Below, piece after piece: positions 1 through 64,000 of a stretch of DNA of 64,000 nt. Origin of the DNA: a virus; IMG/VR virus record IMGVR_UViG_3300025110_000009, positions 1 to 64,000 of that record; one strand, written 5' to 3'. The notes beneath the pieces are model-generated. The model ran no database searches. It worked only from the letters and a program-made list of their open reading frames with translations, and had not been told where the DNA came from. Made by a program: the position numbers and the translations under genes. Numbering within the stretch: position 1 is the first letter of the stretch; the number at the start of each line of letters is the position of its first letter.

Positions 1-359
1 ATGTCATCAGTAATATAGTCATCTTCTAATCCTGTTTCCTCACGAATTGCTCGTAGAATTAGATACGAATTAATGTGGTCTGAACCCACACATTCTCTAA
101 CATCAGTTTCGGTATTATGGATTTCAAAATGATATACAATGTCATGTCCACATAGGCATTTATCTGGGTGAACAGCAACATAGTCTGGTAAGTTTTCATA
201 GTTTCCTATTTCATGCCACCAAACATTTCCTGTTGCAATCCACTCATGTTTTGCATCATCATAGTTGTCTGCGTTACTTAACGCAACCATACGCTCTTTC
301 AGTCTTCTATCCCATCTACCGTTTTGTAGACTTCTTCTTGGTTTAATATCCATATTCAT
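1..359 (-). CDS. Zinc-binding hypothetical protein, 3' end outside window
   Basis: Open reading frame on the minus strand that starts MNMDIKPRR and runs off the left edge with no stop (at least 119 residues). Around residues 69-90 it has Cys-x-Cys-Gly-His followed by a Cys before VGSDHI, a pattern seen in small viral proteins that bind one zinc. The start has the ribosome site AAAGAGG, and its ATG overlaps the stop of the upstream gene (ATGA), so it is the distal gene of the leftward operon. No enzyme signature is visible and the function is unknown. Confidence 0.75.
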   Translation of the reverse strand, partial: MNMDIKPRRSLQNGRWDRRLKERMVALSNADNYDDAKHEWIATGNVWWHEIGNYENLPDYVAVHPDKCLCGHDIVYHFEIHNTETDVRECVGSDHINSYLILRAIREETGLEDDYITDD

Positions 360-589
360 TCCTCTTTGTTAACCCATACATAGGTTCTATCATTTACTTT
401 TGATAATATTGTGTTTTTCTTATGTCTTGCATTGTGTGCCATCTTCAGACATATACCATGTCCTTCTAATGAAGAATCCTTGGCGTAATATACTTTCTCA
501 CGAAAATATATGGGGTTATATTTATCACACCATTCTCCGCCAACGGTTTCATCTAATCCACAAATTCTACATACTCTTAGTTTACTCAT
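356..589 (-). CDS. Small zinc-ribbon protein
   Basis: 77 residues beginning MSKLRVCRICGLDE. CxxC at residues 7-10 plus Cys21 and Cys47 suggest one zinc site. The rest is short and charged, with a KKN linker and a C-terminal strand (TYVWVNKEE). Start and stop overlap both neighbours by four bases (ATGA), the signature of translational coupling in this operon. The fold family is not recognised; a nucleic-acid or protein-binding adaptor is a guess. Confidence 0.75.
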   Translation of the reverse strand: MSKLRVCRICGLDETVGGEWCDKYNPIYFREKVYYAKDSSLEGHGICLKMAHNARHKKNTILSKVNDRTYVWVNKEE

Positions 590-720
590 AATCCTGCCTC
601 CAATTGTTTTACTTTAACTCTGAGTTTCATTAACTCAGATACCATTGCATGGTATTCTTCTAGTGGCATAGAAACTACACGTTCACCGTCTAGTATAAAA
701 CTAACTTTGCCACTACTCAT
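586..720 (-). CDS. 44-residue helical peptide
   Basis: A small gene beginning MSSGKVSFIL, ending KVKQLEAGL. A short beta strand pair (VSFILDGERVVSM) is followed by a predicted amphipathic helix (LEEYHAMVSELMKLRVKVKQLE), reminiscent of a mini ribbon-helix fold or a coiled-coil tail. It overlaps the thioredoxin-like gene upstream and the zinc-ribbon gene downstream, so it is clearly part of the reading-frame chain. Function unknown. Confidence 0.6.
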   Translation of the reverse strand: MSSGKVSFILDGERVVSMPLEEYHAMVSELMKLRVKVKQLEAGL

Positions 721-1021
721 CTTCTTTCACCACCGGAGTTGCTTCTCTTTTATCCAAGTCAATTTCAGTAGGCCAATCTTCTAATAGACCTGCTGCCATC
801 ATCTTGTAAATATCGCCCAATCCAACTGCTAGAACAGTATGTTCACCATTCTTTACTTCTGTCAATGTGGGAGAAGTTGCAATACGCATGGTATTAAACA
901 ACAACTCATTTCCACCGGGATAAATAAAATCCCAATGCTTTCCATTTTCTTGACAGTAATTAAACAGTTGGCGACAAGGCGCACAACTCTCAGTAGAGAA
1001 AACTACAAACTTTCTCTTCAT
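713..1021 (-). CDS. Thioredoxin/glutaredoxin-like protein
   Basis: 102 residues. An N-terminal beta strand (KFVVFSTESC) leads directly to the redox motif CAPC at residues 13-16, followed by the helix RQLFNYCQEN, the arrangement of thioredoxin-fold proteins. A Pro before a strand (ATSPTLTEV) matches the conserved cis-Pro region. Viral members usually reduce ribonucleotide reductase or protect viral proteins, but no reductase is seen here, so the partner is unknown. The C-terminus is a charged extension. The start is coupled to the preceding 36-residue gene. Confidence 0.8.
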   Translation of the reverse strand: MKRKFVVFSTESCAPCRQLFNYCQENGKHWDFIYPGGNELLFNTMRIATSPTLTEVKNGEHTVLAVGLGDIYKMMAAGLLEDWPTEIDLDKREATPVVKEDE

Positions 1022-1128
1022 TCAATCACTCCTTTTGTTTTCTTTCTACAATGGGCGCAAGGATGCTGCTTGTGAATTGAACCTTGCGGTATTCCAAATC
1101 CACAAGTAGTGCAATAATGTTTAGCCAT
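1018..1128 (-). CDS. 36-residue zinc-ribbon peptide
   Basis: Begins MAKHYCTTCGFG and ends with CAHCRKKTKGVIE. Two CxxC knuckles 18-19 residues apart make a complete minimal zinc ribbon with a basic tail. The stop overlaps the start of the thioredoxin-like gene (ATGA) and its own start overlaps the upstream stop (TAATG). Coupling at both ends supports it despite its size. Likely a nucleic-acid or protein adaptor; role unknown. Confidence 0.65.
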   Translation of the reverse strand: MAKHYCTTCGFGIPQGSIHKQHPCAHCRKKTKGVIE

Positions 1129-1307
1129 TACGCTTCCACCCACGATAGAAAGTCTTTTGTTGAACCAGCCAATATTGTAAATATTGACCCTCCGTTGATG
1201 TGAACGTCAACCAATCGCTGGTTCTGGTCATTCACATACACAGTATATGCACATATGCAATCTTTATTAAATGTTGTCATTCCGTTTCTTGTCTTAAAAT
1301 TTGTCAT
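1128..1307 (-). CDS. Hypothetical 59-residue protein
   Basis: Begins MTNFKTRNGM and ends LSWVEA. It has two Cys (CIC) and several short beta strands (AYTVYVNDQN, LVDVHINGGSIFTIL), suggesting a small beta protein. A GAGGAAGAA ribosome site precedes the ATG inside the end of the upstream gene. No family is recognised. It is supported mainly by its coupled position between two operon genes and a clean frame. Confidence 0.6.
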   Translation of the reverse strand: MTNFKTRNGMTTFNKDCICAYTVYVNDQNQRLVDVHINGGSIFTILAGSTKDFLSWVEA

Positions 1308-1594
1308 TCTTCTTCCTCCTTATGGTAACTGTAAATACTTGTTGCCTGTGCAAGTTGTGTAACCATGTAATCAAGGCTAACTTCTGCTCCTGCTTCTCTA
1401 AAGACATAAAGTAAATTTACAATTTGTTCTCTAATTTCTTTGTCACTTTCAGATACATCTGGGTGATATAATCCCCAAGGTTCTTCAGATAATATACCTG
1501 CTGTTCTATTTCCACAACATCTACTTCCGGGTATACTGTGACTACCTGCTTCACTAGAGTATAAATTATCTATATATTCTTTTAAATCATTCAT
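1304..1594 (-). CDS. Hypothetical acidic protein
   Basis: 96 residues starting MNDLKEYIDN, with a CCG pair at about residues 26-28 and an acidic C-terminus (KEEEE). The middle is predicted helical (SESDKEIREQIVNLLYVFRE). The acidic tail codons double as the ribosome site of the next gene. No catalytic motif or family is seen. Confidence 0.65.
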   Translation of the reverse strand: MNDLKEYIDNLYSSEAGSHSIPGSRCCGNRTAGILSEEPWGLYHPDVSESDKEIREQIVNLLYVFREAGAEVSLDYMVTQLAQATSIYSYHKEEEE

Positions 1595-1595
1595 A

Positions 1596-1700
1596 TTATT
1601 CTTCCTCTATTTGTTTTTCTACACATGACTTACACCATCTTTGGCCCTTTGCGACCCATTCATCACAGGTTTCGCATCGGACTTGGATGATGCCAGTCAT
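1596..1700 (-). CDS. 34-residue zinc-ribbon peptide
   Basis: Begins MTGIIQVRCETC and carries CETC and CKSC knuckles 11-14 residues apart, the spacing of a one-zinc ribbon, with an acidic tail. It lies between two coupled genes in the same direction. The third minimal zinc ribbon of this operon; probably a recruited adaptor. Function unknown. Confidence 0.6.
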   Translation of the reverse strand: MTGIIQVRCETCDEWVAKGQRWCKSCVEKQIEEE

Positions 1701-1702
1701 GT

Positions 1703-1972
1703 TTATGCCCCCATGTCGTTATCCATCTTTTCATACATTCTCTGTTCTGAAAGATGGGAATGTAGTAAATCATCTATCTTACTATACAATGCTTCTGCAC
1801 AACCACCAATAGTCTTACGATACAAACTCAACCATATTGCATGGTTTCTATTTATAACAACCTTTGGCATATCGTTCTCATCCATTGTAATAATAATTGG
1901 AGGCATTTCCTCATCGTTTACTAACTTAAATTCTATTTCTCTTTGTGGCTTTTCAGTAGGTTCCATTCTCAC
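1703..1972 (-). CDS. Hypothetical protein
   Basis: 89 residues if it starts at the GTG that overlaps the preceding stop; an in-frame ATG two codons later (1966) is equally possible. The N-terminal half alternates charged and hydrophobic residues (EIEFKLVNDEEMPPIIITM), like a small beta sheet. The C-terminal half is helical (HAIWLSLYRKTIGGCAEALY). No recognised family. Confidence 0.6.
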   Translation of the reverse strand: MRMEPTEKPQREIEFKLVNDEEMPPIIITMDENDMPKVVINRNHAIWLSLYRKTIGGCAEALYSKIDDLLHSHLSEQRMYEKMDNDMGA

Positions 1973-1973
1973 A

Positions 1974-2117
1974 TTACCACTCCATTACATCTTGCTTGTA
2001 GTAAATATAAACAGCAGGCACAATACATAGGGCTACCATGTAAATTGCTATTACTGTGCTAAAATCACTCCAAGCGTATTCAATATCGTTTATCCAATCT
2101 GTTCTTATTTCTATCAT
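1974..2117 (-). CDS. Single-pass membrane peptide
   Basis: 47 residues beginning MIEIRTDWIND. A hydrophobic stretch at about residues 21-41 (VIAIYMVALCIVPAVYIYY) is long enough for one transmembrane helix. The short acidic N-terminus suggests the C-terminus (KQDVMEW) faces the cytoplasm by the positive-inside rule, weakly. Its start lies just beyond the stop of the upstream gene. Candidate host-membrane effector or holin-like peptide; neither is provable here. Confidence 0.6.
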   Translation of the reverse strand: MIEIRTDWINDIEYAWSDFSTVIAIYMVALCIVPAVYIYYKQDVMEW

Positions 2118-2231
2118 TTAATCATCTCCGTGGGTATCACTACCACCAACCGTCAAAAAGTCCAATAGTCTTGGGCCTTTCTTACTTATACGATTAGCAA
2201 GTCTAGTTGCAGTATATATGTCCTTAGCCAT
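2118..2231 (-). CDS. 37-residue basic peptide
   Basis: Begins MAKDIYTATRLANRISKKG and ends GGSDTHGDD. A basic helix is followed by a hydrophobic strand and an acidic end. Its ATG overlaps the end of the upstream gene and its stop abuts the membrane peptide start. No family recognised; evidence is coupling and frame only. Confidence 0.5.
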   Translation of the reverse strand: MAKDIYTATRLANRISKKGPRLLDFLTVGGSDTHGDD

Positions 2232-2626
2232 CAAACCGACTCCATACTCTTCTTAGATTCTTCATCATGTGAATCTAACATCTTATCTAAGTTCTCTTGT
2301 GAGTTAAATCTCTTCTTTTCCTCAGTAATTTCTCTATCAAGATTCTTGAGTCTCATCTCAGCAGAATCAACAACTTGTCCTTCTGTGAGTAAAGCCCACT
2401 TTGGCAACTTAAGCCAATCTACCTTGAGAATACAATCTCTTGATATACTGGTCATCTTACCATCACTATCTTCGATGTTAACAAACGTAGAAGCAAATGG
2501 CATATTAACATAAACCATCTCTCCTTCTACAGTCTTAACACTTATGCTTTCTTCTGTCTCTCTATATTTATCCATCGAGTAATACACTCGACACACCGTC
2601 TTATTAGTCTTCTTCCAACTACTCAT
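2231..2626 (-). CDS. Hypothetical protein with beta barrel-like half and coiled coil
   Basis: 131 residues. Residues 10-75 are strand-rich (VCRVYYSMDKYRE, ISVKTVEGEMVYVNM, TFVNIEDSDGKMTSISRD), resembling a small SH3 or OB-like barrel. Residues 88-131 are a charged helix (RLKNLDREITEEKKRFNSQENL). The start follows an AGAGAA ribosome site. It could be a nucleic-acid-binding accessory protein. No family is recognised. Confidence 0.65.
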   Translation of the reverse strand: MSSWKKTNKTVCRVYYSMDKYRETEESISVKTVEGEMVYVNMPFASTFVNIEDSDGKMTSISRDCILKVDWLKLPKWALLTEGQVVDSAEMRLKNLDREITEEKKRFNSQENLDKMLDSHDEESKKSMESV

Positions 2627-2627
2627 A

Positions 2628-2777
2628 TCATTTCTCTCCTGTTTTGTTTTGGCTATAAGGATTGCGCTTGAGGGACTTAAACCATCCCTTAATTACACAA
2701 TCACACTCTTCTGGAACAAATTCCGCCAATCGAATCTGTTTCATAATTACTCCATTAATACATCTATTACACTTCAT
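2628..2777 (-). CDS. Small zinc-ribbon protein
   Basis: 49 residues beginning MKCNRCINGVIM and containing CNRC and CDC, a typical one-zinc ribbon. Upstream in-frame starts exist as far as 2831, but they lie inside the glycosylase-like gene; the ATG at 2777 overlaps that gene's end by 11 bases and places the CxxC at the very N-terminus, as in related mini-proteins. The tail is basic (KSLKRNPYSQNKTGEK). Function unknown. Confidence 0.65.
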   Translation of the reverse strand: MKCNRCINGVIMKQIRLAEFVPEECDCVIKGWFKSLKRNPYSQNKTGEK

Positions 2778-3246
2778 TATTCCACCACTCCGGTATCTCT
2801 GTCTTCCAATCTGCAATATGGTTCTTGCCATTTACATAATATGTTCTATATGCCTTCACTACATCATCATTCTGATAAGGTTCGGGCATTGCTTGAACAA
2901 AGGGTGTTAAACCTTTGTCAGGTAAATAGTCAATTAATTCATTTACTTCTGAAGCATACTGACTAAATACAATCTCGCACTTGTGAGTCTTACCATATCG
3001 TAAGGTATATTCTTCACATAGTGCCTTGAAATGTTCTACTAACCAAGCCATGTTTTGACTTGATTCTCTTGCCCATATAGTGCAAGGATGATACATAAAA
3101 GCACTACGATACGGGGCATCAAAACCTCGTAATCGTAGGCAAGTTGAAATCATTTGCATACTTTCTAATGGCATCTTAACTATGTGTTTATCTACCATCA
3201 TCTTTGCACTCATCTTTGGGTCTTTATCTAATATAAATATATTCAT
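2767..3246 (-). CDS. Pyrimidine-dimer DNA glycosylase-like protein
   Basis: 159 residues starting MNIFILDKDPKMSAKMM. The combination of 'LD-DP--SA--MVDKHIVKMPLES-QM-ST' with a later Trp/Tyr-rich segment (FMYHPCTIWARESSQNMAWL) resembles phage and bacterial proteins annotated as pyrimidine-dimer glycosylase (T4 endonuclease V-related, Pyr_excise). The role would be removal of UV-induced dimers, sensible for a surface-ocean virus. The frame stays open upstream through the tRNA, but the ATG at 3246 is the sensible start. The family call is from memory; catalytic identity is unproven. Confidence 0.6.
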   Translation of the reverse strand: MNIFILDKDPKMSAKMMVDKHIVKMPLESMQMISTCLRLRGFDAPYRSAFMYHPCTIWARESSQNMAWLVEHFKALCEEYTLRYGKTHKCEIVFSQYASEVNELIDYLPDKGLTPFVQAMPEPYQNDDVVKAYRTYYVNGKNHIADWKTEIPEWWNNEV

Positions 3247-3264
3247 AATAATCACTTTTAATTT

Positions 3265-3351
3265 TGGTTGCGGGAGGGGGATTTGAACCCCCGAAGCACT
3301 ACGCACCGAATCTTAAGTCCGGCCCCTTTGACCATACTTGGGAATCCCGCA
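3265..3351 (-). tRNA. tRNA-Leu (anticodon UAA)
   Basis: Read on the minus strand, a 7-bp acceptor stem (TGCGGGA/TCCCGCA) is followed by a D stem (CCC/GGG), anticodon stem CCGGA/TTCGG with loop CTTAAGA (anticodon TAA), a long variable arm, and a T arm with GGGGG/CCCCC around TTCAAAT. The discriminator is A and CCA is encoded. The long variable arm and UAA anticodon identify leucine. No intron is visible. It would help decode UUA, a frequent leucine codon in this AT-rich genome. Confidence 0.95.
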
Positions 3352-3923
3352 TTTTACGGAGTTTAAATACTCCTAGAGTTTGAAACTAACGGAGTAAGGA
3401 AGAACAGGTTAATCGCAATAACCATGATGTTATCTAGCAGAGTTTGTTCTTTTTATTTATCAAACCTTATTCCGAAAAGGAATCTAAAAAGGGTCGTGGA
3501 AAAAAGAAGTAACGAACAACTACACCGAATCAATGAAACGTCCCAGCATTGGACTTTTGTTCTTCTTTTATTACTTGTAGTAAAACCACTAAAACAACTC
3601 GCGAGAATTGAGTTCCTTTATTAATTTGTGTGCGGTATAATCCGCTTACAGTCTTGAAACTGTTTTACCCCTAGTCTCGGCAGCGTTTATTAATTGGCTT
3701 GTTTCAGTCCAGTAAATCTTCAAGTTCAAAATACTCTCTCTTAGAATACTGTTTCAATCAACGGGGTATACACCATCTTAATAATTTTCATGCCTTGGAA
3801 TTTGTTGTGTAGGGAAACCATTAGTAAACGAACTATACTATGCTTTTATGGAGGTAAAAACTTCATGGTTATTACTTTGCAAACCTACTAAATATCTTCT
3901 GACCTATTGGTTCAGAGTTAGTT
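3352..3923. other. Gene-free stretch between tRNA and HTH gene
   Basis: About 570 bases without a convincing gene. It holds small hairpins: GGAGT/ACTCC at 3358-3373 just upstream of the tRNA, GCGG/CCGC at 3632-3645, and ACAG/CTGT at 3648-3663. A 66-codon plus-strand frame exists but runs against both neighbours and has no ribosome site. It may carry the promoter for the leftward operon or an unrecognised RNA. It lacks the CCATATGG palindrome of the large array. Confidence 0.5.
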
Positions 3924-4529
3924 TTATTCTCGTAAATGGATTAGTAATAGAATTAAATATCCTATTAAATCCTTAATAACGTCTTCATCAGACTCTAGTG
4001 ATGCGTTACCTTGCATGAGTCTATTTAACTTATCGTCTATTCTGACTTTAAGTTGTTCTGATTTATCCGCCTTTGAGAAAATTCGTATTGGATTTAGCGC
4101 ACTATCTCCATACTGCGTATTCTTGGTCAGCAAAAATTCCTTGATTTCTTCAATCATGGATACGATTGCTGTCCCAGATTCGCCCCACTTTTTTGAATCC
4201 TGTGCCATCTTCTGTAAATTCTCTGTGGTTTTACCCCAAGGATTCTTCCATCCTTTAGGGTATTTCCCATAAGGAACCTTTTCTTCCCACGGGTAATGTT
4301 TGTCATCCAAAGGTCTTCCTCCAATAGTAGCCTTTGTTTTCTTTGGTGGATTCTTGCCATCTTTATGACGGCTCTCCAATTCACCACTTCGTTGTAACGA
4401 ATAAATCTTATTAGTTACTGAACCTGTGGTTCTATTAGGAAACTCTTTATGAATATCCTTTATCTTGGTTCCTTTATTCCATAACCGAACCAACTTCTTA
4501 ATGTCTGCTTTTGTCCAACTTGTTCTCAT
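3924..4529 (-). CDS. HTH/SANT-like domain fused to DUF1599-like domain
   Basis: 201 residues. The N-terminus (WTKADIKKLVRLWNKGTKIKDIHKEFPNRTTGSV, shown in part) has the spacing of a Myb/SANT-like helix-turn-helix with WT at residues 5-6. The C-terminal part has 'YGDSALNPIRIFSK' and 'RIDDKLNRL', which I recognise as the DUF1599 (nucleotide modification associated) signature found in phages and often encoded near nucleotide-modification genes. The start has a GGTGAC ribosome site six bases upstream. Likely a DNA-binding protein tied to nucleotide metabolism or modification; no partner enzyme is in the window. Confidence 0.65.
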   Translation of the reverse strand: MRTSWTKADIKKLVRLWNKGTKIKDIHKEFPNRTTGSVTNKIYSLQRSGELESRHKDGKNPPKKTKATIGGRPLDDKHYPWEEKVPYGKYPKGWKNPWGKTTENLQKMAQDSKKWGESGTAIVSMIEEIKEFLLTKNTQYGDSALNPIRIFSKADKSEQLKVRIDDKLNRLMQGNASLESDEDVIKDLIGYLILLLIHLRE

Positions 4530-5152
4530 TTTGTCACCTGTTAAAACTTTGCTCTCGTCATCTTTCTCCTATCTTTCCACCTTCGATAGAAACATAATAT
4601 CATCACAAATTCCCGTAAAGATAATACTATATGTCCACTTCTAGCATCTTTCTATTTTTATCGTTTTTCCACCCCCCTACCCCGAAAGGAGGAGGAGGAG
4701 GAGGAGTAGTAAGAGAGTATAATAATAATAATAATATAATAATATATAATATATTAACTTATTACTTATATCCCTACACATCATGTCCACTTCATTATTC
4801 TACCCCCACTAGAATAATAGAAACATGACATATTATGCCTACTTTTGGGAGACTGAGTTGTAGAAACTGGCTCCCTTATCATATCATATAGGATATGGCA
4901 TATAGATATGTATATACATAATGGATATATTATACATATAAGCCTCATTGTCCACTATTAATTTCCCCACTCTTTAACGGCAGTAACTTTTTACACCATA
5001 AATCTGAGTCCTTTCATATACTGGAATTATCAGATTAGGTTCTTTCTGCGTTAATAGAACGCTAATGCCGAAAGCAATCATACCCTTTCGTGAGAACATA
5101 TAAACGGTGCGGAACCCCTCGCGGCCCCCCTCCGTTAAGAAGCCAAACACTA

Positions 5153-5160
5153 CCATATGG
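5153..5160. repeat. CCATATGG palindrome, copy 0
   Basis: First copy of the palindrome, in context CTACCATATGGTT. It lies 3' of the minus-strand gene that ends at 5281, outside the dense run of the array. Confidence 0.7.
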
Positions 5161-5208
5161 TTTTATCTGGGCTTTGCTTCCAGCAAAAACCTGAAAGAAG
5201 TGGAGAGG

Positions 5209-5238
5209 GAAATAAGGCCTTTAAGCCCTATTCCCCCC
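5209..5238 (-). terminator. Hairpin downstream of the 5281-5790 gene
   Basis: GGGAAATA pairs with TATTCCC across a nested GGC/GCC stem. It stands about 45 bases past the stop of the minus-strand gene, where a 3'-end hairpin is expected. No strong T run follows on the minus strand, so it may be an RNA-stabilising hairpin rather than a terminator. Confidence 0.4.
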
Positions 5239-5280
5239 TCCGGTAGTTGCACCCCGAAACTTAGGTTAACGAAGGAAGAA

Positions 5281-5790
5281 TTACTCATCCTCCGTGGTTA
5301 TGTCGTCATAAGCCGCACAAGCAGCAAGACCGGATAGCGAACCATCCCACTCTCCATCCTTGAAGAGTTGTGTTGCAGCCTTACGAGCCTTTGAAGCAAG
5401 TTCGTTTGCATACTCGTCAGCATCGGAGTAAACAGGGGAACCCTTGCTCTTTCCGTGCTTTCGTAGAAGGGGCTGAGAATACTGCGAAGTAGAGTTAAAG
5501 AACTCTCTTGCTGCCTCTCGGATGTTATCAGTTGCTGAATCCACTACTGCGCGTGCTGCGGCAGGTAGAATGCCCTGATTGCCTCTCTTCCAAGGATAAC
5601 CCGCGTAGGGCTTTAGCATATCCTTAATGCTGTTGGTCAACGAATCACGCGTTGAAGCGTTATTGTCACCAGTCGTTATTAGCATCTGTGCTAGAGTAAC
5701 AACGTCTTCTGGAATGTCTCCAACTTCCGCGTTACCTTCAAGCATAGTGCTTACTTTTATCTTTACTGAATCCCACTCAATATCTTCCAT
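5281..5790 (-). CDS. Array-associated protein A
   Basis: 169 residues, mostly helical and alanine-rich, with acidic ends. It shares with the protein at 7602-8138 the block GD-N-STR (around residues 41-48), HGKSxG followed by Tyr (around 112-120), and a C-terminal A-AT---F--G-W-DGS (about 135-152), so the two are divergent paralogues facing outward from the same repeat region. Codon choice is richer in C/G-ending codons than the operons around it, like the major capsid gene, suggesting high expression. The ribosome site GGTGAT precedes the ATG and the shared promoter lies at 5838-5894. Function unknown; an abundant protein acting on the array or in the virion is an inference. Confidence 0.8.
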   Translation of the reverse strand: MEDIEWDSVKIKVSTMLEGNAEVGDIPEDVVTLAQMLITTGDNNASTRDSLTNSIKDMLKPYAGYPWKRGNQGILPAAARAVVDSATDNIREAAREFFNSTSQYSQPLLRKHGKSKGSPVYSDADEYANELASKARKAATQLFKDGEWDGSLSGLAACAAYDDITTEDE

Positions 5791-5837
5791 CTTTTATCAC
5801 CTATGTGTATTTTCTTTCGCGCCCAAGTTTCGGGGGC

Positions 5838-5894
5838 ATTCTTGGGACAGTCATCGGATATATAAGAGGTTCCGTGCAAAGCAGAACCATATGG
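5838..5894 (-). promoter_or_regulatory. Shared promoter block of array protein A
   Basis: Read on the minus strand: CCATATGG, then GCTTTGC, then ACCTCTTATATATCC, then AAGAATG about 14 bases further on. The same order occurs after palindromes at 7033, 7488 and 8186 on the plus strand. TTATATAT is a good archaeal TATA box, and AAGAATG would mark the start-site region. Confidence 0.7.
5887..5894. repeat. CCATATGG palindrome, copy 1
   Basis: Context AGAACCATATGGTAATG. It is upstream of the minus-strand promoter and also begins the first gene-free unit. Confidence 0.8.
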
Positions 5895-6108
5895 TAATGA
5901 TAGCGTTTTTCAGGGGTCTGAAAGGCCGAGAAGGAAAAACAAGCCGTTTTCTGCGAGGATGTTAAGGTTATTATCGCGTTTTGGAAAAACGAGAAATAAG
6001 AAAAATGGTCAGGGGTCACGGGTGACCGCTAATTCGATTCACAAGGGACGGGTTCCGAATCCTACACTTTAACAGATACGATTAACCCATCTAATTCTAA
6101 TTATACTA
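5895..6108. ncRNA. Array unit 1 (gene-free)
   Basis: A 214-base stretch between two palindromes with no plausible gene. It contains a perfect hairpin GGTCAC/GTGACC at about 6012-6025 and shorter pairings. I find neither of the two conserved boxes described for other units. It could be a structured RNA of the same class or a spacer. Confidence 0.35.
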
Positions 6109-6116
6109 CCATATGG
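6109..6116. repeat. CCATATGG palindrome, copy 2
   Basis: Context TACTACCATATGGTAATG; TTACCATATGGTAA-like extension makes a longer imperfect palindrome. Confidence 0.8.
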
Positions 6117-6405
6117 TAATGATGGAGCAGGAAGGTTCAAGGGGGTGAACATAGGGCTTGTCATAACAAGAACCTAAGTGTTCATAGGTTTATCTCCTTG
6201 TGCCTTGCTAGTGGAATACATACCCTATTTATCGGGAATGATATGGGTTATGCGTTTAGACGCTACTTTAAGCCTCAAACTCTACGCTCTGGTTTATTAA
6301 CTGGCGAGACATTTAGATTGTCACTTTGGTGACCTCTTGTTACTAAACCAGACCGTAGATTTTGCGTCTGTAAACTAGCGTCTAAACGCAAACCACTTTA
6401 TCAAA
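6117..6405 (+). ncRNA. Array unit 2: nested long-range helices with box A
   Basis: Two nested helices are visible. Bases 6251-6265 pair with 6376-6390 over 15 perfect base pairs. Inside, 6282-6296 pair with 6344-6358 (one mismatch in 15). At the centre is box A, ACATTTAGATT (6309-6319), immediately followed by a hairpin GTCAC/GTGAC (6320-6333), flanked by GAG/CTC. This is the arrangement 'outer helix, box A, apical hairpin' repeated in four other places with different stem sequences. Whether RNA or DNA is the active form cannot be told from one strand. Confidence 0.6.
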
Positions 6406-6413
6406 CCATATGG
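6406..6413. repeat. CCATATGG palindrome, copy 3
   Basis: Context ATCAAACCATATGGTATTAG, separating units 2 and 3. Confidence 0.8.
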
Positions 6414-6743
6414 TATTAGGTTACTTAGTCAACGGAGTGTATGCTGTTAATTGCAGCAAGTCGTAGTCCTAAGATTACGAGCCTGAGTGTGGTTGCTGCA
6501 AGTAACAGAATACACTTCGGAGCAAGATAACCATACCAGAGAAAATTGGGGTCTTGAAAGCCTACAAAAATAAGCCCCGTTTTACTGCGTAAAAAGATGA
6601 CTTCTATATGCTTTTTATTAGATTCGCACTATAAGGAGGAGCAACAAGTTGCTCAACAATTCATATGCCCGCTTAGGCTTGAGTTTGAACTCACATATGT
6701 ATTATTCTTATAGCACTAATATACTAAAAAGACCTTTCTACTA
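6414..6743 (+). ncRNA. Array unit 3: two folded elements with box B
   Basis: First half: GAGTGTAT (6435-6442), CTGTTA (6444-6449) and TTGCAGCAA (6451-6459) pair in order with TTGCTGCAA (6493-6501), TAACAG (6503-6508) and ATACACTT (6510-6517), capped by TCGTA/TACGA. Second half: CTATAAG (6629-6635) pairs with CTTATAG (6707-6713), enclosing a hairpin GAGCAAC/GTTGCTC and a CATATG/CATATG stem that holds box B, GCTTAGGCT (6671-6679), followed by hairpin GAGTT/AACTC (6681-6692). This looks like a three-way junction. No gene is present. Confidence 0.6.
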
Positions 6744-6751
6744 CCATATGG
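6744..6751. repeat. CCATATGG palindrome, copy 4
   Basis: Extended here to the 14-base perfect palindrome CTACCATATGGTAG. Confidence 0.8.
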
Positions 6752-7032
6752 TAGGGAGGTTGTGTATAACGTAGTCTCTGGATACAGTTCTACTCCCGCA
6801 TTATGCGCCCAAAGGCGCAATCTAAATGTAAAATGGGGGGAGGTAGAATCTGGATACAGAACAAGTTATAACTGTTTCAACCGTACGTTACCCCATGTCG
6901 GGTTATGTAGATGCGGGCGTTAAACTTGCAAACTGAGGAGTCCACTTCAGGCAACATTTAGATTAGGCCTTTGGCCCTTACACCTGAGTTTAACTCCCTC
7001 TCTTTGCAAGTTTAACTTGCATACTTACTAAA
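6752..7032. ncRNA. Array unit 4: two box A elements in opposite orientation
   Basis: Minus-oriented copy: TTCTAC (6788-6793) pairs with GTAGAA (6843-6848) and encloses hairpin 6805-6818 (GCGCC/GGCGC) next to AATCTAAATGT (6819-6829), the reverse complement of box A. Plus-oriented copy: 6919-6932 pairs with 7003-7016 over 14 perfect base pairs and encloses ACATTTAGATT (6954-6964) followed by hairpin GGCC/GGCC (6966-6976). Between them lies a segment starting GTTACCCCATGTC that has a counterpart in the unit after 9516. Confidence 0.6.
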
Positions 7033-7040
7033 CCATATGG
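7033..7040. repeat. CCATATGG palindrome, copy 5
   Basis: Context CTAAACCATATGGTGGGATA, directly upstream of a shared promoter block. Confidence 0.8.
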
Positions 7041-7095
7041 TGGGATACTTTGTGTAAATTACACCTCATATATTCACCCTTAATCATAAGAATGG
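7041..7095 (+). promoter_or_regulatory. Shared promoter block for a gene-free unit
   Basis: After the palindrome come TACTTTGT, then ACACCTCATATATTCA (7061-7076), then AAGAATGG (7088-7095). This matches the blocks at 7496-7550 and 8194-8246 that precede genes. Here no gene follows, so it predicts transcription of the structured stretch 7090-7487. Confidence 0.65.
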
Positions 7096-7487
7096 TGACC
7101 TTCGCGAGTCACCACGGATTGGCTGAACAACACCATCGTTAGGGTGTAAAGCAACCGTAATGGGCCTTAGCGGGCCACCGAGTCGTTCTTACAAAGGAAA
7201 GGCAGGACAACACCCTTAGCGGGGTATTACGGGGTAAGCGCGGGTTAGAACTGTATACTCAAAGATATGTAGAACTAACGCCCATGCGTCTTTATTGGTA
7301 ATCGAAAGAGAGTCCAATATCCACTTCATTTGCTCAGTCGGGTCTGAGAGTGCCTTAGGAAAGCACGAAACAAAACCCATTCAGACTCCTAGCGGAGAAT
7401 CGTAAGCCTCAGACATGGAATCACGGTAGTTTAGCCCATGTTTAAATCTGAGCAATTCTCCCGTCTGGTTTTTGACACAAAGTAAAA
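7090..7487 (+). ncRNA. Array unit 5: probable transcribed structured RNA
   Basis: No gene in about 400 bases although a promoter block stands upstream. It contains GGTGAC/GTCACC around TTCG (near 7093-7113) and three hairpins whose loops read CTTAGCG or CTAGCG: GGCC/GGCC near 7162, ACCC/GGGT near 7212, and CTCC/GGAG near 7386. The loops are conserved and the stems are not. The two neighbouring box families are absent. Confidence 0.45.
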
Positions 7488-7495
7488 CCATATGG
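7488..7495. repeat. CCATATGG palindrome, copy 6
   Basis: Flanked by an outer inverted repeat CAAAGTAA/TTACTTTG, so the whole site can form a hairpin or cruciform. Confidence 0.8.
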
Positions 7496-7550
7496 TGTGT
7501 TACTTTGTATTAAATACACCTCATATGTTCATACCGGATTATAACAATGG
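7496..7550 (+). promoter_or_regulatory. Promoter block of array protein B
   Basis: TTACTTTGT, then ACACCTCATATGTTCA (7516-7531), then AACAATGG (7543-7550). Same spacing as the copies at 7041 and 8194. CATATGTT is a weaker TATA-like box. The leader to the gene start at 7602 is about 50 bases. Confidence 0.65.
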
Positions 7551-7601
7551 AGAGGAATTTTAGGGGCGCAAACCTATCTATCCTTTTTGGAGATGAATAA
7601 C

Positions 7602-8138
7602 ATGAGCAATGAAATAGATGACAACAAGTGGGAAACAAAGAAAACTGACCTTGAAGAGTGGTTCGCAGTTAATCCAGACCAAAGCGATTTGGCTATGATT
7701 GTGCGTTCAATGTTCGCTCTCGGAGATGCTAACCCTAGCACCCGAAAGAGATATTGGAACTCTATCGTAGGTGTATTCACCGATGTGGCAAATTCGCCTA
7801 TTGGACAGGGCCGCAAGTCCCTTATGGATACTGCAACGAAGTCTTCCTTCGACCTTTACCTTAATGACACCCTTTTCGTGTCCCTACGCGACACCGTTTA
7901 CCCTTTGGTATACGCAACCGCTAGAACACACGGAAAGTCCGGTGGTGTGCTTTATCGCACCCTTGAGGATGGGGCTACGACCTATGCAACGGATGGCGTT
8001 AAGAAGGAGCGATTGTTCCTCAATGCGGCATTCAATGCACACGCAAACGGAGATATGTCAAAGAAATACCATTGGGATGGTTCTTACGAGAACGGTTATC
8101 CTGTGGTATCCTTCATCGGAGGCGATGAGGAGGAATAG
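7602..8138 (+). CDS. Array-associated protein B
   Basis: 178 residues from ATG 7602, which has a GGAG ribosome site nine bases upstream; in-frame TTG 7587 and ATG 7593 are alternatives. It shares GD-NPSTR, THGKSGG followed by Leu-Tyr, and a C-terminal ----WDGS with the divergent gene at 5281-5790. Predicted mostly helical, with an acidic end (GGDEEE). Codon use favours CTC, ACC, TCC and CGC more than neighbours, as in the capsid gene, implying high expression. It is isolated between palindromes 6 and 7 with its own promoter. Function unknown; it may bind the repeats or their transcripts. Confidence 0.8.
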   Translation: MSNEIDDNKWETKKTDLEEWFAVNPDQSDLAMIVRSMFALGDANPSTRKRYWNSIVGVFTDVANSPIGQGRKSLMDTATKSSFDLYLNDTLFVSLRDTVYPLVYATARTHGKSGGVLYRTLEDGATTYATDGVKKERLFLNAAFNAHANGDMSKKYHWDGSYENGYPVVSFIGGDEEE

Positions 8139-8185
8139 GTGGGTTTTGCGCCCCTCTCCACCTCTCCGGTTTAACGCAAAGCAAA

Positions 8186-8193
8186 CCATATGG
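8186..8193. repeat. CCATATGG palindrome, copy 7
   Basis: Flanked by an outer inverted repeat GCAAAGCA/TGCTTTGC. Compared with copy 6 (CAAAGTAA/TTACTTTG), both arms change together, so the pairing is preserved. Confidence 0.85.
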
Positions 8194-8246
8194 TAGTGTG
8201 CTTTGCTAACACTCACCTGATATATTCATCTCCCAACATAAGAATG
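8194..8246 (+). promoter_or_regulatory. Promoter block of the 8244-9468 operon
   Basis: GTGCTTTGC, then ACTCACCTGATATATTCA (8211-8228), then AAGAATG (8240-8246). GATATATT is TATA-like. Start of transcription near 8245 would coincide with the first ATG of the gene, implying a leaderless or nearly leaderless message. Confidence 0.7.
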
Positions 8247-8447
8247 ATTCAAATGATGAACGAGAATAATGAAACAATACCAATAACTGAGCCAAAATAC
8301 GTGCTAGAAGTTAAGCATATGAAATCGGGGTCTGCCCTTGTTCTATGTATTAGCAAACTACGGGTATCTGGTGATAACCTAAAGGAAGTAATGGCTGATA
8401 TGCAATCTGCACTATCAGACTACGTTGAAGCGATAGGTGATGAATGA
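8244..8447 (+). CDS. Hypothetical 67-residue protein
   Basis: Start candidates are ATG 8244, 8253 and 8256; I use 8244 because it coincides with the expected transcription start. The longer open frame back to 8190 would cross the promoter and is rejected. The protein has strands (KYVLEVKHMKSGSALVLCI) followed by a helix (NLKEVMADMQSALSDYVEAIG), an alpha/beta mini-fold. First gene of a small operon ending at 9468. No family recognised. Confidence 0.6.
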   Translation: MIQMMNENNETIPITEPKYVLEVKHMKSGSALVLCISKLRVSGDNLKEVMADMQSALSDYVEAIGDE

Positions 8448-9166
8448 TGACTATCTATGAGAGAAAGATGGAAATAGTCTTTGATACAGATATGTCAGAA
8501 GTCAACTTTCACCCTAATAAGGTGCAGAGTATGTTGTATGATAGAGGCATAGCACAGACTAGTAACTATAACTATGATAATCCTGAGGATGATGCTAGAT
8601 TATACGGCTTTCAATCAACGGACGATACAACCACTACTTATGCAGTAACTGATGAAAACGGTCAAGTCCTTATGGAGTTAGATTACAGTAGTCAAGCAAG
8701 ACTAGCACAGAAGGGATTGACAGACTATGGTATTAATACTGATGTAGCAGTAGTTCAGACTACAAAGACTATGGATAAGTGGATGCGCGTAAGAGGCCCA
8801 TATCTAGGTATTTACTTTGGGCCTACTAATGGCACACAGTCCTTTTATGGTAGAGCCATGCTGAAATATGACGATAACGTAACTTTGTTAACAAGACTTG
8901 ATAATTACGGTCATACCTACACTCTAACCTTTTGGATTACTTATGAAGTGGAGTCAATAACAGATAGAAAGGCAGTAGAAGATAGAGTTGTTCAAGTCCC
9001 ATTGGCAGAGATGCTAAGAATACGCAAGGCAGTAGAAAGTACCCTTACAGAATTAAGTGCTTGTGAAGTAACACATACTGTTGATTGCGAAACGAAGATA
9101 ATTAGTGAGGCTTCATATCAATGCTCCCCAGAAACAACTAAACTTGTAATGGGGGAAGAGGAATGA
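8444..9166 (+). CDS. Hypothetical 240-residue protein
   Basis: Begins MMTIYERKMEIVF; the preceding stop region doubles as the ribosome site GGTGATGA. A strand-rich middle (TTYAVTDENGQVLMELDYS, LLTRLDNYGHTYTLTFWITYEV) and a helical C-terminal third with several Cys are visible. No known motif. It is coupled to the gene before (ATGATG) and after (ATGA). Confidence 0.75.
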   Translation: MMTIYERKMEIVFDTDMSEVNFHPNKVQSMLYDRGIAQTSNYNYDNPEDDARLYGFQSTDDTTTTYAVTDENGQVLMELDYSSQARLAQKGLTDYGINTDVAVVQTTKTMDKWMRVRGPYLGIYFGPTNGTQSFYGRAMLKYDDNVTLLTRLDNYGHTYTLTFWITYEVESITDRKAVEDRVVQVPLAEMLRIRKAVESTLTELSACEVTHTVDCETKIISEASYQCSPETTKLVMGEEE

Positions 9167-9300
9167 AATATACTGCTTTCTGTGAATGTGGTTTTGAAAC
9201 CCCTCCTGTTGAGTATGATGAAGAAATTGATTGGGGCTTGTTACAGGCCCACCAAGAGTTTTGTAAAATATATGCTATTGGTAAAAAGGAGGAAGAGTAA
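9163..9300 (+). CDS. 45-residue small protein with Cys motif
   Basis: Begins MKYTAFCECGFETPP and ends KKEEE. CEC and a later His/Cys (HQEFC) resemble a C2HC zinc knuckle. Overlaps the previous stop (ATGA) and the next start (TAATG). Function unknown. Confidence 0.6.
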   Translation: MKYTAFCECGFETPPVEYDEEIDWGLLQAHQEFCKIYAIGKKEEE

Positions 9301-9386
9301 TGAGAGATACTCTTCCTCCTGATTGTAAAGAATGTGATTCCTCGTTCTATTGGTGCTGGTTTAATGGATGTAAAAATAATGATTGA
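9300..9386 (+). CDS. 28-residue cysteine-rich peptide
   Basis: MRDTLPPDCKECDSSFYW followed by CWFNGCKNND. CxxC and a second Cys pair suggest zinc or disulfide cross-linking. Preceded by GGAGGAAGAG, a strong ribosome site. Coupled on both sides. Confidence 0.5.
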   Translation: MRDTLPPDCKECDSSFYWCWFNGCKNND

Positions 9387-9468
9387 GATATGTAATAACT
9401 GCGGAATGGAATTAGGCGATTTAAGAGTAAAAATGGGTAATTGCTGTAAAATCGTAACAATGAAGTAA
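9379..9468 (+). CDS. 29-residue zinc-ribbon peptide
   Basis: Begins MIEICNNCGMELGDL and contains CNNC and a CC pair 15 residues later. It overlaps the preceding peptide by eight bases. A CCCG/CGGG hairpin follows at 9473-9484 and the next palindrome at 9508. Confidence 0.5.
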   Translation: MIEICNNCGMELGDLRVKMGNCCKIVTMK

Positions 9469-9472
9469 GTCC

Positions 9473-9484
9473 CGTTATCGGGCA
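9473..9484 (+). terminator. Hairpin after the 8244-9468 operon
   Basis: CCCG TTAT CGGG directly after the last stop. No long T run follows, so termination may depend on the palindrome region 30 bases on, or this is a 3'-end stabiliser. Confidence 0.4.
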
Positions 9485-9507
9485 TTCTGTTAGCAAAGCA
9501 CAGCCTA

Positions 9508-9515
9508 CCATATGG
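9508..9515. repeat. CCATATGG palindrome, copy 8
   Basis: Extended to CTACCATATGGTAG as in copy 4. Confidence 0.8.
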
Positions 9516-9791
9516 TAGTGAGGTTAAATGAACGAAGTGAGATAACCTGAAGGGAACCAAGTATGAACGCTTAAGCGTTAATCTAAATGTCAAATACAGG
9601 TTCCGTTCAGGAGATACTACGGAGTGAATGTTGGGATTAACCGAATGTTACCCGATGTCTGGTTATGTAGGGTTGTGCTTAAGGTGAGTAACCCGGTAGA
9701 ATTTCCAACACTACCGCTTAGGCTCGTTCTTAAGAACAGCCGTGTTTAACATTCTACATAGGTTACCACCTTAAACCAACCACTTACTAAA
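9516..9791. ncRNA. Array unit 6: one box A and one box B element
   Basis: Minus-oriented box A: GGAACC (9553-9558) pairs with GGTTCC (9599-9604), enclosing hairpin AACGC/GCGTT (9566-9579) and AATCTAAATGT (9580-9590). Plus-oriented box B: GTAGAAT (9696-9702) pairs with ATTCTAC (9751-9757), inside it AACAC (9707-9711) with GTGTT (9742-9746), then GCTTAGGCT (9716-9724) and hairpin GTTC/GAAC (9726-9737). Organisation parallels unit 4. No gene. Confidence 0.6.
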
Positions 9792-9799
9792 CCATATGG
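9792..9799. repeat. CCATATGG palindrome, copy 9
   Basis: Context TACTAAACCATATGGTTGTTAA, same left flank as copy 5. Confidence 0.8.
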
Positions 9800-10107
9800 T
9801 TGTTAATTAAAAAAGAAAAGGTCTGGTGAGTTGTGATGATGTTAACATAATCTTTTAGCGTACGATAACAGCCGAAGGTAGTTAGCGTACATAAGAGAGT
9901 CGTAAGACTCAGCCTAAGCGGTACTGTCTTGATAAAAGTTTATGATTAGCATCTGAACTGTTTGAGACAGACCATAAATCAAAAGAACCCGATATGGGAT
10001 TATCTTGCTAGGAGTAAGGCCTAAACAGTTACGCACCCACATTTAGATTTAGACTCTTAGGAGCCTAAAGTGCGACATTGTTTATGCCTTACTCCATGAC
10101 TAAGTAA
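9800..10107. ncRNA. Array unit 7: box B (minus) and box A (plus)
   Basis: Minus-oriented box B: hairpin GAGTC/GACTC (9897-9910) followed by AGCCTAAGC (9911-9919), with a weak GTAC/GTAC outer pairing. Plus-oriented box A: GGAGTAAGGC (10011-10020) pairs with GCCTTACTCC (10086-10095), then CGCAC with GTGCG, enclosing ACATTTAGATT (10039-10049) and an overlapping hairpin with TTTAG-CTC/GAG-CTAAA arms. No gene. Confidence 0.6.
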
Positions 10108-10115
10108 CCATATGG
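10108..10115. repeat. CCATATGG palindrome, copy 10
   Basis: Context AAGTAACCATATGGTAGTGTAATG. Confidence 0.8.
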
Positions 10116-10452
10116 TAGTGTAATGAAATGTATGTAAACGTAGAGGATTGGAGAGGCAGAGTATTGTGCAGGGATTGCTAAAGCAAGAGTCTAAACGTCC
10201 CGGAATTTACTCTGCTCTCCAATGCAACGGAGTGAATACATTTCATGTTAGTGTAACGGCATATATCCCCATTTATCGGGCAATGTCTTATATGGACATT
10301 TGGGTATTACAAGGAAGTAAACGACCAAGCACCCTGCCGCTGTGTTAACTACGAACTACCGCTTAGGCTCTATTTATGAATAGAGTTCTATTAACACCGC
10401 GCAAGTGCTGGCGTTTACTCCTTGTAATACCGTAATACGTCCTAATAGACAA
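10116..10452 (+). ncRNA. Array unit 8: two long hairpin elements, the second with box B
   Basis: First element: 10123-10133 pairs perfectly with 10236-10246 (11 bp); inside it 10147-10163 pairs with 10208-10223 (16 bp, one bulge). Second: 10304-10323 pairs with 10412-10430 (19 bp, one bulge); inside, GTGTTAA (10342-10348) pairs with TTAACAC (10391-10397), enclosing GCTTAGGCT (10361-10369) and hairpin CTATT/AATAG (10370-10383). A 66-codon frame at 10148-10348 crosses both helices and is rejected as a gene. Confidence 0.65.
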
Positions 10453-10460
10453 CCATATGG
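10453..10460. repeat. CCATATGG palindrome, copy 11 (last)
   Basis: Context AGACAACCATATGGAACGATG. The array ends after one more folded element; a partial site (CCATATGC) lies near 10599. Confidence 0.8.
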
Positions 10461-10954
10461 AACGATGTAAACAAACGATGAGTATTCAGAGAATGAGGCC
10501 AATAATAAGTGCTATCACTATTATGCTCCATTGAACGCTGAATACGACTATCGTTGTTGGAAGAAGTTCCTGACGGGTCTATGTATTTTACATGACCATA
10601 TGCTTTGGGTCGATTTTTTTCTTTTAATATTCTAATGATTTGTTTAGTTATAACAGGCTTAAAATGTTAATTGTGTCAAGTCACATTCTAAATAGTAGGC
10701 GCACATGGGTCATATAGAGAGAGCGCACCAAAGGTAAAGGTGCATAATTAACTATTAATAAATCGCGGGTCGCGTAAAGAGATACAAGAGATTAATACGT
10801 TTTTATCTAGTTAAATAAACAATAAACTATTTTTATTCTGGGAATAGGATAAAAAGAGCAAAAGAAAAATCGCAAGTGGCAAATAAATGACGGGCCAAAT
10901 TTTCAGTTTTAATGGTTAAATAAGTTAAACCGGGCGACAATTAGGAGGGATAGT
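10461..10954 (+). other. End of array and leader of the rightward operon
   Basis: The first 100 bases fold as nested arms: AACGAT with ATCGTT, GTATTCAG with CTGAATAC, and ATAATA-GTG with CAC-TATTAT. A T-rich run (near 10614-10626) follows, consistent with termination. The remaining 300 bases are AT-rich without a gene and should contain the promoter of the large rightward operon, whose first ribosome site is GGAGGG at 10944. I cannot pick one TATA box with confidence. Confidence 0.45.
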
Positions 10955-11032
10955 ATGGCAGAAAGACATCCAAATGGGGAATGTAAATTTTTCAAGGACT
11001 TTATGAAGACATTAATCGAGGCAGAAGAATGA
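10955..11032 (+). CDS. 25-residue leader peptide
   Basis: MAERHPNGECKFFKDFMKTL, ending IEAEE. Preceded by the strong ribosome site TAGGAGGGATAGT and overlapping the next start (ATGA). First reading frame of the tagged-protein operon. It lacks the W-tag but has a similar amphipathic helix (FFKDFMKTLIEAEE). It may serve translational coupling or be a tiny protein. Confidence 0.5.
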   Translation: MAERHPNGECKFFKDFMKTLIEAEE

Positions 11033-12168
11033 GTTGGGGAGACATCCTAAAGGCTCGTAAAACTTACGATAGTGCAGATGACTATATTAAAGATACCGAA
11101 GAGAGGTATAGAAACAAATTGCTTGATAGTGCCCGTAAACTCACGCCTGAAGAAGCGCGTGAAAGAAAGGAGCGTGAAGACGCTACAGAAGCCTATGCTA
11201 AAAAACACGGTATAGGTTGGGAAGATAGAAGGGCTTCTGCGTATCAAAGTGATGTTAACAGGGGCAGGGGTAAAACTAGACTTCACGAATATGATGTTTT
11301 AGATGATAGTGATGAAGTTCAACGAGATGTTATGGACGAAACTATGATTGATGACAAATTAGATGTTTACACGGACGATTCTTGTAGGGACGAATTAAAG
11401 AACTTGCTTGATAAGGTAAACACTAAAACAAAGAGTTTAGAATCTGAAGTGCTTCATGAGATGCGAAGAGAACATAATATTAGCAATATTCCAAACTTTA
11501 ATAAGTATATGACTAATAGAACTTATACAGATAGTATACCAGAGGAGATTGCTTGTATGGCATTAAGGAAGATTAAGGTAACTCCTATGGGTAAAAAGGA
11601 AGTTTTAGGCCCATTAGATAAAAATGGCAATCCTTGGAAAGAAACATCTGCTAAACCTGCTCCTTTTGATGAAGAAATGGGTAGGTCATTAAAGCCCGCA
11701 GAAGACGTAGTATCAGAAACAAGTTCTGCTGACCCTGATTTTACGAAGTTTGTAGAAAGCAGGTGGAAAAGACGTTCTTTATGGCAGAGCGGAGTACCTC
11801 CTTTTGATTTCAAAGAAGGATTTAGATGGGCAGATAATGATTATAACAAATTAATAGGTCTAGTTAGAGAGAGGGAAGCAGAAATTCTTAGAGATATTAA
11901 AGACGACTATGAAAGAAAGAAGAAAAAGACAGGCACAAGCAGGCAAAGGTTCGTAGGTGCAAAATCTTCAACTGATGAAAAGTATCATATTGTTAGATAT
12001 TATGCTTGGAGAACTTCTCGTAATGATAAACATCATATGTATGTTAATACTCTAAACATTAGAAAAGGGGATAAAATAATATACAAGATTGGCTATGTTA
12101 TTAATACTGGAGTAACACTTACAGCATCACAAAAAAGTGCGTTTGATAAAGAAGCAGATTGGAGGTAA
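11029..12168 (+). CDS. Tagged protein 1, 379 residues, unknown function
   Basis: Starts with the shared tag MSWGDILKAR. It is highly charged, with a long basic/acidic helical first half (EEARERKEREDATEAYAKKH) and a C-terminal strand-rich part (YHIVRYYAWRTS, MYVNTLNIRKGDKIIYKIGY) of about 60 residues that may be a small barrel. No catalytic motif is evident. It is the first large gene of the operon. Candidate internal virion protein on the strength of the tag; function unknown. Confidence 0.8.
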   Translation: MSWGDILKARKTYDSADDYIKDTEERYRNKLLDSARKLTPEEARERKEREDATEAYAKKHGIGWEDRRASAYQSDVNRGRGKTRLHEYDVLDDSDEVQRDVMDETMIDDKLDVYTDDSCRDELKNLLDKVNTKTKSLESEVLHEMRREHNISNIPNFNKYMTNRTYTDSIPEEIACMALRKIKVTPMGKKEVLGPLDKNGNPWKETSAKPAPFDEEMGRSLKPAEDVVSETSSADPDFTKFVESRWKRRSLWQSGVPPFDFKEGFRWADNDYNKLIGLVREREAEILRDIKDDYERKKKKTGTSRQRFVGAKSSTDEKYHIVRYYAWRTSRNDKHHMYVNTLNIRKGDKIIYKIGYVINTGVTLTASQKSAFDKEADWR

Positions 12169-12172
12169 TATT

Positions 12173-12544
12173 ATGTCATGGGAAAATATCGTTAAATTTA
12201 ACATACCTAAGAAAGAAGGCGATGGGCCAAAGAAAAAGAAGTTTAAAGGTTTTACTTCTAAGAAGGATGCTAAAGATACCATGAAAGATTTTGATATTTC
12301 TAGTTTCCCAAAAGACGCTTGTTCTTCTTGGCAACCTATGGGAAGAGGATGTCATAATTTAGCAGAGTGGGCGTGTGTTACTTGTGGCGCACAATGGTGC
12401 GATGACCATAGATTTAGCGGAATGGATGGACATACTAATCAAGTGTATATTGGTAAAGACCCAAGTAAAAAGGGCAAGCGATTAGATAGGTCAGATAAGA
12501 GAAAGTGGGATGAGGAACAAAAAAAGAAAGGTGATGAGAAGTGA
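12173..12544 (+). CDS. Tagged protein 2, B-box-like zinc finger
   Basis: Starts at ATG 12173 after GGAGGT (the longer frame from 12137 lacks a ribosome site). Tag MSWENIVKFN. Residues about 46-75 contain Cys, Cys-His, CVTCGAQWCDDH, an arrangement like B-box or AN1-type zinc fingers, which bind proteins or nucleic acid. The same module recurs in the tagged protein at 21852. N- and C-terminal regions are lysine-rich. Overlaps the next gene by four bases (GTGA). Confidence 0.75.
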   Translation: MSWENIVKFNIPKKEGDGPKKKKFKGFTSKKDAKDTMKDFDISSFPKDACSSWQPMGRGCHNLAEWACVTCGAQWCDDHRFSGMDGHTNQVYIGKDPSKKGKRLDRSDKRKWDEEQKKKGDEK

Positions 12545-12858
12545 CTTGGATTCAAATATTAAAACTTGATAATGCTCAAGCAGCACGAATGATTTTAGAT
12601 GGGCCACCTAAGAATAATCCACATGAGAACAATGACCTTTGTTGTGAACACGCTAGAGAAGCAGCAGAAAACCAATTAAGAGAATATGGAGAAATTGGAA
12701 GAGGAGTATTACAAAGTTCTGAATGGAAGAACTATAATTGTAGTAGTTTAAGACAAGAATTAGAAATGTTTGCTGACATGGGAATGCCCGGAATGCAACA
12801 AATAGTAGATGCATGGGATAAATGTGCAGAAATGGGTGGTGCAAATGAACTGGTTTAA
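12541..12858 (+). CDS. Tagged protein 3 with CCE domain
   Basis: GTG start; tag MTWIQILKLD. The remainder, from 'DLCCEHAREAAE' to 'IVDAWDKCAE', matches in pattern the central part of the tagged protein at 14202 (CCE, NC/KCG, then I[VI]-x-x-W-x-x-C), so the two carry a common small helical Cys domain. Six Cys suggest metal binding or disulfides. Function unknown. Confidence 0.7.
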   Translation: MTWIQILKLDNAQAARMILDGPPKNNPHENNDLCCEHAREAAENQLREYGEIGRGVLQSSEWKNYNCSSLRQELEMFADMGMPGMQQIVDAWDKCAEMGGANELV

Positions 12859-13282
12859 GATAATGAAGATTCGTCCAAGAAAGAAAAAGAAAATTCAACC
12901 GCCTAATGTGTTTGCAGGTGAAAAGCAAGAGTCTGAACCAATAAGAAGAGTAATGGGCAGAGGAACAGCATTTGAAGAAACTCCTGCGGGACAACGACTT
13001 AAAGAAGAAATTGAAGAAAACAAAAAGAAGATGCCTGAGGCAGCAACAAGATTAGGTTCAAGTAGGGCTAAAGAAGGAGAAAAACGTTTAAGAGGTAACG
13101 AATTGTTTTCTGCAACTAGACAAAAGGCTACTAAAACTATACCTAGGAATAGATGTGCCATGTGTAGTAAAATGCTAAGTTCTCGTAATAGATTCACTAT
13201 TGACTATGGTAAGAGTGCTAAGGGTAAGCAAATTGATTTATCGTTTTGTCGAGGTTGTGCAGAAAGGATGCAGAAAAAATGA
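12845..13282 (+). CDS. Tagged protein 4, C-terminal zinc ribbon
   Basis: Starts at ATG 12845 with tag MNWFKIMKIR, followed by a very basic linker (RKKKKIQPP). A disordered, charged middle leads to a C-terminal zinc ribbon, CAMC and CRGC about 30 residues apart, with basic residues between. Looks like a nucleic-acid-binding protein with a delivery tag. Upstream in-frame starts lie within the previous gene and are not used. Confidence 0.7.
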   Translation: MNWFKIMKIRPRKKKKIQPPNVFAGEKQESEPIRRVMGRGTAFEETPAGQRLKEEIEENKKKMPEAATRLGSSRAKEGEKRLRGNELFSATRQKATKTIPRNRCAMCSKMLSSRNRFTIDYGKSAKGKQIDLSFCRGCAERMQKK

Positions 13283-13641
13283 CTTGGTTTGAATTAGTTA
13301 AGTCTTCAGAAATGAAGGAGTTTGAAATGCTTGCTGAAAAGTATGCACAGCCTAACGATATGAAACACTTAGATTATCTTAGGAAGAAACATGGAAAGAG
13401 AAGCAATGAATTTTACGATTCTTTAGAAAAACAAATTACTAGTTATTTCAGCATTGCAGAAGGGTGGTCATCAATTGATGACATTGTTAAATCATTAAGG
13501 GAACAGAATCCGGGTCTAAAAGATAGTGATGAAAACTTAACTTCTTTCCTTAGAAAGAGATTAGAGAGTATGGATATTACAACTAAGCAGGAACGCGGTG
13601 TTGGGAGGAACGGAAAAAAGACATTTTATCGGGTGATATAA
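13279..13641 (+). CDS. Tagged protein 5, possible winged helix
   Basis: Tag MTWFELVKSS. The C-terminal 60 residues (WSSIDDIVKSLREQNPG to FYRVI) have helix, helix, recognition helix, then a beta wing ending in a Gly-rich turn and TFYRVI, as in winged-helix DNA-binding domains. The N-terminal 55 residues are helical. Inferred to be a DNA-binding protein; no target known. Confidence 0.65.
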   Translation: MTWFELVKSSEMKEFEMLAEKYAQPNDMKHLDYLRKKHGKRSNEFYDSLEKQITSYFSIAEGWSSIDDIVKSLREQNPGLKDSDENLTSFLRKRLESMDITTKQERGVGRNGKKTFYRVI

Positions 13642-13880
13642 TGGCAAGACAGTTTAGAAATCTTACAGCACAAGTAGAAGAAAAATTAGTAACAGAATTG
13701 TTTAATAACAAAGAACGCTTTTATTATAAGTTTTATTTAGAGAAGGATTCACCAAAAACAAAGGATTTAATTCGGGGATTAATGAGCGCATATTTAGAAG
13801 TTGGTGGAGTAAAGTCTGACAGGTTTAAGAAAACAATAAGACAAATACTAAGAGAGGAACTGGAATACAACAAATACTAA
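13641..13880 (+). CDS. Small helical basic protein without tag
   Basis: 79 residues, MARQFRNLTA onward, with several amphipathic helices and net positive charge. One of the few members of this operon with no W-tag. Start overlaps the previous stop (TAATG). Unknown function. Confidence 0.65.
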   Translation: MARQFRNLTAQVEEKLVTELFNNKERFYYKFYLEKDSPKTKDLIRGLMSAYLEVGGVKSDRFKKTIRQILREELEYNKY

Positions 13881-13893
13881 AAGAGGAAATGAC

Positions 13894-14205
13894 ATGAACT
13901 GGGAAACAATACTTAAATCAGATAGATGTGTTAAACCAGCAATGGATTATTTCAATAAACAGGTAGGCCCGTTGTTTGAAAAATATACTGCATATAGCAG
14001 AGAGAAAGAAGTTTTTGATTATGTGCAAGCAAGAGATGGAGATTTTGTTAAATACTTTTCAAAGTTGCAAGAAGCACTTAATCAAGCAAACCCAGAACCA
14101 AAAGCAAACAATTACAGAAGAATTTATTTAGATTCACTATCAAAAATTGTAAATGAGACAATGTTTATTTATGAGAACTGTACCGGAATGGAGGATTTAA
14201 GATGA
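13894..14205 (+). CDS. Tagged protein 6, small helical protein
   Basis: 103 residues; tag MNWETILKSD, the form closest to the ILKSD segment of the capsid protease. Helices throughout, with one Cys near each end. Ribosome site GAGG. No family recognised. Confidence 0.7.
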   Translation: MNWETILKSDRCVKPAMDYFNKQVGPLFEKYTAYSREKEVFDYVQARDGDFVKYFSKLQEALNQANPEPKANNYRRIYLDSLSKIVNETMFIYENCTGMEDLR

Positions 14206-14918
14206 AGTGGGAAGATATAATAAAGGTCAGAACTAAGGGGCCTGATGGTAAATGGAAGACTAAGGTTGAAAGGGACACCGAACTAGATAATAGGCGTGGA
14301 GGAGGCGGTGGCGGTGGTGGCCCAAATAGAGGAGGTCAGCCTTCAGCACCAGAAGACGATGAAGACCAGCCATACACCAAAGAAGGAGGAATGGCTGAAG
14401 ACGAGATAAGCCAAGTGTATCCTGTAACAATGGAAGAAGATGTTATGGTAGCAGAAAATGATGAGTTTTGTTGCGAGAAGGTTAAAGAATTTTTAACAGA
14501 GTATGTATTAGAGTCTACTATGGCTGACAATACTGCTGCTAACATAAAGAAAATTACCAACACTATTAGAAACATGAAATGTGGAACTATTAGTAATTTG
14601 TTTGAAAGCGAAAATCTTGAAGAAAAGAGTGCAAAACTTTTCGGTGTTGATTTATATGCGATGACACCAAAAGATGAAAGTGAGAGGCCAAGCATGGATG
14701 ACATTATAGAACAATGGCAAGATTGTGTAGACCTTTATTCTCCACTAAAGGACACTAACGACCTTAAACCACATCAGGTAGGAGTAGGACATATAACTGA
14801 AGGAGAGATGAAACCTTCTGAAAGGTATAGGGAAGAACATAGAGATTGGAAAGATGCTGTTGTAAGTCCAAGAAAAAAGATACCCAGAAGAAAGCCAGCA
14901 AAAAGGGGATGGGATTGA
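14202..14918 (+). CDS. Tagged protein 7 with Gly-rich linker and CCE domain
   Basis: 238 residues. Tag MKWEDIIKVR, then a flexible linker with an eight- to nine-Gly run at about residues 34-42, an acidic stretch, then a helical Cys domain (FCCEKVKEFLTEYV to IIEQWQDCVDLY) like that at 12541, and a basic C-terminus (RKKIPRRKPAKRGWD). The layout tag, linker, domain, basic tail suggests an internal DNA-binding virion protein. Function unknown. Confidence 0.75.
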   Translation: MKWEDIIKVRTKGPDGKWKTKVERDTELDNRRGGGGGGGGPNRGGQPSAPEDDEDQPYTKEGGMAEDEISQVYPVTMEEDVMVAENDEFCCEKVKEFLTEYVLESTMADNTAANIKKITNTIRNMKCGTISNLFESENLEEKSAKLFGVDLYAMTPKDESERPSMDDIIEQWQDCVDLYSPLKDTNDLKPHQVGVGHITEGEMKPSERYREEHRDWKDAVVSPRKKIPRRKPAKRGWD

Positions 14919-15578
14919 ATGAATTGGTTTGAGTTAATTGAAAAACAGGAGTTCACAAAAAAACAAATTAATAAGTTTCTTAGTGGAGGACATGGGAAGC
15001 CGAATCGTTGGGGGGATTTAACTAAATTTATTGTAGCAGTAAGTAAGGAAGATAAGAAGGCAGGAGGGGTTCTTTTTAATTGGATTAAATTTGACACTTT
15101 ATCAGACAAAATGTTACAACGAACTAAAGATGATGTTTCTCCTAAAGAAATAAAGGCTGATTTTTTCAAACCAAAAGTCATTCCTTTTTTCCTAGAGACA
15201 CATGGAAAGCACGGTAAATCTGCGGGAGAAGGAATTATGAATCAATGGGTTAGAGGTGACATGACGGATGATGCAGTTGAAAGAATTAATAGAAACTTAG
15301 AATGGATGGGTGCGCCGGAAATGAAGGTTGTAGGAAACGAGGGATTTGAATTTTTTAATGATGCACATATAAAAGCATACCATGAGGCTATGGGCTTTAA
15401 AGAAGAAGTAAAACAAGAACCTACTAATGTGATGATTATTGAAATAAAGAGTGATAATCCTGAAAACGTTTTTAAACCCATTCCCCCAGAAGTAGAAGGA
15501 GATAAATATAAAATTAATTTTTATACAAAGCACCCATTATATTCTAAAATTAAAACAGCAATAAAGGAGTATAATTAA
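14919..15578 (+). CDS. Tagged protein 8, 219 residues
   Basis: Tag MNWFELIEKQ. The body has alternating helices and strands, with THGKHGKSAGEG near residues 91-102 and a C-terminal alpha/beta part (NVMIIEIKSDNPEN, KYKINFYTKHP). HGKSAG recalls the HGKSxG block of the array proteins, but the surroundings do not match and I treat it as chance. No family recognised. Confidence 0.7.
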   Translation: MNWFELIEKQEFTKKQINKFLSGGHGKPNRWGDLTKFIVAVSKEDKKAGGVLFNWIKFDTLSDKMLQRTKDDVSPKEIKADFFKPKVIPFFLETHGKHGKSAGEGIMNQWVRGDMTDDAVERINRNLEWMGAPEMKVVGNEGFEFFNDAHIKAYHEAMGFKEEVKQEPTNVMIIEIKSDNPENVFKPIPPEVEGDKYKINFYTKHPLYSKIKTAIKEYN

Positions 15579-15579
15579 T

Positions 15580-15795
15580 ATGTGGTTTAATTTATTCAAA
15601 AGCGACTATAAAATTCGCTCGCAGACTCTTACTAAAAACTTCGATATTCCTACAGACTTTGTAAATACATTCGGGTTTCAAAGAACCGACCCGCTAGGAG
15701 TTCTAATTAAAGAAAAGGAAAAAGAAGTTTGGATACTACACAATCCAGATAGCGAATACTATGAAGATTTAATAACGGAAGTGAACAGATTATGA
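15580..15795 (+). CDS. Tagged protein 9, 71 residues
   Basis: Tag MWFNLFKSD at the extreme N-terminus, then a small alpha/beta body (FGFQRTDPLGVLIKEKEKEV). Ribosome site AAAGGAG. Next gene overlaps by four bases. Unknown function. Confidence 0.7.
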   Translation: MWFNLFKSDYKIRSQTLTKNFDIPTDFVNTFGFQRTDPLGVLIKEKEKEVWILHNPDSEYYEDLITEVNRL

Positions 15796-16013
15796 AGTGG
15801 TGGAATATAATTAAAGAAGGTGGAGCAATATTATCCTCAGGTGGAGGAACTGATGCTTTATTCAATATATCCTATGGGGGAAAAAAGAAAGATTGTAATT
15901 GCGGCGGAGATTGTAAATGCGATATGGAAAAGGTAATACCGTTGGCGGGTGCTGCTTTGGCAGGGACGGCAGGATTAATGTCAACACATGAAGATAATCG
16001 TAAGGAGGAATAA
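15792..16013 (+). CDS. Tagged protein 10, Cys-rich with hydrophobic helix
   Basis: Tag MKWWNIIKEG. CNCGGDCKCD at about residues 35-44 could bind metal, and residues 49-64 (IPLAGAALAGTAGLM) form a short hydrophobic segment that could insert in a membrane. A tagged protein with a membrane-active helix would fit a role during genome delivery. That is an inference. Confidence 0.65.
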   Translation: MKWWNIIKEGGAILSSGGGTDALFNISYGGKKKDCNCGGDCKCDMEKVIPLAGAALAGTAGLMSTHEDNRKEE

Positions 16014-16014
16014 T

Positions 16015-17202
16015 ATGGCTAAAGAGAAGAAGTCCTCAACAGTAGTTAATATTGATGGTTCTCAAGGAACCCAAACATTTGATTCTTCTAAGTTTAAAGA
16101 TGCATATGAAGGTTGGAAGACTGAATGTGAGTCTGCGAAAGGAGATGCTTTAGGTATAACTTCTGATAAAACATTACTCGATTTAGTTGCAAGTCATGGT
16201 GAGTTGGAAGTATCTAGGAATAAGGAAAACGAAATACCTGACGGTGGACATAACATAATTAAATTACTAGATGATATGTTAGAGATGAATGAGGCTATAA
16301 CAGAACAAGATAAAAAGGAAGTCACTAAAGTATATGTAAAATTAAAAAATATGCGAGACACAAAAGATGACCCTAGAAACATTATATTTACTATTCCTAA
16401 TTGGGCTGAAGTCAATAGAAGCAATGCAGATTATGATGAGGAAGAAGATGTTGTTGAAGTCTATGGACATTACAGAACAGATGACTATGTTAAATATAGA
16501 AATCTAAAGGCTAAAATATTTGGCGGTAAAGAGGAGCCTATAAAAGCAGTTTCTTCAGATTGGTATAATACTGCTGAAAACCAAGCAGAGCCTCCAATGT
16601 GGCAAGCGTTCTTTGCAGGTAGTGGAGATTTGTATGAAGTTAAAAAGATGCTTATTCGCAAGAAGGTGTTAATCCAAAACGGATTGCTTCATGTTTTAAG
16701 TGAAGTAGTCAAAGCACTAGAAGAAGATGTTAGTTTTGAACATCTTAAACTTAAGATTGTAGATACAGGTAAAGGAACTACTGCGGCAGAACTAATGCAA
16801 ATAGACGCAGTTAAAGACTATGTTGCTGAAATGATTGGAGATAAAAATAATCCCGGTTGGGGAATGAATAAAACAACAGGTATGTTTAGGGATTCTCATG
16901 CACATGGTAGATTAAAAGCATTTACTTTTATTGACATAGGTTTAAAGGACAGTAAGACTGTTAAGAGAATAGCAGACTATGATAAATTCATTGGTGAGGT
17001 AAAGGGTATTTCACTTAATATTACAAGAAGGCAGATGAAAAATCTTGCGATTCTATCTGGGCATTGTAAGAGAACCCCCGGAAAAGAAACAGTATTTATG
17101 CCGGGTCTGGTAGAGAAAAAGGAAGTTCCAAAGAAAAAGTCTGCACCTAAGAAAAAGAACACTAAGGTAAAGAAAAGTTGGGAGAGTGTATTAGCATGGT
17201 AA
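16015..17202 (+). CDS. Large protein with the tag at its C-terminus
   Basis: 395 residues from ATG 16015 (GGAGGAATAAT upstream). The N-terminus has no tag. The body is helical and acidic, followed by a Lys/Pro linker (KKEVPKKKSAPKKKNTKVKK), and the protein ends SWESVLAW, very like the N-terminal tags (compare NWESILKAT at 18788). No catalytic motif is seen. A C-terminal copy of the same signal suggests the tag works as an independent docking peptide. Confidence 0.75.
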   Translation: MAKEKKSSTVVNIDGSQGTQTFDSSKFKDAYEGWKTECESAKGDALGITSDKTLLDLVASHGELEVSRNKENEIPDGGHNIIKLLDDMLEMNEAITEQDKKEVTKVYVKLKNMRDTKDDPRNIIFTIPNWAEVNRSNADYDEEEDVVEVYGHYRTDDYVKYRNLKAKIFGGKEEPIKAVSSDWYNTAENQAEPPMWQAFFAGSGDLYEVKKMLIRKKVLIQNGLLHVLSEVVKALEEDVSFEHLKLKIVDTGKGTTAAELMQIDAVKDYVAEMIGDKNNPGWGMNKTTGMFRDSHAHGRLKAFTFIDIGLKDSKTVKRIADYDKFIGEVKGISLNITRRQMKNLAILSGHCKRTPGKETVFMPGLVEKKEVPKKKSAPKKKNTKVKKSWESVLAW

Positions 17203-17852
17203 AGCGAAGAAGATGTAAATTATGTAATCACGAAGAACGTGATGACTTAGAAGCACAATTAGAAACAATGGCAATTACTGCCGATGACTTAGATAACAGA
17301 ATGGATTGGCCTAGCGGCACAACTGCAAGGCATCATAGAAACCATATGGGGGATTATGTAGATGCTTCTAATCCTCGGTGTAGTTTCTGCATACATGAGT
17401 TAAGAGGTGAATTAGAACAGCAACTACATAGTGGTGCTGTTACACCCAAAGGCGTGTCTATGCTTTTGAAATGTTCAGAAGAACAGGTAAAGAGGCACAT
17501 GAGGAAACATCTTCAGCCATTGGTTCAGAAGGCGGCGGCAAGTATTATAGCCGTGAAAGAGGTAGACGAGATAGACAGTCTATCGAAGAACATAACCCGT
17601 TTGGAGCAAAAGATTGATGTTCTCTTTGAAGAGGACGAATTGCATCCAAAATATATTGATAGTTTGACCAAGTTGGCAAAAGAAATTAGGGAAAGTCTGA
17701 GATACTTAATGGAATTTAAAGGCAAGTTAGTTCACAAGAGACAGGATACAATCATAGTAGCGCAAATGCAGATTGTTCAAGAAGTATTAGCACAGAATCA
17801 TCCACAAGTTTGGTTAGATGTAAAACAAAAGATGGAGGAGAAAATGCAATGA
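17196..17852 (+). CDS. Candidate small terminase subunit with two zinc/HTH modules
   Basis: 218 residues from ATG 17196. Two tandem modules begin CKLCNHEERDDLEAQL and CSFCIHELRGELEQQL; each is followed by a helix-turn-helix-like stretch ending in His pairs (ARHHRNH; VKRHMRKH). This Cys2-HTH-His2 pattern is common in phage small terminase and packaging-site proteins. The remainder is a long helical region (DSLSKNITRLEQKIDVLFEE) suited to oligomerisation. It lies 11 kb before the large subunit, so the assignment rests on the fold pattern. No tag. Confidence 0.55.
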   Translation: MVKRRRCKLCNHEERDDLEAQLETMAITADDLDNRMDWPSGTTARHHRNHMGDYVDASNPRCSFCIHELRGELEQQLHSGAVTPKGVSMLLKCSEEQVKRHMRKHLQPLVQKAAASIIAVKEVDEIDSLSKNITRLEQKIDVLFEEDELHPKYIDSLTKLAKEIRESLRYLMEFKGKLVHKRQDTIIVAQMQIVQEVLAQNHPQVWLDVKQKMEEKMQ

Positions 17853-18295
17853 GTTGGAAAAACATATTAAAAGCACCTTTTACTGAGCCTGACGATTATG
17901 GACAAGTTCACCCTACAGAAGATACTAACCCCGCTATTAAGCAAGCATTTCAAGATGGACTAAGACAAATACAAATAAATGTAGACGGTTTAATGGATAA
18001 CTGGAAAGAACAATCAGAAATGTTAATAGAAGAAATAGAGGAGTTAGAGTCTCAAGAATACAAAGCCTTCTTTTTAAAGAAACCATTTATAAGAAATAAA
18101 ATTAAGAAACTAAAAGAGCAAGTTTATCAACTTGCGAGAGGCATGAATAGACCGAGTAAGGAACGAATAACAACTGATTATAGAAACAACTTGGCAACTC
18201 AGTTAGAAAACACAGAACATAGAATCTTTCTTGCAAAACACCAGAAACTCCTAAAAGATTTAGTAGACGAAATTAGGGGGGATAGTGAAGAATGA
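17849..18295 (+). CDS. Tagged protein 11, coiled coil
   Basis: 148 residues from ATG 17849 (GGAGGAG upstream). Tag MSWKNILKAP. Residues 45-148 are a nearly continuous charged helix (EQSEMLIEEIEELESQEYKA), likely coiled coil. The longer frame from 17810 is ignored because it lies in the preceding gene. Unknown function. Confidence 0.7.
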   Translation: MSWKNILKAPFTEPDDYGQVHPTEDTNPAIKQAFQDGLRQIQINVDGLMDNWKEQSEMLIEEIEELESQEYKAFFLKKPFIRNKIKKLKEQVYQLARGMNRPSKERITTDYRNNLATQLENTEHRIFLAKHQKLLKDLVDEIRGDSEE

Positions 18296-18810
18296 TAGAA
18301 GAATGGTTTAATATATTTAAAATGCCGTTTGTGGCTGATAAGTTTGGTAATCAAACATGGGTTTCACCAAAAACAATAGAGCAACAGAATGAAGAAAAAA
18401 GAAAACTTGAAGAACAAAAAATAACGGACGCTAATGCAAGAGAAGCAGCAAATCAAAAGTATAGGGAAGAACAAGCAAAAATACCCTATACTGGTGGTGC
18501 GCGACCAATGCCTACTGCTCCCGGTAAATTTACTGATAGACAAGCATGGCAAAAACAAATGGGTGCAAGGAAGGTTTCTGATAGAAGCACTACTGCCCAA
18601 ACAATGCCTAAAACATCTCACCCAACTAAACAAAGGGTTGCAGCAGGTTTCAAGGCAATAGGTGACACTAGGGCAGCAGAAGCAAAAGAGGCTGCTAGGC
18701 CTATGACTCAAGGAGACATGGCTAATGCTAAGAACGAAATTAATCAACAAATACAAGCATTACAAGCAGAACTGAGGAATTTACAGAATGCACAACCACA
18801 ACAACAATAA
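18292..18810 (+). CDS. Tagged protein 12, disordered Ala/Gln-rich
   Basis: 172 residues. Tag variant MIEEWFNIFKMP. The middle is a low-complexity charged helix followed by a disordered Pro/Thr/Ala region. The end is a Gln-rich helix (NEINQQIQALQAELRNLQNAQ). No domain recognised. Overlaps the next gene by 23 bases. Confidence 0.7.
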   Translation: MIEEWFNIFKMPFVADKFGNQTWVSPKTIEQQNEEKRKLEEQKITDANAREAANQKYREEQAKIPYTGGARPMPTAPGKFTDRQAWQKQMGARKVSDRSTTAQTMPKTSHPTKQRVAAGFKAIGDTRAAEAKEAARPMTQGDMANAKNEINQQIQALQAELRNLQNAQPQQQ

Positions 18811-19576
18811 CTGGGAATCTATATTAAAAGCCACTTGCGTAAAATGCAAGCGGCAATATAGAGGCGTAGGTGCAGAAGTTCCTAAAGTTAATGGTGAATA
18901 TATCTATAACATCCCATACAAAAGAAGACAACAAATTGCTAGGGAGTGGAAAAACTTAGGATTAGAAGGACAACCAACTCCAAGAGTATGTAGAGAATGT
19001 GCGCCTAAAGTTACTAGAGAGGCATTAGAAAGAGAAGGCATGGAGGTTCATCCTGCTTCTTGGAGGCACGCAACTAAAAATGTGAATGTTTGCGATAGTT
19101 GTAAAGAAGTATGGTTAAGAAATCATGGAACTCAAATGGATAGTTTTCCAGAAATGTGGGTTAAGTTAACAAATGATAATACAATTTGTGATTATGTTAA
19201 AAATGAAGAAGGAGATACTAGGCGCATTAAACAGAAGAAACTTCGTGGTGGTGCAGTAATGAAATCAATGGAAGAGATATTAGCCAAAGAAGATGAAATG
19301 GCATACTTTTATCATCCTGATGAGCATAGGTGGGGAACACCAGAATATATAAAAGAACAAGAGGCGAATAAAAGGAAAGACGGTAAAGAATGGGCAAGGG
19401 TTCCTAGAAAGAAATTACCTGCTGATGCCAAAGTAACAGATAAAATGAAATATCATATAGATACTGTTCTTAGAGGTCTTGCTTTTATTACATCCAGCAC
19501 ATTGGTTGGGCCAAAAGACAGTAAATTTTTATTAGATACAGAAGTTATATTAAGAGACATTTTAGAGGAAGAATAA
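18788..19576 (+). CDS. Tagged protein 13, multi-zinc protein
   Basis: 262 residues. The tag is preceded by an Asn/His run: MHNHNNNNWESILKAT. Three Cys pairs follow: CVKC (about residues 17-20), CREC (about 63-66) and CDSC (about 97-100), indicating one or two zinc sites in the first 110 residues. The rest is helical and basic. Probably nucleic-acid or protein binding; not assignable further. Confidence 0.7.
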   Translation: MHNHNNNNWESILKATCVKCKRQYRGVGAEVPKVNGEYIYNIPYKRRQQIAREWKNLGLEGQPTPRVCRECAPKVTREALEREGMEVHPASWRHATKNVNVCDSCKEVWLRNHGTQMDSFPEMWVKLTNDNTICDYVKNEEGDTRRIKQKKLRGGAVMKSMEEILAKEDEMAYFYHPDEHRWGTPEYIKEQEANKRKDGKEWARVPRKKLPADAKVTDKMKYHIDTVLRGLAFITSSTLVGPKDSKFLLDTEVILRDILEEE

Positions 19577-19577
19577 T

Positions 19578-19874
19578 ATGAGTTGGGATAAAGCACTTAA
19601 GACGGTTAGACAACCAGAAGATATGGAAGATAAGAAGACTTGTGCTTTATGTGGTAAACCCTATGAGGGATTTGGGAACAATGGTAAGCCTTTATGTGAT
19701 GGCAGAGTTTGTGATGAGTGTAATAGATTTGTAGTATTGTATAGACTTAAAATGGTTCAAGATAAATTACCTAAAATGAAAAAGCCAAGTTTTGTTAGTG
19801 ACCCTAAGAGCGATACAGATGCTCAATTTTTTGATTCCTCATGGCAACATAAGTTAAGACAAGAGGAGAGGTGA
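19578..19874 (+). CDS. Tagged protein 14, zinc finger
   Basis: 98 residues. Tag MSWDKALKTV. CALC and CDEC flank a Gly-rich turn with an extra Cys, a compact zinc ribbon as in the protein at 18788. The C-terminus is disordered. Its ribosome site GAGGAAGAA lies at the end of the previous gene. Confidence 0.7.
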   Translation: MSWDKALKTVRQPEDMEDKKTCALCGKPYEGFGNNGKPLCDGRVCDECNRFVVLYRLKMVQDKLPKMKKPSFVSDPKSDTDAQFFDSSWQHKLRQEER

Positions 19875-19878
19875 TTTA

Positions 19879-20160
19879 ATGGAAGAATGGTTTGATATAG
19901 TTAAACTAAGAGCGCATCGAGGTAAAGATACCAGAAGGGGCGATAAAATAATAAGAACACAAGTTTGGAAGATGCTTACAAGAATGGGTCTTGAAAACAT
20001 TGTTTCAGATGTGAATGTAATGAGAAGAACAAAAGAAGTAGTTCTTACTACAGATAGAAACGATATGGGATTAGTGATTGGTCGCAGAGGAGCCAACCTA
20101 AAAAACATTGAAAGAAGATTAAAGAATTGGTCTGTAAAGGCCGAACCCGCATTAAGATAG
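19879..20160 (+). CDS. Tagged protein 15, KH-type RNA-binding domain
   Basis: 93 residues. Tag variant MEEWFDIVKLR, then a basic segment, then a KH domain: strand VVLTTDR, helix start GLVIGRRGANLKNIERRL with the GxxG loop (GRRG) at about residues 68-71, and a final strand. KH domains bind single-stranded RNA or DNA; this form resembles the type II KH of S3/NusA-like proteins. It has a GGTGATTTAATG start. A capsid-targeted KH protein would be unusual. Confidence 0.75.
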   Translation: MEEWFDIVKLRAHRGKDTRRGDKIIRTQVWKMLTRMGLENIVSDVNVMRRTKEVVLTTDRNDMGLVIGRRGANLKNIERRLKNWSVKAEPALR

Positions 20161-20168
20161 GTGATTTA

Positions 20169-21317
20169 ATGAATGCAACGGCTGCTTGGTTTGAAATGTG
20201 TAAGGCATCAGAAGACTTTGCTTTCGGTGGAAAACATAATCCTAAAAATGTACCTAAGACTGTTGACCGCTTTGAAGAATCAGGTAGTAAAAACAGAGCA
20301 GCAGAAAGTAAAATAAGACAAGAAGCCCATAAAAAGAGACAGTCACAAGCAGCAAAAGATAAAGTAACTGATGCTAGAGCCTTTGCAGATAATATGGTTC
20401 AAGAAAGACTTACAAAGCCCGCAGAAGAAGCAAGAAAGAAAAGGCAAGCAGCAGCAAAGACGAAGGTTTTAGCCCGAAGAAAGGCTCAAAAGACTAAAGA
20501 AGAAGCAGCAAGAAAGAAAAAGTTAGAAGAAGAAAAAGCAACAAGGGCTAAACAATCATCAAGAGTTGCTAGAGATAGAAGGGCTGCAACAGATGCTGCT
20601 AGGGCTGCTGCTTCAGAAGAACGCGGTGTAAACAGAAAGAAGACATTAAGGGGTGTAGATGCATTTGCAGATAGAGTAATTAGCGGAAAAACAAGACCTA
20701 AGACTAAAGAAGAAGCACGCGAAAGAATGGCAGCAGACAAAAAAAGAAAAGACGAAAACAGGGCGGCGGGTAAAGACCATTTAGGACAAGGAGTGCGCCA
20801 ACAAGAAAGACAATTATTAGAAGACCCAAGGCTACAAGGTATTGGCAATTGGAGAGGAGATAGAATGATGGCAAGACACAGGCTTAGAACAGGTGCTAGA
20901 GCAGTTCCCGATGAAAACCGACTTGAAACTAGAAGAGAAACATTAGGTAGAAATTGGAAAAAGGTAATGGGTAAAGACAAAGGCAATGTTCAGCCTACTT
21001 TAAGTATGAGAGAAGGCTACAAAGTAAATCAACCTCTAGCAGCAGTACCAGAAGCACAAAGAAAGGAGTCAAATCAGAAACACATAGATAGATTACAAGC
21101 AGATGTAGATTCAGGTAAAGCCTCTGAACAAACTGCTAGATTATTAGAATCTATGATACAAGAAAGAGATAAAGAAGCAGATAAAACTACTGAAGCACAG
21201 CGAGAACAGAGACATAAAGATGTGACAGACCAACAAGGAAAGTTAATTGATGTTCTTACCGGCTTACAAGAGGCTTTAGAGAACCAAAAGACTACTGATA
21301 TAAACACGGAGGCATAA
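20169..21317 (+). CDS. Tagged protein 16, highly charged coiled coil
   Basis: 382 residues from ATG 20169 (GGTGATTTA site). Tag variant MNATAAWFEMCKAS. The body is Lys/Arg/Ala/Glu-rich, mostly long charged helices (KKRQAAAKTKVLARRKAQKT), with a repeating 'ARAFADNMVQERL'/'VDAFADRVISGKT' theme at about residues 66 and 168. Very basic and extended, as expected of an internal DNA-condensing virion protein. No catalytic domain. Confidence 0.75.
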   Translation: MNATAAWFEMCKASEDFAFGGKHNPKNVPKTVDRFEESGSKNRAAESKIRQEAHKKRQSQAAKDKVTDARAFADNMVQERLTKPAEEARKKRQAAAKTKVLARRKAQKTKEEAARKKKLEEEKATRAKQSSRVARDRRAATDAARAAASEERGVNRKKTLRGVDAFADRVISGKTRPKTKEEARERMAADKKRKDENRAAGKDHLGQGVRQQERQLLEDPRLQGIGNWRGDRMMARHRLRTGARAVPDENRLETRRETLGRNWKKVMGKDKGNVQPTLSMREGYKVNQPLAAVPEAQRKESNQKHIDRLQADVDSGKASEQTARLLESMIQERDKEADKTTEAQREQRHKDVTDQQGKLIDVLTGLQEALENQKTTDINTEA

Positions 21318-21318
21318 T

Positions 21319-21669
21319 ATGAGTTGGGAAGATGTAATTAAAAGACAAGCCTTGGTGAATCACAGTAATAATGCGAAGTGGAATAGGCTCTCTGGACTTA
21401 TAACATCAGTAGATACTCAGTTATCAAATCTAAAACGGGTAGTAAGGGGCAAGAAAGATAGGCAGCATGATATAAGCGTACAGGCAATTGAAGACAAATG
21501 GTTAGATAAAATAAATAGCAGCCTTATGAAATTCGCATATGCACTAGAGGCACATAAAAAGCACATGGATAAACCAAAGAAGCCTATGCCATTACCACCA
21601 AAGGTTACAATGACTCCACGACCAGAAGGAGAACAAACTCAATTAACTGATTTGTGGGATAAAACTTAA
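21319..21669 (+). CDS. Tagged protein 17
   Basis: 116 residues. Tag MSWEDVIKRQ, then helices forming a probable hairpin (KWNRLSGLITSVDTQLSNLK), then a Pro-rich disordered tail (KPKKPMPLPPKVTMTPRP). GGAGG upstream. Unknown function. Confidence 0.7.
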   Translation: MSWEDVIKRQALVNHSNNAKWNRLSGLITSVDTQLSNLKRVVRGKKDRQHDISVQAIEDKWLDKINSSLMKFAYALEAHKKHMDKPKKPMPLPPKVTMTPRPEGEQTQLTDLWDKT

Positions 21670-21682
21670 GAAGGAAACAAAC

Positions 21683-21862
21683 ATGAGTTGGAAGAAATCA
21701 TTACTTAAAGAAGACAAAGGCTTGGGTGATACCATAGAAAGAATTACAACTGCTACAGGTATTAAGAAAGCAGTTTACGCAATCAATGAAGTAAGAGGCA
21801 AAGGCTGCGGTTGCGATGAGAGAAAGAAGAAATTAAATGAGAGGTTTTCATATGGCGAATAA
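21683..21862 (+). CDS. Tagged protein 18, 59 residues
   Basis: A small gene with tag MSWKKSLLKEDKG. The tag ends in LLKED, linking it to the LLKED/ILKED ends of the proteins at 34247 and 36305. The body is a helix ending in CGCDERKKK. AAGGAA precedes the ATG. It overlaps the next gene by 11 bases. Confidence 0.65.
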   Translation: MSWKKSLLKEDKGLGDTIERITTATGIKKAVYAINEVRGKGCGCDERKKKLNERFSYGE

Positions 21863-22259
21863 ACCGGAATGGATTGATATACTCAAACTAATCAATCGCC
21901 CTCGGCCTGTCGGCCCACAACCTTTAACCCGCGAACCATCTCCCCATGTTGAGAGGACTAGGAGTAAAAGTAAAACAAAGTTTAAAACTTCAGATTTAAC
22001 TAAACCTGATGATAAAGTTGAAACAGATGTTGCACCACAAACAAAAGATGAATGCGTTTGCAGAAACCCATTATGTAATATGAGAGCAACATGGAAATGC
22101 AGAAACTGTCAGCATCAATCTTGTGATATACATAAAGAAATATTAGAATCATTTACTTCTCCTACAAATGGACAAAGAGCAAAAGATGTTCATAATTTTG
22201 GCCCTTGGGATTGTAAGTCAGGAGAAGAAAAAAGAAGTAGGGATGAAGTTCAAGATTAG
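21852..22259 (+). CDS. Tagged protein 19, B-box-like zinc finger
   Basis: 135 residues from ATG 21852. Tag variant MANKPEWIDILKLI. A Pro/Arg/Lys-rich linker is followed by CVCRNPLCNMRATWKC, then CQHQSCDIH, resembling the Cys/His module of the tagged protein at 12173. The second half is otherwise disordered. Likely protein- or nucleic-acid-binding. Confidence 0.7.
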   Translation: MANKPEWIDILKLINRPRPVGPQPLTREPSPHVERTRSKSKTKFKTSDLTKPDDKVETDVAPQTKDECVCRNPLCNMRATWKCRNCQHQSCDIHKEILESFTSPTNGQRAKDVHNFGPWDCKSGEEKRSRDEVQD

Positions 22260-22267
22260 GTGATAAA

Positions 22268-23125
22268 ATGGATAAGAGAGAGATATGGGAAAAGGTGCTT
22301 AAAATGGGCACTACAATGGGTGGAGAAAAAGAAGGTTTCTTCTTTCTGGATAAGTTTCCAGAATTAAAAACATTAGTCTTTGATACTACAGGAACATGGA
22401 TGGATAAGTTCAATCAAGAAAGAACTATGACTAAGTGGATTAAAAGAAAGAATAACGAATTTAGGCCAAGATTAATGAGTAATTCCCAAAGAGGAATATA
22501 TGGTAAAGTAAACATTGACTCTTGGGAATTACGCGATTGGGACGTAGAGTTTAATGAGGCTAAGTGGGGGAAGATGGATAGACAAAGTATGGTTCCATTA
22601 GAGCGAGAAGCATCACATGGTAGACAAGTTTGGTCTTTGGCATCAAATGAGATAGGGCTTACTATTAAGGAAGATACTAAAAGACCTTACCATAGCGTTA
22701 CTATAGATTTACCACACGATACTGACATGGTGTTTATGCCTGACGATGTTCCTTTAACAAATGCAGAAGCAGCAGTTCTATACATTAGAACATGGTATGA
22801 TGATAATAGTAAGAGTGCCCTTAAAAAACAAAGAGCCATGATGGAACAGTTTGGTTTGGGTGAACTAGTAAATCTAAAGCATGGGGAAAATCCAATAATA
22901 ATGAGTTTGGTTGAGAAGGGTCTTTTCCGATTAAATAGACAAAGGCTCAAAGATGACAACTTAAAAGGATTCCCTGAGGTAACAAATAGGGGTCGAAGCG
23001 TTGCACCAAACATGGACAAACCGGATTTTGTAACTGGCTTTAAAGAAGAAGTCAGAAAGAATCCAAATAAATCCTTCTTGTTTATACCAGAAGGAATAAA
23101 AGAAGATGATTGGTTTACGGCGTGA
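22268..23125 (+). CDS. Tagged protein 20, 285 residues
   Basis: Tag variant MDKREIWEKVLKMG with a GGTGATAAA ribosome site. The body mixes helices and strands with several Trp (DSWELRDWDVEFNEAKWG) and a helix run near residues 175-200. No motif recognised. Ends just before the large gene at 23130. Confidence 0.7.
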   Translation: MDKREIWEKVLKMGTTMGGEKEGFFFLDKFPELKTLVFDTTGTWMDKFNQERTMTKWIKRKNNEFRPRLMSNSQRGIYGKVNIDSWELRDWDVEFNEAKWGKMDRQSMVPLEREASHGRQVWSLASNEIGLTIKEDTKRPYHSVTIDLPHDTDMVFMPDDVPLTNAEAAVLYIRTWYDDNSKSALKKQRAMMEQFGLGELVNLKHGENPIIMSLVEKGLFRLNRQRLKDDNLKGFPEVTNRGRSVAPNMDKPDFVTGFKEEVRKNPNKSFLFIPEGIKEDDWFTA

Positions 23126-23129
23126 TTGA

Positions 23130-25229
23130 GTGGCTTGGGAAAATTTGTTAAAGGCTTTGCCAAAACCTGCAAATGTTGCGGGTTTTTTAACTACAGATAA
23201 AGGTGCAGATTATATCTTAGGTGAAGCAGAGAAAGAAGATAAGACAAACATTATTCGTGTTAAAAATAAAGTTACTGCTCTTTCTCAAAAGAAACAAATC
23301 CCTAGTGAATTTAAAGAACAAGAAGATACTATTGCCGCAGAAGCATTGAAAGTGGTTGAAGGACTAAATAAGATACTTACAGCAGAAAGTAAAAAGCGTC
23401 AAGAAAAGTCTACATCAGAATTTAAATTTGATGAGATATTAGAGTCCCTTAAAGAAGGTGACAAGAAACCCCTACAGAAGTTTGTAGGTAAGGGGTTTAG
23501 AAGTTGGGCTGGTAAAAATAGACAACGTAAGATGGATGTATTATCAAGGCACAAGGCTGAACTATTAGAGTTGATAGATGAAGATGATGATGAACTATTG
23601 TATTACATAACAGACAAAGAATATAGAACTAAGCAAGTAGGCGCAATGAAAGAAATACAAGAGGCTTTTAAAGACTATAATGTTACTGTTGAAAAAACAG
23701 GTTCTGAAATTGTGATTACTTTAGGGAAAGCCAAAATAGAAAATGGCCCATTAGTAATTACTCCTAACCATTTAGAGCAAGTAAAAGATATTATCAATAA
23801 GTTTGAACAAAGAAGCACAGGGAACCAAATTAAATTTACTAGAACTGGTGGTGCTAGTAAATCTGTTCTATTGAAACTATTAGGAAAGGCAGATGTTTCT
23901 GATAGGGTGCAAAGAGAAAAAGAAAGCATAGATGCAAATAGTTATACTAATAAGGTAGAAGGCGAAGAAGATGCATTAAACTACTTAAAGTTATTAGGAA
24001 GCAAAGGCTGGAGAAAGAAAATAGAATTTATGCCTACGCCTAAAACAAAAAGCAAAAAGGCTATTGAAAATGCAAGACAATCGTTATTAATGATTAAGGG
24101 GAAAGTTGGAGTTTCTGCAACGTTAGAAACGATATTAACATCCGGGACTTTAAATTTAAGAAACGTTGTGGAAACAGGAGAAGAAGTAAAAACAAAAAGA
24201 AAAGTTTCTTCACAGTTGGTAGCATTGTTTGAAAAGGCTAAAGATAAACAATCAGAGTATTACACTAGAGATGATAGAGCAGAATCTTATGATAGGGGAG
24301 AAGGCGGTAAAAGAGATAGTTATGTTAAAACTCACCCCTCCGGTGTTGCTCCTGAGAAAATTAAAGAATTAAGAAATATTTATAGAAAGAGAGGAGAAGA
24401 ATTTCCTAAGTTTTATACATATGTTATGAACTCTAGTTCTGACGAAGCAAGAGCAGTAGTAGATGATTTACAAACTTTAGAAAAATATTACCAAGGTGAA
24501 CAACAGGGAACAAATTTATTCACCAAGGAAGAAGTAGATTTATTTGAAAAACTACCTGAAATTATTAAAACAGCAAGAAATGATGTTGCTGCTGTTAATA
24601 ATGAGTTAAAAGAATTTTACGGAAAAGGCAATAATAGAATGGCGATTTCAATAGTTTCTCTTTTAGAAGGTAGAAAAACAGATGAGCCAATGTTTAAACC
24701 TGTTAAAGATATGTATAAATTTAATCATCTTGGAGTGTCTATGGAAAAGGCTAAAATATTTGTTAGCCAACTGAAAAACTTTAGAGATGCTGATGATGGA
24801 ATAGACATATCAATGACAAAAACCAATACATTAAATACACTATTAGATGAGTTTGAAGAATATGATGAAAATCTACACGATGTTACTCCTTCAAGTATCC
24901 TGCATACTATTATCAAGTTAGATTATTATTATGGAAGTAGGAAATTAAATGGCATGAAGAATCGCATATTGGATGAAGATGTTGAAAAGAAACAATTAGA
25001 TATGTTAAAAGAATTAATTAAACTAGCGGAGAAAAATCAAGATGATATTGTTCAAGGTTTAGTAGATGCAGTTAAAGAAAAGGTTCAACATATTATAGAT
25101 AATTCATCTGTATATATAGAGTTATTAGAATATGAAAAGAAAGGGGAAGTTATTCAAGACCAGATGTATACACTTATGGGACGGCTTGAAAAGAAGGATT
25201 TAGTGGAGGTAACACAAGATGGAGATTAA
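23130..25229 (+). CDS. Tagged protein 21, large helical protein
   Basis: 699 residues, GTG start. Tag MAWENLLKAL. The body is almost entirely charged helices with few Cys or aromatic residues, and no nucleotide-binding or protease motif was found. With its 856-residue neighbour it could form a large internal structure or an ejected protein, comparable in size to inner-core proteins of podoviruses, but no homology is claimed. Confidence 0.75.
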   Translation: MAWENLLKALPKPANVAGFLTTDKGADYILGEAEKEDKTNIIRVKNKVTALSQKKQIPSEFKEQEDTIAAEALKVVEGLNKILTAESKKRQEKSTSEFKFDEILESLKEGDKKPLQKFVGKGFRSWAGKNRQRKMDVLSRHKAELLELIDEDDDELLYYITDKEYRTKQVGAMKEIQEAFKDYNVTVEKTGSEIVITLGKAKIENGPLVITPNHLEQVKDIINKFEQRSTGNQIKFTRTGGASKSVLLKLLGKADVSDRVQREKESIDANSYTNKVEGEEDALNYLKLLGSKGWRKKIEFMPTPKTKSKKAIENARQSLLMIKGKVGVSATLETILTSGTLNLRNVVETGEEVKTKRKVSSQLVALFEKAKDKQSEYYTRDDRAESYDRGEGGKRDSYVKTHPSGVAPEKIKELRNIYRKRGEEFPKFYTYVMNSSSDEARAVVDDLQTLEKYYQGEQQGTNLFTKEEVDLFEKLPEIIKTARNDVAAVNNELKEFYGKGNNRMAISIVSLLEGRKTDEPMFKPVKDMYKFNHLGVSMEKAKIFVSQLKNFRDADDGIDISMTKTNTLNTLLDEFEEYDENLHDVTPSSILHTIIKLDYYYGSRKLNGMKNRILDEDVEKKQLDMLKELIKLAEKNQDDIVQGLVDAVKEKVQHIIDNSSVYIELLEYEKKGEVIQDQMYTLMGRLEKKDLVEVTQDGD

Positions 25230-27789
25230 AGATTATATTGGTTTGACAAGACACGCCTACATGGATAAGTATGATATTAAAGACATGATGGTATATGCTG
25301 ATATGATGGATGAAGCAGAAACATTAGAGTTCCAAGAAGACCATGTTCCTAGAAGTGATGTTATAGAAGTTACTCAATCTCAAGATAGAGATGCAAGTAT
25401 CAAGGATGTTACAGAAGAACTACAAGATAGAGGATTTTCTGATAAATATATTGAAGACTATATTGAGTTTCTTACTAAAGGAACCGATACAGGTAAGTTA
25501 AGTAAAACATCATTAAAGGAAATATTAATTAATTTCAAATATCGCAATAGAAAACTAAGACCCAACCAACTCAAATCTGCTCTTAACATTGATGATATTA
25601 CTTTAGTAAACAAAGACAAAGATACTAGGAAATTTTTAGATGATATGTTGGATACCCTAAAAGGTAAAGAGTTTATGTCACACTATGCATTAGGACTTTC
25701 TTCTTTATCAGATGCTCTTGAAACAACAGACAGGAAAAGAAAACTAAAAATTGAAAGATTTGATGACTCAGAATTAATAGGAGTGATTGACCCTAAATAT
25801 ATTAAATCAAGAGAGAAATTCTATGACTTCTGGTCTGGTGTGTATGATGAATATGAAGTCTTGCAAAATGCAATTAAAGAATTGTTACTTAATTGGGAAG
25901 GACTTGAAAAAGAAGTCGAAGAACTTCTAAATGAAGAGGGCGAAGTGGTTGGTGAGAAGACAACAATTACTAATAGAAAAGAATCAGAGACTTTCTTCCA
26001 TACCTTAGACAAGGAATTAGAGGTATTACACAAACTATATGAAAAAATGGATAGTATGAATTATGTTATTAAAAGTAGAACTGTGCATTATCCTGTTGCA
26101 AGTGATGACGAACTAGATACTTTAGATAATGTTCACAATGCAATAATGACAAAAATACAAGAGTTGTTTGATGAGGCAGGTGATGACCGCGCTGGTGAAG
26201 AAGAAGAAGATGATTTTGCTATAGATGAAGAAGAAGAAATGATAGACCTTTATGGGGTGAATCCTGAGGAGGAGCCTACAGGAAACACAGGGGCAACTAG
26301 CGAGTTTGGCATAGGTGGTGGCACAGTTGAAGAAACGGCTGAGAACTTTAAAAAGCAAACAGGTCGTAAAACTAGAATAACAGATGTTGACCCTCTTTAC
26401 GCAATTGCTGCTCAGAAAGGAATTGTAGAAGACCCCTTTGATAAGAAGTCATGGGAGAAATTCTTGGAGGTATTAGAACAAGAAATTAAAGAAGAAAACG
26501 AAATGGATGCTGGTATAGCAGAGGACTTACAAGAACTATTAGATGAACATAAAAGTAGAAAAGAAATGATTTCTGATGCAAAAAGAGAATTTTATTATAT
26601 TCCTTATACACAAGAAGTTAATGAGTTTCTAAGACATAGAGGCTCTGCATTTGAATTTAATGCAGACTATTTAGGAGAACAGGATTTGCCTTCTTTTGAT
26701 GAGTTAGAACAATTTCATTTAGACTTATTAGAAGCAATAGGTAATCTCTTAGAAGACCCATTAGATAGAACTTCTATGCCGGAGATTTGGGATGCAGTAG
26801 ATATGCCATCAGGAGGAATTGCTGGAAGAGAAGAGAAAGAAGATGCGTCACAAAGAGAATTATATAACGTTTTCTCAAGATTTAGATTAGGACATTTAGG
26901 TTCACTTAGAGAAGATTTAGGAGAGTTTGAAGAGTCTATGCAAAATGTATTAGAAGCAATACAAGACTATTATGTAGAACCTTCACAAGGAGAAATGCAA
27001 CCTTTTAAGGACGTTCCTAAATTTTTACGAAAGGGCGAGTTAGCGCGATTTATGGCGCGAGGCGCACCTGACAGATTAATTTCTCATCTATTTACTATAT
27101 TCTTAGAATATGGAATTGGGTTGATTGATAATAATGATTTGCTTCAGATAAACCAATACAGAACAGCATTGACTACTACTTCTCCTTCTAAGCAAAATCT
27201 TGAAACCTCTGTCCAAAATGTTCTAACTATTCTTGAAGAATTTACTGAAAATATGTCCCTAGAATATCAGTATTTTGGACACATATTGGAAAGGATTGCA
27301 AAAGAAAATGATAATGTTTCCTTAGATGATTTAAAGATTGAAGGACAAAGTGTAGAAAGACTTGCAAGAGAATATGAGAAAGCAGGTAAGCCTACACCAA
27401 TGTATAAATATTTAATAATATTTATTGCCTCTAAGTCTAAATTGTTTAAAAAGGATTTATCAAAGAAAGCACAAGTTGAAAAGTTCATGTCTCTTCATAC
27501 GGAAAGAGGAGATAAAATTAAACTATCTATACCAGAGCGTTCTATATTAGTTGCCCATGATGAAATTAGAAAGATGTTAAACAAGCCTACTTATCTAGGA
27601 TTTGGAGACACCAGCGATTTTGACAATGTTAACGATACAATAGACTTTGTGAAGAAGCGATATAACGTAGAAATTACTGCAACTGACATTGTTGGTATTG
27701 TTAGTGAGTTTGATAATATGAACACTATCGCAAAGAAATTTGGTGTTAATGAAGATGTCGTTTATCATGTAAAGGCGGTGTTCCGATGA
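25219..27789 (+). CDS. Large acidic helical protein, no canonical tag
   Basis: 856 residues starting MEIKDYIGLTRHAYMDKYDI. Acidic, with an extreme acid run near residues 325-345 (EEEEDDFAIDEEEEMIDLY). The last 110 residues look like two helix-turn-helix units (VEKFMSLHTERG, NTIAKKFGVNEDVVYHV), the second typical of a DNA-binding HTH. It overlaps the previous gene by 11 bases. No W-tag, so it may be a partner rather than a cargo. Function unknown. Confidence 0.75.
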   Translation: MEIKDYIGLTRHAYMDKYDIKDMMVYADMMDEAETLEFQEDHVPRSDVIEVTQSQDRDASIKDVTEELQDRGFSDKYIEDYIEFLTKGTDTGKLSKTSLKEILINFKYRNRKLRPNQLKSALNIDDITLVNKDKDTRKFLDDMLDTLKGKEFMSHYALGLSSLSDALETTDRKRKLKIERFDDSELIGVIDPKYIKSREKFYDFWSGVYDEYEVLQNAIKELLLNWEGLEKEVEELLNEEGEVVGEKTTITNRKESETFFHTLDKELEVLHKLYEKMDSMNYVIKSRTVHYPVASDDELDTLDNVHNAIMTKIQELFDEAGDDRAGEEEEDDFAIDEEEEMIDLYGVNPEEEPTGNTGATSEFGIGGGTVEETAENFKKQTGRKTRITDVDPLYAIAAQKGIVEDPFDKKSWEKFLEVLEQEIKEENEMDAGIAEDLQELLDEHKSRKEMISDAKREFYYIPYTQEVNEFLRHRGSAFEFNADYLGEQDLPSFDELEQFHLDLLEAIGNLLEDPLDRTSMPEIWDAVDMPSGGIAGREEKEDASQRELYNVFSRFRLGHLGSLREDLGEFEESMQNVLEAIQDYYVEPSQGEMQPFKDVPKFLRKGELARFMARGAPDRLISHLFTIFLEYGIGLIDNNDLLQINQYRTALTTTSPSKQNLETSVQNVLTILEEFTENMSLEYQYFGHILERIAKENDNVSLDDLKIEGQSVERLAREYEKAGKPTPMYKYLIIFIASKSKLFKKDLSKKAQVEKFMSLHTERGDKIKLSIPERSILVAHDEIRKMLNKPTYLGFGDTSDFDNVNDTIDFVKKRYNVEITATDIVGIVSEFDNMNTIAKKFGVNEDVVYHVKAVFR

Positions 27790-27944
27790 ACTGGTTTAAC
27801 ATCGTAAAGAAAAAGCCTGTTGATGAGGCAATAGATGACTTAGAGGAAGTCGCAGATAAATATGATTTGGATGAACACGATTGGTCATCTGTTGATGATG
27901 CTTCAGATTATTTATTTGAACATAAGGTAGTTGATAAGAAATGA
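27786..27944 (+). CDS. Tagged protein 22, 52 residues
   Basis: Tag MNWFNIVKKK followed by an acidic helical body ending FEHKVVDKK. ATGA overlaps at both ends tie it firmly into the operon. About a fifth of the protein is tag. Confidence 0.65.
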   Translation: MNWFNIVKKKPVDEAIDDLEEVADKYDLDEHDWSSVDDASDYLFEHKVVDKK

Positions 27945-28225
27945 AACTTAGACACAGAATAATTAGTAAACTCATTGATTGGATGGGTCACATATATGTT
28001 GTGTTAGATGCAAGGCTACCACCAGAAACCGGGCCAATTCTTAAGTTAAAAATTGATTCTGATATTGAAGCCATGACTAGGAGAGAGTTGTGTAATTATT
28101 TAGAAGAACAATTTAGGCTTGAAAAAGATACTTTTTGGTTCCTACAATCCACTCAAAAAATTAGATTCTGTTGTCAAAAAGCAAGAGAACTAACAAGTCC
28201 AAGTAAATTTGAAATGGGATATTAA
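27941..28225 (+). CDS. Small protein without tag
   Basis: 94 residues beginning MKLRHRIISKLIDWMGHIYV. An N-terminal amphipathic helix with Trp is loosely tag-like. The middle is alpha/beta and FCCQKARE lies near the end. Overlaps both neighbours. Unknown. Confidence 0.65.
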   Translation: MKLRHRIISKLIDWMGHIYVVLDARLPPETGPILKLKIDSDIEAMTRRELCNYLEEQFRLEKDTFWFLQSTQKIRFCCQKARELTSPSKFEMGY

Positions 28226-28299
28226 TGGGAAAAAAGAATTTGCCTTTACGCAAAATTAAATTAAATAGATTTAGGTGGTGGGAATTTGGATTGGTTTGA
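28225..28299 (+). CDS. 24-residue basic peptide
   Basis: MGKKNLPLRKIKLNRFRWWE ending FGLV. The start is TAATG-coupled to the previous stop and its end overlaps the TTG start of the next gene. May only provide translational coupling. Confidence 0.4.
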   Translation: MGKKNLPLRKIKLNRFRWWEFGLV

Positions 28300-28867
28300 G
28301 ATTGTAAAAGCATACAAAGGAATTACATTTCCAGCAAGATTATTTTCAGAAGATGAAATAGTTGAAGTTTGGACTGAATCAAATCCAGATAATCCAAGAC
28401 CCGCAAGAAGAACTAATCCTGTAGGTTTAAACCCATTTACTTTTGATGGTGACTATCTTACTGCTTGGGATAATAATAGAATCATAGGTTATTCTGGGTT
28501 TGAAGACCACGGTAAATGGTGGGCCTTAGCAGGAGCAAGAGTTCATCCAGACTATGCAAACGGTGGAAAGAAAGGATTTACAGGTATTGGCGCAAAACTA
28601 CAGAAAATGAAAATGTCTAAGATGGGCCACAAAGCCGCTATAGGTTTATTAAATAACAAGTCTTTGGGAGGAAAGAATTGGGCAGATTCTTTTGGAAGAA
28701 AATTCTTTGATGTTAATCCTACAGATATAACAAAATATTATGAACACATTCCAAAGAAAGTTGTAGACTTCCATGTAACAAGAGCAGAAGAAAGAAATAA
28801 TGATTTGGTAATTTATATTCCAACAGCAATGGCACAAGCATGGAATGAAGCAGAAGGTGAAAGATAA
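28286..28867 (+). CDS. Tagged protein 23, GNAT-like acetyltransferase fold
   Basis: 193 residues; TTG start giving MDWFEIVKAY. Residues about 57-105 (NNRIIGYSGF, WALAGARVHPDYANGG, then GIGAKLQKM) match the strand-helix core of GNAT acetyltransferases, where 'RVHPDYRGKGIG' is the acetyl-CoA-binding turn. Here the turn is lengthened by a few residues (GGKKGFTGIG). If active it would acetylate an unknown host or viral substrate. Sits directly before the large terminase. Confidence 0.65.
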   Translation: MDWFEIVKAYKGITFPARLFSEDEIVEVWTESNPDNPRPARRTNPVGLNPFTFDGDYLTAWDNNRIIGYSGFEDHGKWWALAGARVHPDYANGGKKGFTGIGAKLQKMKMSKMGHKAAIGLLNNKSLGGKNWADSFGRKFFDVNPTDITKYYEHIPKKVVDFHVTRAEERNNDLVIYIPTAMAQAWNEAEGER

Positions 28868-30306
28868 TGGTAGAATTAGAAGAATTAAATTTTGCCCACA
28901 GAATGGACATGGAAATGTCTAAGGATTCATTTCCATATTTCTTTCAAAATGTTCTAGGAATGATGTATCCTGAATATATGCAAGAGTGGCTTCAAACTAT
29001 GCAAGACACAGATAGAAGTGTTATTGTTTGTAGTCGTGACCACGGGAAGTCTGTCTTTATGCATTCTTGGGTAGTGTGGAATTTAGTATTCAAAGAACCC
29101 CCATTCCAAATGCTTTACATTTCCTCTAACCAAAAGCAGACTCTAGTTCACATGAGAGAAATTGATAGGTATTTTAATCTACCACAACTAAAAAAGTTTA
29201 GACCTTCAAGAGGTTGGGCTATTGGAAACATTACATTAACAAATGGAAACTCTATTCTTGAAAGGTCAGTAGGTTCACAGATTCGTGGTCTTCACCCTCA
29301 AGAAATTATTATTGACGACCCTTTGAAAGAGTTTAGTTTAACAGGTATTCAAAGAGTTACTGATTGGTTCTTCGGAGATATGATACCAACTCTGCATCAT
29401 ACTGCTAATTTAAGAATGATAGGAACCCCTTTCACATATACTGATATTTTCTCACAGTTAGAAGAGAATGCTGCTTATACAGTTAGAAAGTATCCGTGTT
29501 TAGATTCTATGAATGAACCACTATGGCCTGAAAGATGGGACTATGATGCTCTAATGCAAAGAAAAGCAGAGATTGGTTCATTAAAGTTTACAAGAGAGTA
29601 TTTATGTATTCCTGTTTCAACAGGCACGGCACTTTTCGGACAAGAACACTTGGAAAATGCTAAAAATAAAGACTTAATTCTTAAATTGGGTCACAGAAAG
29701 GATAAAGGATACAAATATTATGTTGGTGTTGACCCTGCTATCTCTACAGATGGCGATTATAACGTAATTATGGTTTTAGAAGTTGATGATGAGAAAAATA
29801 AAAGCATTGTTCATGTGGATAGGGCCAAGAATGTTCAGTTTAGAGAGAATATTGATAAATTAAGGCTAATTGGTCAAGTATTTGAGCCTGAGGTTATACT
29901 ATATGAAACAAATACGTTTGCAAAAGCCTTTACTCAAGAACTAAGGGCAGTTTCTGACTTAAATGTTAGAGATTTTGACACAACTAGAAGAAAGAAACAA
30001 GAAATCATCTTAAATCTTCAAATGAATTTTGAAAACAATAAATTACACCTTCCTTATGGTGATAATAACAGCAGAAAGATGTCTCAAGCCCTATTAGAAG
30101 AGTTATCTATGTTTTCTATTACCCAATCTGGGAAATTTGAGGGAGTAGGCGCACATGACGACTTAGTGATGGGACTAGCATTAGCAAATGCGGCCTCACA
30201 GACTCCAACAGAAGCGTTTATGCTCCTTGATGACATGGGAATCTTTGAAGCCCCTGAGGAGCCGCTATACGGGCAAAACGCGAGCATGGTTGGATTAAAT
30301 TTTTAG
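28867..30306 (+). CDS. terL: Terminase large subunit
   Basis: 479 residues. The packaging ATPase has the Walker A-like CSRDHGKS at residues 55-62, Walker B IIIDD at 147-151, and a coupling motif GTPFTYTD near 187-194. The C-terminal RNase H-like nuclease begins YVGVDPAISTDGDYN (Asp289), continues with ILYETN, and ends with HDDLVMGLALA. It cuts and translocates DNA into the prohead through the portal encoded downstream. Length is typical and all motifs are intact. Confidence 0.95.
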   Translation: MVELEELNFAHRMDMEMSKDSFPYFFQNVLGMMYPEYMQEWLQTMQDTDRSVIVCSRDHGKSVFMHSWVVWNLVFKEPPFQMLYISSNQKQTLVHMREIDRYFNLPQLKKFRPSRGWAIGNITLTNGNSILERSVGSQIRGLHPQEIIIDDPLKEFSLTGIQRVTDWFFGDMIPTLHHTANLRMIGTPFTYTDIFSQLEENAAYTVRKYPCLDSMNEPLWPERWDYDALMQRKAEIGSLKFTREYLCIPVSTGTALFGQEHLENAKNKDLILKLGHRKDKGYKYYVGVDPAISTDGDYNVIMVLEVDDEKNKSIVHVDRAKNVQFRENIDKLRLIGQVFEPEVILYETNTFAKAFTQELRAVSDLNVRDFDTTRRKKQEIILNLQMNFENNKLHLPYGDNNSRKMSQALLEELSMFSITQSGKFEGVGAHDDLVMGLALANAASQTPTEAFMLLDDMGIFEAPEEPLYGQNASMVGLNF

Positions 30307-30320
30307 GTCGGGTATGAATT

Positions 30321-31631
30321 ATGGCATTAGAATCAGAAGCAGAGAAAGAAGAGGCAAAAACTTTGGAAGAAGAAGCAAGACTTCTCAATGAAAAGTCTAA
30401 ATTAACAGAAGAAATTGAGCAACTTAATAGGGCGTGGTTAGGAGATAAGCCTATTAGAAGCCATGAAGAGATAGCAAAGGATTATGCTCAAGAATTTAAA
30501 ATGAACCTAACAGATGCTAAAAAGATGTTAGATGTTTATCCAGACCAATATAAAATTCAAGGACATACTATACCTGACGTTATTAAAGAGATGAGAATGC
30601 ATCGAAGAACTCTTAAGGGTGAAAAGAAGATAGAATTTACTAAGGCTATAGATAATGTGATTGATGGCTACACAGATTACTTACATAAGTGCATTGATTC
30701 AATATATTGGGTTAAGAAATATAAGGCTCCTTTACAAAGCATGACTTGTAATGAAACTCATCTATTAAAGTTAAGTAAGATTAGTGATGAAGACACTAGG
30801 CGAAATGTTATTGATGCTCTTTGTAAGAATTGGGAAGCAAACCTAGAAATGAAAGGTAAATATTATGGTAAGGGTTATGCTGAGAATCTAAAGAAAGCAA
30901 CAAAAGCCAAAAGAGAATTTAAGGCAATTCTAAAGGAAACCTCTATAAGCCCTAGCACTAAGGCGGTAGTGAAGGCCGAGATACTTAAATCGGTTTGTGA
31001 TAATCCCGGAATTTCTGCAAGAGAAATACATGATTCGTTAGATAAGAATTTATACGATAAAACTTCTTCTGCGGTAATTGCAAAACTTGCTAGGGAAGAA
31101 AACATAACTTCTGTAAATGGAGCATACTATAAATTTAATGACGAAATTAAAAAGAATATATGGGCATATACAGCAGCATTTATTGACTCCGATGGCTATA
31201 TTACAATGGATAGAAATCATAACCCTAGAGTAGGACTAATTGCAACCGGAGAAAGAGGAAAAGCATTTATGACTGAAATGTATAAATCATTAGGAAGCAT
31301 TGGAAGATTACATTTAGACCAAAAATCCCCTCAAGATACTAGACCTGTAAATAGATTAAACTTTTATTCTGGTGGAGATATTAAAAAGTTATTAACAAAA
31401 TGTATGCCGCACTTTAGAATGAAGGGGCCTAATGCAAAAGTATTATTAGAACTAATAAAAATTAAAAAGCAGAATAAGAAAGAAGATTGGTATAAGCAAA
31501 GGAAAGATGAATTGTTTAAGTTAATGAAGTATCACAATCACAAAGACAACACTAATTTCAATTGGAATGAATGGGACATTGATATTGATTCAATTAGTAA
31601 GTTAGAAGAAAATTCAAAGATGGATGTATAA
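30321..31631 (+). CDS. LAGLIDADG endonuclease domain fused to helical and winged-helix domains
   Basis: 436 residues. Residues 1-210 are helical; 215-272 look like a winged helix (NPGISAREIHDSLDKN to GAYYKF). From about 281 the sequence WAYTAAFIDSDGYITMDRN carries a single LAGLIDADG motif, followed by the expected GxIG turn and a late Phe-Arg-Met-Lys-Gly segment. Single-motif enzymes act as dimers and cut long sites. It lies between terminase and portal with no intron or intein splice features around it. It could be a free-standing homing enzyme or a domesticated packaging/regulatory protein. Confidence 0.8.
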   Translation: MALESEAEKEEAKTLEEEARLLNEKSKLTEEIEQLNRAWLGDKPIRSHEEIAKDYAQEFKMNLTDAKKMLDVYPDQYKIQGHTIPDVIKEMRMHRRTLKGEKKIEFTKAIDNVIDGYTDYLHKCIDSIYWVKKYKAPLQSMTCNETHLLKLSKISDEDTRRNVIDALCKNWEANLEMKGKYYGKGYAENLKKATKAKREFKAILKETSISPSTKAVVKAEILKSVCDNPGISAREIHDSLDKNLYDKTSSAVIAKLAREENITSVNGAYYKFNDEIKKNIWAYTAAFIDSDGYITMDRNHNPRVGLIATGERGKAFMTEMYKSLGSIGRLHLDQKSPQDTRPVNRLNFYSGGDIKKLLTKCMPHFRMKGPNAKVLLELIKIKKQNKKEDWYKQRKDELFKLMKYHNHKDNTNFNWNEWDIDIDSISKLEENSKMDV

Positions 31632-31634
31632 TAG

Positions 31635-33272
31635 ATGGTAGAAGAAGAACAAAGAAGATTTTCTCTTCGTAATGTGTTTAGGAGAAGAACTCCTAAACCT
31701 GCGGATAGAAAAGTATTCAATCCGGGTATTCAAGAAAAAGATGCCTCGTATATGATAACCGGGCCTGTGGTTTATCACGTTGCCCAACAATGTGTAATAG
31801 TTAGAACTTGCACAAATCAATTAAAGAATGAAATATTTAGAAGGGGCTATCATTGGGATGAGAAGTTTGTAGTTAAGTGTGCTGATTGTGGAAAGAAACA
31901 TAAATCTCCTACTCTTGCTTGTCAAGAATGTGGTTCACAAAATTTAAAGAAGCCGGACAAAGACCAATTAAAATATGCTAAGAAATTCTTAGGAGGATAT
32001 ATTAATGGTTCAGAACAGATGTTCATAGATGTTCTTAAGGAAATGGAAGATGACCTTAACATTATGGATGATGCATATGTTATTCTTGTAAAAGAATATT
32101 TCCTAGATGGGAATAGTGAAATTAAGATGCATAGAATCAAAGAAATGTATAGGGGTGACCCTGTAACTATGGCAATTTATTCTGATGAGAAAGGAGCAAA
32201 AGGTAATGAAGGATTTACTTGTCTTAGACATAGAGAATTTAAATCTGATGACCCGACAGAAATTTGTGAAGAATGTGGTGGCCCAACATATCCTATACAT
32301 TATGTGAATAGAGCGCATGGTGAAGAACAGTATTATATTAAAGGAGAAGTTCTACACTTTAGCAAATATAATCCAAGCAGACTTTATGGGTTATCACCAA
32401 TCCTTACTCTTTGGAATCACATTACTACTTTAATTGCTATGGAAAACTATGTAAATTCTTCTTATACTAAGAGCAGAATGCCAAGAGGATTACTTGCAGT
32501 TCAAACCAGAAACATTGATTCAATGAAAAATTTCTGGAGAGGCGTTAAAGAAAAGATGGAACAAGACCCGCACTTTATTCCTGTAATGGGAATAGAAGCA
32601 GAAAATGGTAAGGGTTCTATTGAGTGGATTAATTTTATGAACACTCTAAAAGAGATGGATTACATTGCTGTTAAAGAAGACCTAAGAGATAGGATTTCTG
32701 CTTTCTATGGGGTATCTAAAATTTTCATGGCAGACAATTCTGCTAGTGGTGGATTAAACAATGAAGGTATGCAAATTCTTGTTACAAACCGTGCAGTTGA
32801 AATGGCACAAACAATTTGGAATGACTATGTATTGCCATTTATTACACAACAATTTGGCATTACAGATTGGGAATTAAGATTGCCTCCTTCAGAAGAGGAA
32901 GATGAATTAGCAAAGATAAGGTTAAGAGAACTTGAAGTTCAAATTGCTGCATCAATTAAGAACTTAGGATTTGAAGTTGAAATGGATGATGAAGGAAGAT
33001 TCTCATATCATAAACCTCCACCAGAAGGAGGACAACAACCAAAAGGTCAAGAGGGACAAATTGAGCGTGACCCTTATGCTGGAACAAATATTGATGCAAG
33101 TCAAATGGGACAAATGATGGAACAAGGTAATGCACCTACACCACAAGAAAACCCACCAGCAACAAGAAATAAACCTTCATCTGAAACAGGCCCAGATAAA
33201 AGAAATACAGGCTTACCTAGAGAAGCAGGAAATACAAACGTAGATAGTAGAACAGAAAGGCGAACAGGATGA
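31635..33272 (+). CDS. Portal protein with zinc knuckles
   Basis: 545 residues. Position after the terminase and the segment YHVAQQCVIVRTCTNQLKN, then NPSRLYGLSPI, then 'NSASGGLNNEG' and a long stem helix are typical of portal proteins, the dodecameric DNA gate of the head. Two zinc-type Cys clusters are inserted: C82/C85/C96/C99, and C196/H199/C211/C214. The last 70 residues are disordered and Pro/Gln/Gly-rich. Zinc knuckles are not a usual portal feature. Confidence 0.9.
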   Translation: MVEEEQRRFSLRNVFRRRTPKPADRKVFNPGIQEKDASYMITGPVVYHVAQQCVIVRTCTNQLKNEIFRRGYHWDEKFVVKCADCGKKHKSPTLACQECGSQNLKKPDKDQLKYAKKFLGGYINGSEQMFIDVLKEMEDDLNIMDDAYVILVKEYFLDGNSEIKMHRIKEMYRGDPVTMAIYSDEKGAKGNEGFTCLRHREFKSDDPTEICEECGGPTYPIHYVNRAHGEEQYYIKGEVLHFSKYNPSRLYGLSPILTLWNHITTLIAMENYVNSSYTKSRMPRGLLAVQTRNIDSMKNFWRGVKEKMEQDPHFIPVMGIEAENGKGSIEWINFMNTLKEMDYIAVKEDLRDRISAFYGVSKIFMADNSASGGLNNEGMQILVTNRAVEMAQTIWNDYVLPFITQQFGITDWELRLPPSEEEDELAKIRLRELEVQIAASIKNLGFEVEMDDEGRFSYHKPPPEGGQQPKGQEGQIERDPYAGTNIDASQMGQMMEQGNAPTPQENPPATRNKPSSETGPDKRNTGLPREAGNTNVDSRTERRTG

Positions 33273-34024
33273 ATTGGTTATTAGTGCTTAAAAAAGACGA
33301 TAAAATTCCTGAATGGTTGGAAGACCTTTTGGAAGAAAATCCGGGTTTATATGGGGCATTTCCCGGCGATGATTTTGCAGCACAACGAGATGAAAATACC
33401 AGACGATTAAAAGAACATATAGGAATAGACCCTAAAGATGAGGATTTTAGTAGAGAACTAGATATGTATAAAAATAAGTGGACAGAATTAAAACCAGAAA
33501 TTGATGCTGCCTATACATTATTATGGCAAGTAGCAAGTCGAGTTAGAAATAATAAGGCTTGGGGCCATGAACCTACAAAACCTGACCACCCATATAGCAG
33601 CCCCGCACAGTTCTTTCACTTCTTACAAAGATTCTTTAGTGTAAAAAGATATGGTCGCAAAGCACATACTTCTGACCCCAATAGATATGGAAGACAAAGA
33701 TATTATCCAAGAGAAGTATCGACATATCCTAATAAAGAATTTAATAGAAGATGGCAAACGTGGGAAGAACTACACGATTACTCTAAGAGAAGAGTTACAA
33801 GAGAATTTGATAAAATATTTGAAAAACTAGGATGGTTTGAATTTGATGTGGTAATTAAAGGAATAGGGGATGGAGAAAATTCTCCTCCATATACTTTCCT
33901 AAAATCTAGTTTTAAACAATGGCGACAACTACAAAAGTTCCTTGCTAGTGGGAAGAAAATTCCAGTAAAATATTTAGAAACTCAAAATAAGGTTCACTTA
34001 GACCCTGACCCAAAGAGGCGTTAA
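33269..34024 (+). CDS. Tagged protein 24, after the portal
   Basis: 251 residues. Tag MNWLLVLKKD. A helical body contains a Pro/Tyr/Arg-rich region (RYGRKAHTSDPNRYGRQRYY). Position directly after the portal is where head morphogenesis or internal proteins are common. No family recognised. It overlaps the portal stop (ATGA). Confidence 0.75.
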   Translation: MNWLLVLKKDDKIPEWLEDLLEENPGLYGAFPGDDFAAQRDENTRRLKEHIGIDPKDEDFSRELDMYKNKWTELKPEIDAAYTLLWQVASRVRNNKAWGHEPTKPDHPYSSPAQFFHFLQRFFSVKRYGRKAHTSDPNRYGRQRYYPREVSTYPNKEFNRRWQTWEELHDYSKRRVTREFDKIFEKLGWFEFDVVIKGIGDGENSPPYTFLKSSFKQWRQLQKFLASGKKIPVKYLETQNKVHLDPDPKRR

Positions 34025-34025
34025 A

Positions 34026-34235
34026 ATGACAGACGAAATAAAGAGAGCAAAGCAGGAACTTGTTAAGAAGATTAACAAGTTACACAATGAAAGAGAAGTA
34101 ACTAACAGTAAGAGTTACGATATGGTAGCAACCGACCCAAGCACAAAGGTAAGGAAGCAACCAAATAATGTGCCTAATGTGATTGCACACAAAAAGGCAA
34201 GCAGAAAGAAGAAGGAAAATATTCCTTTCTATTAG
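34026..34235 (+). CDS. 69-residue basic protein
   Basis: MTDEIKRAKQELVKKINKLH onward; a helix followed by a basic disordered tail (HKKASRKKKENIPFY). No tag. Probably a minor virion or assembly protein by position only. Confidence 0.65.
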   Translation: MTDEIKRAKQELVKKINKLHNEREVTNSKSYDMVATDPSTKVRKQPNNVPNVIAHKKASRKKKENIPFY

Positions 34236-34246
34236 GGGTGAGAACA

Positions 34247-36301
34247 ATGGGCGAAATTTTGTTGAAAGAAGACATGACTGAACAAGAATATGTTAAATGG
34301 TTACTTTCATTGAAACATAAGAAAACAGGAAAGCAACGGTTTTCAGCAGAACAAGCCCGTTCTCATGCCAAACAAAAATATGCGCCTAAGAAGCCTGAAA
34401 GAAAAAGTGCTACAGCAGAAACAGAACTTTACAGATTATTATCAAAAAAACAATATAAAACCCTTCTAGCAAAAAATGATTTAACTTTACAACAAGTTCA
34501 AAAAGTTCTTAAGAATGTAATATCTAAAGTTAAGAAACGGGGAACTCGGTTTGAAGGAAAACCAAAACATAGTAAAGAGTTCTTAACATATTCTGAAGCA
34601 GATAAACAACCAATTGACAGAATGCCCAAAATAACATGGTCTTCAAAACAATTAAAGGACGCATGGGGTGGCCCCTTTAAACCTAGAGGATTAAAGGTAA
34701 GTGATGCTAAATTTATTGCAGACAGTTTATTTACTTTAAAGGATTATATGGATGAAAAGGAATGGGAAGTCATTAGTAAAGTTACTAAAATTATACGCAC
34801 TTCTCCTAAAACACAAGAAACTACTAGAAACATGAGTGTTCAAGAGAGAACATTAAATGAGATACTATCAGCATTAAAAGATAACGTAAGATTAACAGAC
34901 GCAGATAAGAAAAAACTGGTAGAGAATAAAATTAATTCTAGTAAATTTTTATTAAAATTAGATGAGTCAATGTGGAGAGGCAAGAAGACAGTCCACCCTG
35001 TTATTATTGATAACCTAATTACTATGGAAGATGGAAAGAGAAAACCCTCAGATTTATACAAAAAGTTTGAGAGATTTATGAAAGGGGAATTTGGTAGGGG
35101 ATTACCTAGTGCGTCTAAACTAAGAAGGGTTGCAGAAAGAATCTCTGCGAAAAAAACTGATAGAGCAAGTGTGCCACATTTGATAAGACAACTAAATAAT
35201 GATAGTTACAAATATTCTCAAGCAAATTCAGGTAAGCATTTTAGTAAACTTGTTAAATCGTTTGAACAGTCTATTGGTGGAGATGGTAAATTTTATCAGG
35301 CTTTTTCCGATTTTATCGAAGAGAAAGACGGTACAGAGGATTGGGGCATAGATGAATTAGATACAGATATTAGAAGCCAATATGATAAAATGACTCAATC
35401 TGAAAAGAAAGGAAAAGACTTTGATGACTTTAGGGCAGAGAAAATAATTGATATTGTTCAAGAGATAGAAGAAGAATATGAAAAGATAGTAGACCATAAA
35501 AAGGCTATAGAAGCGTTAGAGCAGATAGTAAATGATAATACTGATAAAAACTTAGATGAATCATTAACACAATTTCCAAACCTGCAAAGTATATTAGATT
35601 TTTATGAAGGCGCACAAGAAAATATTACTGAGTATAAACAATATCAATCACAAGCCCAAGAGAAAATAAAGGCTAAGAGAGAAAGAGAAACATTACATAG
35701 AGAAGTAACTTCTAAACCAAAATCGGATGAAGAAAAACAATGGGAAAAAGAGTTCTTTGCAGAAAAGGCACAAGAACTTGTAGCCGAAGAAGAAAGAAAG
35801 AAGAAGACTATGTTCCCTACAGAAACTAGAAGAGTGAAAGATAAAGAAAGCCCAGAAGGGTTTAAAACTATGACAGAAGATGTAGACTTGTCTCGCGTTA
35901 AAAGATTTGGTAAAGAAAAATTAACTGCTAGTTTAGAAACAATGAAGGATGCTGTATCGCAAACTTCTCTCAAAGGGGCAGAGACTAACTTAAAGAATAT
36001 TGAAGATAAAATACAGAGAACAACAGACAAATTTAAACAATCTCCTGATTATCGTAAACTGTTAAGATTAATTAATCCGGGTAGGGGTGACCCATATTAC
36101 AGTAAGAGGAAAACTGAGAGGTTCCTCTATGATAAAAGGTTCAAATACCAAAAGCAAATGGACGACTTGTTTGACAAGTTTAATAAACAACCAAGAATGC
36201 AAAAATTATATGAATCACAAAAAGAATATCAACAACAAATACAAGCATTTGAAAGGATTCCTCAAGTAGAACAGTTATTGGAAAATTGGAGGGAGGATTA
36301 A
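34247..36301 (+). CDS. Large head-module protein with tag-like start MGEILLKED
   Basis: 684 residues from ATG 34247, which has GGGGTGAG six bases upstream; GTG 34238 is in frame but sits within that site. The N-terminus MGEILLKED keeps the second half of the tag without Trp. A HeH/SAP-like short domain may follow (MTEQEYVKWLLSLKHKK). The rest is long, charged, Lys/Glu-rich helix with a basic end. Internal virion protein is the best guess; no enzymatic motif. Confidence 0.75.
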   Translation: MGEILLKEDMTEQEYVKWLLSLKHKKTGKQRFSAEQARSHAKQKYAPKKPERKSATAETELYRLLSKKQYKTLLAKNDLTLQQVQKVLKNVISKVKKRGTRFEGKPKHSKEFLTYSEADKQPIDRMPKITWSSKQLKDAWGGPFKPRGLKVSDAKFIADSLFTLKDYMDEKEWEVISKVTKIIRTSPKTQETTRNMSVQERTLNEILSALKDNVRLTDADKKKLVENKINSSKFLLKLDESMWRGKKTVHPVIIDNLITMEDGKRKPSDLYKKFERFMKGEFGRGLPSASKLRRVAERISAKKTDRASVPHLIRQLNNDSYKYSQANSGKHFSKLVKSFEQSIGGDGKFYQAFSDFIEEKDGTEDWGIDELDTDIRSQYDKMTQSEKKGKDFDDFRAEKIIDIVQEIEEEYEKIVDHKKAIEALEQIVNDNTDKNLDESLTQFPNLQSILDFYEGAQENITEYKQYQSQAQEKIKAKRERETLHREVTSKPKSDEEKQWEKEFFAEKAQELVAEEERKKKTMFPTETRRVKDKESPEGFKTMTEDVDLSRVKRFGKEKLTASLETMKDAVSQTSLKGAETNLKNIEDKIQRTTDKFKQSPDYRKLLRLINPGRGDPYYSKRKTERFLYDKRFKYQKQMDDLFDKFNKQPRMQKLYESQKEYQQQIQAFERIPQVEQLLENWRED

Positions 36302-36304
36302 ATT

Positions 36305-36640
36305 ATGTGGGAAAATGTTATATTGAAAGAAGACAGTCCGTTGTTAGAAAAGATTGACAAAAAACAAAAGAAGAAAATTAAGAAACTTTGTCAGTCGGTT
36401 CAACCAACTGAATATATGGGTCAAGACTTTACCCGATTAGGTGATTTATTGGATGAAATAAAATCACTTGATGTAGAAAAGTCAGATAAGAAGAAGATGG
36501 AGAAGATTGAAGAAACAAACCTTTCTTTGGTCGCGGCTGCATCTGAACTTAGAAAAGATTATGAGATTCTATATCGCCAACTAAAGGGAATAATCTACCC
36601 AAAGAGTAAAGGTGATTTAGGAGATGAAAAAGATGAGTGA
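36305..36640 (+). CDS. Tagged protein 25, 111 residues
   Basis: Tag MWENVILKED. Body of Lys-rich helices (KIDKKQKKKIKKLCQ), overall coiled-coil-like. The start has GGAGG upstream. Last of the tagged proteins, only 3 kb before the protease gene. Confidence 0.7.
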   Translation: MWENVILKEDSPLLEKIDKKQKKKIKKLCQSVQPTEYMGQDFTRLGDLLDEIKSLDVEKSDKKKMEKIEETNLSLVAAASELRKDYEILYRQLKGIIYPKSKGDLGDEKDE

Positions 36641-36872
36641 AGAAAACACAGATAGTGAAATGCTTCTTCTTATGAAGGAGTTAGTGAGTAAGGTAAACGA
36701 CTTAGAAAAGGCCGTTTACAATAAAGACAACCTACTGATGAAATCAGGATATGTTGTCGCAAATACCCCTGTGCCTACAAGCGGTTCGGGAGTAACTACT
36801 GTTGATGATATTGCCAAAATGGATTGGGCAGATATTAATGCAATGGTATCAAAAATGGAAGGTGCTAACTAA
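36624..36872 (+). CDS. Small protein with scaffold-type C-terminal motif
   Basis: 82 residues from ATG 36624 (ATG 36633 also possible). A coiled-coil N-terminal half (EMLLLMKELVSKVNDLEKAV), a disordered middle, then a C-terminus VDDIAKMDWADINAMVSKME that matches the C-terminus of the protease/scaffold protein (VPDVSEMSWGEIHNFISEFE) in pattern. In tailed viruses the scaffold C-terminus binds the capsid protein, so this may be an auxiliary scaffold. Confidence 0.65.
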   Translation: MKKMSEENTDSEMLLLMKELVSKVNDLEKAVYNKDNLLMKSGYVVANTPVPTSGSGVTTVDDIAKMDWADINAMVSKMEGAN

Positions 36873-37102
36873 TGTATGACGGTCTTCCTGTAAAGGTAAC
36901 AAAAGAAGAAAAGTTGGAAGAGTTAATGACTAAGGCTGCTAAGAAAGGAACAGAAGTTGTTTCTATGTTAAGCAACCAAGTCTTTGATGCAGAAGATTCT
37001 GACGGTGAAACGGTTAAGATTAAGAAACCAAAGGCTGAGTCTGTTCCAGATGTAAAAGGAATGGATGAACAAAAAACAAAGGTAACTGAGTTTGAGGGAT
37101 AA
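36872..37102 (+). CDS. 76-residue charged protein
   Basis: MYDGLPVKVTKEEKLEELMT onward; a helix followed by a disordered charged segment. Lies between the auxiliary scaffold-like gene and the ligase. No motif. Confidence 0.65.
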   Translation: MYDGLPVKVTKEEKLEELMTKAAKKGTEVVSMLSNQVFDAEDSDGETVKIKKPKAESVPDVKGMDEQKTKVTEFEG

Positions 37103-37104
37103 TC

Positions 37105-39621
37105 TTGGCACAGTCTGGACTCTTCTTTCGCAAAAAGAATGCAGGGCTTGCGAAGCGTGTCCTTGACTTCTATGAAGATGTAAGATATAGATATTTATCT
37201 GCGAGAGAAGACCCTACTGAATATGGTAAAGACTGGAGAAAGTCTGTTAAGAAGATAAGAGATGATTTTGATGGACTTAGTAGTTTTACTAATGAAATGA
37301 AAAGATATTTAGATGAAGACGTTGTTTTTGATAAGAATGCACTTGATGCAGAGTCTAGTCAAGCAAGGGATTTATATGCTCAGATTAAAAGAATGCGTTA
37401 TAATTCTGACGAAGTTAATGACCCCTTTGCTAAACAATTGGGAGATAATGTTATAGAAACGTTTGTAACTGAACCCTCTATATATGCTATGTTCATACAC
37501 TATGCCTTACGGACGCACGCACACAGTATATCTGCGGCGGCATGGGAGAAGAACGATGTGAACATAGGTAACATTTCTGAGGGGGCTATGGGATTAGACC
37601 TTAGATTAGATGACATACCTATTTACATTATAGAACACTATGGAGATGATAAGGATACTTCTAAGGTTAAACCCAAGTTTAAGCCAGCGTTAGAACTATT
37701 AAAGAAAGTTTTCTTAGTAGACAACACAGAAGAAGATTGGGAAGCATTAATAGCAATTAGACTAAAGAAAGCAAAAGAAGAAAAGTCTGAAGAAGAAAAA
37801 GAAGAGACAGATTTTATAGTACCAAACAAGCCCATGTATAGAATATTTGAAGTCAATGATATTAAAGACCTTAAAGGATTTAGTGGAGAGTGGGTAGTTC
37901 AAGAAAAATACGATGGCATTAGAGTTCAACTACATAAAATAAAAGACAAGGTTAAAATCTATTCATATAATGAAAAAGATATTACTTCCAAATGTAAAGA
38001 TATTGTTGACAAACTAGAACAAAAAAGATTTGGTGATAGTATCTTTGATGCTGAAATTATATTATATGATGGCGATGAACCATTACACCGTGCAGATACT
38101 ATTGCACACCTATTCAAAGGAAAATATCCAGAAGCAAAATTAAAGGCTAGGGTGTTTGACATACTACACCACGAAGGAAAGAATGTAACTGATACTCCAT
38201 TAAGAGAACGGATAAACATTCTATTCTATCAGTTAGCACAACATTCTTCTGATGAACTAGGATTCCCTAATAAAAAGAATACTAGAATAGCAGATTCTTT
38301 ATCAGAAATAGAAAAATATTCAAAAGACATTATGGAATTACCAACTTCTGAGGGCGTTGTTATCAAAGACATAGAGTCTACTTATTATATTGGTAGTAGG
38401 AAAAATCCCAAGTGGATTAAATTAAAGAAGTTTGTAGATTTAGATTTAATTGTATTAGATAAGAAATCTACTAAGTCTAACCTTAATTCCTATACTTTAG
38501 GAGCAGGGCCACTTAGCGGAGAAGAAGCAAGAGAACATGGGGGTACAGAACTAAAAGGCCTAAAATATCTAGCAGTTGGTAAAGCATTAAATACTAAAGA
38601 AAAGGTAGATGTTGGAGATATTGTAAGAGTTAAGGTTGATGAAGTTAGAAAGAACAATGGTGGATATAAACTATATACTGCAAAGGTAATAGAAATCCCA
38701 GAAGTAGATGCTCCAGAGAAATTAATTACATTAGACCTATTATCTAAAGAAGGTAGAAAATCATTAAAGTATGATGTTAAAGACGCATTAACAAAGTTTG
38801 TAATAACTGATGGTGTTCACGGTGAAGCAGATATAATAATGAAATCAGACTTTGAAGGGTTTACTGTGTATGGTTTTAGCGGAGATTCTTTAATGGAAAA
38901 GAATGCTTTAGCCGACATGGATATGTGGAAACATGAAATTGAAGAGTTAATGAAGGCAAAGTCTGGAGATGCTAGAGTAGCAATCAAAGCGTATTTACAA
39001 AAAATAGATACAGAGGAGAAGGGATTACATATAAATGAGATATTTAATTTCTGTAAAGAGAAGATACCTAAGTTAGTTGAAGATTTGTGGTCAGGTGAAA
39101 TTAAAAGAATGGTTAATTGGATGAATGACCAAGATGATTTTATTAAAGTAACTAAGGATAAATATACTGCTAACCGAGATAAATTAATAAAAGCAGAAAA
39201 GACCCCAAAGAACGGAAAGTTTTTATTATACCACGGTAGTGATGATAACTTAGAAATGGTTATTAGAACGTCTGATAAAGAAATGGCATGGACAATTGAT
39301 ATAGAAGATGCCGAAGATATTTACAACTTATTTGGAAAATCAGGTAAGTTTCCTGCACAAGTTTCTACGAAGACAACAAGAGATAAATTGTTAGACTCTG
39401 GGGAGATTGAGTTAGGGGCACAAAGACATGGTTACCATGAATATAAATTAAATGGTGATAAGTTTGAGACTAGATTACACTTTAGAGTAGTTCCTGTAAA
39501 GAAAAAAGATACATGGGTTGTTTGGACAGGCATTAAGCAGAAAATGCTAGATAAGGATAAAGACGAAGGAATATGGGATATTACTGAAGACAGGCATAAA
39601 AAGTTAACCATGCAAGTTTAG
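37105..39621 (+). CDS. ATP-dependent DNA ligase with large flanking domains
   Basis: 838 residues, TTG start. The nucleotidyltransferase core starts near residue 262 with motif I EKYDGIR (Lys268 forms the AMP adduct) and continues with SIFDAEI (motif III), EGVVIKDI (motif IV) and KWIKLKK (motif V), then an OB-like domain (DVGDIVRVKVDEVR). About 260 N-terminal residues and 270 C-terminal residues belong to neither; the C-terminus has a beta-rich part ending TWVVWTGIKQK. It seals nicks in DNA. Placement among head genes rather than replication genes suggests a virion-borne ligase. Confidence 0.9.
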   Translation: MAQSGLFFRKKNAGLAKRVLDFYEDVRYRYLSAREDPTEYGKDWRKSVKKIRDDFDGLSSFTNEMKRYLDEDVVFDKNALDAESSQARDLYAQIKRMRYNSDEVNDPFAKQLGDNVIETFVTEPSIYAMFIHYALRTHAHSISAAAWEKNDVNIGNISEGAMGLDLRLDDIPIYIIEHYGDDKDTSKVKPKFKPALELLKKVFLVDNTEEDWEALIAIRLKKAKEEKSEEEKEETDFIVPNKPMYRIFEVNDIKDLKGFSGEWVVQEKYDGIRVQLHKIKDKVKIYSYNEKDITSKCKDIVDKLEQKRFGDSIFDAEIILYDGDEPLHRADTIAHLFKGKYPEAKLKARVFDILHHEGKNVTDTPLRERINILFYQLAQHSSDELGFPNKKNTRIADSLSEIEKYSKDIMELPTSEGVVIKDIESTYYIGSRKNPKWIKLKKFVDLDLIVLDKKSTKSNLNSYTLGAGPLSGEEAREHGGTELKGLKYLAVGKALNTKEKVDVGDIVRVKVDEVRKNNGGYKLYTAKVIEIPEVDAPEKLITLDLLSKEGRKSLKYDVKDALTKFVITDGVHGEADIIMKSDFEGFTVYGFSGDSLMEKNALADMDMWKHEIEELMKAKSGDARVAIKAYLQKIDTEEKGLHINEIFNFCKEKIPKLVEDLWSGEIKRMVNWMNDQDDFIKVTKDKYTANRDKLIKAEKTPKNGKFLLYHGSDDNLEMVIRTSDKEMAWTIDIEDAEDIYNLFGKSGKFPAQVSTKTTRDKLLDSGEIELGAQRHGYHEYKLNGDKFETRLHFRVVPVKKKDTWVVWTGIKQKMLDKDKDEGIWDITEDRHKKLTMQV

Positions 39622-39663
39622 TAATATCGTGGACTTCATATAGTAAATTCAGGAAGTGGTAAT

Positions 39664-40911
39664 GTGTCGGAAGCCCAACTGCTTAAGTCGGATACAGAAG
39701 GAAACTTTAGGATATTAAAATCAGATGATTTAGTTATTGGTGGATACGCTTCAATAGAAATAGTAGATAAACAAAATGATTTAATTACATTGAAAGCATT
39801 AGAAGAAGCAGTAAACAAATATATGACAACCCCAAAATATAGAAACGTAATGTCAAACCATTCAAATGTTCAAGTCGGGGATGTAATAGAGAAGTATAGA
39901 GATAAAAACGGAAATCTTCACCAAACACAAGTAGACGATGTAGGCTTTTATGTTGTTATTAAACTAAGAGATGACATAGAAAAAGCAAAAGAAATTCAAA
40001 GAGGGATTAGAAAAGGAACCCTACGTTCATTCAGTATAGGTGGACAAGCATTATCAAAGAGGCAAAAAACAAGCGAAGACTTGGGCCAGTATAATGAAAT
40101 AGATAAGTTAGAACTCCATGAAGTAACAATTTGTGAGAAAGGAATAAACCCAGAAGCAAAGTTTGACATATTAAAGGAGGAGAAGAGTAGCATGACTGAG
40201 AAATTGGAAAAAGCACTTGAGGAACTTAACGGCCTTATGGCAGAAGTTAACAACCTCAAAAAGGAAGAGGAGGAACCCATGATGGATGACGTTGATGTTG
40301 AAGAACAAATGAACTTGGACGAAGAAGACATGGAATACTCCGAAAGCGGAGATGAGTATGATGGCGCAAAGTCAGAGGATATGGACACAGAACGGTCCGA
40401 TTCCGATGAGGATGACGTTGAACACTCAAACTTCGATAATTATGCTAAGGGCAAAACGGGGCCTGAAGGCTTTGTTGAGGATGGCAGGTTACCTGACCAT
40501 GATTCAACTGCAAAGAAACACCCACAAGGCGCACAAATGGGACAGTTATACAAGGAGTGGACTAACGAAGACTTCTCTACACTAGACCTAAGCGTTGAGA
40601 ATGTAGAGAAGGCATACGATGCTTTCAAGGCAGAACAGTTAGAGAAGATGGCTTATGACTCTCTAAAGTCCCGCTTTGAGGAGAGGTTCGTAAAGGAGCA
40701 AAACGTAAGAAAGTCTGCTGTTGCCCGAAACGAGTATGATGCAAAGAATGAAGTTGAAGAACTTAAGAAGGAGTTTACTCTTCTTAGGAAGTCTTTATCA
40801 GCACAGTCTGATGAGATAGTTAAGGCTCAAACCCAGACCATTGATGTTCCAGATGTTTCTGAAATGTCTTGGGGAGAGATTCATAACTTCATTTCGGAGT
40901 TTGAAAACTAA
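39664..40911 (+). CDS. Capsid maturation protease fused to scaffold
   Basis: 415 residues; GTG start. Residues 1-170 match the S78/U35 prohead protease family: GGYASIEIVDKQNDLI, a His in MSNHSN (His66), RSFSIGG (Ser near 124), and ELHEVTICEKGINPEAKF. Residues 175-415 form an acidic, coiled-coil-rich scaffold ending VSEMSWGEIHNFISEFEN. The first 20 residues contain two tag-like segments, QLLKSD and RILKSD. The protease would cut the scaffold and perhaps the tags as the head matures. Confidence 0.9.
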   Translation: MSEAQLLKSDTEGNFRILKSDDLVIGGYASIEIVDKQNDLITLKALEEAVNKYMTTPKYRNVMSNHSNVQVGDVIEKYRDKNGNLHQTQVDDVGFYVVIKLRDDIEKAKEIQRGIRKGTLRSFSIGGQALSKRQKTSEDLGQYNEIDKLELHEVTICEKGINPEAKFDILKEEKSSMTEKLEKALEELNGLMAEVNNLKKEEEEPMMDDVDVEEQMNLDEEDMEYSESGDEYDGAKSEDMDTERSDSDEDDVEHSNFDNYAKGKTGPEGFVEDGRLPDHDSTAKKHPQGAQMGQLYKEWTNEDFSTLDLSVENVEKAYDAFKAEQLEKMAYDSLKSRFEERFVKEQNVRKSAVARNEYDAKNEVEELKKEFTLLRKSLSAQSDEIVKAQTQTIDVPDVSEMSWGEIHNFISEFEN

Positions 40912-40922
40912 GGTGATTAAAT

Positions 40923-42338
40923 ATGAGTGGATATATTAAGTCAATGAGAGATTTGGAAGCCGCAACCTATGGAATTAGGGGCGGTCAGGGAAATTCGCTG
41001 CTTAAGGCAGCAGGTGTTGTTGGAGGACTAGGTTCTTCACACGATGGTTCAGCCGGACTTTTGACCGGAACTGGCCCAACGGCAGTATCAGCCCTATATA
41101 ACATTGCATACGGTAAGAAAGTATGGTCAATGATAAACCAAGAATGCAATGCTCTTGCAATGCTGGCTAAGAGGCCTTACACGGCTTCTGGTTGGAGAGT
41201 GCTAGAAAAGAGAGCAGGTGGCGGTGGAAACAGTAAACTGTCTATGTCCGGTAATGCAAGCACGCTTGCAAAGGGCGCAGATACACTACGACCAGACGCT
41301 TTAGGAGGTTATGGTGAAAACGCAGCAATTGATTCTGCTGCTGATTCAACCGCAGGAACCATTTCTGCTATTACCCCAACCTATGCACAACTTAAGACCA
41401 GCCCAAAGACTGTGGCTCATTTGTTTGAGTTCTCAGAATTGGCTCTTGAGATGGCAAAGATTGATGACGGTGTTGGAGACATACGCGCTCTAATCCGTGA
41501 AGACATGGGTAAGCACCACGCAGAGATGCAGAATGCAATGCTTCTAATGCCTTTGGAAGACTACAACCTAGAACACTCGGCTGCTAGAGCAGACCAGAAC
41601 TACACTTCTTTAATGAAGATAGTTTCTTCATCTGCTGAGTTATCGGATATGTATAACGAGGACTTTGGTTTCCTAAACCAAGCAAAGTCCGGTTCAGACG
41701 TTATCCCTAATGAGATGTGCGATTTGTTCGGAACAACTGCTAGAAGACCTACTATGGGAAGCGGTTCTACAGGAACTAACGTAACAACGGCAACAGATGC
41801 AGGGTATCTTGATTCGTATGTGGACTTTGGTAGTTCATATGCTTCTACAAGACCACTAACCCTAACAATTCTTAACAAGGCGTTAAGAAACATTAGGGAA
41901 GCAGGTGGAAGCCCTAAGGTCATCCTAACAGGATATGACACCATTCAGCACCTTGGTGACTTACTACAGTCCCAAGAGCGATTTATGGACAGAAAGGAGA
42001 TTATCCCTACCCATAATGGTGTTAGAGGTGTAAAGGGGTCAGAAGTCGGCTTTAGGGTCGCTACTTACTTCGACATACCCATCATACCTTGCAAGGATAT
42101 GCCTTCTACAACAAAGTCGGCTGCTGCAACTGACCTAAGCGATATGCTGATTCTGGACACAGACCACATATGGCTATCAGTAATGAAGCCAACCCAATAC
42201 TTTGAGGATGGTATTGACCACGGCAACCCATTCGGTGTTGCAAAACTTGGTAATCAGGCTATGTACCGCACGATTGCTGAGACTGGTTGTTCGTTCTTTA
42301 AGGGACAAGGTAAGATAACCAACCTAAGTAGTGCATGA
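40923..42338 (+). CDS. Major capsid protein (HK97-type, inferred)
   Basis: 471 residues beginning MSGYIKSMRDLEAATYGIRG. It follows the protease/scaffold directly, has the strongest ribosome site (AGGTGATTAAAT), and is rich in well-optimised codons (GCT, GGT, AAG, CTT, GAC). Segments such as LRPLTLTILNKALRNIREAG-like helices, GGSPKVILTGYDTIQHL and a long E-loop-like Gly/Ser/Ala-rich region fit an HK97 fold shell protein. The Gly-rich N-terminal 50 residues may be removed at maturation. Confidence 0.85.
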   Translation: MSGYIKSMRDLEAATYGIRGGQGNSLLKAAGVVGGLGSSHDGSAGLLTGTGPTAVSALYNIAYGKKVWSMINQECNALAMLAKRPYTASGWRVLEKRAGGGGNSKLSMSGNASTLAKGADTLRPDALGGYGENAAIDSAADSTAGTISAITPTYAQLKTSPKTVAHLFEFSELALEMAKIDDGVGDIRALIREDMGKHHAEMQNAMLLMPLEDYNLEHSAARADQNYTSLMKIVSSSAELSDMYNEDFGFLNQAKSGSDVIPNEMCDLFGTTARRPTMGSGSTGTNVTTATDAGYLDSYVDFGSSYASTRPLTLTILNKALRNIREAGGSPKVILTGYDTIQHLGDLLQSQERFMDRKEIIPTHNGVRGVKGSEVGFRVATYFDIPIIPCKDMPSTTKSAAATDLSDMLILDTDHIWLSVMKPTQYFEDGIDHGNPFGVAKLGNQAMYRTIAETGCSFFKGQGKITNLSSA

Positions 42339-42349
42339 GGTGATTAAGT

Positions 42350-42694
42350 ATGGCAATAGTAGTAACTATGCTGCCTGACCATAAGGGCATAACTGCCCCT
42401 AAAGCCGTTGGTGACGAGTATGTTGTTGACGCTTTAATTGATATGGGAACCTATGCAAACGGTGGATTGACTGTTACCGCAGCACAATTAGGACTGAGAA
42501 CCGTCCATTGTGTTGCAATGACAGGTCAAGACTCGTTAATCGGTTTTACCGTACCTGAAGTAGATGCAACAGGCGATTATGCCGCAGCAACTTCTTTCAA
42601 GTTAAACTGTATTAAGGGGGCCGATGGCGCAAACGCCGAAGGTGGCTCTGTTGATTACGGTTCGGTAAGAATCCGGGTTTGGGGCAATCTTTAA
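42350..42694 (+). CDS. Putative capsid decoration protein
   Basis: 114 residues, MAIVVTMLPDHKGITAPKAV onward. It is a beta-rich protein with high codon optimisation and the GGTGATTAAGT ribosome site, directly after the capsid gene and before a terminator, which is the classic place for a head decoration (cement) protein. No sequence family claimed. Confidence 0.65.
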   Translation: MAIVVTMLPDHKGITAPKAVGDEYVVDALIDMGTYANGGLTVTAAQLGLRTVHCVAMTGQDSLIGFTVPEVDATGDYAAATSFKLNCIKGADGANAEGGSVDYGSVRIRVWGNL

Positions 42695-42710
42695 GATTGC
42701 AAATAAATGT

Positions 42711-42760
42711 GGCCTATGGCTCCTTAGTGGGGCCATAGGTCACTACACACGACATTTTTT
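42711..42760 (+). terminator. Strong hairpin terminator after capsid genes
   Basis: CCTATGGC pairs with GCCATAGG, extended by CC/GG next to a TTAGTG loop, and a TTTTTT run follows at 42755-42760. It would end or attenuate transcription of the capsid gene group. Confidence 0.75.
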
Positions 42761-42814
42761 CAACAACATTCATAAGGGAAGCGCACCCTCACACAATTCA
42801 CAGGAGATGCGATT

Positions 42815-43126
42815 ATGGCAGGTTCACTACAATATGTATTTAAGAACACTAACGCAAGTGCAGAAGAAACACAATTAATAGGACATAGGTGTAAACTTAT
42901 GTCTATTAAATTGCATAATTCAGATGCAGTAGCACAGACTGTTCATCTATATGATGACACAAGTGATGCTACTGCAAATTTGTTTGCAACGATAGTTGTT
43001 GCTGCAAATACTACGCTGGATTTAGACTATCATGGGGCAATGTTGGGAATTGGTCTTTATTTAAAGGTAACGGCTACAACAGGTAGAACCGCTAGTCAAT
43101 TAATCGTTTCTGCTCAAGCGAGATGA
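42815..43126 (+). CDS. Small beta-sandwich virion protein
   Basis: 103 residues, MAGSLQYVFKNTNASAEETQ onward. Strand-rich: CKLMSIKLHNSD, TVHLYDDTSDATANLFATIVV, TTLDLDYHGAMLGIGLYLKV. This pattern is common to small phage head-fibre or decoration proteins. It is separated from the capsid group by the terminator and begins a new group. CAGGAGATGCG is the ribosome site. Confidence 0.6.
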   Translation: MAGSLQYVFKNTNASAEETQLIGHRCKLMSIKLHNSDAVAQTVHLYDDTSDATANLFATIVVAANTTLDLDYHGAMLGIGLYLKVTATTGRTASQLIVSAQAR

Positions 43127-43130
43127 TTAG

Positions 43131-43532
43131 ATGCCCGCATTAGAAAAAGACACAAAACTTGTAATGACGATATTATTCGTTGGTTGCATTAGTGGCATAA
43201 ATGTTTTCTTTTATGCTGAATATGGCAATTTGCTTGCCTTTTCACACTATGCACACGCGATAGTATTTTCGCTGATGACTATCGGCGGAATACTTGTAAT
43301 GAAGGCGGTCTTTGACCTTGCCTTAAATGATTATATAGAGATGACTCTATTAGACAGAAGAATTGCTTCCTATTGGAATAGAAAGGCTAGAGATGAACAA
43401 CAAAGAGAAAAGGTTAGACAAAGCCTTAATCAGTTTAATAATTCTTGGAACCGGGTTCCTGTAAACAACCTAGCACAAAAGGTAGAGGAACCACAAACGG
43501 TATCTCCTTCTTTCTTAGCACAGGTTGAGTGA
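43131..43532 (+). CDS. Membrane protein, two helices
   Basis: 133 residues. Hydrophobic segments at about residues 11-30 (LVMTILFVGCISGINVFFYA) and 36-63 (FSHYAHAIVFSLMTIGGILV) indicate two transmembrane helices, followed by a charged cytoplasmic helix (RRIASYWNRKARDEQQREKV). Followed by a second membrane protein and a GTPase with a hydrophobic N-terminus, suggesting a membrane-associated set. Confidence 0.75.
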   Translation: MPALEKDTKLVMTILFVGCISGINVFFYAEYGNLLAFSHYAHAIVFSLMTIGGILVMKAVFDLALNDYIEMTLLDRRIASYWNRKARDEQQREKVRQSLNQFNNSWNRVPVNNLAQKVEEPQTVSPSFLAQVE

Positions 43533-43755
43533 TTCAATGTTAGAAGCCATAGCATTTGGAATGGATGAAACTGCTTTAGCATACGATATGCAAAGAGCGC
43601 ATTCAGCAGATGTTTGGTTTCTAAGAGCAAGGTTTTATTTTTGGGGGTTCATAACAGGCCTAGTCAGTTTTTGTGTTGGTCACGCATTGCCATCCTTTGG
43701 TATTAATCTATTTAGTGCTGCGTGGGGAGGGCTAACTTCAATATTTCATTTCTAG
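43525..43755 (+). CDS. Membrane protein, one or two helices
   Basis: 76 residues. A hydrophobic segment near residues 35-55 (FYFWGFITGLVSFCVGHALP) and a second weaker one at the C-terminus (FGINLFSAAWGGLTSIFHF). Overlaps the preceding membrane protein gene (eight bases) and precedes the GTPase. Function unknown. Confidence 0.7.
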   Translation: MSDSMLEAIAFGMDETALAYDMQRAHSADVWFLRARFYFWGFITGLVSFCVGHALPSFGINLFSAAWGGLTSIFHF

Positions 43756-43763
43756 GTGATTAA

Positions 43764-44432
43764 ATGTCGGTAATGACGGGATTCGTAATCATCTGTGTAG
43801 AACAGTTAGGACTACTTTGGAAGAAAATAAATCCTCACGCAGTTGGAGTATATGGCGCAACACAAGTTGGAAAAACAACATTACACCACCAATTAAGAAC
43901 AAGAGGAGATGTACCCGAAATTAAGAAAAGAACTGTTGGAAGAGAAAGACCACTAAGAAAAACAATTAAAATAGATGGCGACCAACATACAATTAAAACA
44001 TCAGACATAGGAGGCGAAACAACATATTGGAATGAATGGCTATATGATATGAGAAAAAGAAAAGTAGAATATATTATATTTATGATTGATGATAGACATT
44101 TAACAAAACATTTTGATATAGAACAACAACTGTGTTGGACATTTTTAGTAGATACAATATGTGCGCCTTATTGGGATATGGCAAATAAGAAATACAAAAA
44201 ATCAGATAAAGATTATCCAAAAGCAGTAGGAGTATGGGCAAACAAATTTGATTTATGGAAAGATAAATATCAATTTAAAGACATTCAACAACACCATATA
44301 TTTGACGCATTTAAAGACGGAATGAATAAATTAAATGATAAAGGAATACCAACATATAAATATATAGTAAGTGCAAAATCAGATTCAGAAATGGTTTATC
44401 GTGGCGTAGCAACAATGATTGAGGATTACTAA
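43764..44432 (+). CDS. Arf/Ras-like small GTPase
   Basis: 222 residues. All main G-box motifs are present: G1 GATQVGKTT (31-39), G3 DIGGE (81-85), G4 NKFD (160-163) and G5 SAKS (203-206). The DIGGE form with Gly-Gly recalls Arf/SRbeta/Rag-type switch II. Residues 4-18 (MTGFVIICVEQLGLLW) are hydrophobic and could anchor it to membrane, fitting the two membrane proteins before it. Codons are strongly biased to A-ending forms (ACA, GGA, ATA, AGA), unlike neighbours, suggesting recent acquisition. Small GTPases are very rare in tailed viruses. Its target is unknown. Confidence 0.88.
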   Translation: MSVMTGFVIICVEQLGLLWKKINPHAVGVYGATQVGKTTLHHQLRTRGDVPEIKKRTVGRERPLRKTIKIDGDQHTIKTSDIGGETTYWNEWLYDMRKRKVEYIIFMIDDRHLTKHFDIEQQLCWTFLVDTICAPYWDMANKKYKKSDKDYPKAVGVWANKFDLWKDKYQFKDIQQHHIFDAFKDGMNKLNDKGIPTYKYIVSAKSDSEMVYRGVATMIEDY

Positions 44433-44647
44433 TGTCAGAAAAAACAGCAGCAGAAGATTTAATGGAGATTGCTCAGGCAATGATGCAAGAGCAAGGATAT
44501 AGTTTAGAGGAACTAAAGAAAAAAGCAGATATTTTAATGCGTATAGCAAATAGAAAGTTTATGACTGAGTTATCTTTTGATGACTTAGAAGAAATGTATT
44601 TAGCAACTAGAACTGATAGTAAGTGGAGGGGGGATTTACAAAGATGA
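44432..44647 (+). CDS. 71-residue helical protein
   Basis: MSEKTAAEDLMEIAQAMMQE onward; three predicted helices. It overlaps the GTPase stop (TAATG) and the next gene start. Could be a partner of the GTPase or a head completion chaperone; nothing diagnostic. Confidence 0.65.
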   Translation: MSEKTAAEDLMEIAQAMMQEQGYSLEELKKKADILMRIANRKFMTELSFDDLEEMYLATRTDSKWRGDLQR

Positions 44648-45336
44648 GCATGAATTACGTTCCTCCTTCTTTAATAGATGCTTCTACTGCTATGGCAGCA
44701 AATCCTTTCTTACCGCCCATTAAGTTTGCTAGGGCAGCAGGGGGCGTAATGCAATATGATTATAAAAGCAGTAAACCAAAGAAACAACTTAAAGAAATGC
44801 TAAAGGTTCTTTGGCCTGAAAGAAAGTCATTTTTAAAGATACCTTACAGTTATAAATTCAATACTAAGGATAGATGTGTTGTATGTGGAACACATAAGGT
44901 CTGGGACGCTTCTGACCCAATGCGACCAACAATACCTCTTCACAAAGTTAGAAAGGGTTATCCAATGAGAGGCACTTATTGTGAGAAGCATTCACAATTA
45001 CATAGACAATATGAGATGTTAGAGCAGCAGATAATAGCCGATGAACACGGCCTTTCTTTTGAATCATACATACCTATGCCTAAAGTACCTAAAATGTTGC
45101 AAGCAGCACCGCTAACTTCATTAAGGCAATCCGATATTGAGAGTTTGTCAGGAGTGGGGTGGACTATTAGACCTCCCGCTATGCAGAATGAAAACGCAGA
45201 AGACGAACTTTTCCGTTTAACAATGGAACAAAATGGTATCAATAAAAGAGTTATTGAGTTAATGACTAATGGTGCTAAAATTATCCCACAGGAAGAAATA
45301 ACAACTCCAACATCAAACACTACGGAGGCACAATAA
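44644..45336 (+). CDS. Zinc-containing head-tail region protein
   Basis: 230 residues from ATG 44644 (GGAGGGGGGA upstream). CVVCGTH near residues 79-85 and YCEKH near 120 form one zinc site. The remainder is helical and Pro-rich. By position, between capsid and connector genes, it may be a minor head protein. No family. Confidence 0.65.
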   Translation: MSMNYVPPSLIDASTAMAANPFLPPIKFARAAGGVMQYDYKSSKPKKQLKEMLKVLWPERKSFLKIPYSYKFNTKDRCVVCGTHKVWDASDPMRPTIPLHKVRKGYPMRGTYCEKHSQLHRQYEMLEQQIIADEHGLSFESYIPMPKVPKMLQAAPLTSLRQSDIESLSGVGWTIRPPAMQNENAEDELFRLTMEQNGINKRVIELMTNGAKIIPQEEITTPTSNTTEAQ

Positions 45337-45337
45337 T

Positions 45338-46042
45338 ATGGTATTTGGAACATCAAATAAAAACCTTGCAAGGCAAATGGATGCTAACACACAAGCACAA
45401 TTTAAAGCCACTAATAACTTACTAACGCTACAGGAAAATCATGTAGAAGAATTTTTCCAATATCACGGAGAACAGTTTTTAACTGCACTTGATAAATTAA
45501 TGGAAGATGTTGTTGAAAGAGTTGTTAGTCAACAATTATCAAAAATAAGATTAGATACTGTTGGTTCAGGAACAGAATTAGGAATTACTCCTGCTGTTCA
45601 AGCAGAGTATCAACAAATTACTGATGCAAACATACAGTTAGATTTACAAACACTATTGGCTTCTGCTATTAATTCAGAAGTAGTTTATCAAAGAAAGATG
45701 GCAAAGAGCCAGTATTTAGAGTCACAGGGCTTTACTGCCCCTGCACCACAGGCTCCAACAATGGCTCCTGTAGCCGGAATGCCTGTTCAAGGTGGCATAG
45801 ACCCATCAATGATTCAAGGGGGTGGACAGGCGACTCAGATTAATCAGCAGATGTATGCTCAACAACAGGCTTTTGGTAATGCTTCGGGCTATCCTATTCC
45901 ACCTTCAGGTACGGACACAATGGGTAATCCTTACTGGATAGACCCTAATACGGGTCAAATGACCTATACTCCGCCTAGAAGTGGTTTAGGTCTAGGGCAG
46001 ATGATTTCTAAAGGTGCTGCTTGGGCCGCTTGGTTGGCTTAA
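45338..46042 (+). CDS. Minor structural protein, Gln/Pro-rich
   Basis: 234 residues. N-terminal helices (LARQMDANTQAQFKATNNLL), a Pro/Ala/Gln-rich disordered region from about 135, and a C-terminal hydrophobic amphipathic helix (LGQMISKGAAWAAWLA). The final segment could interact with membrane. Role unknown. Confidence 0.65.
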   Translation: MVFGTSNKNLARQMDANTQAQFKATNNLLTLQENHVEEFFQYHGEQFLTALDKLMEDVVERVVSQQLSKIRLDTVGSGTELGITPAVQAEYQQITDANIQLDLQTLLASAINSEVVYQRKMAKSQYLESQGFTAPAPQAPTMAPVAGMPVQGGIDPSMIQGGGQATQINQQMYAQQQAFGNASGYPIPPSGTDTMGNPYWIDPNTGQMTYTPPRSGLGLGQMISKGAAWAAWLA

Positions 46043-46051
46043 GTGGTATAA

Positions 46052-47017
46052 ATGAGGATTCCCGGCACAATCCGTTATGACGGAACAGAATATACAATTG
46101 GTTCTGAACCAATCGTAATTGATTCTGCCGACCTCTCTGGAGATTTATTGGATAATGACATAGCCTTGCTTATGCTTAAATATATAGTCGCTCCTTTTTC
46201 ACCAAAGAACTTTACAAATATTACTAAGAACCTAAAACATTTCTTAAATTGGACTCTATTAGAAGACGCACAAGACGAAAACGATATGGAATTTAGTGCG
46301 GTTGAATATGAGCAATTTGTTAAAGATACATGGAGACAAATAGAAGAGTTAACTCCAGAACAATTTTATAAATACACTAAAGGATTCGCAAGTGGCACAG
46401 GTGACTCAGACCCATATGTTGCGTTAATGACAAATTTAAGTGATAAAGCAAAAACAATGCAGATGAAAGATGTATTTGAGAAAATAGGCTATGAGTGGTT
46501 AGCATCTGCACATAAGGTAAAAAGCAAAAAAGGAACAGAATTATATGTTGCAGGAGAAAATGTCTTACCTTATCGTAAAGCATTAAAGGAAGTAGATACT
46601 TTATTTAATGTTGATGATAATGATGATAGAAAAAGCACAGGTATAAAAGGCTCCATACATCATAGAAAGTTTAAAAGAAAGGGCTGGAAACATTTACTTA
46701 ATGAAACTGAGGAACAAAAAGACCGCGATGAAGAACTATTAGATGATGAAGACCTTAAAAAACTAATTAAGGAACAGAACATATATAAATATATGCATAT
46801 TAATGTAACAGAAGAAGTAATTGCGAATAGTAAAAAGACCGGCAAATTATCTAAACAGAAAGTAATTATTAAAATTAACTTTGATGAAGTGATAGCAGAT
46901 ATAATGTCACAACAAGGCATACATCAAGAAGGAATTGTATCGGCGGGTAACCAAGTAGAAACTATGGCTAGGAAAATGACAGACAAAGAATGGTTAAGTT
47001 TGTTTACGGGGGATTAA
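46052..47017 (+). CDS. Hypothetical connector-region protein 1
   Basis: 321 residues starting MRIPGTIRYDGTEYTIGSEP, a small beta hairpin at the N-terminus followed by helices and an acidic helix (ETEEQKDRDEELLDDEDLKK). Precedes another unknown and the neck protein, so a head completion role is plausible. No family recognised. Confidence 0.65.
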   Translation: MRIPGTIRYDGTEYTIGSEPIVIDSADLSGDLLDNDIALLMLKYIVAPFSPKNFTNITKNLKHFLNWTLLEDAQDENDMEFSAVEYEQFVKDTWRQIEELTPEQFYKYTKGFASGTGDSDPYVALMTNLSDKAKTMQMKDVFEKIGYEWLASAHKVKSKKGTELYVAGENVLPYRKALKEVDTLFNVDDNDDRKSTGIKGSIHHRKFKRKGWKHLLNETEEQKDRDEELLDDEDLKKLIKEQNIYKYMHINVTEEVIANSKKTGKLSKQKVIIKINFDEVIADIMSQQGIHQEGIVSAGNQVETMARKMTDKEWLSLFTGD

Positions 47018-47019
47018 AT

Positions 47020-48093
47020 ATGCAAGTATTAAAAGAACTTAAGGACGTTGTAAACCCTGATGATGGGACAGTAAACCCAGATTATAAAAGAGAACTACCT
47101 GATGTAACTGCAATTTCTGCATCATGGTATCCTAAAGGATGGAAAGACTTTACTGGCAAAGATGAAAAAATGTGGCTTAAGGTTAACACTAAGAAAGCAC
47201 TTAATAAACTAATAGAAAGAGAAGGTGGGTTTGCAGGAGATGTTGAACTAAGTGATAGAGATTTAGATATAATTGAATACGCTTATCAAACAGGTGTTAT
47301 TAGTATTACTACTGTTAGAAACATGGTATATGGTGTAGTTAACAGTAAAGGGGAGAAAGTTTTAGACCCAGACACAGGAGAACCTAAGTTTAAATTCCCA
47401 GACATTAAACCATATAGTGAAGCAGAAGCCAAATTTGTTATTGACCACATTGAAGTAGAGGGTGACAAGAAAAAGCCTAATGCTTTTGAATCAGAAATAC
47501 TATTAGCCTTTGGTAAAAAAGGCCATTCAAAAAAACTAAGAGAGTCTCAAAAAGTTAGAAACACAAAGCCTATCGTTCATGCTCCTAAAAAATCACCTTA
47601 CCCAGAAAGAAGATTCTTTGGAAATAAAACCCCAGAGGCTGGAGATAAAAACTTAGATTTAGATTGGGATAATTTAATGAAAGTAAAAGATATTGCAGCA
47701 GAAATAGACAACGCAATTATTCCTACTAAGGTAGGCATTTTAACATTGGAGATGGAGGCTCAATTTGGTGACGCAAAATATCTCAAAAACAATCCTTTCC
47801 TCGCTGAATCTCTTGGTGTCTATAGATTAAATGATATAGATTTTAAGGTCACAAAAGAATATCGTTTCAGAAACATGGTAGAACGTTCTCCTGAGAAGTC
47901 AAGACAATGGAAGAGGCAAAAGAAATATGTTCTAAGTGGACACAAAGATATTAATCCAGAATGGGGAGAACCAAGAAGCCGTAAAGGATTAGAAGAAGGT
48001 GGACAGGCTCGTTTTTATAGAACCCAAAGCGTAACAATAGTTTCTTATATTAAAAGGCAAATGTCAAAAATAAGAAGGTGGATGAGTAGATGA
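47020..48093 (+). CDS. Hypothetical connector-region protein 2
   Basis: 357 residues from ATG 47020 (GGGGGATTAAAT upstream). Mixed alpha/beta with a basic C-terminus (FYRTQSVTIVSYIKRQMSK, then RRWMSR). Coupled to the next gene (ATGA). The order suggests a neck or stopper protein, without sequence proof. Confidence 0.65.
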   Translation: MQVLKELKDVVNPDDGTVNPDYKRELPDVTAISASWYPKGWKDFTGKDEKMWLKVNTKKALNKLIEREGGFAGDVELSDRDLDIIEYAYQTGVISITTVRNMVYGVVNSKGEKVLDPDTGEPKFKFPDIKPYSEAEAKFVIDHIEVEGDKKKPNAFESEILLAFGKKGHSKKLRESQKVRNTKPIVHAPKKSPYPERRFFGNKTPEAGDKNLDLDWDNLMKVKDIAAEIDNAIIPTKVGILTLEMEAQFGDAKYLKNNPFLAESLGVYRLNDIDFKVTKEYRFRNMVERSPEKSRQWKRQKKYVLSGHKDINPEWGEPRSRKGLEEGGQARFYRTQSVTIVSYIKRQMSKIRRWMSR

Positions 48094-49226
48094 GTAAATT
48101 AAAGTCAGATAGTGATTTCACACAATCACAGGCGGTAGATTATGGAACTGGTTTTGGGTATTATACTACCCATTCAGATGTAACAGCATTGTTACAATGT
48201 CAAACATTTACTGGTGCGACAAGCCCAACAAATGTAGAAGTAGGAAAGATAATTAAAAGAGTTGAAGGAAAAATAGATGATAGTATTAAAACTTCATTTA
48301 GACCAGAAATTATAGAAAAAGAACACCATGATTTTATTGCAACAAGAGATGTTATGTATCCTGTATCACATTGGAAAGACTATGTTGGTTTTGTTCAATT
48401 AATATATACTAACATTAGAAAAATGGTTAGATTAGAAGTTTGGAAAGGTGACCAATATGAAGACGTTGCTTCTGCTATGGCAACATTAACTCCAACTACT
48501 ACAACTGAAAACCATAAATATATCTTTTATGTAGGAACTCCGGGCGCAGCAAATACAATAAGATTCAATGTACCAAGAAATGTTGCTAATGGTTTCTATA
48601 ATCATTTAGGGCCAAAGACAACAGTATTGCAAATATGCGATGCAATCAATGAAAAGTTTCCAACAAAGACCGCAGGATTCACAGGGGAAACCCAACCTAA
48701 GACTATTGCAGGAGAAAACGATACAGGAGATGGTGGAGGAAACCATACAGGCAAAAATATCTCCGATTTCTTTTATGCTTCCCCAAGCCATGACGGAACA
48801 AAGATTAAAATTTCTTCACTACTTCCTTCTGACGCAGGAACAATATGCACGATTGAGGAATGGCAAGGTTCTACTCTAGCAAAAATAAACACTATTTCTT
48901 TTGAAGACAAAGAATCCTACGGAAGAAGAGAAGATTGGTGGGATATTAAGGAAGAAGGCAGAATTTATTTTAGAAATAATTGGCCCTATATTCAAAACAA
49001 CGCAATAAAAGTTACTTATCAAGTTGGTGGAAGTAGGGTTCCTTCTGCTATTCACGAAGCAGCAACAAAGATGGTTGCAGCAGAAGTGTTATTACATGAT
49101 GATAACACAGTATTAATTGCTGAAACAGGTGCTAACATTGACCTAAAGACTAAGCATGATATACTTGTTGAAGAAGCCAAACAGATAATAGACGGTAAGA
49201 AACAGTTACTTCATTTAATTGATTAG
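48090..49226 (+). CDS. Head-tail connector-like protein with inserted beta domain
   Basis: 378 residues. The first 90 residues (DVTALLQCQTFTG, VEVGKIIKRVEGKIDDSIKT) and the last 60 (AIHEAATKMVAAEVLLHDDN) resemble halves of the helical head-tail connector (gp6-like) fold, in which 'I...I..A...id' helices bind the portal. Between them is a 180-residue beta-rich insertion (HKYIFYVGTPGAANTIRFNV) like the sandwich repeats of the tail adhesin. Inferred neck protein. Confidence 0.6.
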   Translation: MSKLKSDSDFTQSQAVDYGTGFGYYTTHSDVTALLQCQTFTGATSPTNVEVGKIIKRVEGKIDDSIKTSFRPEIIEKEHHDFIATRDVMYPVSHWKDYVGFVQLIYTNIRKMVRLEVWKGDQYEDVASAMATLTPTTTTENHKYIFYVGTPGAANTIRFNVPRNVANGFYNHLGPKTTVLQICDAINEKFPTKTAGFTGETQPKTIAGENDTGDGGGNHTGKNISDFFYASPSHDGTKIKISSLLPSDAGTICTIEEWQGSTLAKINTISFEDKESYGRREDWWDIKEEGRIYFRNNWPYIQNNAIKVTYQVGGSRVPSAIHEAATKMVAAEVLLHDDNTVLIAETGANIDLKTKHDILVEEAKQIIDGKKQLLHLID

Positions 49227-49233
49227 TGATAAT

Positions 49234-49455
49234 ATGGGCGAAATGAAAAATCTTATATTTGAATTTCAAAAGATATTAAAACTTGAAGAAGAAAGAGCAA
49301 AAGTAGAAAAAGAGATACTTGCTTTACAAGGCTTAGAAGATTTAGCAGCAGATGAAGACATGGTATTAAATAATGCAGCAGATAACTTCTTTAGAAAATT
49401 TGAATATGCAATAAGCAAGGAGGAAATAGTATGGCTGAAATCTCTTTCATCATGA
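49234..49455 (+). CDS. 73-residue coiled coil protein
   Basis: From ATG 49234 (MGEMKNLIFEFQKILKLEEE). The start has a faint tag-like IFEFQKILKLE, but without the Trp. Charged helices throughout. It overlaps the next gene. Unknown. Confidence 0.6.
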   Translation: MGEMKNLIFEFQKILKLEEERAKVEKEILALQGLEDLAADEDMVLNNAADNFFRKFEYAISKEEIVWLKSLSS

Positions 49456-49976
49456 GTCTTATTGATGAGAATTGGACAAATGCAACCGTTGATGTTGACG
49501 GCAATGCCGCCAATGGGGAAATTAATGCCTTTGGAGATAATTGTCCGGGAACATCTTCACATAGAGCAAAGCCTCTTTTAATTGATATTAAAAACTTTAC
49601 TCCTAATCAAGGAAGAAGAGTAGACTTAGATTCAACAGACATTATATTATTTTATGAAGATTCAGCAAACATTACTCATCCTACTATTGATTGGTCTGTT
49701 AGAAACGAAGAATACTCGTTTACTTTACATATTAGAACATTGCAGCCTAAAGGACAAGCCGACCTAACATTTGCAAGCACACGACTACAAAGTTTATATC
49801 AAATCGTCCGTTACATCGTAGAGAAGAAGGGGCTAAGACCAACAATAAGTTCTGGTGATAGTGCTGAGTTATTAGAAATTACAGGCAGAAGCGATGCCAA
49901 TGACAGAAATAAACGGTTATTGGGATATAAATTGACTGTTAATATGAAAAGATTTGGAAGAACAATTGCAAGTTAG
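49431..49976 (+). CDS. Tail terminator-like protein
   Basis: 181 residues. It precedes the tail tube gene, where the tail terminator is normally encoded. Strand-helix pattern (KPLLIDIKNFTPNQ, EEYSFTLHIRTLQ, STRLQSLYQIVRYIVEKKG, LLGYKLTVNMKRFG) resembles the terminator/ring fold that stops tube growth and joins the head. Ribosome site GGAGGAAATAGT. Confidence 0.65.
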   Translation: MAEISFIMSLIDENWTNATVDVDGNAANGEINAFGDNCPGTSSHRAKPLLIDIKNFTPNQGRRVDLDSTDIILFYEDSANITHPTIDWSVRNEEYSFTLHIRTLQPKGQADLTFASTRLQSLYQIVRYIVEKKGLRPTISSGDSAELLEITGRSDANDRNKRLLGYKLTVNMKRFGRTIAS

Positions 49977-49987
49977 AAGGTGATTAA

Positions 49988-51634
49988 ATGGTGAACAATG
50001 AAGTATATACAGGTGCAGGATTGTCTGCAAGTATGATACCTGAACTAGATATAGATTTAGGTGCATTAATGAATATTAGTAGTAAGCAAAAGACGTTAGA
50101 GTTGTGTCAGGGAGGAGATGCTACTGCAAATGGAGCAGTTGCTAAAGATGCAGTTAATATGGGAACAACAAGAGTTAGACTATTAGAAAATATGTATAAG
50201 GGATGTTTAGCAACAGTTACTTTGAAAGCGGCTAATGGTGATGCTATTTCTGGTGAAACCGCACAAACACTTAGAATTAAAAGTAATACTGCTAGTGTTA
50301 TTGTTTTTAATCAAACCCTATCTAGTACGAACTTGTTAAGAGCCACAGTAGTTATTCATGGATATGGTGCGCCATTACCTGCACCTGCCGCAGATACTTC
50401 TACATTTAAACTAGCAGCAGATAATTGGTTAGGACTAGTAACCACAATTACCCCACCAACAGTTGATGCTGAGTTAAAACAACTTAACCTTGCTATGGGA
50501 GGAACAAGAAACTTTGGGTATCAATACAAAGGTGCAGAAACATTAGGAGAAGCATCTATAGATGTTGCGTTAAATAATGGTTCTTGGTTGTATTATGCTT
50601 TAGGAGATATGACTTATAATGCACCAACCGATACAGATGATGATTTAAATGAAACTTTAGGAGCAGACGAGAAGGACTTTTTCTTTGCTCATAAAACAAC
50701 TGGTACTGCTAATGCTACTTTCCACCGAGTAATGTTAGATAACGCTACTTATAGGGTGTTCCCTCCAATAGAAGGACACGCTGATGGAACGGCCCCAAAT
50801 AATTATGAAAGGCTAACTGATGATGGTACTACAGGTGAATATAGTGACATTGTTTACACTATTACAGAAAACGATTCTGGAGATTTACCTTCATTCGCTT
50901 TAGAAGTAACCGCAGAAAAGAATAATGTATCTCCTTGGAAATCGGATGAACCCGGAGAAAATCTGTTTAGTAGGATTTACACAGGCTGTCAAGTTAACTC
51001 ACTTACATTAAACTTTGAGGAAGGCCAAGAAGTAACTGCAAACATAAGTGCTATGGCAAGCAAAGCACATGATGCACAGTCTACTTATGTTCCAAGAAAC
51101 GGAGTGCAAGCAGTTACAGACCTAGTTAACTTTGATAAAACATCTAAGGAAGATATAAGTCCCTTTATGTTTTCTGACGGCGGAATTAAGATATTTGGAC
51201 AACAGATGGCTAGAGTAAAGGGAGGTTCTTTAGCGATTGCTAATAACTTAACGGCTCAAAGATTTATAGGAAACTATGACAGAAGTATTACATCTGCTCA
51301 CATTGCAGGACAAAGAACATATGATATAAATTTAAACCTACTAATTACTGATAGGTCTATTTGGGATGAATTAAGAAACGAATTTGAAACAACAGGCACA
51401 ACTGCAAGTGATGGCTCATCTGCCACAGGTGGCGCATTTGGACAAATAGAGTTAGAATTTACAAAATCTAACGGGGAATTTATTAAGTTTAAGTTTGATG
51501 ATTATTTAACTACTTCTGTAGACCTTCCTTTCCCAGAGGATAAAGGAGTATTAGAAGTTGCTCTAACAGTTTCAGCGCGAACCCTCCCAACCAATGGCTG
51601 CCAATACAGCGGAAACTGGATTATATGGGGATAG
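49988..51634 (+). CDS. Major tail tube protein
   Basis: 548 residues; GGTGATTAA ribosome site and good codon use imply abundance. The order terminator, this gene, chaperone pair, tape measure identifies it as the tube protein. The sequence contains GTRNFGYQYKGAETLGEASI, 'CQVNSLTLNFEEGQEVTANI' and 'KGGSLAIANNLTAQRFIGNY', typical of siphoviral tube proteins. It is larger than usual, with an N-terminal Ig-like insert near residues 60-130. No sheath gene is seen, arguing for a long non-contractile tail. Confidence 0.8.
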   Translation: MVNNEVYTGAGLSASMIPELDIDLGALMNISSKQKTLELCQGGDATANGAVAKDAVNMGTTRVRLLENMYKGCLATVTLKAANGDAISGETAQTLRIKSNTASVIVFNQTLSSTNLLRATVVIHGYGAPLPAPAADTSTFKLAADNWLGLVTTITPPTVDAELKQLNLAMGGTRNFGYQYKGAETLGEASIDVALNNGSWLYYALGDMTYNAPTDTDDDLNETLGADEKDFFFAHKTTGTANATFHRVMLDNATYRVFPPIEGHADGTAPNNYERLTDDGTTGEYSDIVYTITENDSGDLPSFALEVTAEKNNVSPWKSDEPGENLFSRIYTGCQVNSLTLNFEEGQEVTANISAMASKAHDAQSTYVPRNGVQAVTDLVNFDKTSKEDISPFMFSDGGIKIFGQQMARVKGGSLAIANNLTAQRFIGNYDRSITSAHIAGQRTYDINLNLLITDRSIWDELRNEFETTGTTASDGSSATGGAFGQIELEFTKSNGEFIKFKFDDYLTTSVDLPFPEDKGVLEVALTVSARTLPTNGCQYSGNWIIWG

Positions 51635-51854
51635 ACCCCCTTAAGAGATATTCAAAAGAAAATAAAACTTTTTCTAGGAGATGGAGGTAAATTTTAGCAG
51701 GGCATTTCCCGTCTAGGGTGGGTGTCGTGCAAAATAGGGGGTCAAAAAATGACTCTCTGCGGAGGCTTTTAATAAGTATTATACAATCAAATTTTATATT
51801 CCACTAACAATACGTTTGTATGTTTGTTAGTTATATTGTAGGTGGATAAAAACT
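51635..51854 (+). other. Gene-free stretch before the tail chaperone
   Basis: 220 bases without a gene. T-rich run CTTTTTC near 51670 could end tube transcription. At 51803-51831 ACTAACAA pairs with TTGTTAGT around a TACGTTTGTA loop. The AT-rich segment near 51770-51800 (TTTTAATAAGTATTATAC) could contain a TATA box for the next gene, whose ribosome site is GGTGGAT. Confidence 0.45.
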
Positions 51855-52214
51855 ATGGAAAAACAAGTAGTGAATGATAAGAATAAACTGTTTTCAGCAG
51901 TTAACACGGAATGCCATCACATCAAGGTATCGCCTGATGTAGATGAATATATGAACGTGTGGGTCAAAGAACCCACATGGCTCCAAGTGGAGCAAGCGAT
52001 GTCAAGCGTTATGAAACTTGACCCAAAAACAGGAAGTATGGAGATTGACATGAATGCAATGTATAAATTCATGGTTGAACACTTCATAGAAAGGACAGAA
52101 CCCAATCTGTCAAAGATAGAACTTTTGCGTCTATCACCCTATGTGGGAGGACAATTAAAGGAAATCCTACCGAATCCTTTAACGGATTCTTTTGGGGATG
52201 ATACAAAAAATTGA
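51855..52214 (+). CDS. Tail assembly chaperone, upstream part
   Basis: 119 residues. Between tube and tape measure genes, and followed by an overlapping frame in -1, this is the equivalent of lambda gpG. The protein is helical, with TWLQVEQAMSSVMKLDPKTG and a C-terminus rich in Asp. It coats the tape measure protein during tail assembly and is absent from the virion in known systems. It ends at TGA 52212-52214 immediately after the slippery sequence. Confidence 0.8.
   Translation: MEKQVVNDKNKLFSAVNTECHHIKVSPDVDEYMNVWVKEPTWLQVEQAMSSVMKLDPKTGSMEIDMNAMYKFMVEHFIERTEPNLSKIELLRLSPYVGGQLKEILPNPLTDSFGDDTKN
52205..52211 (+). promoter_or_regulatory. Programmed -1 frameshift site
   Basis: In frame, the last codons are ACA AAA AAT TGA. 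The heptamer A AAA AAT fits the X-XXY-YYZ rule for -1 slippage; both tRNAs can re-pair (AAA to AAA, AAT to AAA). After the shift the reading continues LKTYKRALL into the downstream frame, giving a fused chaperone of about 189 residues, as for gpG-GT of lambda. Confidence 0.75.
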
Positions 52215-52423
52215 AGACCTATAAAAGGGCTTTATTAGGACAAAAGGTAGAACCGGATATAGCATTAGACGTATTATTGTATAGTTATTGCACAACATTT
52301 AATGTAGACCCCAACATTGCACAACACGTTCCAATGAAAACAATTAAAAAATATATGACGGTACATGGGGCAGTTAAAGAAATTGAGTCCGAAGAAATTC
52401 AAAAAGCAACTAGAAAGGGGTGA
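52211..52423 (+). CDS. Tail assembly chaperone, downstream (T-like) part
   Basis: 70 residues counted from TTG 52211, but no ribosome site precedes it. It is most likely made only as the C-terminal part of the -1 frameshift product of 51855. Helical, basic, ends RKG. The reading frame is -1 to the upstream gene and overlaps it by four bases. Confidence 0.75.
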   Translation: MKTYKRALLGQKVEPDIALDVLLYSYCTTFNVDPNIAQHVPMKTIKKYMTVHGAVKEIESEEIQKATRKG

Positions 52424-52427
52424 TTAA

Positions 52428-53987
52428 ATTTCAGTAGAAGACAGGATGTATTCAATATCTTCTTCTATTGAAGCCCTTTCTAACAATACTTCTGGATTAC
52501 AAGATGTAATGACAGGACTTAACAAATCAAGATTTTGGACAATAATTAGTCGTTCCGCATCAGGTATTTTACCAAATTTTTGGGCAGTTCAAAATAAATT
52601 TAGGGCTATTACTGATGTTTTTGCAATGTATTATGAAGGACATGAGAAAGGTAATAAAGCAATGATGGATGCAATTAATGCTCAGGTTCAGTTAAGTGAC
52701 GCATTAGAAAATTTAAATACTGATTTATTAGAGCCTATTAATTTGGCTCCTGAAGGCCCAGATGAACTAGAAGCAGCACAGGAGGCTTTAGAGAAGTTTG
52801 GAGAAACAGCCAAAAGAACTGTTAAAGAATATAATGCTATTACTTCTGCTTCTGAAAAATATGTTGATGCTCAAATTGCCGCAGGGAAATATGGGCGAGA
52901 ATTAACTCCTGAAGAAAGAGAAGGAGAAGTTGCAAAAGAAGCATATACTCAAACTCAAGCCATGCTGCAAAATCAAAAAGATAAATTAGACAAGGCACAA
53001 GAAAGAACATTACAAAAAAGATTAGACCAAGAAGAAGTAGATAATGCAGATAACCCTGTGCAGAAATTCTTTATTAAGCAGCGTCAAAAATTAACTGCTT
53101 TTACTAAAATGATTGGCCCGGTCTTGAGAGGAATGTTAAAGATGATAGCAGGTGCTGTGCTTTGGGGAACAGTAATTCTAATAAGCATATTACTTTTAGT
53201 TAACGTTGTGAAACAACTTTGGCCTTACTTCCAAGAGACTAGAAAACTATTTATCTTTTACTTTAAACTTGTTATATCAGGAATAGTGGATATACTAGGA
53301 GGACTATTTTTAATGGTCGTTGGTGCATTACAAGGAGACTTTGGTAAATTTGGTGCTGGATTGTATAAGGTATTAGAAGGCGTTGCTCAATTAGTTTTAG
53401 GGTTATTAGGTATGTTGTTTACCATAGTCATAGGAGTTCTTGAAATTTTATATAAGGGAGTAATCAAAGGAATGGCTGCGAGTATGGCTTATCTCAAAAA
53501 GATAGGTCATTTTGCATTAACCATTGCTTCTGCAATTATTTTAGTAGTAGGATTAATCACATTCATAGCAACAGGAGGTTGGTTAGTATTATTAGGATAT
53601 GTCCTTGCTTCTGCTGTTGCTGGCATAATGGCGAAAATGATACGTCCTTTTGCAGATGGTGGAACAGTAGACAGCCCTATGCAGTTAGTAGGAGAAAAAG
53701 GCCCAGAATTAGTTACACTACCAAAGGGGTCAAGAGTTACTACTGCTTCTGATACAAAAGATATGATAGAAGGTAATAAGTCTCAAGAAGTAAACGTAGA
53801 AAATAAAAATATAGAAAACACAGAAAACGTTACCAACAACACAGAAAATGTTACCAACATTACAGTTCAAGTGCAAGGTCGCATAGGTGCGTCAGATGCA
53901 GAAGTAAAAGATATGGCGACTAAGGTAGCAAGAGAAATTAATTTAAGGATGAATAGAACAGGCACAACTACAACGAGGTTTGCATAA
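52428..53987 (+). CDS. Tail tape measure protein
   Basis: About 519 residues. ATG 52446 has no ribosome site at normal distance, but GGTGATTAA lies exactly before an in-frame ATT at 52428, giving ISVEDRMYSI; ATT initiation is proposed. Residues about 225-390 hold several hydrophobic helices (VILISILLLVNVVKQLW, LVISGIVDILGGLFLMVV, LVLGLLGMLFTIVIGVLEIL). Then comes 'FADGGTVDSPMQLVGEKGPE', the recurring C-terminal motif of tape measures, followed by Asn-rich repeats (ENVTNNTENVTNITVQ). Its length predicts a tail of roughly 80 nm. Confidence 0.85.
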   Translation: MSVEDRMYSISSSIEALSNNTSGLQDVMTGLNKSRFWTIISRSASGILPNFWAVQNKFRAITDVFAMYYEGHEKGNKAMMDAINAQVQLSDALENLNTDLLEPINLAPEGPDELEAAQEALEKFGETAKRTVKEYNAITSASEKYVDAQIAAGKYGRELTPEEREGEVAKEAYTQTQAMLQNQKDKLDKAQERTLQKRLDQEEVDNADNPVQKFFIKQRQKLTAFTKMIGPVLRGMLKMIAGAVLWGTVILISILLLVNVVKQLWPYFQETRKLFIFYFKLVISGIVDILGGLFLMVVGALQGDFGKFGAGLYKVLEGVAQLVLGLLGMLFTIVIGVLEILYKGVIKGMAASMAYLKKIGHFALTIASAIILVVGLITFIATGGWLVLLGYVLASAVAGIMAKMIRPFADGGTVDSPMQLVGEKGPELVTLPKGSRVTTASDTKDMIEGNKSQEVNVENKNIENTENVTNNTENVTNITVQVQGRIGASDAEVKDMATKVAREINLRMNRTGTTTTRFA

Positions 53988-54706
53988 TGGTAAATTTTAA
54001 AGACATTAGGGGAGAAGGCCCAACATATGTTATGCTTGAACTTGCTAGGAGAAAGAATCATCCTATGGAAAGTGGGGCCACAATCCATACAAATAGGATA
54101 GGACTATATTGTGAGTCAATTAATATAAGCACAGCAAAAACAACAATGCCATTTGAGGTTCCGTTTTCTGGACTAATCTCTGGTGAATCTACTACTATGG
54201 TTATGGACGCTGGAATGGCTAGAAAGTCAATTTCATTACAAGGAATTATTGTTGACCAAACAATACATAAGCGGTCTGGAAGCGGTGCTATAAAAGAAGC
54301 CAAAATGACAAGTTATGAGATTGCACAATTATTACATTCTTATGTAGATTCTTCTTTCCTACAAGAAGACCAAAACCCTTCAAAATTAATAATATTAATT
54401 CCTAGCAGGGTTGATGATAATTTTGATATTAGAACCGGGCACGAAAATACACCGCACGATTCATTACCCTTAATACCATTTAATTTTGCAAATAGAAAAT
54501 ATGATGTTCCTGATTGGTCTGTTGGTGAAACTAAAGGAACGTTTGATGCAGTAACTGCTGCTGGTCAAGAAATAGAAGGTATTCAAGGTTTTATTACTGA
54601 TGTAGGAACTGATTTAGCAGGAGCAAGCGCGCCCGTTATATCTTTTAATATGACATTCATACAAGCATCTACTGCCCTCTCTGACTTTATTAATACAACT
54701 TTCTGA
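53987..54706 (+). CDS. Distal tail / baseplate protein
   Basis: 239 residues directly after the tape measure. Segments GLYCESINISTAKTTMPFEV, SGLISGESTTMVMDAGMARK, and KSISLQGIIVDQTI match the beta-barrel N-terminal region of distal tail proteins, and KLIILIPSRVDD followed by VISFNMTFIQA fits the second half. It forms the ring that joins tube and tip. Start overlaps the previous stop (TAATG). Confidence 0.65.
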   Translation: MVNFKDIRGEGPTYVMLELARRKNHPMESGATIHTNRIGLYCESINISTAKTTMPFEVPFSGLISGESTTMVMDAGMARKSISLQGIIVDQTIHKRSGSGAIKEAKMTSYEIAQLLHSYVDSSFLQEDQNPSKLIILIPSRVDDNFDIRTGHENTPHDSLPLIPFNFANRKYDVPDWSVGETKGTFDAVTAAGQEIEGIQGFITDVGTDLAGASAPVISFNMTFIQASTALSDFINTTF

Positions 54707-54715
54707 GGAATATGA

Positions 54716-57487
54716 ATGCCGGGAGTATATGTTGGTGAAACTAAATCGCTAGTGTTTCCAATGCTATGCGATGGTTATATTAATTTAGATTATTCAGAAA
54801 TGCACCCTACTGATACTGACCTTTCTTTAAGGGCAGGGGTTTGGTCACCAAGAAATTCCTTTACATTAGAAGCAATCCTAACCCCTTACGATGTAAACGG
54901 CTATGGTAGTCATACTACTGGACAAGGAACGTTAGACTCGCAAAAGACTTCACCGAGGTTAGGCGCAACTGAAAGTAATTTAACTCACTATCAAAGTAAT
55001 AAGCGGTTTGGTACTTCACAAAATAATCAAAAAATGTCAATATTCTATAATACTAACTTACATTTATATTTAGAAAATACAACGACTACTAACATAAATC
55101 AACCTTCTGAATGGAAAATAGTGGCAGATTTTCCACAGGCAAGCAATGCAACGAGATACGTTGAGACACCTACACTAATTAAGAGCCATAATACTTTGCA
55201 TGGATACTATGATGAAACCGCTTACTATGATGGCATTTCTACAAGTCTTAAAAGAATTGCAACCTCTGCCACAAATGCTTTACCGTTTCAAACCTCTAGC
55301 ATTGATTCTACTTCTTTAAGTGTTGATACAGAAACACCAGCATCAGCAGCAACTGCTACTGTTTCGTTTAGCGGCGGTGACCCTGAGGCTTATTGGTCTG
55401 CGGTTGGTTCAACTGCTACCATAACAGGACAAAATAATTTTCCAACATCTGAATTAGATACAATGCCTGTTAGAGAAAAAGGATATATAAAATTTAATGG
55501 TCAACCTAATGCGGCAAGTAATCAAACCACAGATTGTATTGCAATAACAAACGAAGCAGGTACTGTAACAATTAAACTTTTCTTTCAAACAAGCGGCACT
55601 AATGGAGATGCATTATCGACAGGAAATGGTTGGCCCGCTAATTCTTATCTTGTTAGACCAGAGGCTACTCTTGTATTAACTGCTAGAAACATTGTTGGTG
55701 CTATTGCGGGAGTATCTGGTTTTTGGGCAGGTAATATGGATTATGGGACGACAGAACCAAGCAATGTTTATAATGACCCTGCTTTTAGAGTTATTCAATT
55801 AAAGTCAGCCTTTACAGGAAGCGCACCTAATAGGGTTGGAGATACAAGTGCCTCAGTAGTAGATGGAGGTTCATTCATAACTAATAACTCAGACTTTGCT
55901 ATAACTCAATTCGCTGGAGGTATAAATGAAGATGAGAAATCTGACTTTTATATTTCGGTTAATGATGGTAGTAATACTAAAAAATATACTCCCTTTAGAG
56001 ATATAAGTAATACTGTTTCACCCGATGTTAATTACCCTGCTACCGGAGCAACCTATACTAGAAGTGGAGGAACAACGGTTGTGTCATTTAGAAGAAAAGG
56101 AGGTTTAGATGCTACTATGTCTGAGTTAAAGAACGCTATTAATAATAATACTACTGGGCAGGGTTCTGCATTAACTGCTGCATATAATGCTACAACTAAT
56201 GTTTTAACTATAACAAAAAATACTGCTGGAACAAGCGGGGATGCTTCAGGTGCAATAACTAAAACTAATATAGCAGATACTAGAGTCACAATAGGTAATA
56301 GTGGTAATTTTGCTAATGGAAGAAATTTAAGCGAACCTACGAAATATATACAACTTAGAGATAAGAGTGATAATTTAATTAAGTTTCATGGTGTAAGACA
56401 AGATTATGACCCTACTATTAACACAGGAGATACTCTTACATATGGAGGGAATGATTATATCGCATTTAGATTACCTTATGGAACCGTTTCTGGGTCAACT
56501 CAAATTACTCTTTTTAGGCAGGCAGTAAATACTCAAACACATTCTACTGACTTTGATATATCAATGACAGGTTCTACATTAACTGCTGGAACTGTTGGCG
56601 CAGCAGGTAATGGCACTAATACTGAAAACCTATCTAATACTACTGTAAATAATTTTACAGGAGGAGCAGACGCTTCTTCTACTACTGTTGATAAATATGT
56701 TCAAATAACAAGTGCTGATGGTTCTTCAATTAAATTTAAAGCGGCTACATTAGGTAGTCAAACTACAGGTTCTACTGGCGGAGGATATACTTATTTTCAA
56801 ATAGGTTCAAGCACAACTACTGCTGCTGCTAATTTAATAACTGCAATAAATGCAAGTTCACTTAATTCTAAATTAACAGCAAGTAGCCCAAGCAGTAACA
56901 ATGAGTTTAAAATTCAAAATAGTATTGCTGGTGGTGGTTATGCTATTACAGATAATTATAGTAATATTGATACAAGTGCTGCTTGGCAAACAGGTAATCA
57001 AAAAGTTATTAGTAGTATAACGACTACAAACATAGGAGTTGGCGAGTCCATATATGATTCTTCTGGAGTTTTAATTGGAACAGTAGCAACAAGAGATAGT
57101 AGTTCTCAAATAACTTTAGTCAATAATCCTGTTACAACAATAACATCTACTTTATATGCTTCTCAACCTAGAGAGGCATTATATTTAGACTCGGTGTATA
57201 AAATTACTTTGACATATAATGATACTACAGGGAAAGTAGAACTATTGTTAAACAATTCTTTACAAAAGTCAGCAACCGTATCTATACTTGATAACGATGC
57301 AAACGATTATAAATTTGAATTTGATGCTTCAGATTGTAAAATAGGGCAAAGCACAAATAATACGACACAATTTTATGGTGAATTGTATGAAATAGCAATG
57401 TCAAACAGGATAAGCCCTTCTATTACTTCAACTACTTTATCTCCGGGACTAAGTGATATTATCTTCTATTATAGGTTTGATGAATAA
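54716..57487 (+). CDS. Tail adhesin with sandwich repeats and LamG-like end
   Basis: 923 residues. After an N-terminal domain (MPGVYVGETKSLVFPMLCDG), the region from about residue 410 to 780 has at least three units of 90-120 residues, each with a strand ending in K[YF]xxF, a Gly-rich turn, 'A[IL]NxN', and GT-GNA-type ends. 'NFTGGADAS' follows one unit. The last 100 residues (YKITLTYNDTTGKVELLLNN, FYGELYEIAMSNR) look like a LamG/concanavalin-type lectin domain. Probable host-surface binding. Confidence 0.7.
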   Translation: MPGVYVGETKSLVFPMLCDGYINLDYSEMHPTDTDLSLRAGVWSPRNSFTLEAILTPYDVNGYGSHTTGQGTLDSQKTSPRLGATESNLTHYQSNKRFGTSQNNQKMSIFYNTNLHLYLENTTTTNINQPSEWKIVADFPQASNATRYVETPTLIKSHNTLHGYYDETAYYDGISTSLKRIATSATNALPFQTSSIDSTSLSVDTETPASAATATVSFSGGDPEAYWSAVGSTATITGQNNFPTSELDTMPVREKGYIKFNGQPNAASNQTTDCIAITNEAGTVTIKLFFQTSGTNGDALSTGNGWPANSYLVRPEATLVLTARNIVGAIAGVSGFWAGNMDYGTTEPSNVYNDPAFRVIQLKSAFTGSAPNRVGDTSASVVDGGSFITNNSDFAITQFAGGINEDEKSDFYISVNDGSNTKKYTPFRDISNTVSPDVNYPATGATYTRSGGTTVVSFRRKGGLDATMSELKNAINNNTTGQGSALTAAYNATTNVLTITKNTAGTSGDASGAITKTNIADTRVTIGNSGNFANGRNLSEPTKYIQLRDKSDNLIKFHGVRQDYDPTINTGDTLTYGGNDYIAFRLPYGTVSGSTQITLFRQAVNTQTHSTDFDISMTGSTLTAGTVGAAGNGTNTENLSNTTVNNFTGGADASSTTVDKYVQITSADGSSIKFKAATLGSQTTGSTGGGYTYFQIGSSTTTAAANLITAINASSLNSKLTASSPSSNNEFKIQNSIAGGGYAITDNYSNIDTSAAWQTGNQKVISSITTTNIGVGESIYDSSGVLIGTVATRDSSSQITLVNNPVTTITSTLYASQPREALYLDSVYKITLTYNDTTGKVELLLNNSLQKSATVSILDNDANDYKFEFDASDCKIGQSTNNTTQFYGELYEIAMSNRISPSITSTTLSPGLSDIIFYYRFDE

Positions 57488-60400
57488 TGCCAGCAAATTA
57501 TATTTACCCTTTGAATGTTGGCACATTAAATACGCATAGTTTTAACTATACTTGGGCTAATAGGTGGAAGCCTGATTTTGCATTTAAAAATGTATCAGTT
57601 AATCCTACATTACATAATCCAGCAGCCACTTATAACCCCGGAGGAGGAACTACTCATTCTTTAGGCACTAATTATGCAGGTGCATCTGCTAATTTCTTTG
57701 AAATAAGAAAGGCTCCTACTAATGTAGGCTCTACAGCAGAACCTGATATTTCTAACCATGAATATGATAGAATCGTAAATAGGATTTTACCTTCTAGTAA
57801 TCCTAATACTTTGGCTAATTATGTAACTAATAAACAAGATACCCAATCGCATAAATTAAGATGCTATGATGGACTACAAGCCACCACCGGACAAAAGGTT
57901 GGTGGCAGTAGCGCACCAGAATCAGGTTTAGACTTAGATAATTATGATTACTTTGTATTAATTAACCCAGAAATTTCAGATGATACTTCTCCTAGTATTA
58001 GACCTCACTTTGCTAAGATTAAACAAATAGTAACTTATGACGAATATGGAGATGGGTTTGAATTTGAACCAAAATATCCTACTTCTATTTCAGAAGGAAC
58101 TAACTTTGAAGTTTACAAAGGGCCAGCAGTAACTAATACAAATGTTGTTGCTGTTTCATATGGTCTTAGAGGAGATACAGCAGTTAATACAGCACTAGAA
58201 AAGTATGATGGTTTCTGTTCTGTTTCAAGACCAACATGGTATTTTTATGAGGATAGATTAGAAACTAAAAATCAACTAGATTATGGAACAAAATATCTAT
58301 TAACTAATTGCAGGTGGTTTAAAGATTGGACTAAATATCATACAAATGAAAAAGGATATAATAGTGGAAACGCAAATGCTTCTTGGACTACAAACAAAAC
58401 ACTAACTACTTTGGGCAACTATGATTTTACAATTAATGATATAGGACAAAGCCTATGGGGATATGGTGGTGGAGAATATCATCATGGAGGAATAGTTACT
58501 GCTTATGATAATAGTGCCAATACTGTTACCTTAGACCAAATAAGATATAATTTCGGTGTTATTAGTGGAACTTCTAATTATCTTTACTATGGCAGGACGA
58601 TACACCATGCCGTGTTTAAAACAGAAAAGAAATATGGGGCTAGAGTAATAGACTTAGGGAGTAAAAACCATCATGGTATTTTAGTTGATAATACTGAAGT
58701 TAAAGATGAAGCGGGTAATGAAATAGATAGAAATATTACATATACTGTTAACCCTTCCGAGTGGGTCAATTGCTTTAGAAACTATAATAGAAACGCCTCT
58801 GATAGAACATCACAACATTCTAGTTATAATCCAACAGGAACGTATAAATTAATTACAGGAGACTTGTCTGGGCCTAGTAGATACTTATACTTTAAAGACT
58901 CTAAAAATAGAAACAACGGAGTGACTAATATTATATCACCTACCAGTTTAAATAGTCCTCAGAATAGAATATCTCAGTCTGCAACTGTTACCTCAGTAGA
59001 TGAGTCTGGTGTAAAGCACCTTAAAATGAAAGAAGATGATAAATTTACTATTAGCACATCTTTACATAGAGGAAGTTTGTCTGAATATGAGTTGCCATAT
59101 TTAGCATCTACAGAAACTACTTCTGGTCAAACTATTGTTTTACAACAAGTGATAGAAGGATTTGATGCTAGAAACGATTCTTTCTTATCTGCTGGTGACA
59201 TAATAAGATTTAATGATATGTTCTATAGGGTTGCCTCAGTAGCGGCCCCTTCTGATAGTTTAAGGACTCAAGCCGTTACTGTAGATAAAAAGAAAACATT
59301 AATTGGAGGAACATGGGAGGCCATTGGGACATTACCATCAGTATCTAATAAGAAGATATTTGTTCGTGCTTGGAATGGAGGTTTAACAGGCGCAATGCCA
59401 ATAGATACTGAAGGAGTATACAGTTCTAATTCATTAGCAAGACTTACCATAAATGGTAAAACAGTTACGAAAACAAAGACTAGACTATATGATAATAAGA
59501 TAGTGTTTTTGAATAAGCAATTCTATGGGCACAACATACCAGTAGACTATGGGGATTCCATTAATGGACACATTAAATTAAGAAACCCCACCAAGAAGTT
59601 TTATATTCCTTCTAATAATATTTCTTTCTTATATTATATGGAAGGCAACTATTCTATGGAAGAAACATCATTTGTAGGGAGTGTAGAAGATATATCTTCA
59701 AAGAATGAAAATGGCAATATTATTTATACTATTATGGGCAGAGATAAAATTTCTGCTCTATTAGATAACAGCATTAATAAAAATTTGGAACGAACGAATG
59801 ATATTGTATATTCTTCTTTAAACCCTATAATAGACTTTACAGATTCTTTAGACGCTACTTATACTGTTAACTCAGTTCAAACAAATGGAATAACAGTAAG
59901 CGATTCTAGTGATGCATTACAAGTATTAAATAAACATGACTTAATATTCTATAACAATAAGTATCTTGGGGAAGTATCTACTGCTACAGACAATTCTGGA
60001 ACTACTGTCATAGTCTTTACACATAATAATAGAACTACAATTACTAATGGCAGCAGGGCGTTAAAGTTTCATAGATTAGGAGGGACACAAGGTTATCTTA
60101 CTGGGACTAAAGCGTTAGGGTCTAACATACAAGATACAGTATATCCAACAGACTATTCACACTTAGGAAATAATGGATGTAACTTTGTTACAGGCATAAA
60201 GAATCTTTATTCTGGGGCAACAAATACTAAAAGCGACTTATTATATTCTTCTGCTACAGGAAGTTATTCAAAAGACGAAAGTTTGGGATATGATATTACT
60301 AGTATCAAAGGAATTACAAGAGGAAAAGATTCTTGTTTTGCTTTTAAACTTGCACATGAAACCCAAGCAGGAAGAACCATTAAGCCCATACAAACAACTT

Positions 60401-63400
60401 CTAGTGTTAGCCCATATAATATTATAAACATAAATACTAAAGATGAATCTAATTCTGTAATTTCATTAGCCCCAACATTTCCATTAGTATTAGGTAGTAT
60501 AGAACAAAATAGTTCTGATACAAGTTTAGGAGGAGGTACAGGAACAACTGGTATTTATCTTGTAAATAATAATATTCCCACCGGAGGATTTTTACATAAA
60601 CTATCTACTACTTTGGATACTAATTATTACTTTGGAGACACTATTTTTAGATATACTGCATTAAACAAGTTTAAGGCCGGAACTATAAGCCAAACATATG
60701 ATAGCGTTTATAACAGCGCAAGCAGTAATCAGAACTTACAGGGTTATTGTTCTGCATATAAGTTAGATTCTTCGGGTTCTCCTTCTGCAATAGTAACTGC
60801 TGATGATATAACAAAGTCACAGTATCCAGCAAGAGGGTCTAATTTTTGGACAAGCGGCTTTTTAGGAATGGCAATGTCAAGAAAGCCTCCAACTCAATAC
60901 CCCACAGGCACAGGAGTAGGTGTTCATACATCAGGTGGACACTTAGTAGAACAATTAGAAAACATTGACTATAGGGCTAAAAACTATGAAATTCTAGGGC
61001 TTGGAGATATACACATTGATTCTAAACTTCGACATAATAATATAGCCTATGCCGCAGATGCTCATGAATTTACGTCTTTTGGTTTAATGTTAGAAGATGA
61101 AGGTACTTCTGGTGGTTCTAAGGCTCACACAAACTATACAGGTTCTACTACCATTGAACAAAAAAGAGATGCAGACTATGATAACATGACGATTAAATCT
61201 GCTTCTATTACACCAGCAAATATGAAAAGATTTGGGGTAATGAGATTGGTAGAGGCAACGTTTGATTGGCACTTTAATCCTGTGAATTATGAAACTTTAC
61301 CAACTACTTCTAAGTTACCATTATTAGACAGCATAAAATATCCTAGAATGAAGATGTTATATAATAATCTATCTGTGAATTTTGACTCCGTTGTTAGTGT
61401 AAATAACGGAACAATAGTAATTAGAAACGATGCTGGTGATACAAGTACCGCAGTTTCTTTAATAGCAGGCGATACTATTTATAGAGGTAAAGACGGAACT
61501 GTTCTAGGAATAGCACATAAAACAATCTCAAATGATTCTACATTAACAATACATGGTAGCGACACGACTAAAGACATAAAATTGTTTTGGGACGATGAGA
61601 ATGACACTACTGGGGATAGGATATATATTGTAAGGCCGAAAATATTCAATACTTTAGCACAAGCAGAAGGAAAGTGGGGATTAGATGATGTAAGTTATAC
61701 TAATGGATTATATATGCCAAATATGTATATAGTCATACCTATGGTTTATCGTGACTATCTTAGACACCGTTTGTTGAGGGGTTATCATGCTACAGATGAT
61801 AAATTAGATGCTCACAATTTATGGATACCTTTAATTAGTGAATGTATAGATGGTATAGACGGCACTTCCCATGATAAAGAAGATAATAGAGGACAAATTT
61901 CAGCATTCCATCAAGCAAAAGATTGGACAAGTAATAGCAGCGAAGTATATTATCACCCTTCTAGGATAGTAAATGCTATTACAAGACGAACCTTTGGTAG
62001 TACCTCAGACGGGGAACAGTACGATACACACAACAATACACATTTATATGAAGGCTGCAATGTAATATTTAAAGATATGAAAAAAGTAACTAAGCAAAGA
62101 GATGGTAATGAGGCATTTACACTTCCAACAAGTGCTGTAATAGATATTGATGCTGATGTGGGTTCTATGAGAAATACATGGTCAGATAGTCTTGGAACAA
62201 TACAAAGCACTTCTGGTTCTTACGATAATGTTGACCAGCATAGTAGAGTCTTAAGAATTAACCAAAAACCTGCTACAGGAGAAGAAATGGCATATCTTGG
62301 AACTCACACGCGTTCTCATTTCTTAGGAGAAGATAGTCTTAGAAGTGATAATTCTGAATATGGTGATAGAGAGAAAAAACATACTGAAAACTCTTGGACT
62401 GACCAAAAGAAAGGGGATGTATTTCAAGCACAGGCACTATTTAAACCAAAGATAGATTTTGGTTCAGGTTCTTTAACCAACAACACCTTTACTATTACTT
62501 TAAATTCTTCTTGTATTAATTCATGGATAGACTATGTTCCAAACCTAAAAGGATATTATCTAGTATCAGATAAATTAGTAGGAACTAATATAACACTACC
62601 AGATAAAGATGCTTTTGATACAACTTCTACTACTAATAAATTAAAGGGAGAACCAACATTTATTGGTAAAATTACATCACATACCTATAATGATACAGGA
62701 ACATATGTTGTTCATACTATTTTAATGGACACCACTTTAAACACCACAAATCACGGTAAGACGTTCAGGCTAATGAAAATCTCAGAAACTACTTTTGAAG
62801 ATACTCCAGATTACTTTGAAGTGAATAAAATGTTTGATACGGGATTAGAATATAACTATCTTACTCAAAACTTTATTACTGGCGATGAAGAATTATCTGA
62901 CAGCGTGGTTGGGTTTGGGTCAAGCGAGGACAATTATACTACTTCTGGGGCTTCTAATGATGATTTAATATATGAAGAAGGTCTATTTGCTATGTATTTA
63001 TTATTAGATGTAGATAATATTACCGGAAGTGGATATGTAGATAGAAGAACATTAACTAATGCTAAGGCACTATTTACAAATGGACAAAGCATTGAATGTA
63101 ATATAACAGATGGAACTACTTCGGAAGTTAAAACACTTACAGTAAGTGAGACCACTAACGATTTACAATTCAATTATTCTGGTAAATTATCTGGTAAAGG
63201 AATAGTGTCATTTGGTGAAATATTTACACTTACAACACACGTTAAGCCTAAACTAAATAAGGCAAAGAAAGCATATATAGGAACTACATTTATTATGGGA
63301 ACTGATGCAGAAACTGCAATAGAAGAAATTTTAGAAGAGAATAACATAGATGTAGATGTAAGCGGTAAAGACTTAGTTTATACTACTAATATAGTTTCTC

Positions 63401-64000
63401 AAAATACAACAGGCACAACAATTACATTAGAAAACAATGCTGTAAATCTAGTAGCGGGTGATGACATATATAACCAAGATGGAAAGTTCATAGGAGAAGT
63501 AGCATCAACTTCTACTAATACAATTACACTTGCAGAGTTAGATAGTGGAGGAGCAGATATAAATTACAAGCCTACGGCAAATGATGAGATTACAATCTAT
63601 AATAGAAAACCTCTAGTTTTATCTAATAAGTTTTCAGAACACGATGTTTTCGGTGCAGTTAATTCATTAGCATCTAAGAAAGGATTAGAATACCAATTTA
63701 TTAATGACAAAATGTTAATAAAACAAATAGAAAACTATGATGCTAAAAGAAAGTTTGATATTTCATATAAGGAAGGAACTGTGTTAGAAATAGAAAACAA
63801 TACGACTCTCTTCGATAAGGCAAATAAGATAGTTGTAATAGGAGATAGTGTTAAAGCAGAGGTTGCTGTGCCAATACTAAAAGGAAATACTAAAACTATG
63901 AGAGTTGTAGACCCTAACATTAAGAATCTAGGAGAAGCAAAAATAAAAGCAGAAAGACTTCTAGCAACTCATAACTCTCCTGCTAAGAAAATAACATTGA
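57487..64000 (+). CDS. Giant tail hub / receptor-binding protein, 3' end outside window
   Basis: Open from ATG 57487 (overlapping the previous stop, TAATG) to the window end without a stop: at least 2,171 residues. It begins MPANYIYPLNVGTLNTHSFN. Most of it is beta-rich and Ser/Thr/Asn/Tyr-rich. Near the visible end, HDVFGAVNSLASKKGLEYQF and KANKIVVIGDSVKAEVAV, then DPNIKNLGEAKIKAERLL, match the hub fold of tail-tip proteins. So the hub domain lies C-terminal to long, probably host-binding segments. Confidence 0.8.
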   Translation, partial: MPANYIYPLNVGTLNTHSFNYTWANRWKPDFAFKNVSVNPTLHNPAATYNPGGGTTHSLGTNYAGASANFFEIRKAPTNVGSTAEPDISNHEYDRIVNRILPSSNPNTLANYVTNKQDTQSHKLRCYDGLQATTGQKVGGSSAPESGLDLDNYDYFVLINPEISDDTSPSIRPHFAKIKQIVTYDEYGDGFEFEPKYPTSISEGTNFEVYKGPAVTNTNVVAVSYGLRGDTAVNTALEKYDGFCSVSRPTWYFYEDRLETKNQLDYGTKYLLTNCRWFKDWTKYHTNEKGYNSGNANASWTTNKTLTTLGNYDFTINDIGQSLWGYGGGEYHHGGIVTAYDNSANTVTLDQIRYNFGVISGTSNYLYYGRTIHHAVFKTEKKYGARVIDLGSKNHHGILVDNTEVKDEAGNEIDRNITYTVNPSEWVNCFRNYNRNASDRTSQHSSYNPTGTYKLITGDLSGPSRYLYFKDSKNRNNGVTNIISPTSLNSPQNRISQSATVTSVDESGVKHLKMKEDDKFTISTSLHRGSLSEYELPYLASTETTSGQTIVLQQVIEGFDARNDSFLSAGDIIRFNDMFYRVASVAAPSDSLRTQAVTVDKKKTLIGGTWEAIGTLPSVSNKKIFVRAWNGGLTGAMPIDTEGVYSSNSLARLTINGKTVTKTKTRLYDNKIVFLNKQFYGHNIPVDYGDSINGHIKLRNPTKKFYIPSNNISFLYYMEGNYSMEETSFVGSVEDISSKNENGNIIYTIMGRDKISALLDNSINKNLERTNDIVYSSLNPIIDFTDSLDATYTVNSVQTNGITVSDSSDALQVLNKHDLIFYNNKYLGEVSTATDNSGTTVIVFTHNNRTTITNGSRALKFHRLGGTQGYLTGTKALGSNIQDTVYPTDYSHLGNNGCNFVTGIKNLYSGATNTKSDLLYSSATGSYSKDESLGYDITSIKGITRGKDSCFAFKLAHETQAGRTIKPIQTTSSVSPYNIININTKDESNSVISLAPTFPLVLGSIEQNSSDTSLGGGTGTTGIYLVNNNIPTGGFLHKLSTTLDTNYYFGDTIFRYTALNKFKAGTISQTYDSVYNSASSNQNLQGYCSAYKLDSSGSPSAIVTADDITKSQYPARGSNFWTSGFLGMAMSRKPPTQYPTGTGVGVHTSGGHLVEQLENIDYRAKNYEILGLGDIHIDSKLRHNNIAYAADAHEFTSFGLMLEDEGTSGGSKAHTNYTGSTTIEQKRDADYDNMTIKSASITPANMKRFGVMRLVEATFDWHFNPVNYETLPTTSKLPLLDSIKYPRMKMLYNNLSVNFDSVVSVNNGTIVIRNDAGDTSTAVSLIAGDTIYRGKDGTVLGIAHKTISNDSTLTIHGSDTTKDIKLFWDDENDTTGDRIYIVRPKIFNTLAQAEGKWGLDDVSYTNGLYMPNMYIVIPMVYRDYLRHRLLRGYHATDDKLDAHNLWIPLISECIDGIDGTSHDKEDNRGQISAFHQAKDWTSNSSEVYYHPSRIVNAITRRTFGSTSDGEQYDTHNNTHLYEGCNVIFKDMKKVTKQRDGNEAFTLPTSAVIDIDADVGSMRNTWSDSLGTIQSTSGSYDNVDQHSRVLRINQKPATGEEMAYLGTHTRSHFLGEDSLRSDNSEYGDREKKHTENSWTDQKKGDVFQAQALFKPKIDFGSGSLTNNTFTITLNSSCINSWIDYVPNLKGYYLVSDKLVGTNITLPDKDAFDTTSTTNKLKGEPTFIGKITSHTYNDTGTYVVHTILMDTTLNTTNHGKTFRLMKISETTFEDTPDYFEVNKMFDTGLEYNYLTQNFITGDEELSDSVVGFGSSEDNYTTSGASNDDLIYEEGLFAMYLLLDVDNITGSGYVDRRTLTNAKALFTNGQSIECNITDGTTSEVKTLTVSETTNDLQFNYSGKLSGKGIVSFGEIFTLTTHVKPKLNKAKKAYIGTTFIMGTDAETAIEEILEENNIDVDVSGKDLVYTTNIVSQNTTGTTITLENNAVNLVAGDDIYNQDGKFIGEVASTSTNTITLAELDSGGADINYKPTANDEITIYNRKPLVLSNKFSEHDVFGAVNSLASKKGLEYQFINDKMLIKQIENYDAKRKFDISYKEGTVLEIENNTTLFDKANKIVVIGDSVKAEVAVPILKGNTKTMRVVDPNIKNLGEAKIKAERLLATHNSPAKKITL

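Follow-up and report, generated by a model that had tools for sequence, protein, structure and literature searches.

Five copies of one short box, each followed by a different hairpin, raise the question of whether a virus encodes a structured RNA family or carries something else in its DNA. We analysed a stretch of 64,000 nt (the window), which is part of a virus record of 80,534 nt. A preliminary description had reported five exact copies of ACATTTAGATT, each with an inner hairpin enclosed by an outer helix, and had placed them between positions 6251 and 10095 as a possible RNA family with an invariant box. All five copies are present [6309(+), 6819-6829(-), 6954(+), 9580-9590(-) and 10039(+)], compared with 0.16 on average and at most 2 in dinucleotide shuffles. 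All five arms folded into the inner hairpin and the outer helix; for the arm at 9580, the optimal fold under RNA parameters has a displaced inner stem, and approximately the described one is returned with DNA parameters only. The stem sequences vary among the copies yet stay paired. These results support a selected, covarying structure with a conserved box. The five positions were correct, but the reported span was too narrow, as the array to which the copies belong extends from 5153 to 10460.

Box A arms and the palindrome array

The box is neither invariant nor exclusive to the five copies. Sister arms carry, among others, CCGCTTAGGCT, ACGTTTAGACT, ACACTTAGGTT or ACACTCAGGCT at the same position, so that there are 12 arms in six modules, and ACATTTAGATT is among the variants of a degenerate motif (N-C-xy-TTNG-y'x'-T, followed by a hairpin) in which xy and y'x' co-vary. 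We scanned this array and three relatives for N-C-R-Y-T-N-N-G-R-Y-T and obtained 41 distinct places. Downstream of 27 of them, a perfectly paired hairpin with 4 bp or more was found within 3 nt of the box, compared with 3.65 expected from shuffling the downstream bases. The pair flanking the four-base box loop (y-y') was T-A or C-G in all 27 arms, the next pair outward (x-x') was formed in 24, and four combinations recurred (AT/AT, GC/GC, GT/AC and AC/GT). Fisher tests of this covariation gave P values of 2e-7 and 5e-5, which are optimistic because the sequences are related. The arms at 6480 and 10039, whose inner stems contain a mismatch, lie outside the set of 27. In the array and its relatives, the box strand followed the module half with zero exceptions: the box is on the plus strand in right arms (14/14) and on the minus strand in left arms (13/13).

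Two further pairings were considered and rejected. For a kissing interaction between the left and right box of one module, changes mismatched by inspection and the covariation lies within each box. A helix closing the two ends of structural modules would comprise 1.26 paired bases beyond the terminal GG/CC, compared with 1.22 in permuted ends.

The modules are separated by a ten-base palindrome, ACCATATGGT, of which this array has 12 copies. The CCATATGG palindromes start at 5153, 5887, 6109, 6406, 6744, 7033, 7488, 8186, 9508, 9792, 10108 and 10453 and delimit 11 modules, genes included, in an array (5153-10460) to which no strand is assigned. The window contains 13 copies of CCATATGG (0.73 expected), 12 of them inside the array, and the other 16.5 kb of the record yielded no further copies. 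Arrays bounded by ACCATATGGT were found in at least approximately 60 viral loci, most of them by a pattern scan. All relatives retrieved by homology to P1, a protein encoded in module 1, have an array with the same palindrome adjoining P1.

Six of the modules, each ~300 nt long, are structural and have two arms. Module 3 (6109-6413), which folds with z-scores of about -9/-8, carries ACACTTAGGTT at 6171-6181(-) and ACATTTAGATT at 6309-6319(+); module 4 (6406-6751) carries ACACTCAGGCT at 6480-6490(-) and CCGCTTAGGCT at 6669-6679(+); and module 5 (6744-7040) carries ACATTTAGATT in both arms, at 6819-6829(-) and 6954-6964(+). On the other side of the coding modules 7 and 8, module 9 (9508-9799) has ACATTTAGATT at 9580-9590(-) and CCGCTTAGGCT at 9714-9724(+), module 10 (9792-10115) has CCGCTTAGGCT at 9911-9921(-) and ACATTTAGATT at 10039-10049(+), and module 11 (10108-10460) has ACGTTTAGACT at 10188-10198(-) and CCGCTTAGGCT at 10359-10369(+). 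Module 2 (5887-6116, no strand) is non-coding and weakly folded (z 0.35/-1.21). Every module junction reads ..CC-ATAT-GG...

This anatomy is well supported. We interpret the Box A hairpins as paired arms, inverted relative to each other, of non-coding and quasi-palindromic DNA modules in a cassette array, an explanation that, taken as a whole, we rate slightly above an even chance.

Strand symmetry of the structural modules

The reading as RNA was correct in so far as the structure appears selected and has no Rfam family; over modules 3-5 and 9-11, Rfam covariance models gave nothing above chance-level matches. An RNA family with an invariant box is not what the strand symmetry, the low share of G-U pairs and the box placement indicate. 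Twelve two-arm modules folded 4-12 SD better than shuffles on both strands, and structural modules of other lineages folded more weakly. The mean difference in z between the strands of the 12 modules was -0.13, compared with +0.85 for control pieces of E. coli rRNA and RNase P RNA treated in the same way. The raw fold energies of the two strands differed by 2-6% in the modules and by 18% in the control; before composition correction the plus strand folded slightly better on average. G-U pairs made up 7-8% of pairs in the modules but 15% in the rRNA/RNase P control. A structured RNA should fold better on its sense strand and make use of G-U pairs, and the box modules do not show this pattern.

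Comparison of sense and antisense folding with shuffles and an rRNA control replaced a counter of G-T versus A-C mismatches in stems, which had hinted at DNA and was discarded since rRNA controls gave an equal ratio. In homologous modules (groups formed by this virus, W, with relatives A and B, module 5 left out) there were 41 double changes, 10 changes to G-T, 5 to A-C and 18 others. Such counts support a structure but do not point to a strand.

Each module has one box arm per strand, and one transcript can therefore not show both boxes in the same sense. Because the modules fold equally well on both strands and always place the boxes minus/plus, their structure looks like dyad-symmetric DNA and not like an RNA family. 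The data favour a two-fold symmetric structure at the DNA level, with which RNA made from both strands remains compatible. The structural modules might instead be trans-acting or cis-regulatory two-arm RNAs in which the right-arm box pairs with the left-arm complement. The very strong covariation of the structure fits such RNAs, and so does the manA-like RNA encoded in the same array; moreover, the left arm holds a box complement on any one strand, which would permit arm-arm pairing. We nevertheless consider them unlikely. Besides the absence of a strand preference, a G-U share half that of rRNA and the constant box orientation, inspection revealed no matching changes between the left and right boxes of a module. 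Furthermore, all flanks of the structural modules were inspected and none has the RCTTTG-TATA ends of the transcribed modules, although other promoter types are possible. More generally, strong covariation in metagenomic DNA does not necessarily mean RNA, and the strand symmetry of folding can separate the two.

Genes, end signals and shuffling of modules

The remaining modules are of the transcribed type. Module 1 (5153-5894) holds the P1 gene (5281-5790, minus strand, 169 aa) and has an RCTTTG hairpin at both ends and a TATA-like box at its 5887 end. The P2 gene (7587-8138, plus strand, 183 aa) lies in module 7 (7488-8193), and module 8 (8186-9515), with RCTTTG at both ends, holds P3 (an 85 aa ORF, 8190-8447, plus strand) and P4 (8444-9166, plus strand, 240 aa). 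P1 and P2 are paralogues with 24% identity. Among the matches listed, their family occurs in modules of at least 38 loci and P4, by module clustering, in at least 11 loci. The structure model of P1 is all-helical (pLDDT 74). Searches of PDB and Pfam for its fold or family gave no match, nor did a fold search of PDB with P4, and no relatives of P1 were found in GTDB genomes. Two unnamed viral proteins in BFVD match P1 with a probability of 0.98-1.0.

Module 6 (7033-7495, plus strand) has RCTTTG at both ends, a TATA-like box near 7068 and a manA-like RNA at 7093-7327. A GG-started hairpin was detected at its 7488 end. The manA RNA (Rfam RF01745; Weinberg et al. 2010, PMC2864571) has previously been recorded in marine sequences and in cyanophages (PMC2864571, PMC9964418). 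In this virus and in relatives B, D, E and F, module 6 aligns to the full manA model (positions 1-192; E-values 1e-4 to 1e-9), including its conserved loops and consensus structure. The scores (42.6, 46.9, 32.0, 44.0 and 46.5 bits in W, B, D, E and F, respectively) all lie below the curated Rfam gathering threshold of 55.2 bits. The module differs from manA also in standing alone in its own promoter module, and the box arms are not manA. For module 6, alternatives of the group I intron, RNase P or tRNA-like type were unsupported, manA being the sole Rfam match.

We surveyed 322 modules among the loci listed. Modules with CTTTG near both ends had a median length of 683 nt and were mostly coding, whereas those without it had a median of 166 nt and were mostly non-coding. 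RCTTTG was present at both ends of 146 modules and at neither end of 138, with 38 mixed cases. Transcribed-type modules (those of P1, P2, P3/P4 and the manA-like RNA) carry a covarying hairpin with RCTTTG at both ends. Within a module, the R bases of the two ends were correlated (odds ratio 5.1, P=9e-6); for ends facing each other across a palindrome they were not (odds ratio 1.7, P=0.35). We conclude that RCTTTG belongs to the module and not to the site. A perfect hairpin starting at the GG of the palindrome was found at 133 of 322 RCTTTG ends (8 expected), with 64 distinct stems. In coding modules, a TATA-like sequence abutted the end hairpin in 44/102 cases at the 5' end and in 15/102 at the 3' end, and neighbouring coding modules were oppositely oriented in 18 of 64 cases.

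The shuffling of modules is well supported by two relatives from different samples, F and G, in which most modules match end to end, from palindrome to palindrome. Their P1 modules are 97.8% identical, and most other matched modules are 87-97% identical. Exceptions are F11 (75% match), F3 and F14 (partial matches) and some G modules without a full counterpart. The manA module, F8 and F10 have opposite orientations in F and G, and F9 and the F2-F3 block are found at other places in G. Between these two close relatives, modules are thus permuted and inverted, and homology stops at the palindromes. P2 is inverted in F relative to the others. This virus and its near-identical relative A differ in one half-module, the left half of module 5 being a different arm in A, and the homologue of module 10 occupies a different array position in relative B. 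Shuffling between close relatives, as described for the PeSL type, was accordingly found both between F and G and between this virus and B. These comparisons show gain, loss, relocation and inversion of whole modules, the breakpoints lying at palindromes.

An alternative is a promoter-operator landscape of the PeSL/HGTV-1 type, in which ACCATATGGT would be an operator heading each early gene, shuffling would result incidentally from homologous recombination between the repeated promoters, and the folded modules would act as insulators or terminators. The preference of TATA-like boxes for the 5' hairpin of coding modules agrees with this, and promoter plus inverted-repeat cassettes have been tied to shuffling in HGTV-1 and T4-type phages (PMC3950731). 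Against it, RCTTTG hairpins are a module property that also occurs at the promoterless end, palindromes bound promoterless non-coding modules too, modules invert, and 10 bp is short for homologous recombination. We regard this alternative as improbable.

Proposed mechanism and comparison with known systems

The array lies at a hub of divergent genes at which the GC skew flips, and this held for every locus with sufficient flank on either side (about ten lineages). To the left of the array, genes point leftward and the GC skew is negative; to the right, they point rightward and the skew is positive. The hub position fits a replication origin, but this is confounded because skew flips also follow gene direction. 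The genes include PolB, an ERCC4-HHH nuclease, a PD-(D/E)XK nuclease, an ATP-dependent ligase, portal, terminase and tail tube, which together with the TATA-like promoters suggest that the virus is tailed and infects an archaeon. Tyrosine and serine recombinases (PF00589, PF00239) and the Y1 (HUH) transposase (PF01797) were found in none of nine records, which are possibly incomplete, and a host enzyme could still be involved.

Elements of the REP/BIME type pair a tetranucleotide with hairpins in inverted pairs. A further possibility is that the folded modules are transposable elements of a MITE-like or REP-like kind, nested in one another, which have GG..CC ends, duplicate an ATAT target and have accumulated at a palindrome that they prefer as target. 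It would account for the uniform junction sequence, the terminal inverted repeats on transcribed modules and the box-hairpin layout, but is very improbable, as no Y1 transposase or known recombinase was found in the nine records, the ends of structural modules do not pair beyond GG/CC, a single hub holds the modules (12/13 palindromes of the 80.5-kb record) and P1 has no relative in GTDB genomes. The TTNG box plus hairpin (minus left, plus right) resembles REP/BIME and IS200/IS605-like elements in layout only.

Our preferred explanation is that cassettes parted by ACCATATGGT lie at an origin-like hub of a tailed, probably archaeal, virus and that their structural modules act as DNA; we judge it, as a whole, to be just on the probable side. 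Unlike the anatomy and the shuffling, the action of the modules as DNA is something we infer. Cruciform or single-stranded hairpin arms would offer two-fold symmetric landing to a protein encoded in the array, for which the P1/P2 family is the best candidate. The arms may work in either orientation, and we propose that inversion is tolerated for this reason. Recombination at the palindromes would reshuffle genes and structural modules. Because of the hub position, we propose replication initiation or its control as the likeliest job of the structural modules.

A more specific version, which we put forward tentatively as the less probable one, is a cassette-shuffling system of tailed viruses that has not been described before. 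The 10-bp palindrome would be the exchange site, the P1/P2 family (predicted to be all-helical, with no fold match) would be or recruit recombination or replication machinery, and purely structural DNA cassettes, with box-hairpin arms in inverted arrangement, would work either way round at the replication hub. Protein, enzyme and purpose are what we infer here. If true, viruses of an uncultured host lineage would have a concrete, testable route to gain, move and flip small genes, consisting of a fixed palindromic exchange site, paired end signals marking transcribed cassettes and folded DNA cassettes at a divergent hub. Arrays of this kind, found in dozens of viral contigs, share a protein family without known relative.

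Integron attC sites, pdif modules and shufflons are cassette arrays with recombination sites. Like them, the present array is built of separate modules that can be swapped and inverted at a short site common to all; here, however, the site is a symmetric 10-mer, and no integrase, Xer-type recombinase or resolvase was found in the nine records.

In the haloarchaeal virus HGTV-1 (Sencilo et al., cited through PMC3950731), a conserved inverted repeat and a TATA-like box precede many small ORFs, and shuffling has been proposed. In its genome (KC292026), the motif is CTCCTCGTGGCACGAGGAG with TATA boxes and co-oriented genes; CCATATGG occurs 3 times in about 130 kb and is unenriched, and we saw no equivalent of the folded two-arm modules. 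HGTV-1 was therefore rejected as a member of the same palindrome system, as its inverted-repeat motif differs.

PeSLs (promoter early - stem-loop) of T4-type phages (Arbiol et al. 2010; Comeau et al. 2014) are cited second-hand, through PMC3950731 and PMC4503421. Several features set the present array apart from PeSLs as described there: a strict palindrome at both ends of every module, coding and non-coding alike; inversion; inverted, paired end hairpins marking transcribed modules; TATA-like promoters; and folded non-coding modules that alternate with genes and are dyad-symmetric with paired box arms. We found no described counterpart of the folded modules or of the P1/P2 family, nor of the strict palindromes around both kinds of module, the paired end hairpins and the inversion. 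The closest known systems are the PeSL cassettes of T4-type phages and the promoter palindromes of HGTV-1. As in both, transcribed modules here have a hairpin (with RCTTTG) and then a TATA-like box before small ORFs. With PeSLs the array has in common that a promoter and stem-loop precede small accessory genes and that modules are shuffled among close relatives, and with HGTV-1 a tailed virus of archaea (here a probable one), a conserved inverted repeat beside a TATA-like box and proposed shuffling.

Folding strength and box style of the structural modules

The non-coding structural modules of the related viral loci L011, L012, L014, L019, L020 and L028 were included in a comparison of folding strength between clades. 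The mean folding score relative to shuffled sequence (z) was about -6 in the W/B/D clade (W, the virus of the window; B and D, apparently L012 and L014), far stronger than the value of about -2 for E/F/H (apparently L019, L020 and L028). The folded form may thus be a lineage elaboration. Box style differs in L020 and L028, where each structural module carries one ACGCTWAGT box, in either orientation, followed by a GAARYG-like sequence; this box often forms a small hairpin with the loop GCTWA.

Exchange of modules and half-modules

L020 and L084+L021 are close viral relatives in which module order is permuted and some modules are inverted, a natural experiment in cassette shuffling. Between the window module at 6744-7040 and L011 7164-7451, the left half is replaced in one of the two by an arm resembling the left arm of module 4 (6406-6751), indicating that half-modules are exchanged as well.

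Other features of the window

An additional copy of the module-delimiting palindrome CCATATGG beyond the array (17342-17349), within a predicted gene, is likely a chance occurrence. Short acidic C-terminal tails (EEE, DEEE, EEEE) are found in the array-encoded proteins P1, P2 and P4 and in several further small ORFs (for example, 1304-1594). A tRNA-Leu (TAA) gene (3265-3351, minus strand) lies close to the array, and tRNA genes also occur near arrays in other array-bearing loci. A manA-like RNA (RF01745; 7093-7327, plus strand) with its own promoter (palindrome-hairpin-TATA) scores under the curated threshold, as do those in L012, L014, L019 and L020.

Follow-up and report, generated by a model that had tools for sequence, protein, structure and literature searches.

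A likely mobile cassette with a manA-like RNA gene in a putative archaeal tailed virus

The unit at positions 7032-7496 of the window (the whole 64-kb stretch of DNA analyzed here, part of an 80,534-base virus record) is likely to be a mobile cassette with an RNA gene whose product acts in trans, a reading to which we give a probability of about 0.77. In this reading, an archaeal TATA promoter (7066-7075) would drive a transcript of ~380 nt from 7091-7095, the first 235 nt of which would form a divergent manA-type RNA with 11 consensus helices and an outer helix between 7116-7119 and 7319-7322. A second stem domain would follow, and the transcript would end at the T-run at 7469-7473, ahead of the next palindrome. 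The product would be a stable viral non-coding RNA and no switch for the downstream gene. Each cassette of this type would be bounded by CCATATGG palindromes and GGT-stem-CTTTG-stem-ACC hairpins at both ends, and the RNA gene would therefore be movable and invertible as a unit. The features of the unit and its surroundings are listed in Table 1.

Table 1. Features of the RNA cassette and the array around it, in window coordinates
Feature	Position	Strand	Remarks
Cassette array	5152..10460	none	CCATATGG sites 5153 to 10453
Left palindrome ACCATATGGT (core CCATATGG)	7032..7041	none	11 in window
Cassette-end hairpin GGT-stem-CTTTG (7048-7052)-stem'-ACC	7039..7065	+	common end form
TATA-like promoter element TCATATATTC	7066..7075	+	A/T block directly after ACC
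Predicted transcription start	7091..7095	+	offset 26-28 past ACC; P1 from 7093
manA-like RNA domain, RF01745 positions 1-192	7093..7327	+	own model R1: 7093-7331
P1 hairpin TGGTGAC/GTCACCA	7093..7114	+	helix 1; compensatory pairs in relatives
Outer helix GGAT (7116-7119) / ATCC (7319-7322)	7116..7322	+	close to the Rfam model's pseudoknot
CTTAGCG loop, manA arm	7166..7172	+	helix 6
CTTAGCG loop, second manA arm	7215..7221	+	helix 8; 5/5 pairs with double changes
3' domain: small pseudoknot (by eye) and long closing stem	7328..7473	+	without counterpart in L036
T-run TTTTT, likely 3' end or terminator	7469..7473	+	T-runs in other cassettes
Inverted end CAAAG (7478-7482) and right palindrome ACCATATGGT (7487-7496)	7478..7496	none	
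Adjoining gene cassette, ~170-aa family paralog with its own TATA-like element	7593..8138	+	

Structure of the RNA and its likeness to manA

The evidence for a structured RNA is comparative, not energetic. Covariation was counted on a plain MAFFT alignment of eight sequences with the structure from RNAalifold, and the resulting consensus contains 57 pairs, 42 of which show double changes. In this alignment, 91.9% of cells are paired, compared with 68.9 ± 1.5% for shuffled and 41-50% for slid versions, and 99 cells carry double changes, compared with 34.5 ± 4.4 after shuffling. A model-fitted alignment of 11 sequences, which leans towards structure, gives 94.0% paired cells and 176 double-change cells.

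Individual helices follow the same pattern. The RNA unit is also present in loci L002, L004, and L005, and in the latter two the P1 stem is replaced by other complementary sequences. The outer helix (helix 2) changes from GGAU/AUCC to GUAG/CUAC and GGAG/CUCC in relatives, with 90.6% of its cells paired in the plain alignment and 100% in the model-fitted one. U-G pairs are frequent, occurring in 8/11 and 5/11 rows at two column pairs of the model-fitted alignment. Because these recurring pairs would be C-A on the other strand, we regard the plus strand as the RNA strand. Folding energy on the plus strand is ordinary (z -0.52 and -1.4; minus strand, -1.3 and -2.1) and was rejected as evidence for an RNA. 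The conserved structure is shown by these comparisons; that it is the structure of an RNA is nearly certain, as far as can be judged from sequence alone.

Support for the 3' domain is confined to a subset of three sequences, in which 84.0% of the cells of the long stem are paired (69.9 ± 3.5% when shuffled) and 16 show double changes (7.5 ± 2.0 when shuffled); a separate eight-sequence alignment of this region gives no fold. Since L036 does without it, the 3' domain is dispensable for the core.

Searched in E-value mode, Rfam returns the manA family (RF01745) at 7093-7327 on the plus strand, with 42.6 bits, an E-value of 1.1e-9, and a match over positions 1-192 of 192. Full-length matches are found in nine other loci (L026, L010, L004, L025, L005, L035, L038, L015, and L036). 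The gathering cut-off of the family is 55.2 bits, above the score of the window and above the best relative (L035, 54.3 bits), and none of the 21 records exceeds it. All scores being under this cut-off, we call the RNA manA-like and do not count it as a formal member. At the gathering threshold, Rfam finds only a tRNA in the window. In E-value mode, miRNA and lncRNA families also gave weak hits, which were taken as chance.

The likeness was also seen in the reverse direction. Model R1, built only from these viruses and on the RNAalifold structure, was run on stretches of four manA-bearing cyanophages, and it detects the RNA in P-SSM2 (E 3.5e-10) and S-SSM7 (E 1.7e-7) at positions that coincide with the RF01745 hits; it missed manA in the other two, P-RSM4 and S-SSM5. 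No match was returned by blastn of the RNA against phage records. The helix order over the full model (1-192), the conserved CUGAAUAA region, and the outer helix are common to both, and searches succeed, in part, in both directions. In contrast to manA proper, the viral RNAs score 32-54 bits, below 55.2; one arm has a UUAGCG loop where the RF01745 model has uaACCA; most carry the extra 3' domain; and the RNA has a cassette to itself, together with a promoter and, in some cases, an end that resembles a terminator. The carriers also differ, being archaeal tailed viruses here and marine bacteria or cyanophages for RF01745. The likeness to manA is shown, and we consider kinship with manA very likely.

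A first-pass annotation of the window had described three hairpins that share the loop CTTAGCG or CTAGCG on different stems. All three loops are present, at 7166 and 7215 (CTTAGCG) and at 7389 (CTAGCG). The former two belong to conserved helices of the manA arms, with compensatory changes in their stems, whereas L004 and L005 do not preserve the third as a loop; the three therefore do not form one set.

Boundaries, spread, and reordering of the cassettes

That annotation had further claimed that the block at 7041-7095 matches two blocks driving genes, that a gene-free stretch follows it, and that a dedicated non-coding RNA starts near 7090. The match to 7496-7550 held, with 42 of 55 bases identical against 29/55 for the best unrelated ungapped match in the window, and that to 8194-8246 is real though weaker (26 of 35 bases once shifted by one base; blastn 33 nt, 79%, E 0.086). 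The absence of genes held as well. The longest ORF of the cassette encodes 54 aa on the minus strand (7216-7380), and its only other copy is in L002, which is 98% identical; the longest ORF of the L004 cassette (48 aa) lies elsewhere, on the plus strand, and the unit contains no conserved ORF.

The proposed start near 7090 is supported by the spacing of start codons behind similar cassette ends. After the ACC of the hairpin, 69 of 151 unique CTTTG-type ends are A/T-rich; these promoter-like ends were picked by A/T content, so their A/T-richness is no evidence in itself. Within them, ATG peaks at offsets 26 (12/69) and 28 (10/69), with 0-5 at each of the other offsets from 15 to 44; some of the counted ATGs come from manA cassettes themselves. 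An offset of 26-28 fits the spacing of leaderless archaeal genes. From this spacing, we place the start at 7091-7095, where P1 begins. Transcription, its start, and the ends of the transcript are inferred from the sequence, without expression data.

Covariance models find the RNA at E < 0.01 in 14 of 21 virus records (G000-G005, G007, G009, G014, and G016-G020). Among these, G001 rests on R1 alone, a model that includes G001, and on its being 98% identical to the window; G004 resembles G003, and both are counted; and the R1 scores of G016 and G020 are low (19.6 and 35.8 bits). G011 is credited with the RNA only because its cassette resembles those of G016 and G005. The covariance-model searches gave no hit in G006, G010, G012, G013, and G015, and a match of G008 to RF01745 (E 0.08) was rejected, as there is no palindrome in the surrounding 2.5 kb, leaving 6 or 7 of the 21 records without an acceptable hit. 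A search of whole records missed G000, G001, and G002, which are known to have the RNA; hence its misses are not absences. As a separate observation, a related cassette in L019 (record G012, 2806-3026) keeps the promoter and the 3' end without the manA part, as if this had been deleted.

The geometry of the cassettes is consistent. The RNA begins 51-66 bp past the CCATATGG palindrome in 13/13 cassettes, which corresponds to archaeal TATA-to-start spacing, and 12 of the 13 measured cassettes have no ORF longer than 76 aa; both the fixed spacing and this isolation from ORFs are shown. Lengths range from 311 to 619 bp, except for the 1027-bp cassette of L037 (record G020), where the RNA is followed by a 120-aa ORF matching PHROGs of unknown function. 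The possible 5' UTR position expected of a cis-regulatory RNA is therefore lacking in 12 of the 13 cassettes, L037 being the exception. The smallest cassette, of 311 bp in L036, holds little besides promoter, RNA, hairpin, T6, and palindrome, and a T-run of 5-6 lies 18-19 bp ahead of the right palindrome in 5 of the 13. The claim of a dedicated non-coding RNA is thus supported by covariation in 8 to 11 relatives, the full-length manA match, and the ORF counts, although it remains an inference without transcript data, and we regard the stand-alone nature of the RNA as likely. Beyond that claim, the RNA has distant relatives in a known family, manA arms account for two of the three look-alike loops, and the promoter block belongs to a palindrome-bounded, movable unit (7032-7496).

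The palindromes are themselves exceptional in number and placement. ACCATATGGT (core CCATATGG) occurs 11 times in the window, where 0.06 copies are expected, and all copies lie within 5152-10107. The core is present in all 21 related records at 5-24 sites per record, nearly all of them in a single cluster wherever positions were listed, with single outliers such as that at 17342 in the record of the window. The form GGT-stem-CTTTG-stem-ACC accounts for 117 of 308 unique cassette ends. The two stem halves of the same end pair over 3.25 bp on average, compared with 2.32 ± 0.08 bp for mismatched halves and a maximum of 2.64 bp among 500 shuffles.

Among 238 cassettes from 19 loci, 48 groups recur, and their arrangement differs between relatives. 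One cassette is both moved and inverted in L038 relative to L018 and L024; the manA cassette, and not the 693-bp gene cassette, is inverted between L015 and L010; L026 and L035 are several moves and inversions apart; and one cassette sits at another place in L004 than in the window. Reordering and inversion of palindrome-bounded cassettes between related viruses is therefore shown, whereas the mechanism by which cassettes move is only inferred, from sequence order.

Other occupants of the array include paralogous proteins of ~170 aa, encoded in the window at 5281-5790 (-) and 7593-8138 (+). Their family comprises 43 members in a scan of 21 loci, overlapping ones included, with no match in Pfam, PHROG, phage proteins, or PDB folds; the predicted fold is all-helical (pTM 0.46), and comparison with the PDB returned nothing at E <= 0.001. 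Six promoterless cassettes (6108-7032 and 9507-10453) have folding energies well below those of shuffled sequence on both strands (z -4.0 to -10.5), compared with z of -1.3 to +0.6 for six coding controls. Double changes occur in 21/77 pairs of the hairpin cassette at 9791-10116 (four sequences), and the hairpin units at 6108, 6405, 6743, 9507, 9791, and 10107 have short motifs such as CATTTAGATT, CCGCTTAGGC, or their complements in common, as judged by eye. These promoterless cassettes could perhaps be DNA hairpins.

Role of the RNA and rival explanations

The manA RNA was classed as cis-regulatory and as a riboswitch candidate in 2010 (Weinberg 2010, PMC2864571, which also covers wcaG), and the family was updated in Rfam 14 (PMC7779021; see also PMC7657543). 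In S-CREM1, hits to wcaG and abiF flank a manA hit (PMC9964418). To our knowledge, neither a ligand nor a function has been established for manA RNA since its description. The sections of PMC7029224 bearing on the matter contain nothing on manA RNA, and in the open-access literature searched, with partial coverage, we found no report of this manA-like RNA or this cassette array in archaeal viruses.

What lies downstream of the RNA differs among the archaeal viruses. By eye, the cassette table gives a gene cassette in the window, L002, L004, and L024; a unit without a gene of the array family in L005, L010, L015, L025, L026, L035, L036, and L038; and a convergent gene in L037. Because the downstream neighbor varies in this way, regulation of one fixed neighbor is unlikely; a cis role remains possible within L037, where the RNA precedes the 120-aa ORF in one cassette. 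For comparison, we inspected 12 cyanophage records, comprising 4 with a hit among 10 selected and 8 picked from two blastn lists (12 and 37 records). In 9 of these, a same-strand CDS comes next within about 130 nt. The RNA of S-SSM7 (151363-151564; L058 1364-1565) is followed immediately by the start of a tRNA-Gly gene, the next gene in P-TIM68 is on the opposite strand, and an annotated ORF overlaps the RNA in S-SSM5. Overlapping ORFs are also present in S-SSM7 and P-HM1, and P-HM1 is one of the 9 records above. Taken alone, the cyanophage contexts would leave room for a cis role.

A cis-regulatory leader, riboswitch or similar, would control the next gene by read-through across the palindrome. 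The filing of manA in Rfam, the nine cyanophage copies just described, and the ORF behind the RNA of L037 all favor it. Against it, the following gene in the window carries a TATA-like element of its own; a gene, a non-coding unit, or a convergent gene (L037) lies downstream depending on the virus; L036 has a hairpin and T6 right after the RNA; and the S-SSM7 and P-TIM68 contexts do not suit a leader. We consider this explanation unlikely.

The structure could instead work as DNA, as a signal for recombination, packaging, or replication that need not be transcribed. The arrays do hold the strongly folding promoterless hairpin cassettes, and CTTTG-type cassettes have palindromic ends with paired stems in common. 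The manA unit, however, differs from the hairpin cassettes in its TATA-like element and its ordinary folding energy, its recurring U-G pairs work on one strand only, as RNA, and homologs exist in cyanophages, one of them abutting a tRNA gene; this makes a DNA signal very unlikely. A small protein gene, such as one read leaderless from the ATG at 7092 or the minus-strand ORF of 54 aa, can be all but excluded. The ATG does stand at the leaderless offset, with a 16-codon frame behind it, but L010, L015, L025, and L037 have no ATG at the equivalent place, the frames are short and differ in length (16 codons in the window, 41 in L036), the 54-aa ORF is common only to L002, and substitutions preserve the stems.

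Of the cis and trans readings, we infer that trans action is the better one. The RNA stands by itself in a movable cassette and has its own promoter, which speaks against a mere switch for the adjoining gene. That such an isolated copy occurs in viruses of a different domain of life is an argument that manA RNA can act as an independent molecule. The isolated copy also turns the old question about manA into simple tests. A bolder and more tentative possibility is that the CCATATGG/hairpin modules are recombination sites of an undescribed, unit-inverting cassette system of archaeal tailed viruses, with a stand-alone, trans-acting manA-type RNA gene as cargo. If this were true, manA RNAs as a whole would be trans-acting RNAs of viruses rather than riboswitches. 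The array would be a second subject in its own right, in that genes, an RNA gene, and DNA hairpins are reordered and inverted between close relatives.

Comparable arrays and the virus

The array resembles the PeSL of T4-type phages, in which a promoter and stem-loop motif recurs between units of a variable region and is linked to gene shuffling (Arbiol 2010; Comeau 2014; PMC4503421). Promoter and stem-loop are repeated between units here as well, and units are shuffled at the motif between relatives (L018/L024/L038, L010/L015, L026/L035, and window/L004). Unlike in PeSL, the separator here is a fixed palindrome flanked on either side by inverted hairpins, and the units also invert and include a non-coding RNA and hairpin-only elements. 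The haloarchaeal virus HGTV-1, likewise an archaeal tailed virus, has a TATA and inverted-repeat motif (PMC3950731), but it has 4 scattered CCATATGG sites and no cluster; no manA hit was found in it by a search that can miss. Integron gene-cassette arrays also consist of short units between recognizable sites, reordered between relatives. The resemblance is only in the manner of working: the sites here are symmetric palindromes and the units also invert, and a non-exhaustive inspection identified no integrase or attC-like site.

The host is likely an archaeon of undetermined group, again inferred from sequence alone. Phage-collection matches of the major capsid protein are all to archaeal tailed viruses (9/9 records; 8 Haloarcula viruses and 1 Methanofastidiosa virus). 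The terminase matches 86 records, mostly bacterial phages at <30% identity, with 4 of Natrialba. Genes downstream encode an ERCC4-family nuclease, a Cas4-like nuclease, and a B-family polymerase; haloarchaeal virus polymerases rank at the top for the last of these, yet 1,524 records match in all. Scanning genome contigs with protein A10 confirmed no relative. A scan of such contigs for palindrome pairs gave 6 stretches, and model R1 found the RNA in 0/6; that from an archaeal MAG (L059) was rejected as a host clue, as it sits in repetitive coding DNA. Elsewhere in the window, 2767-3255 (-) encodes a pyrimidine dimer DNA glycosylase (Pyr_excise, E 5.1e-11), and many structural-region proteins between 11029 and 36640 carry a short, similar motif at their N terminus, approximately M-(S/N)-W-x-x-(I/L)-(L/I)-K.
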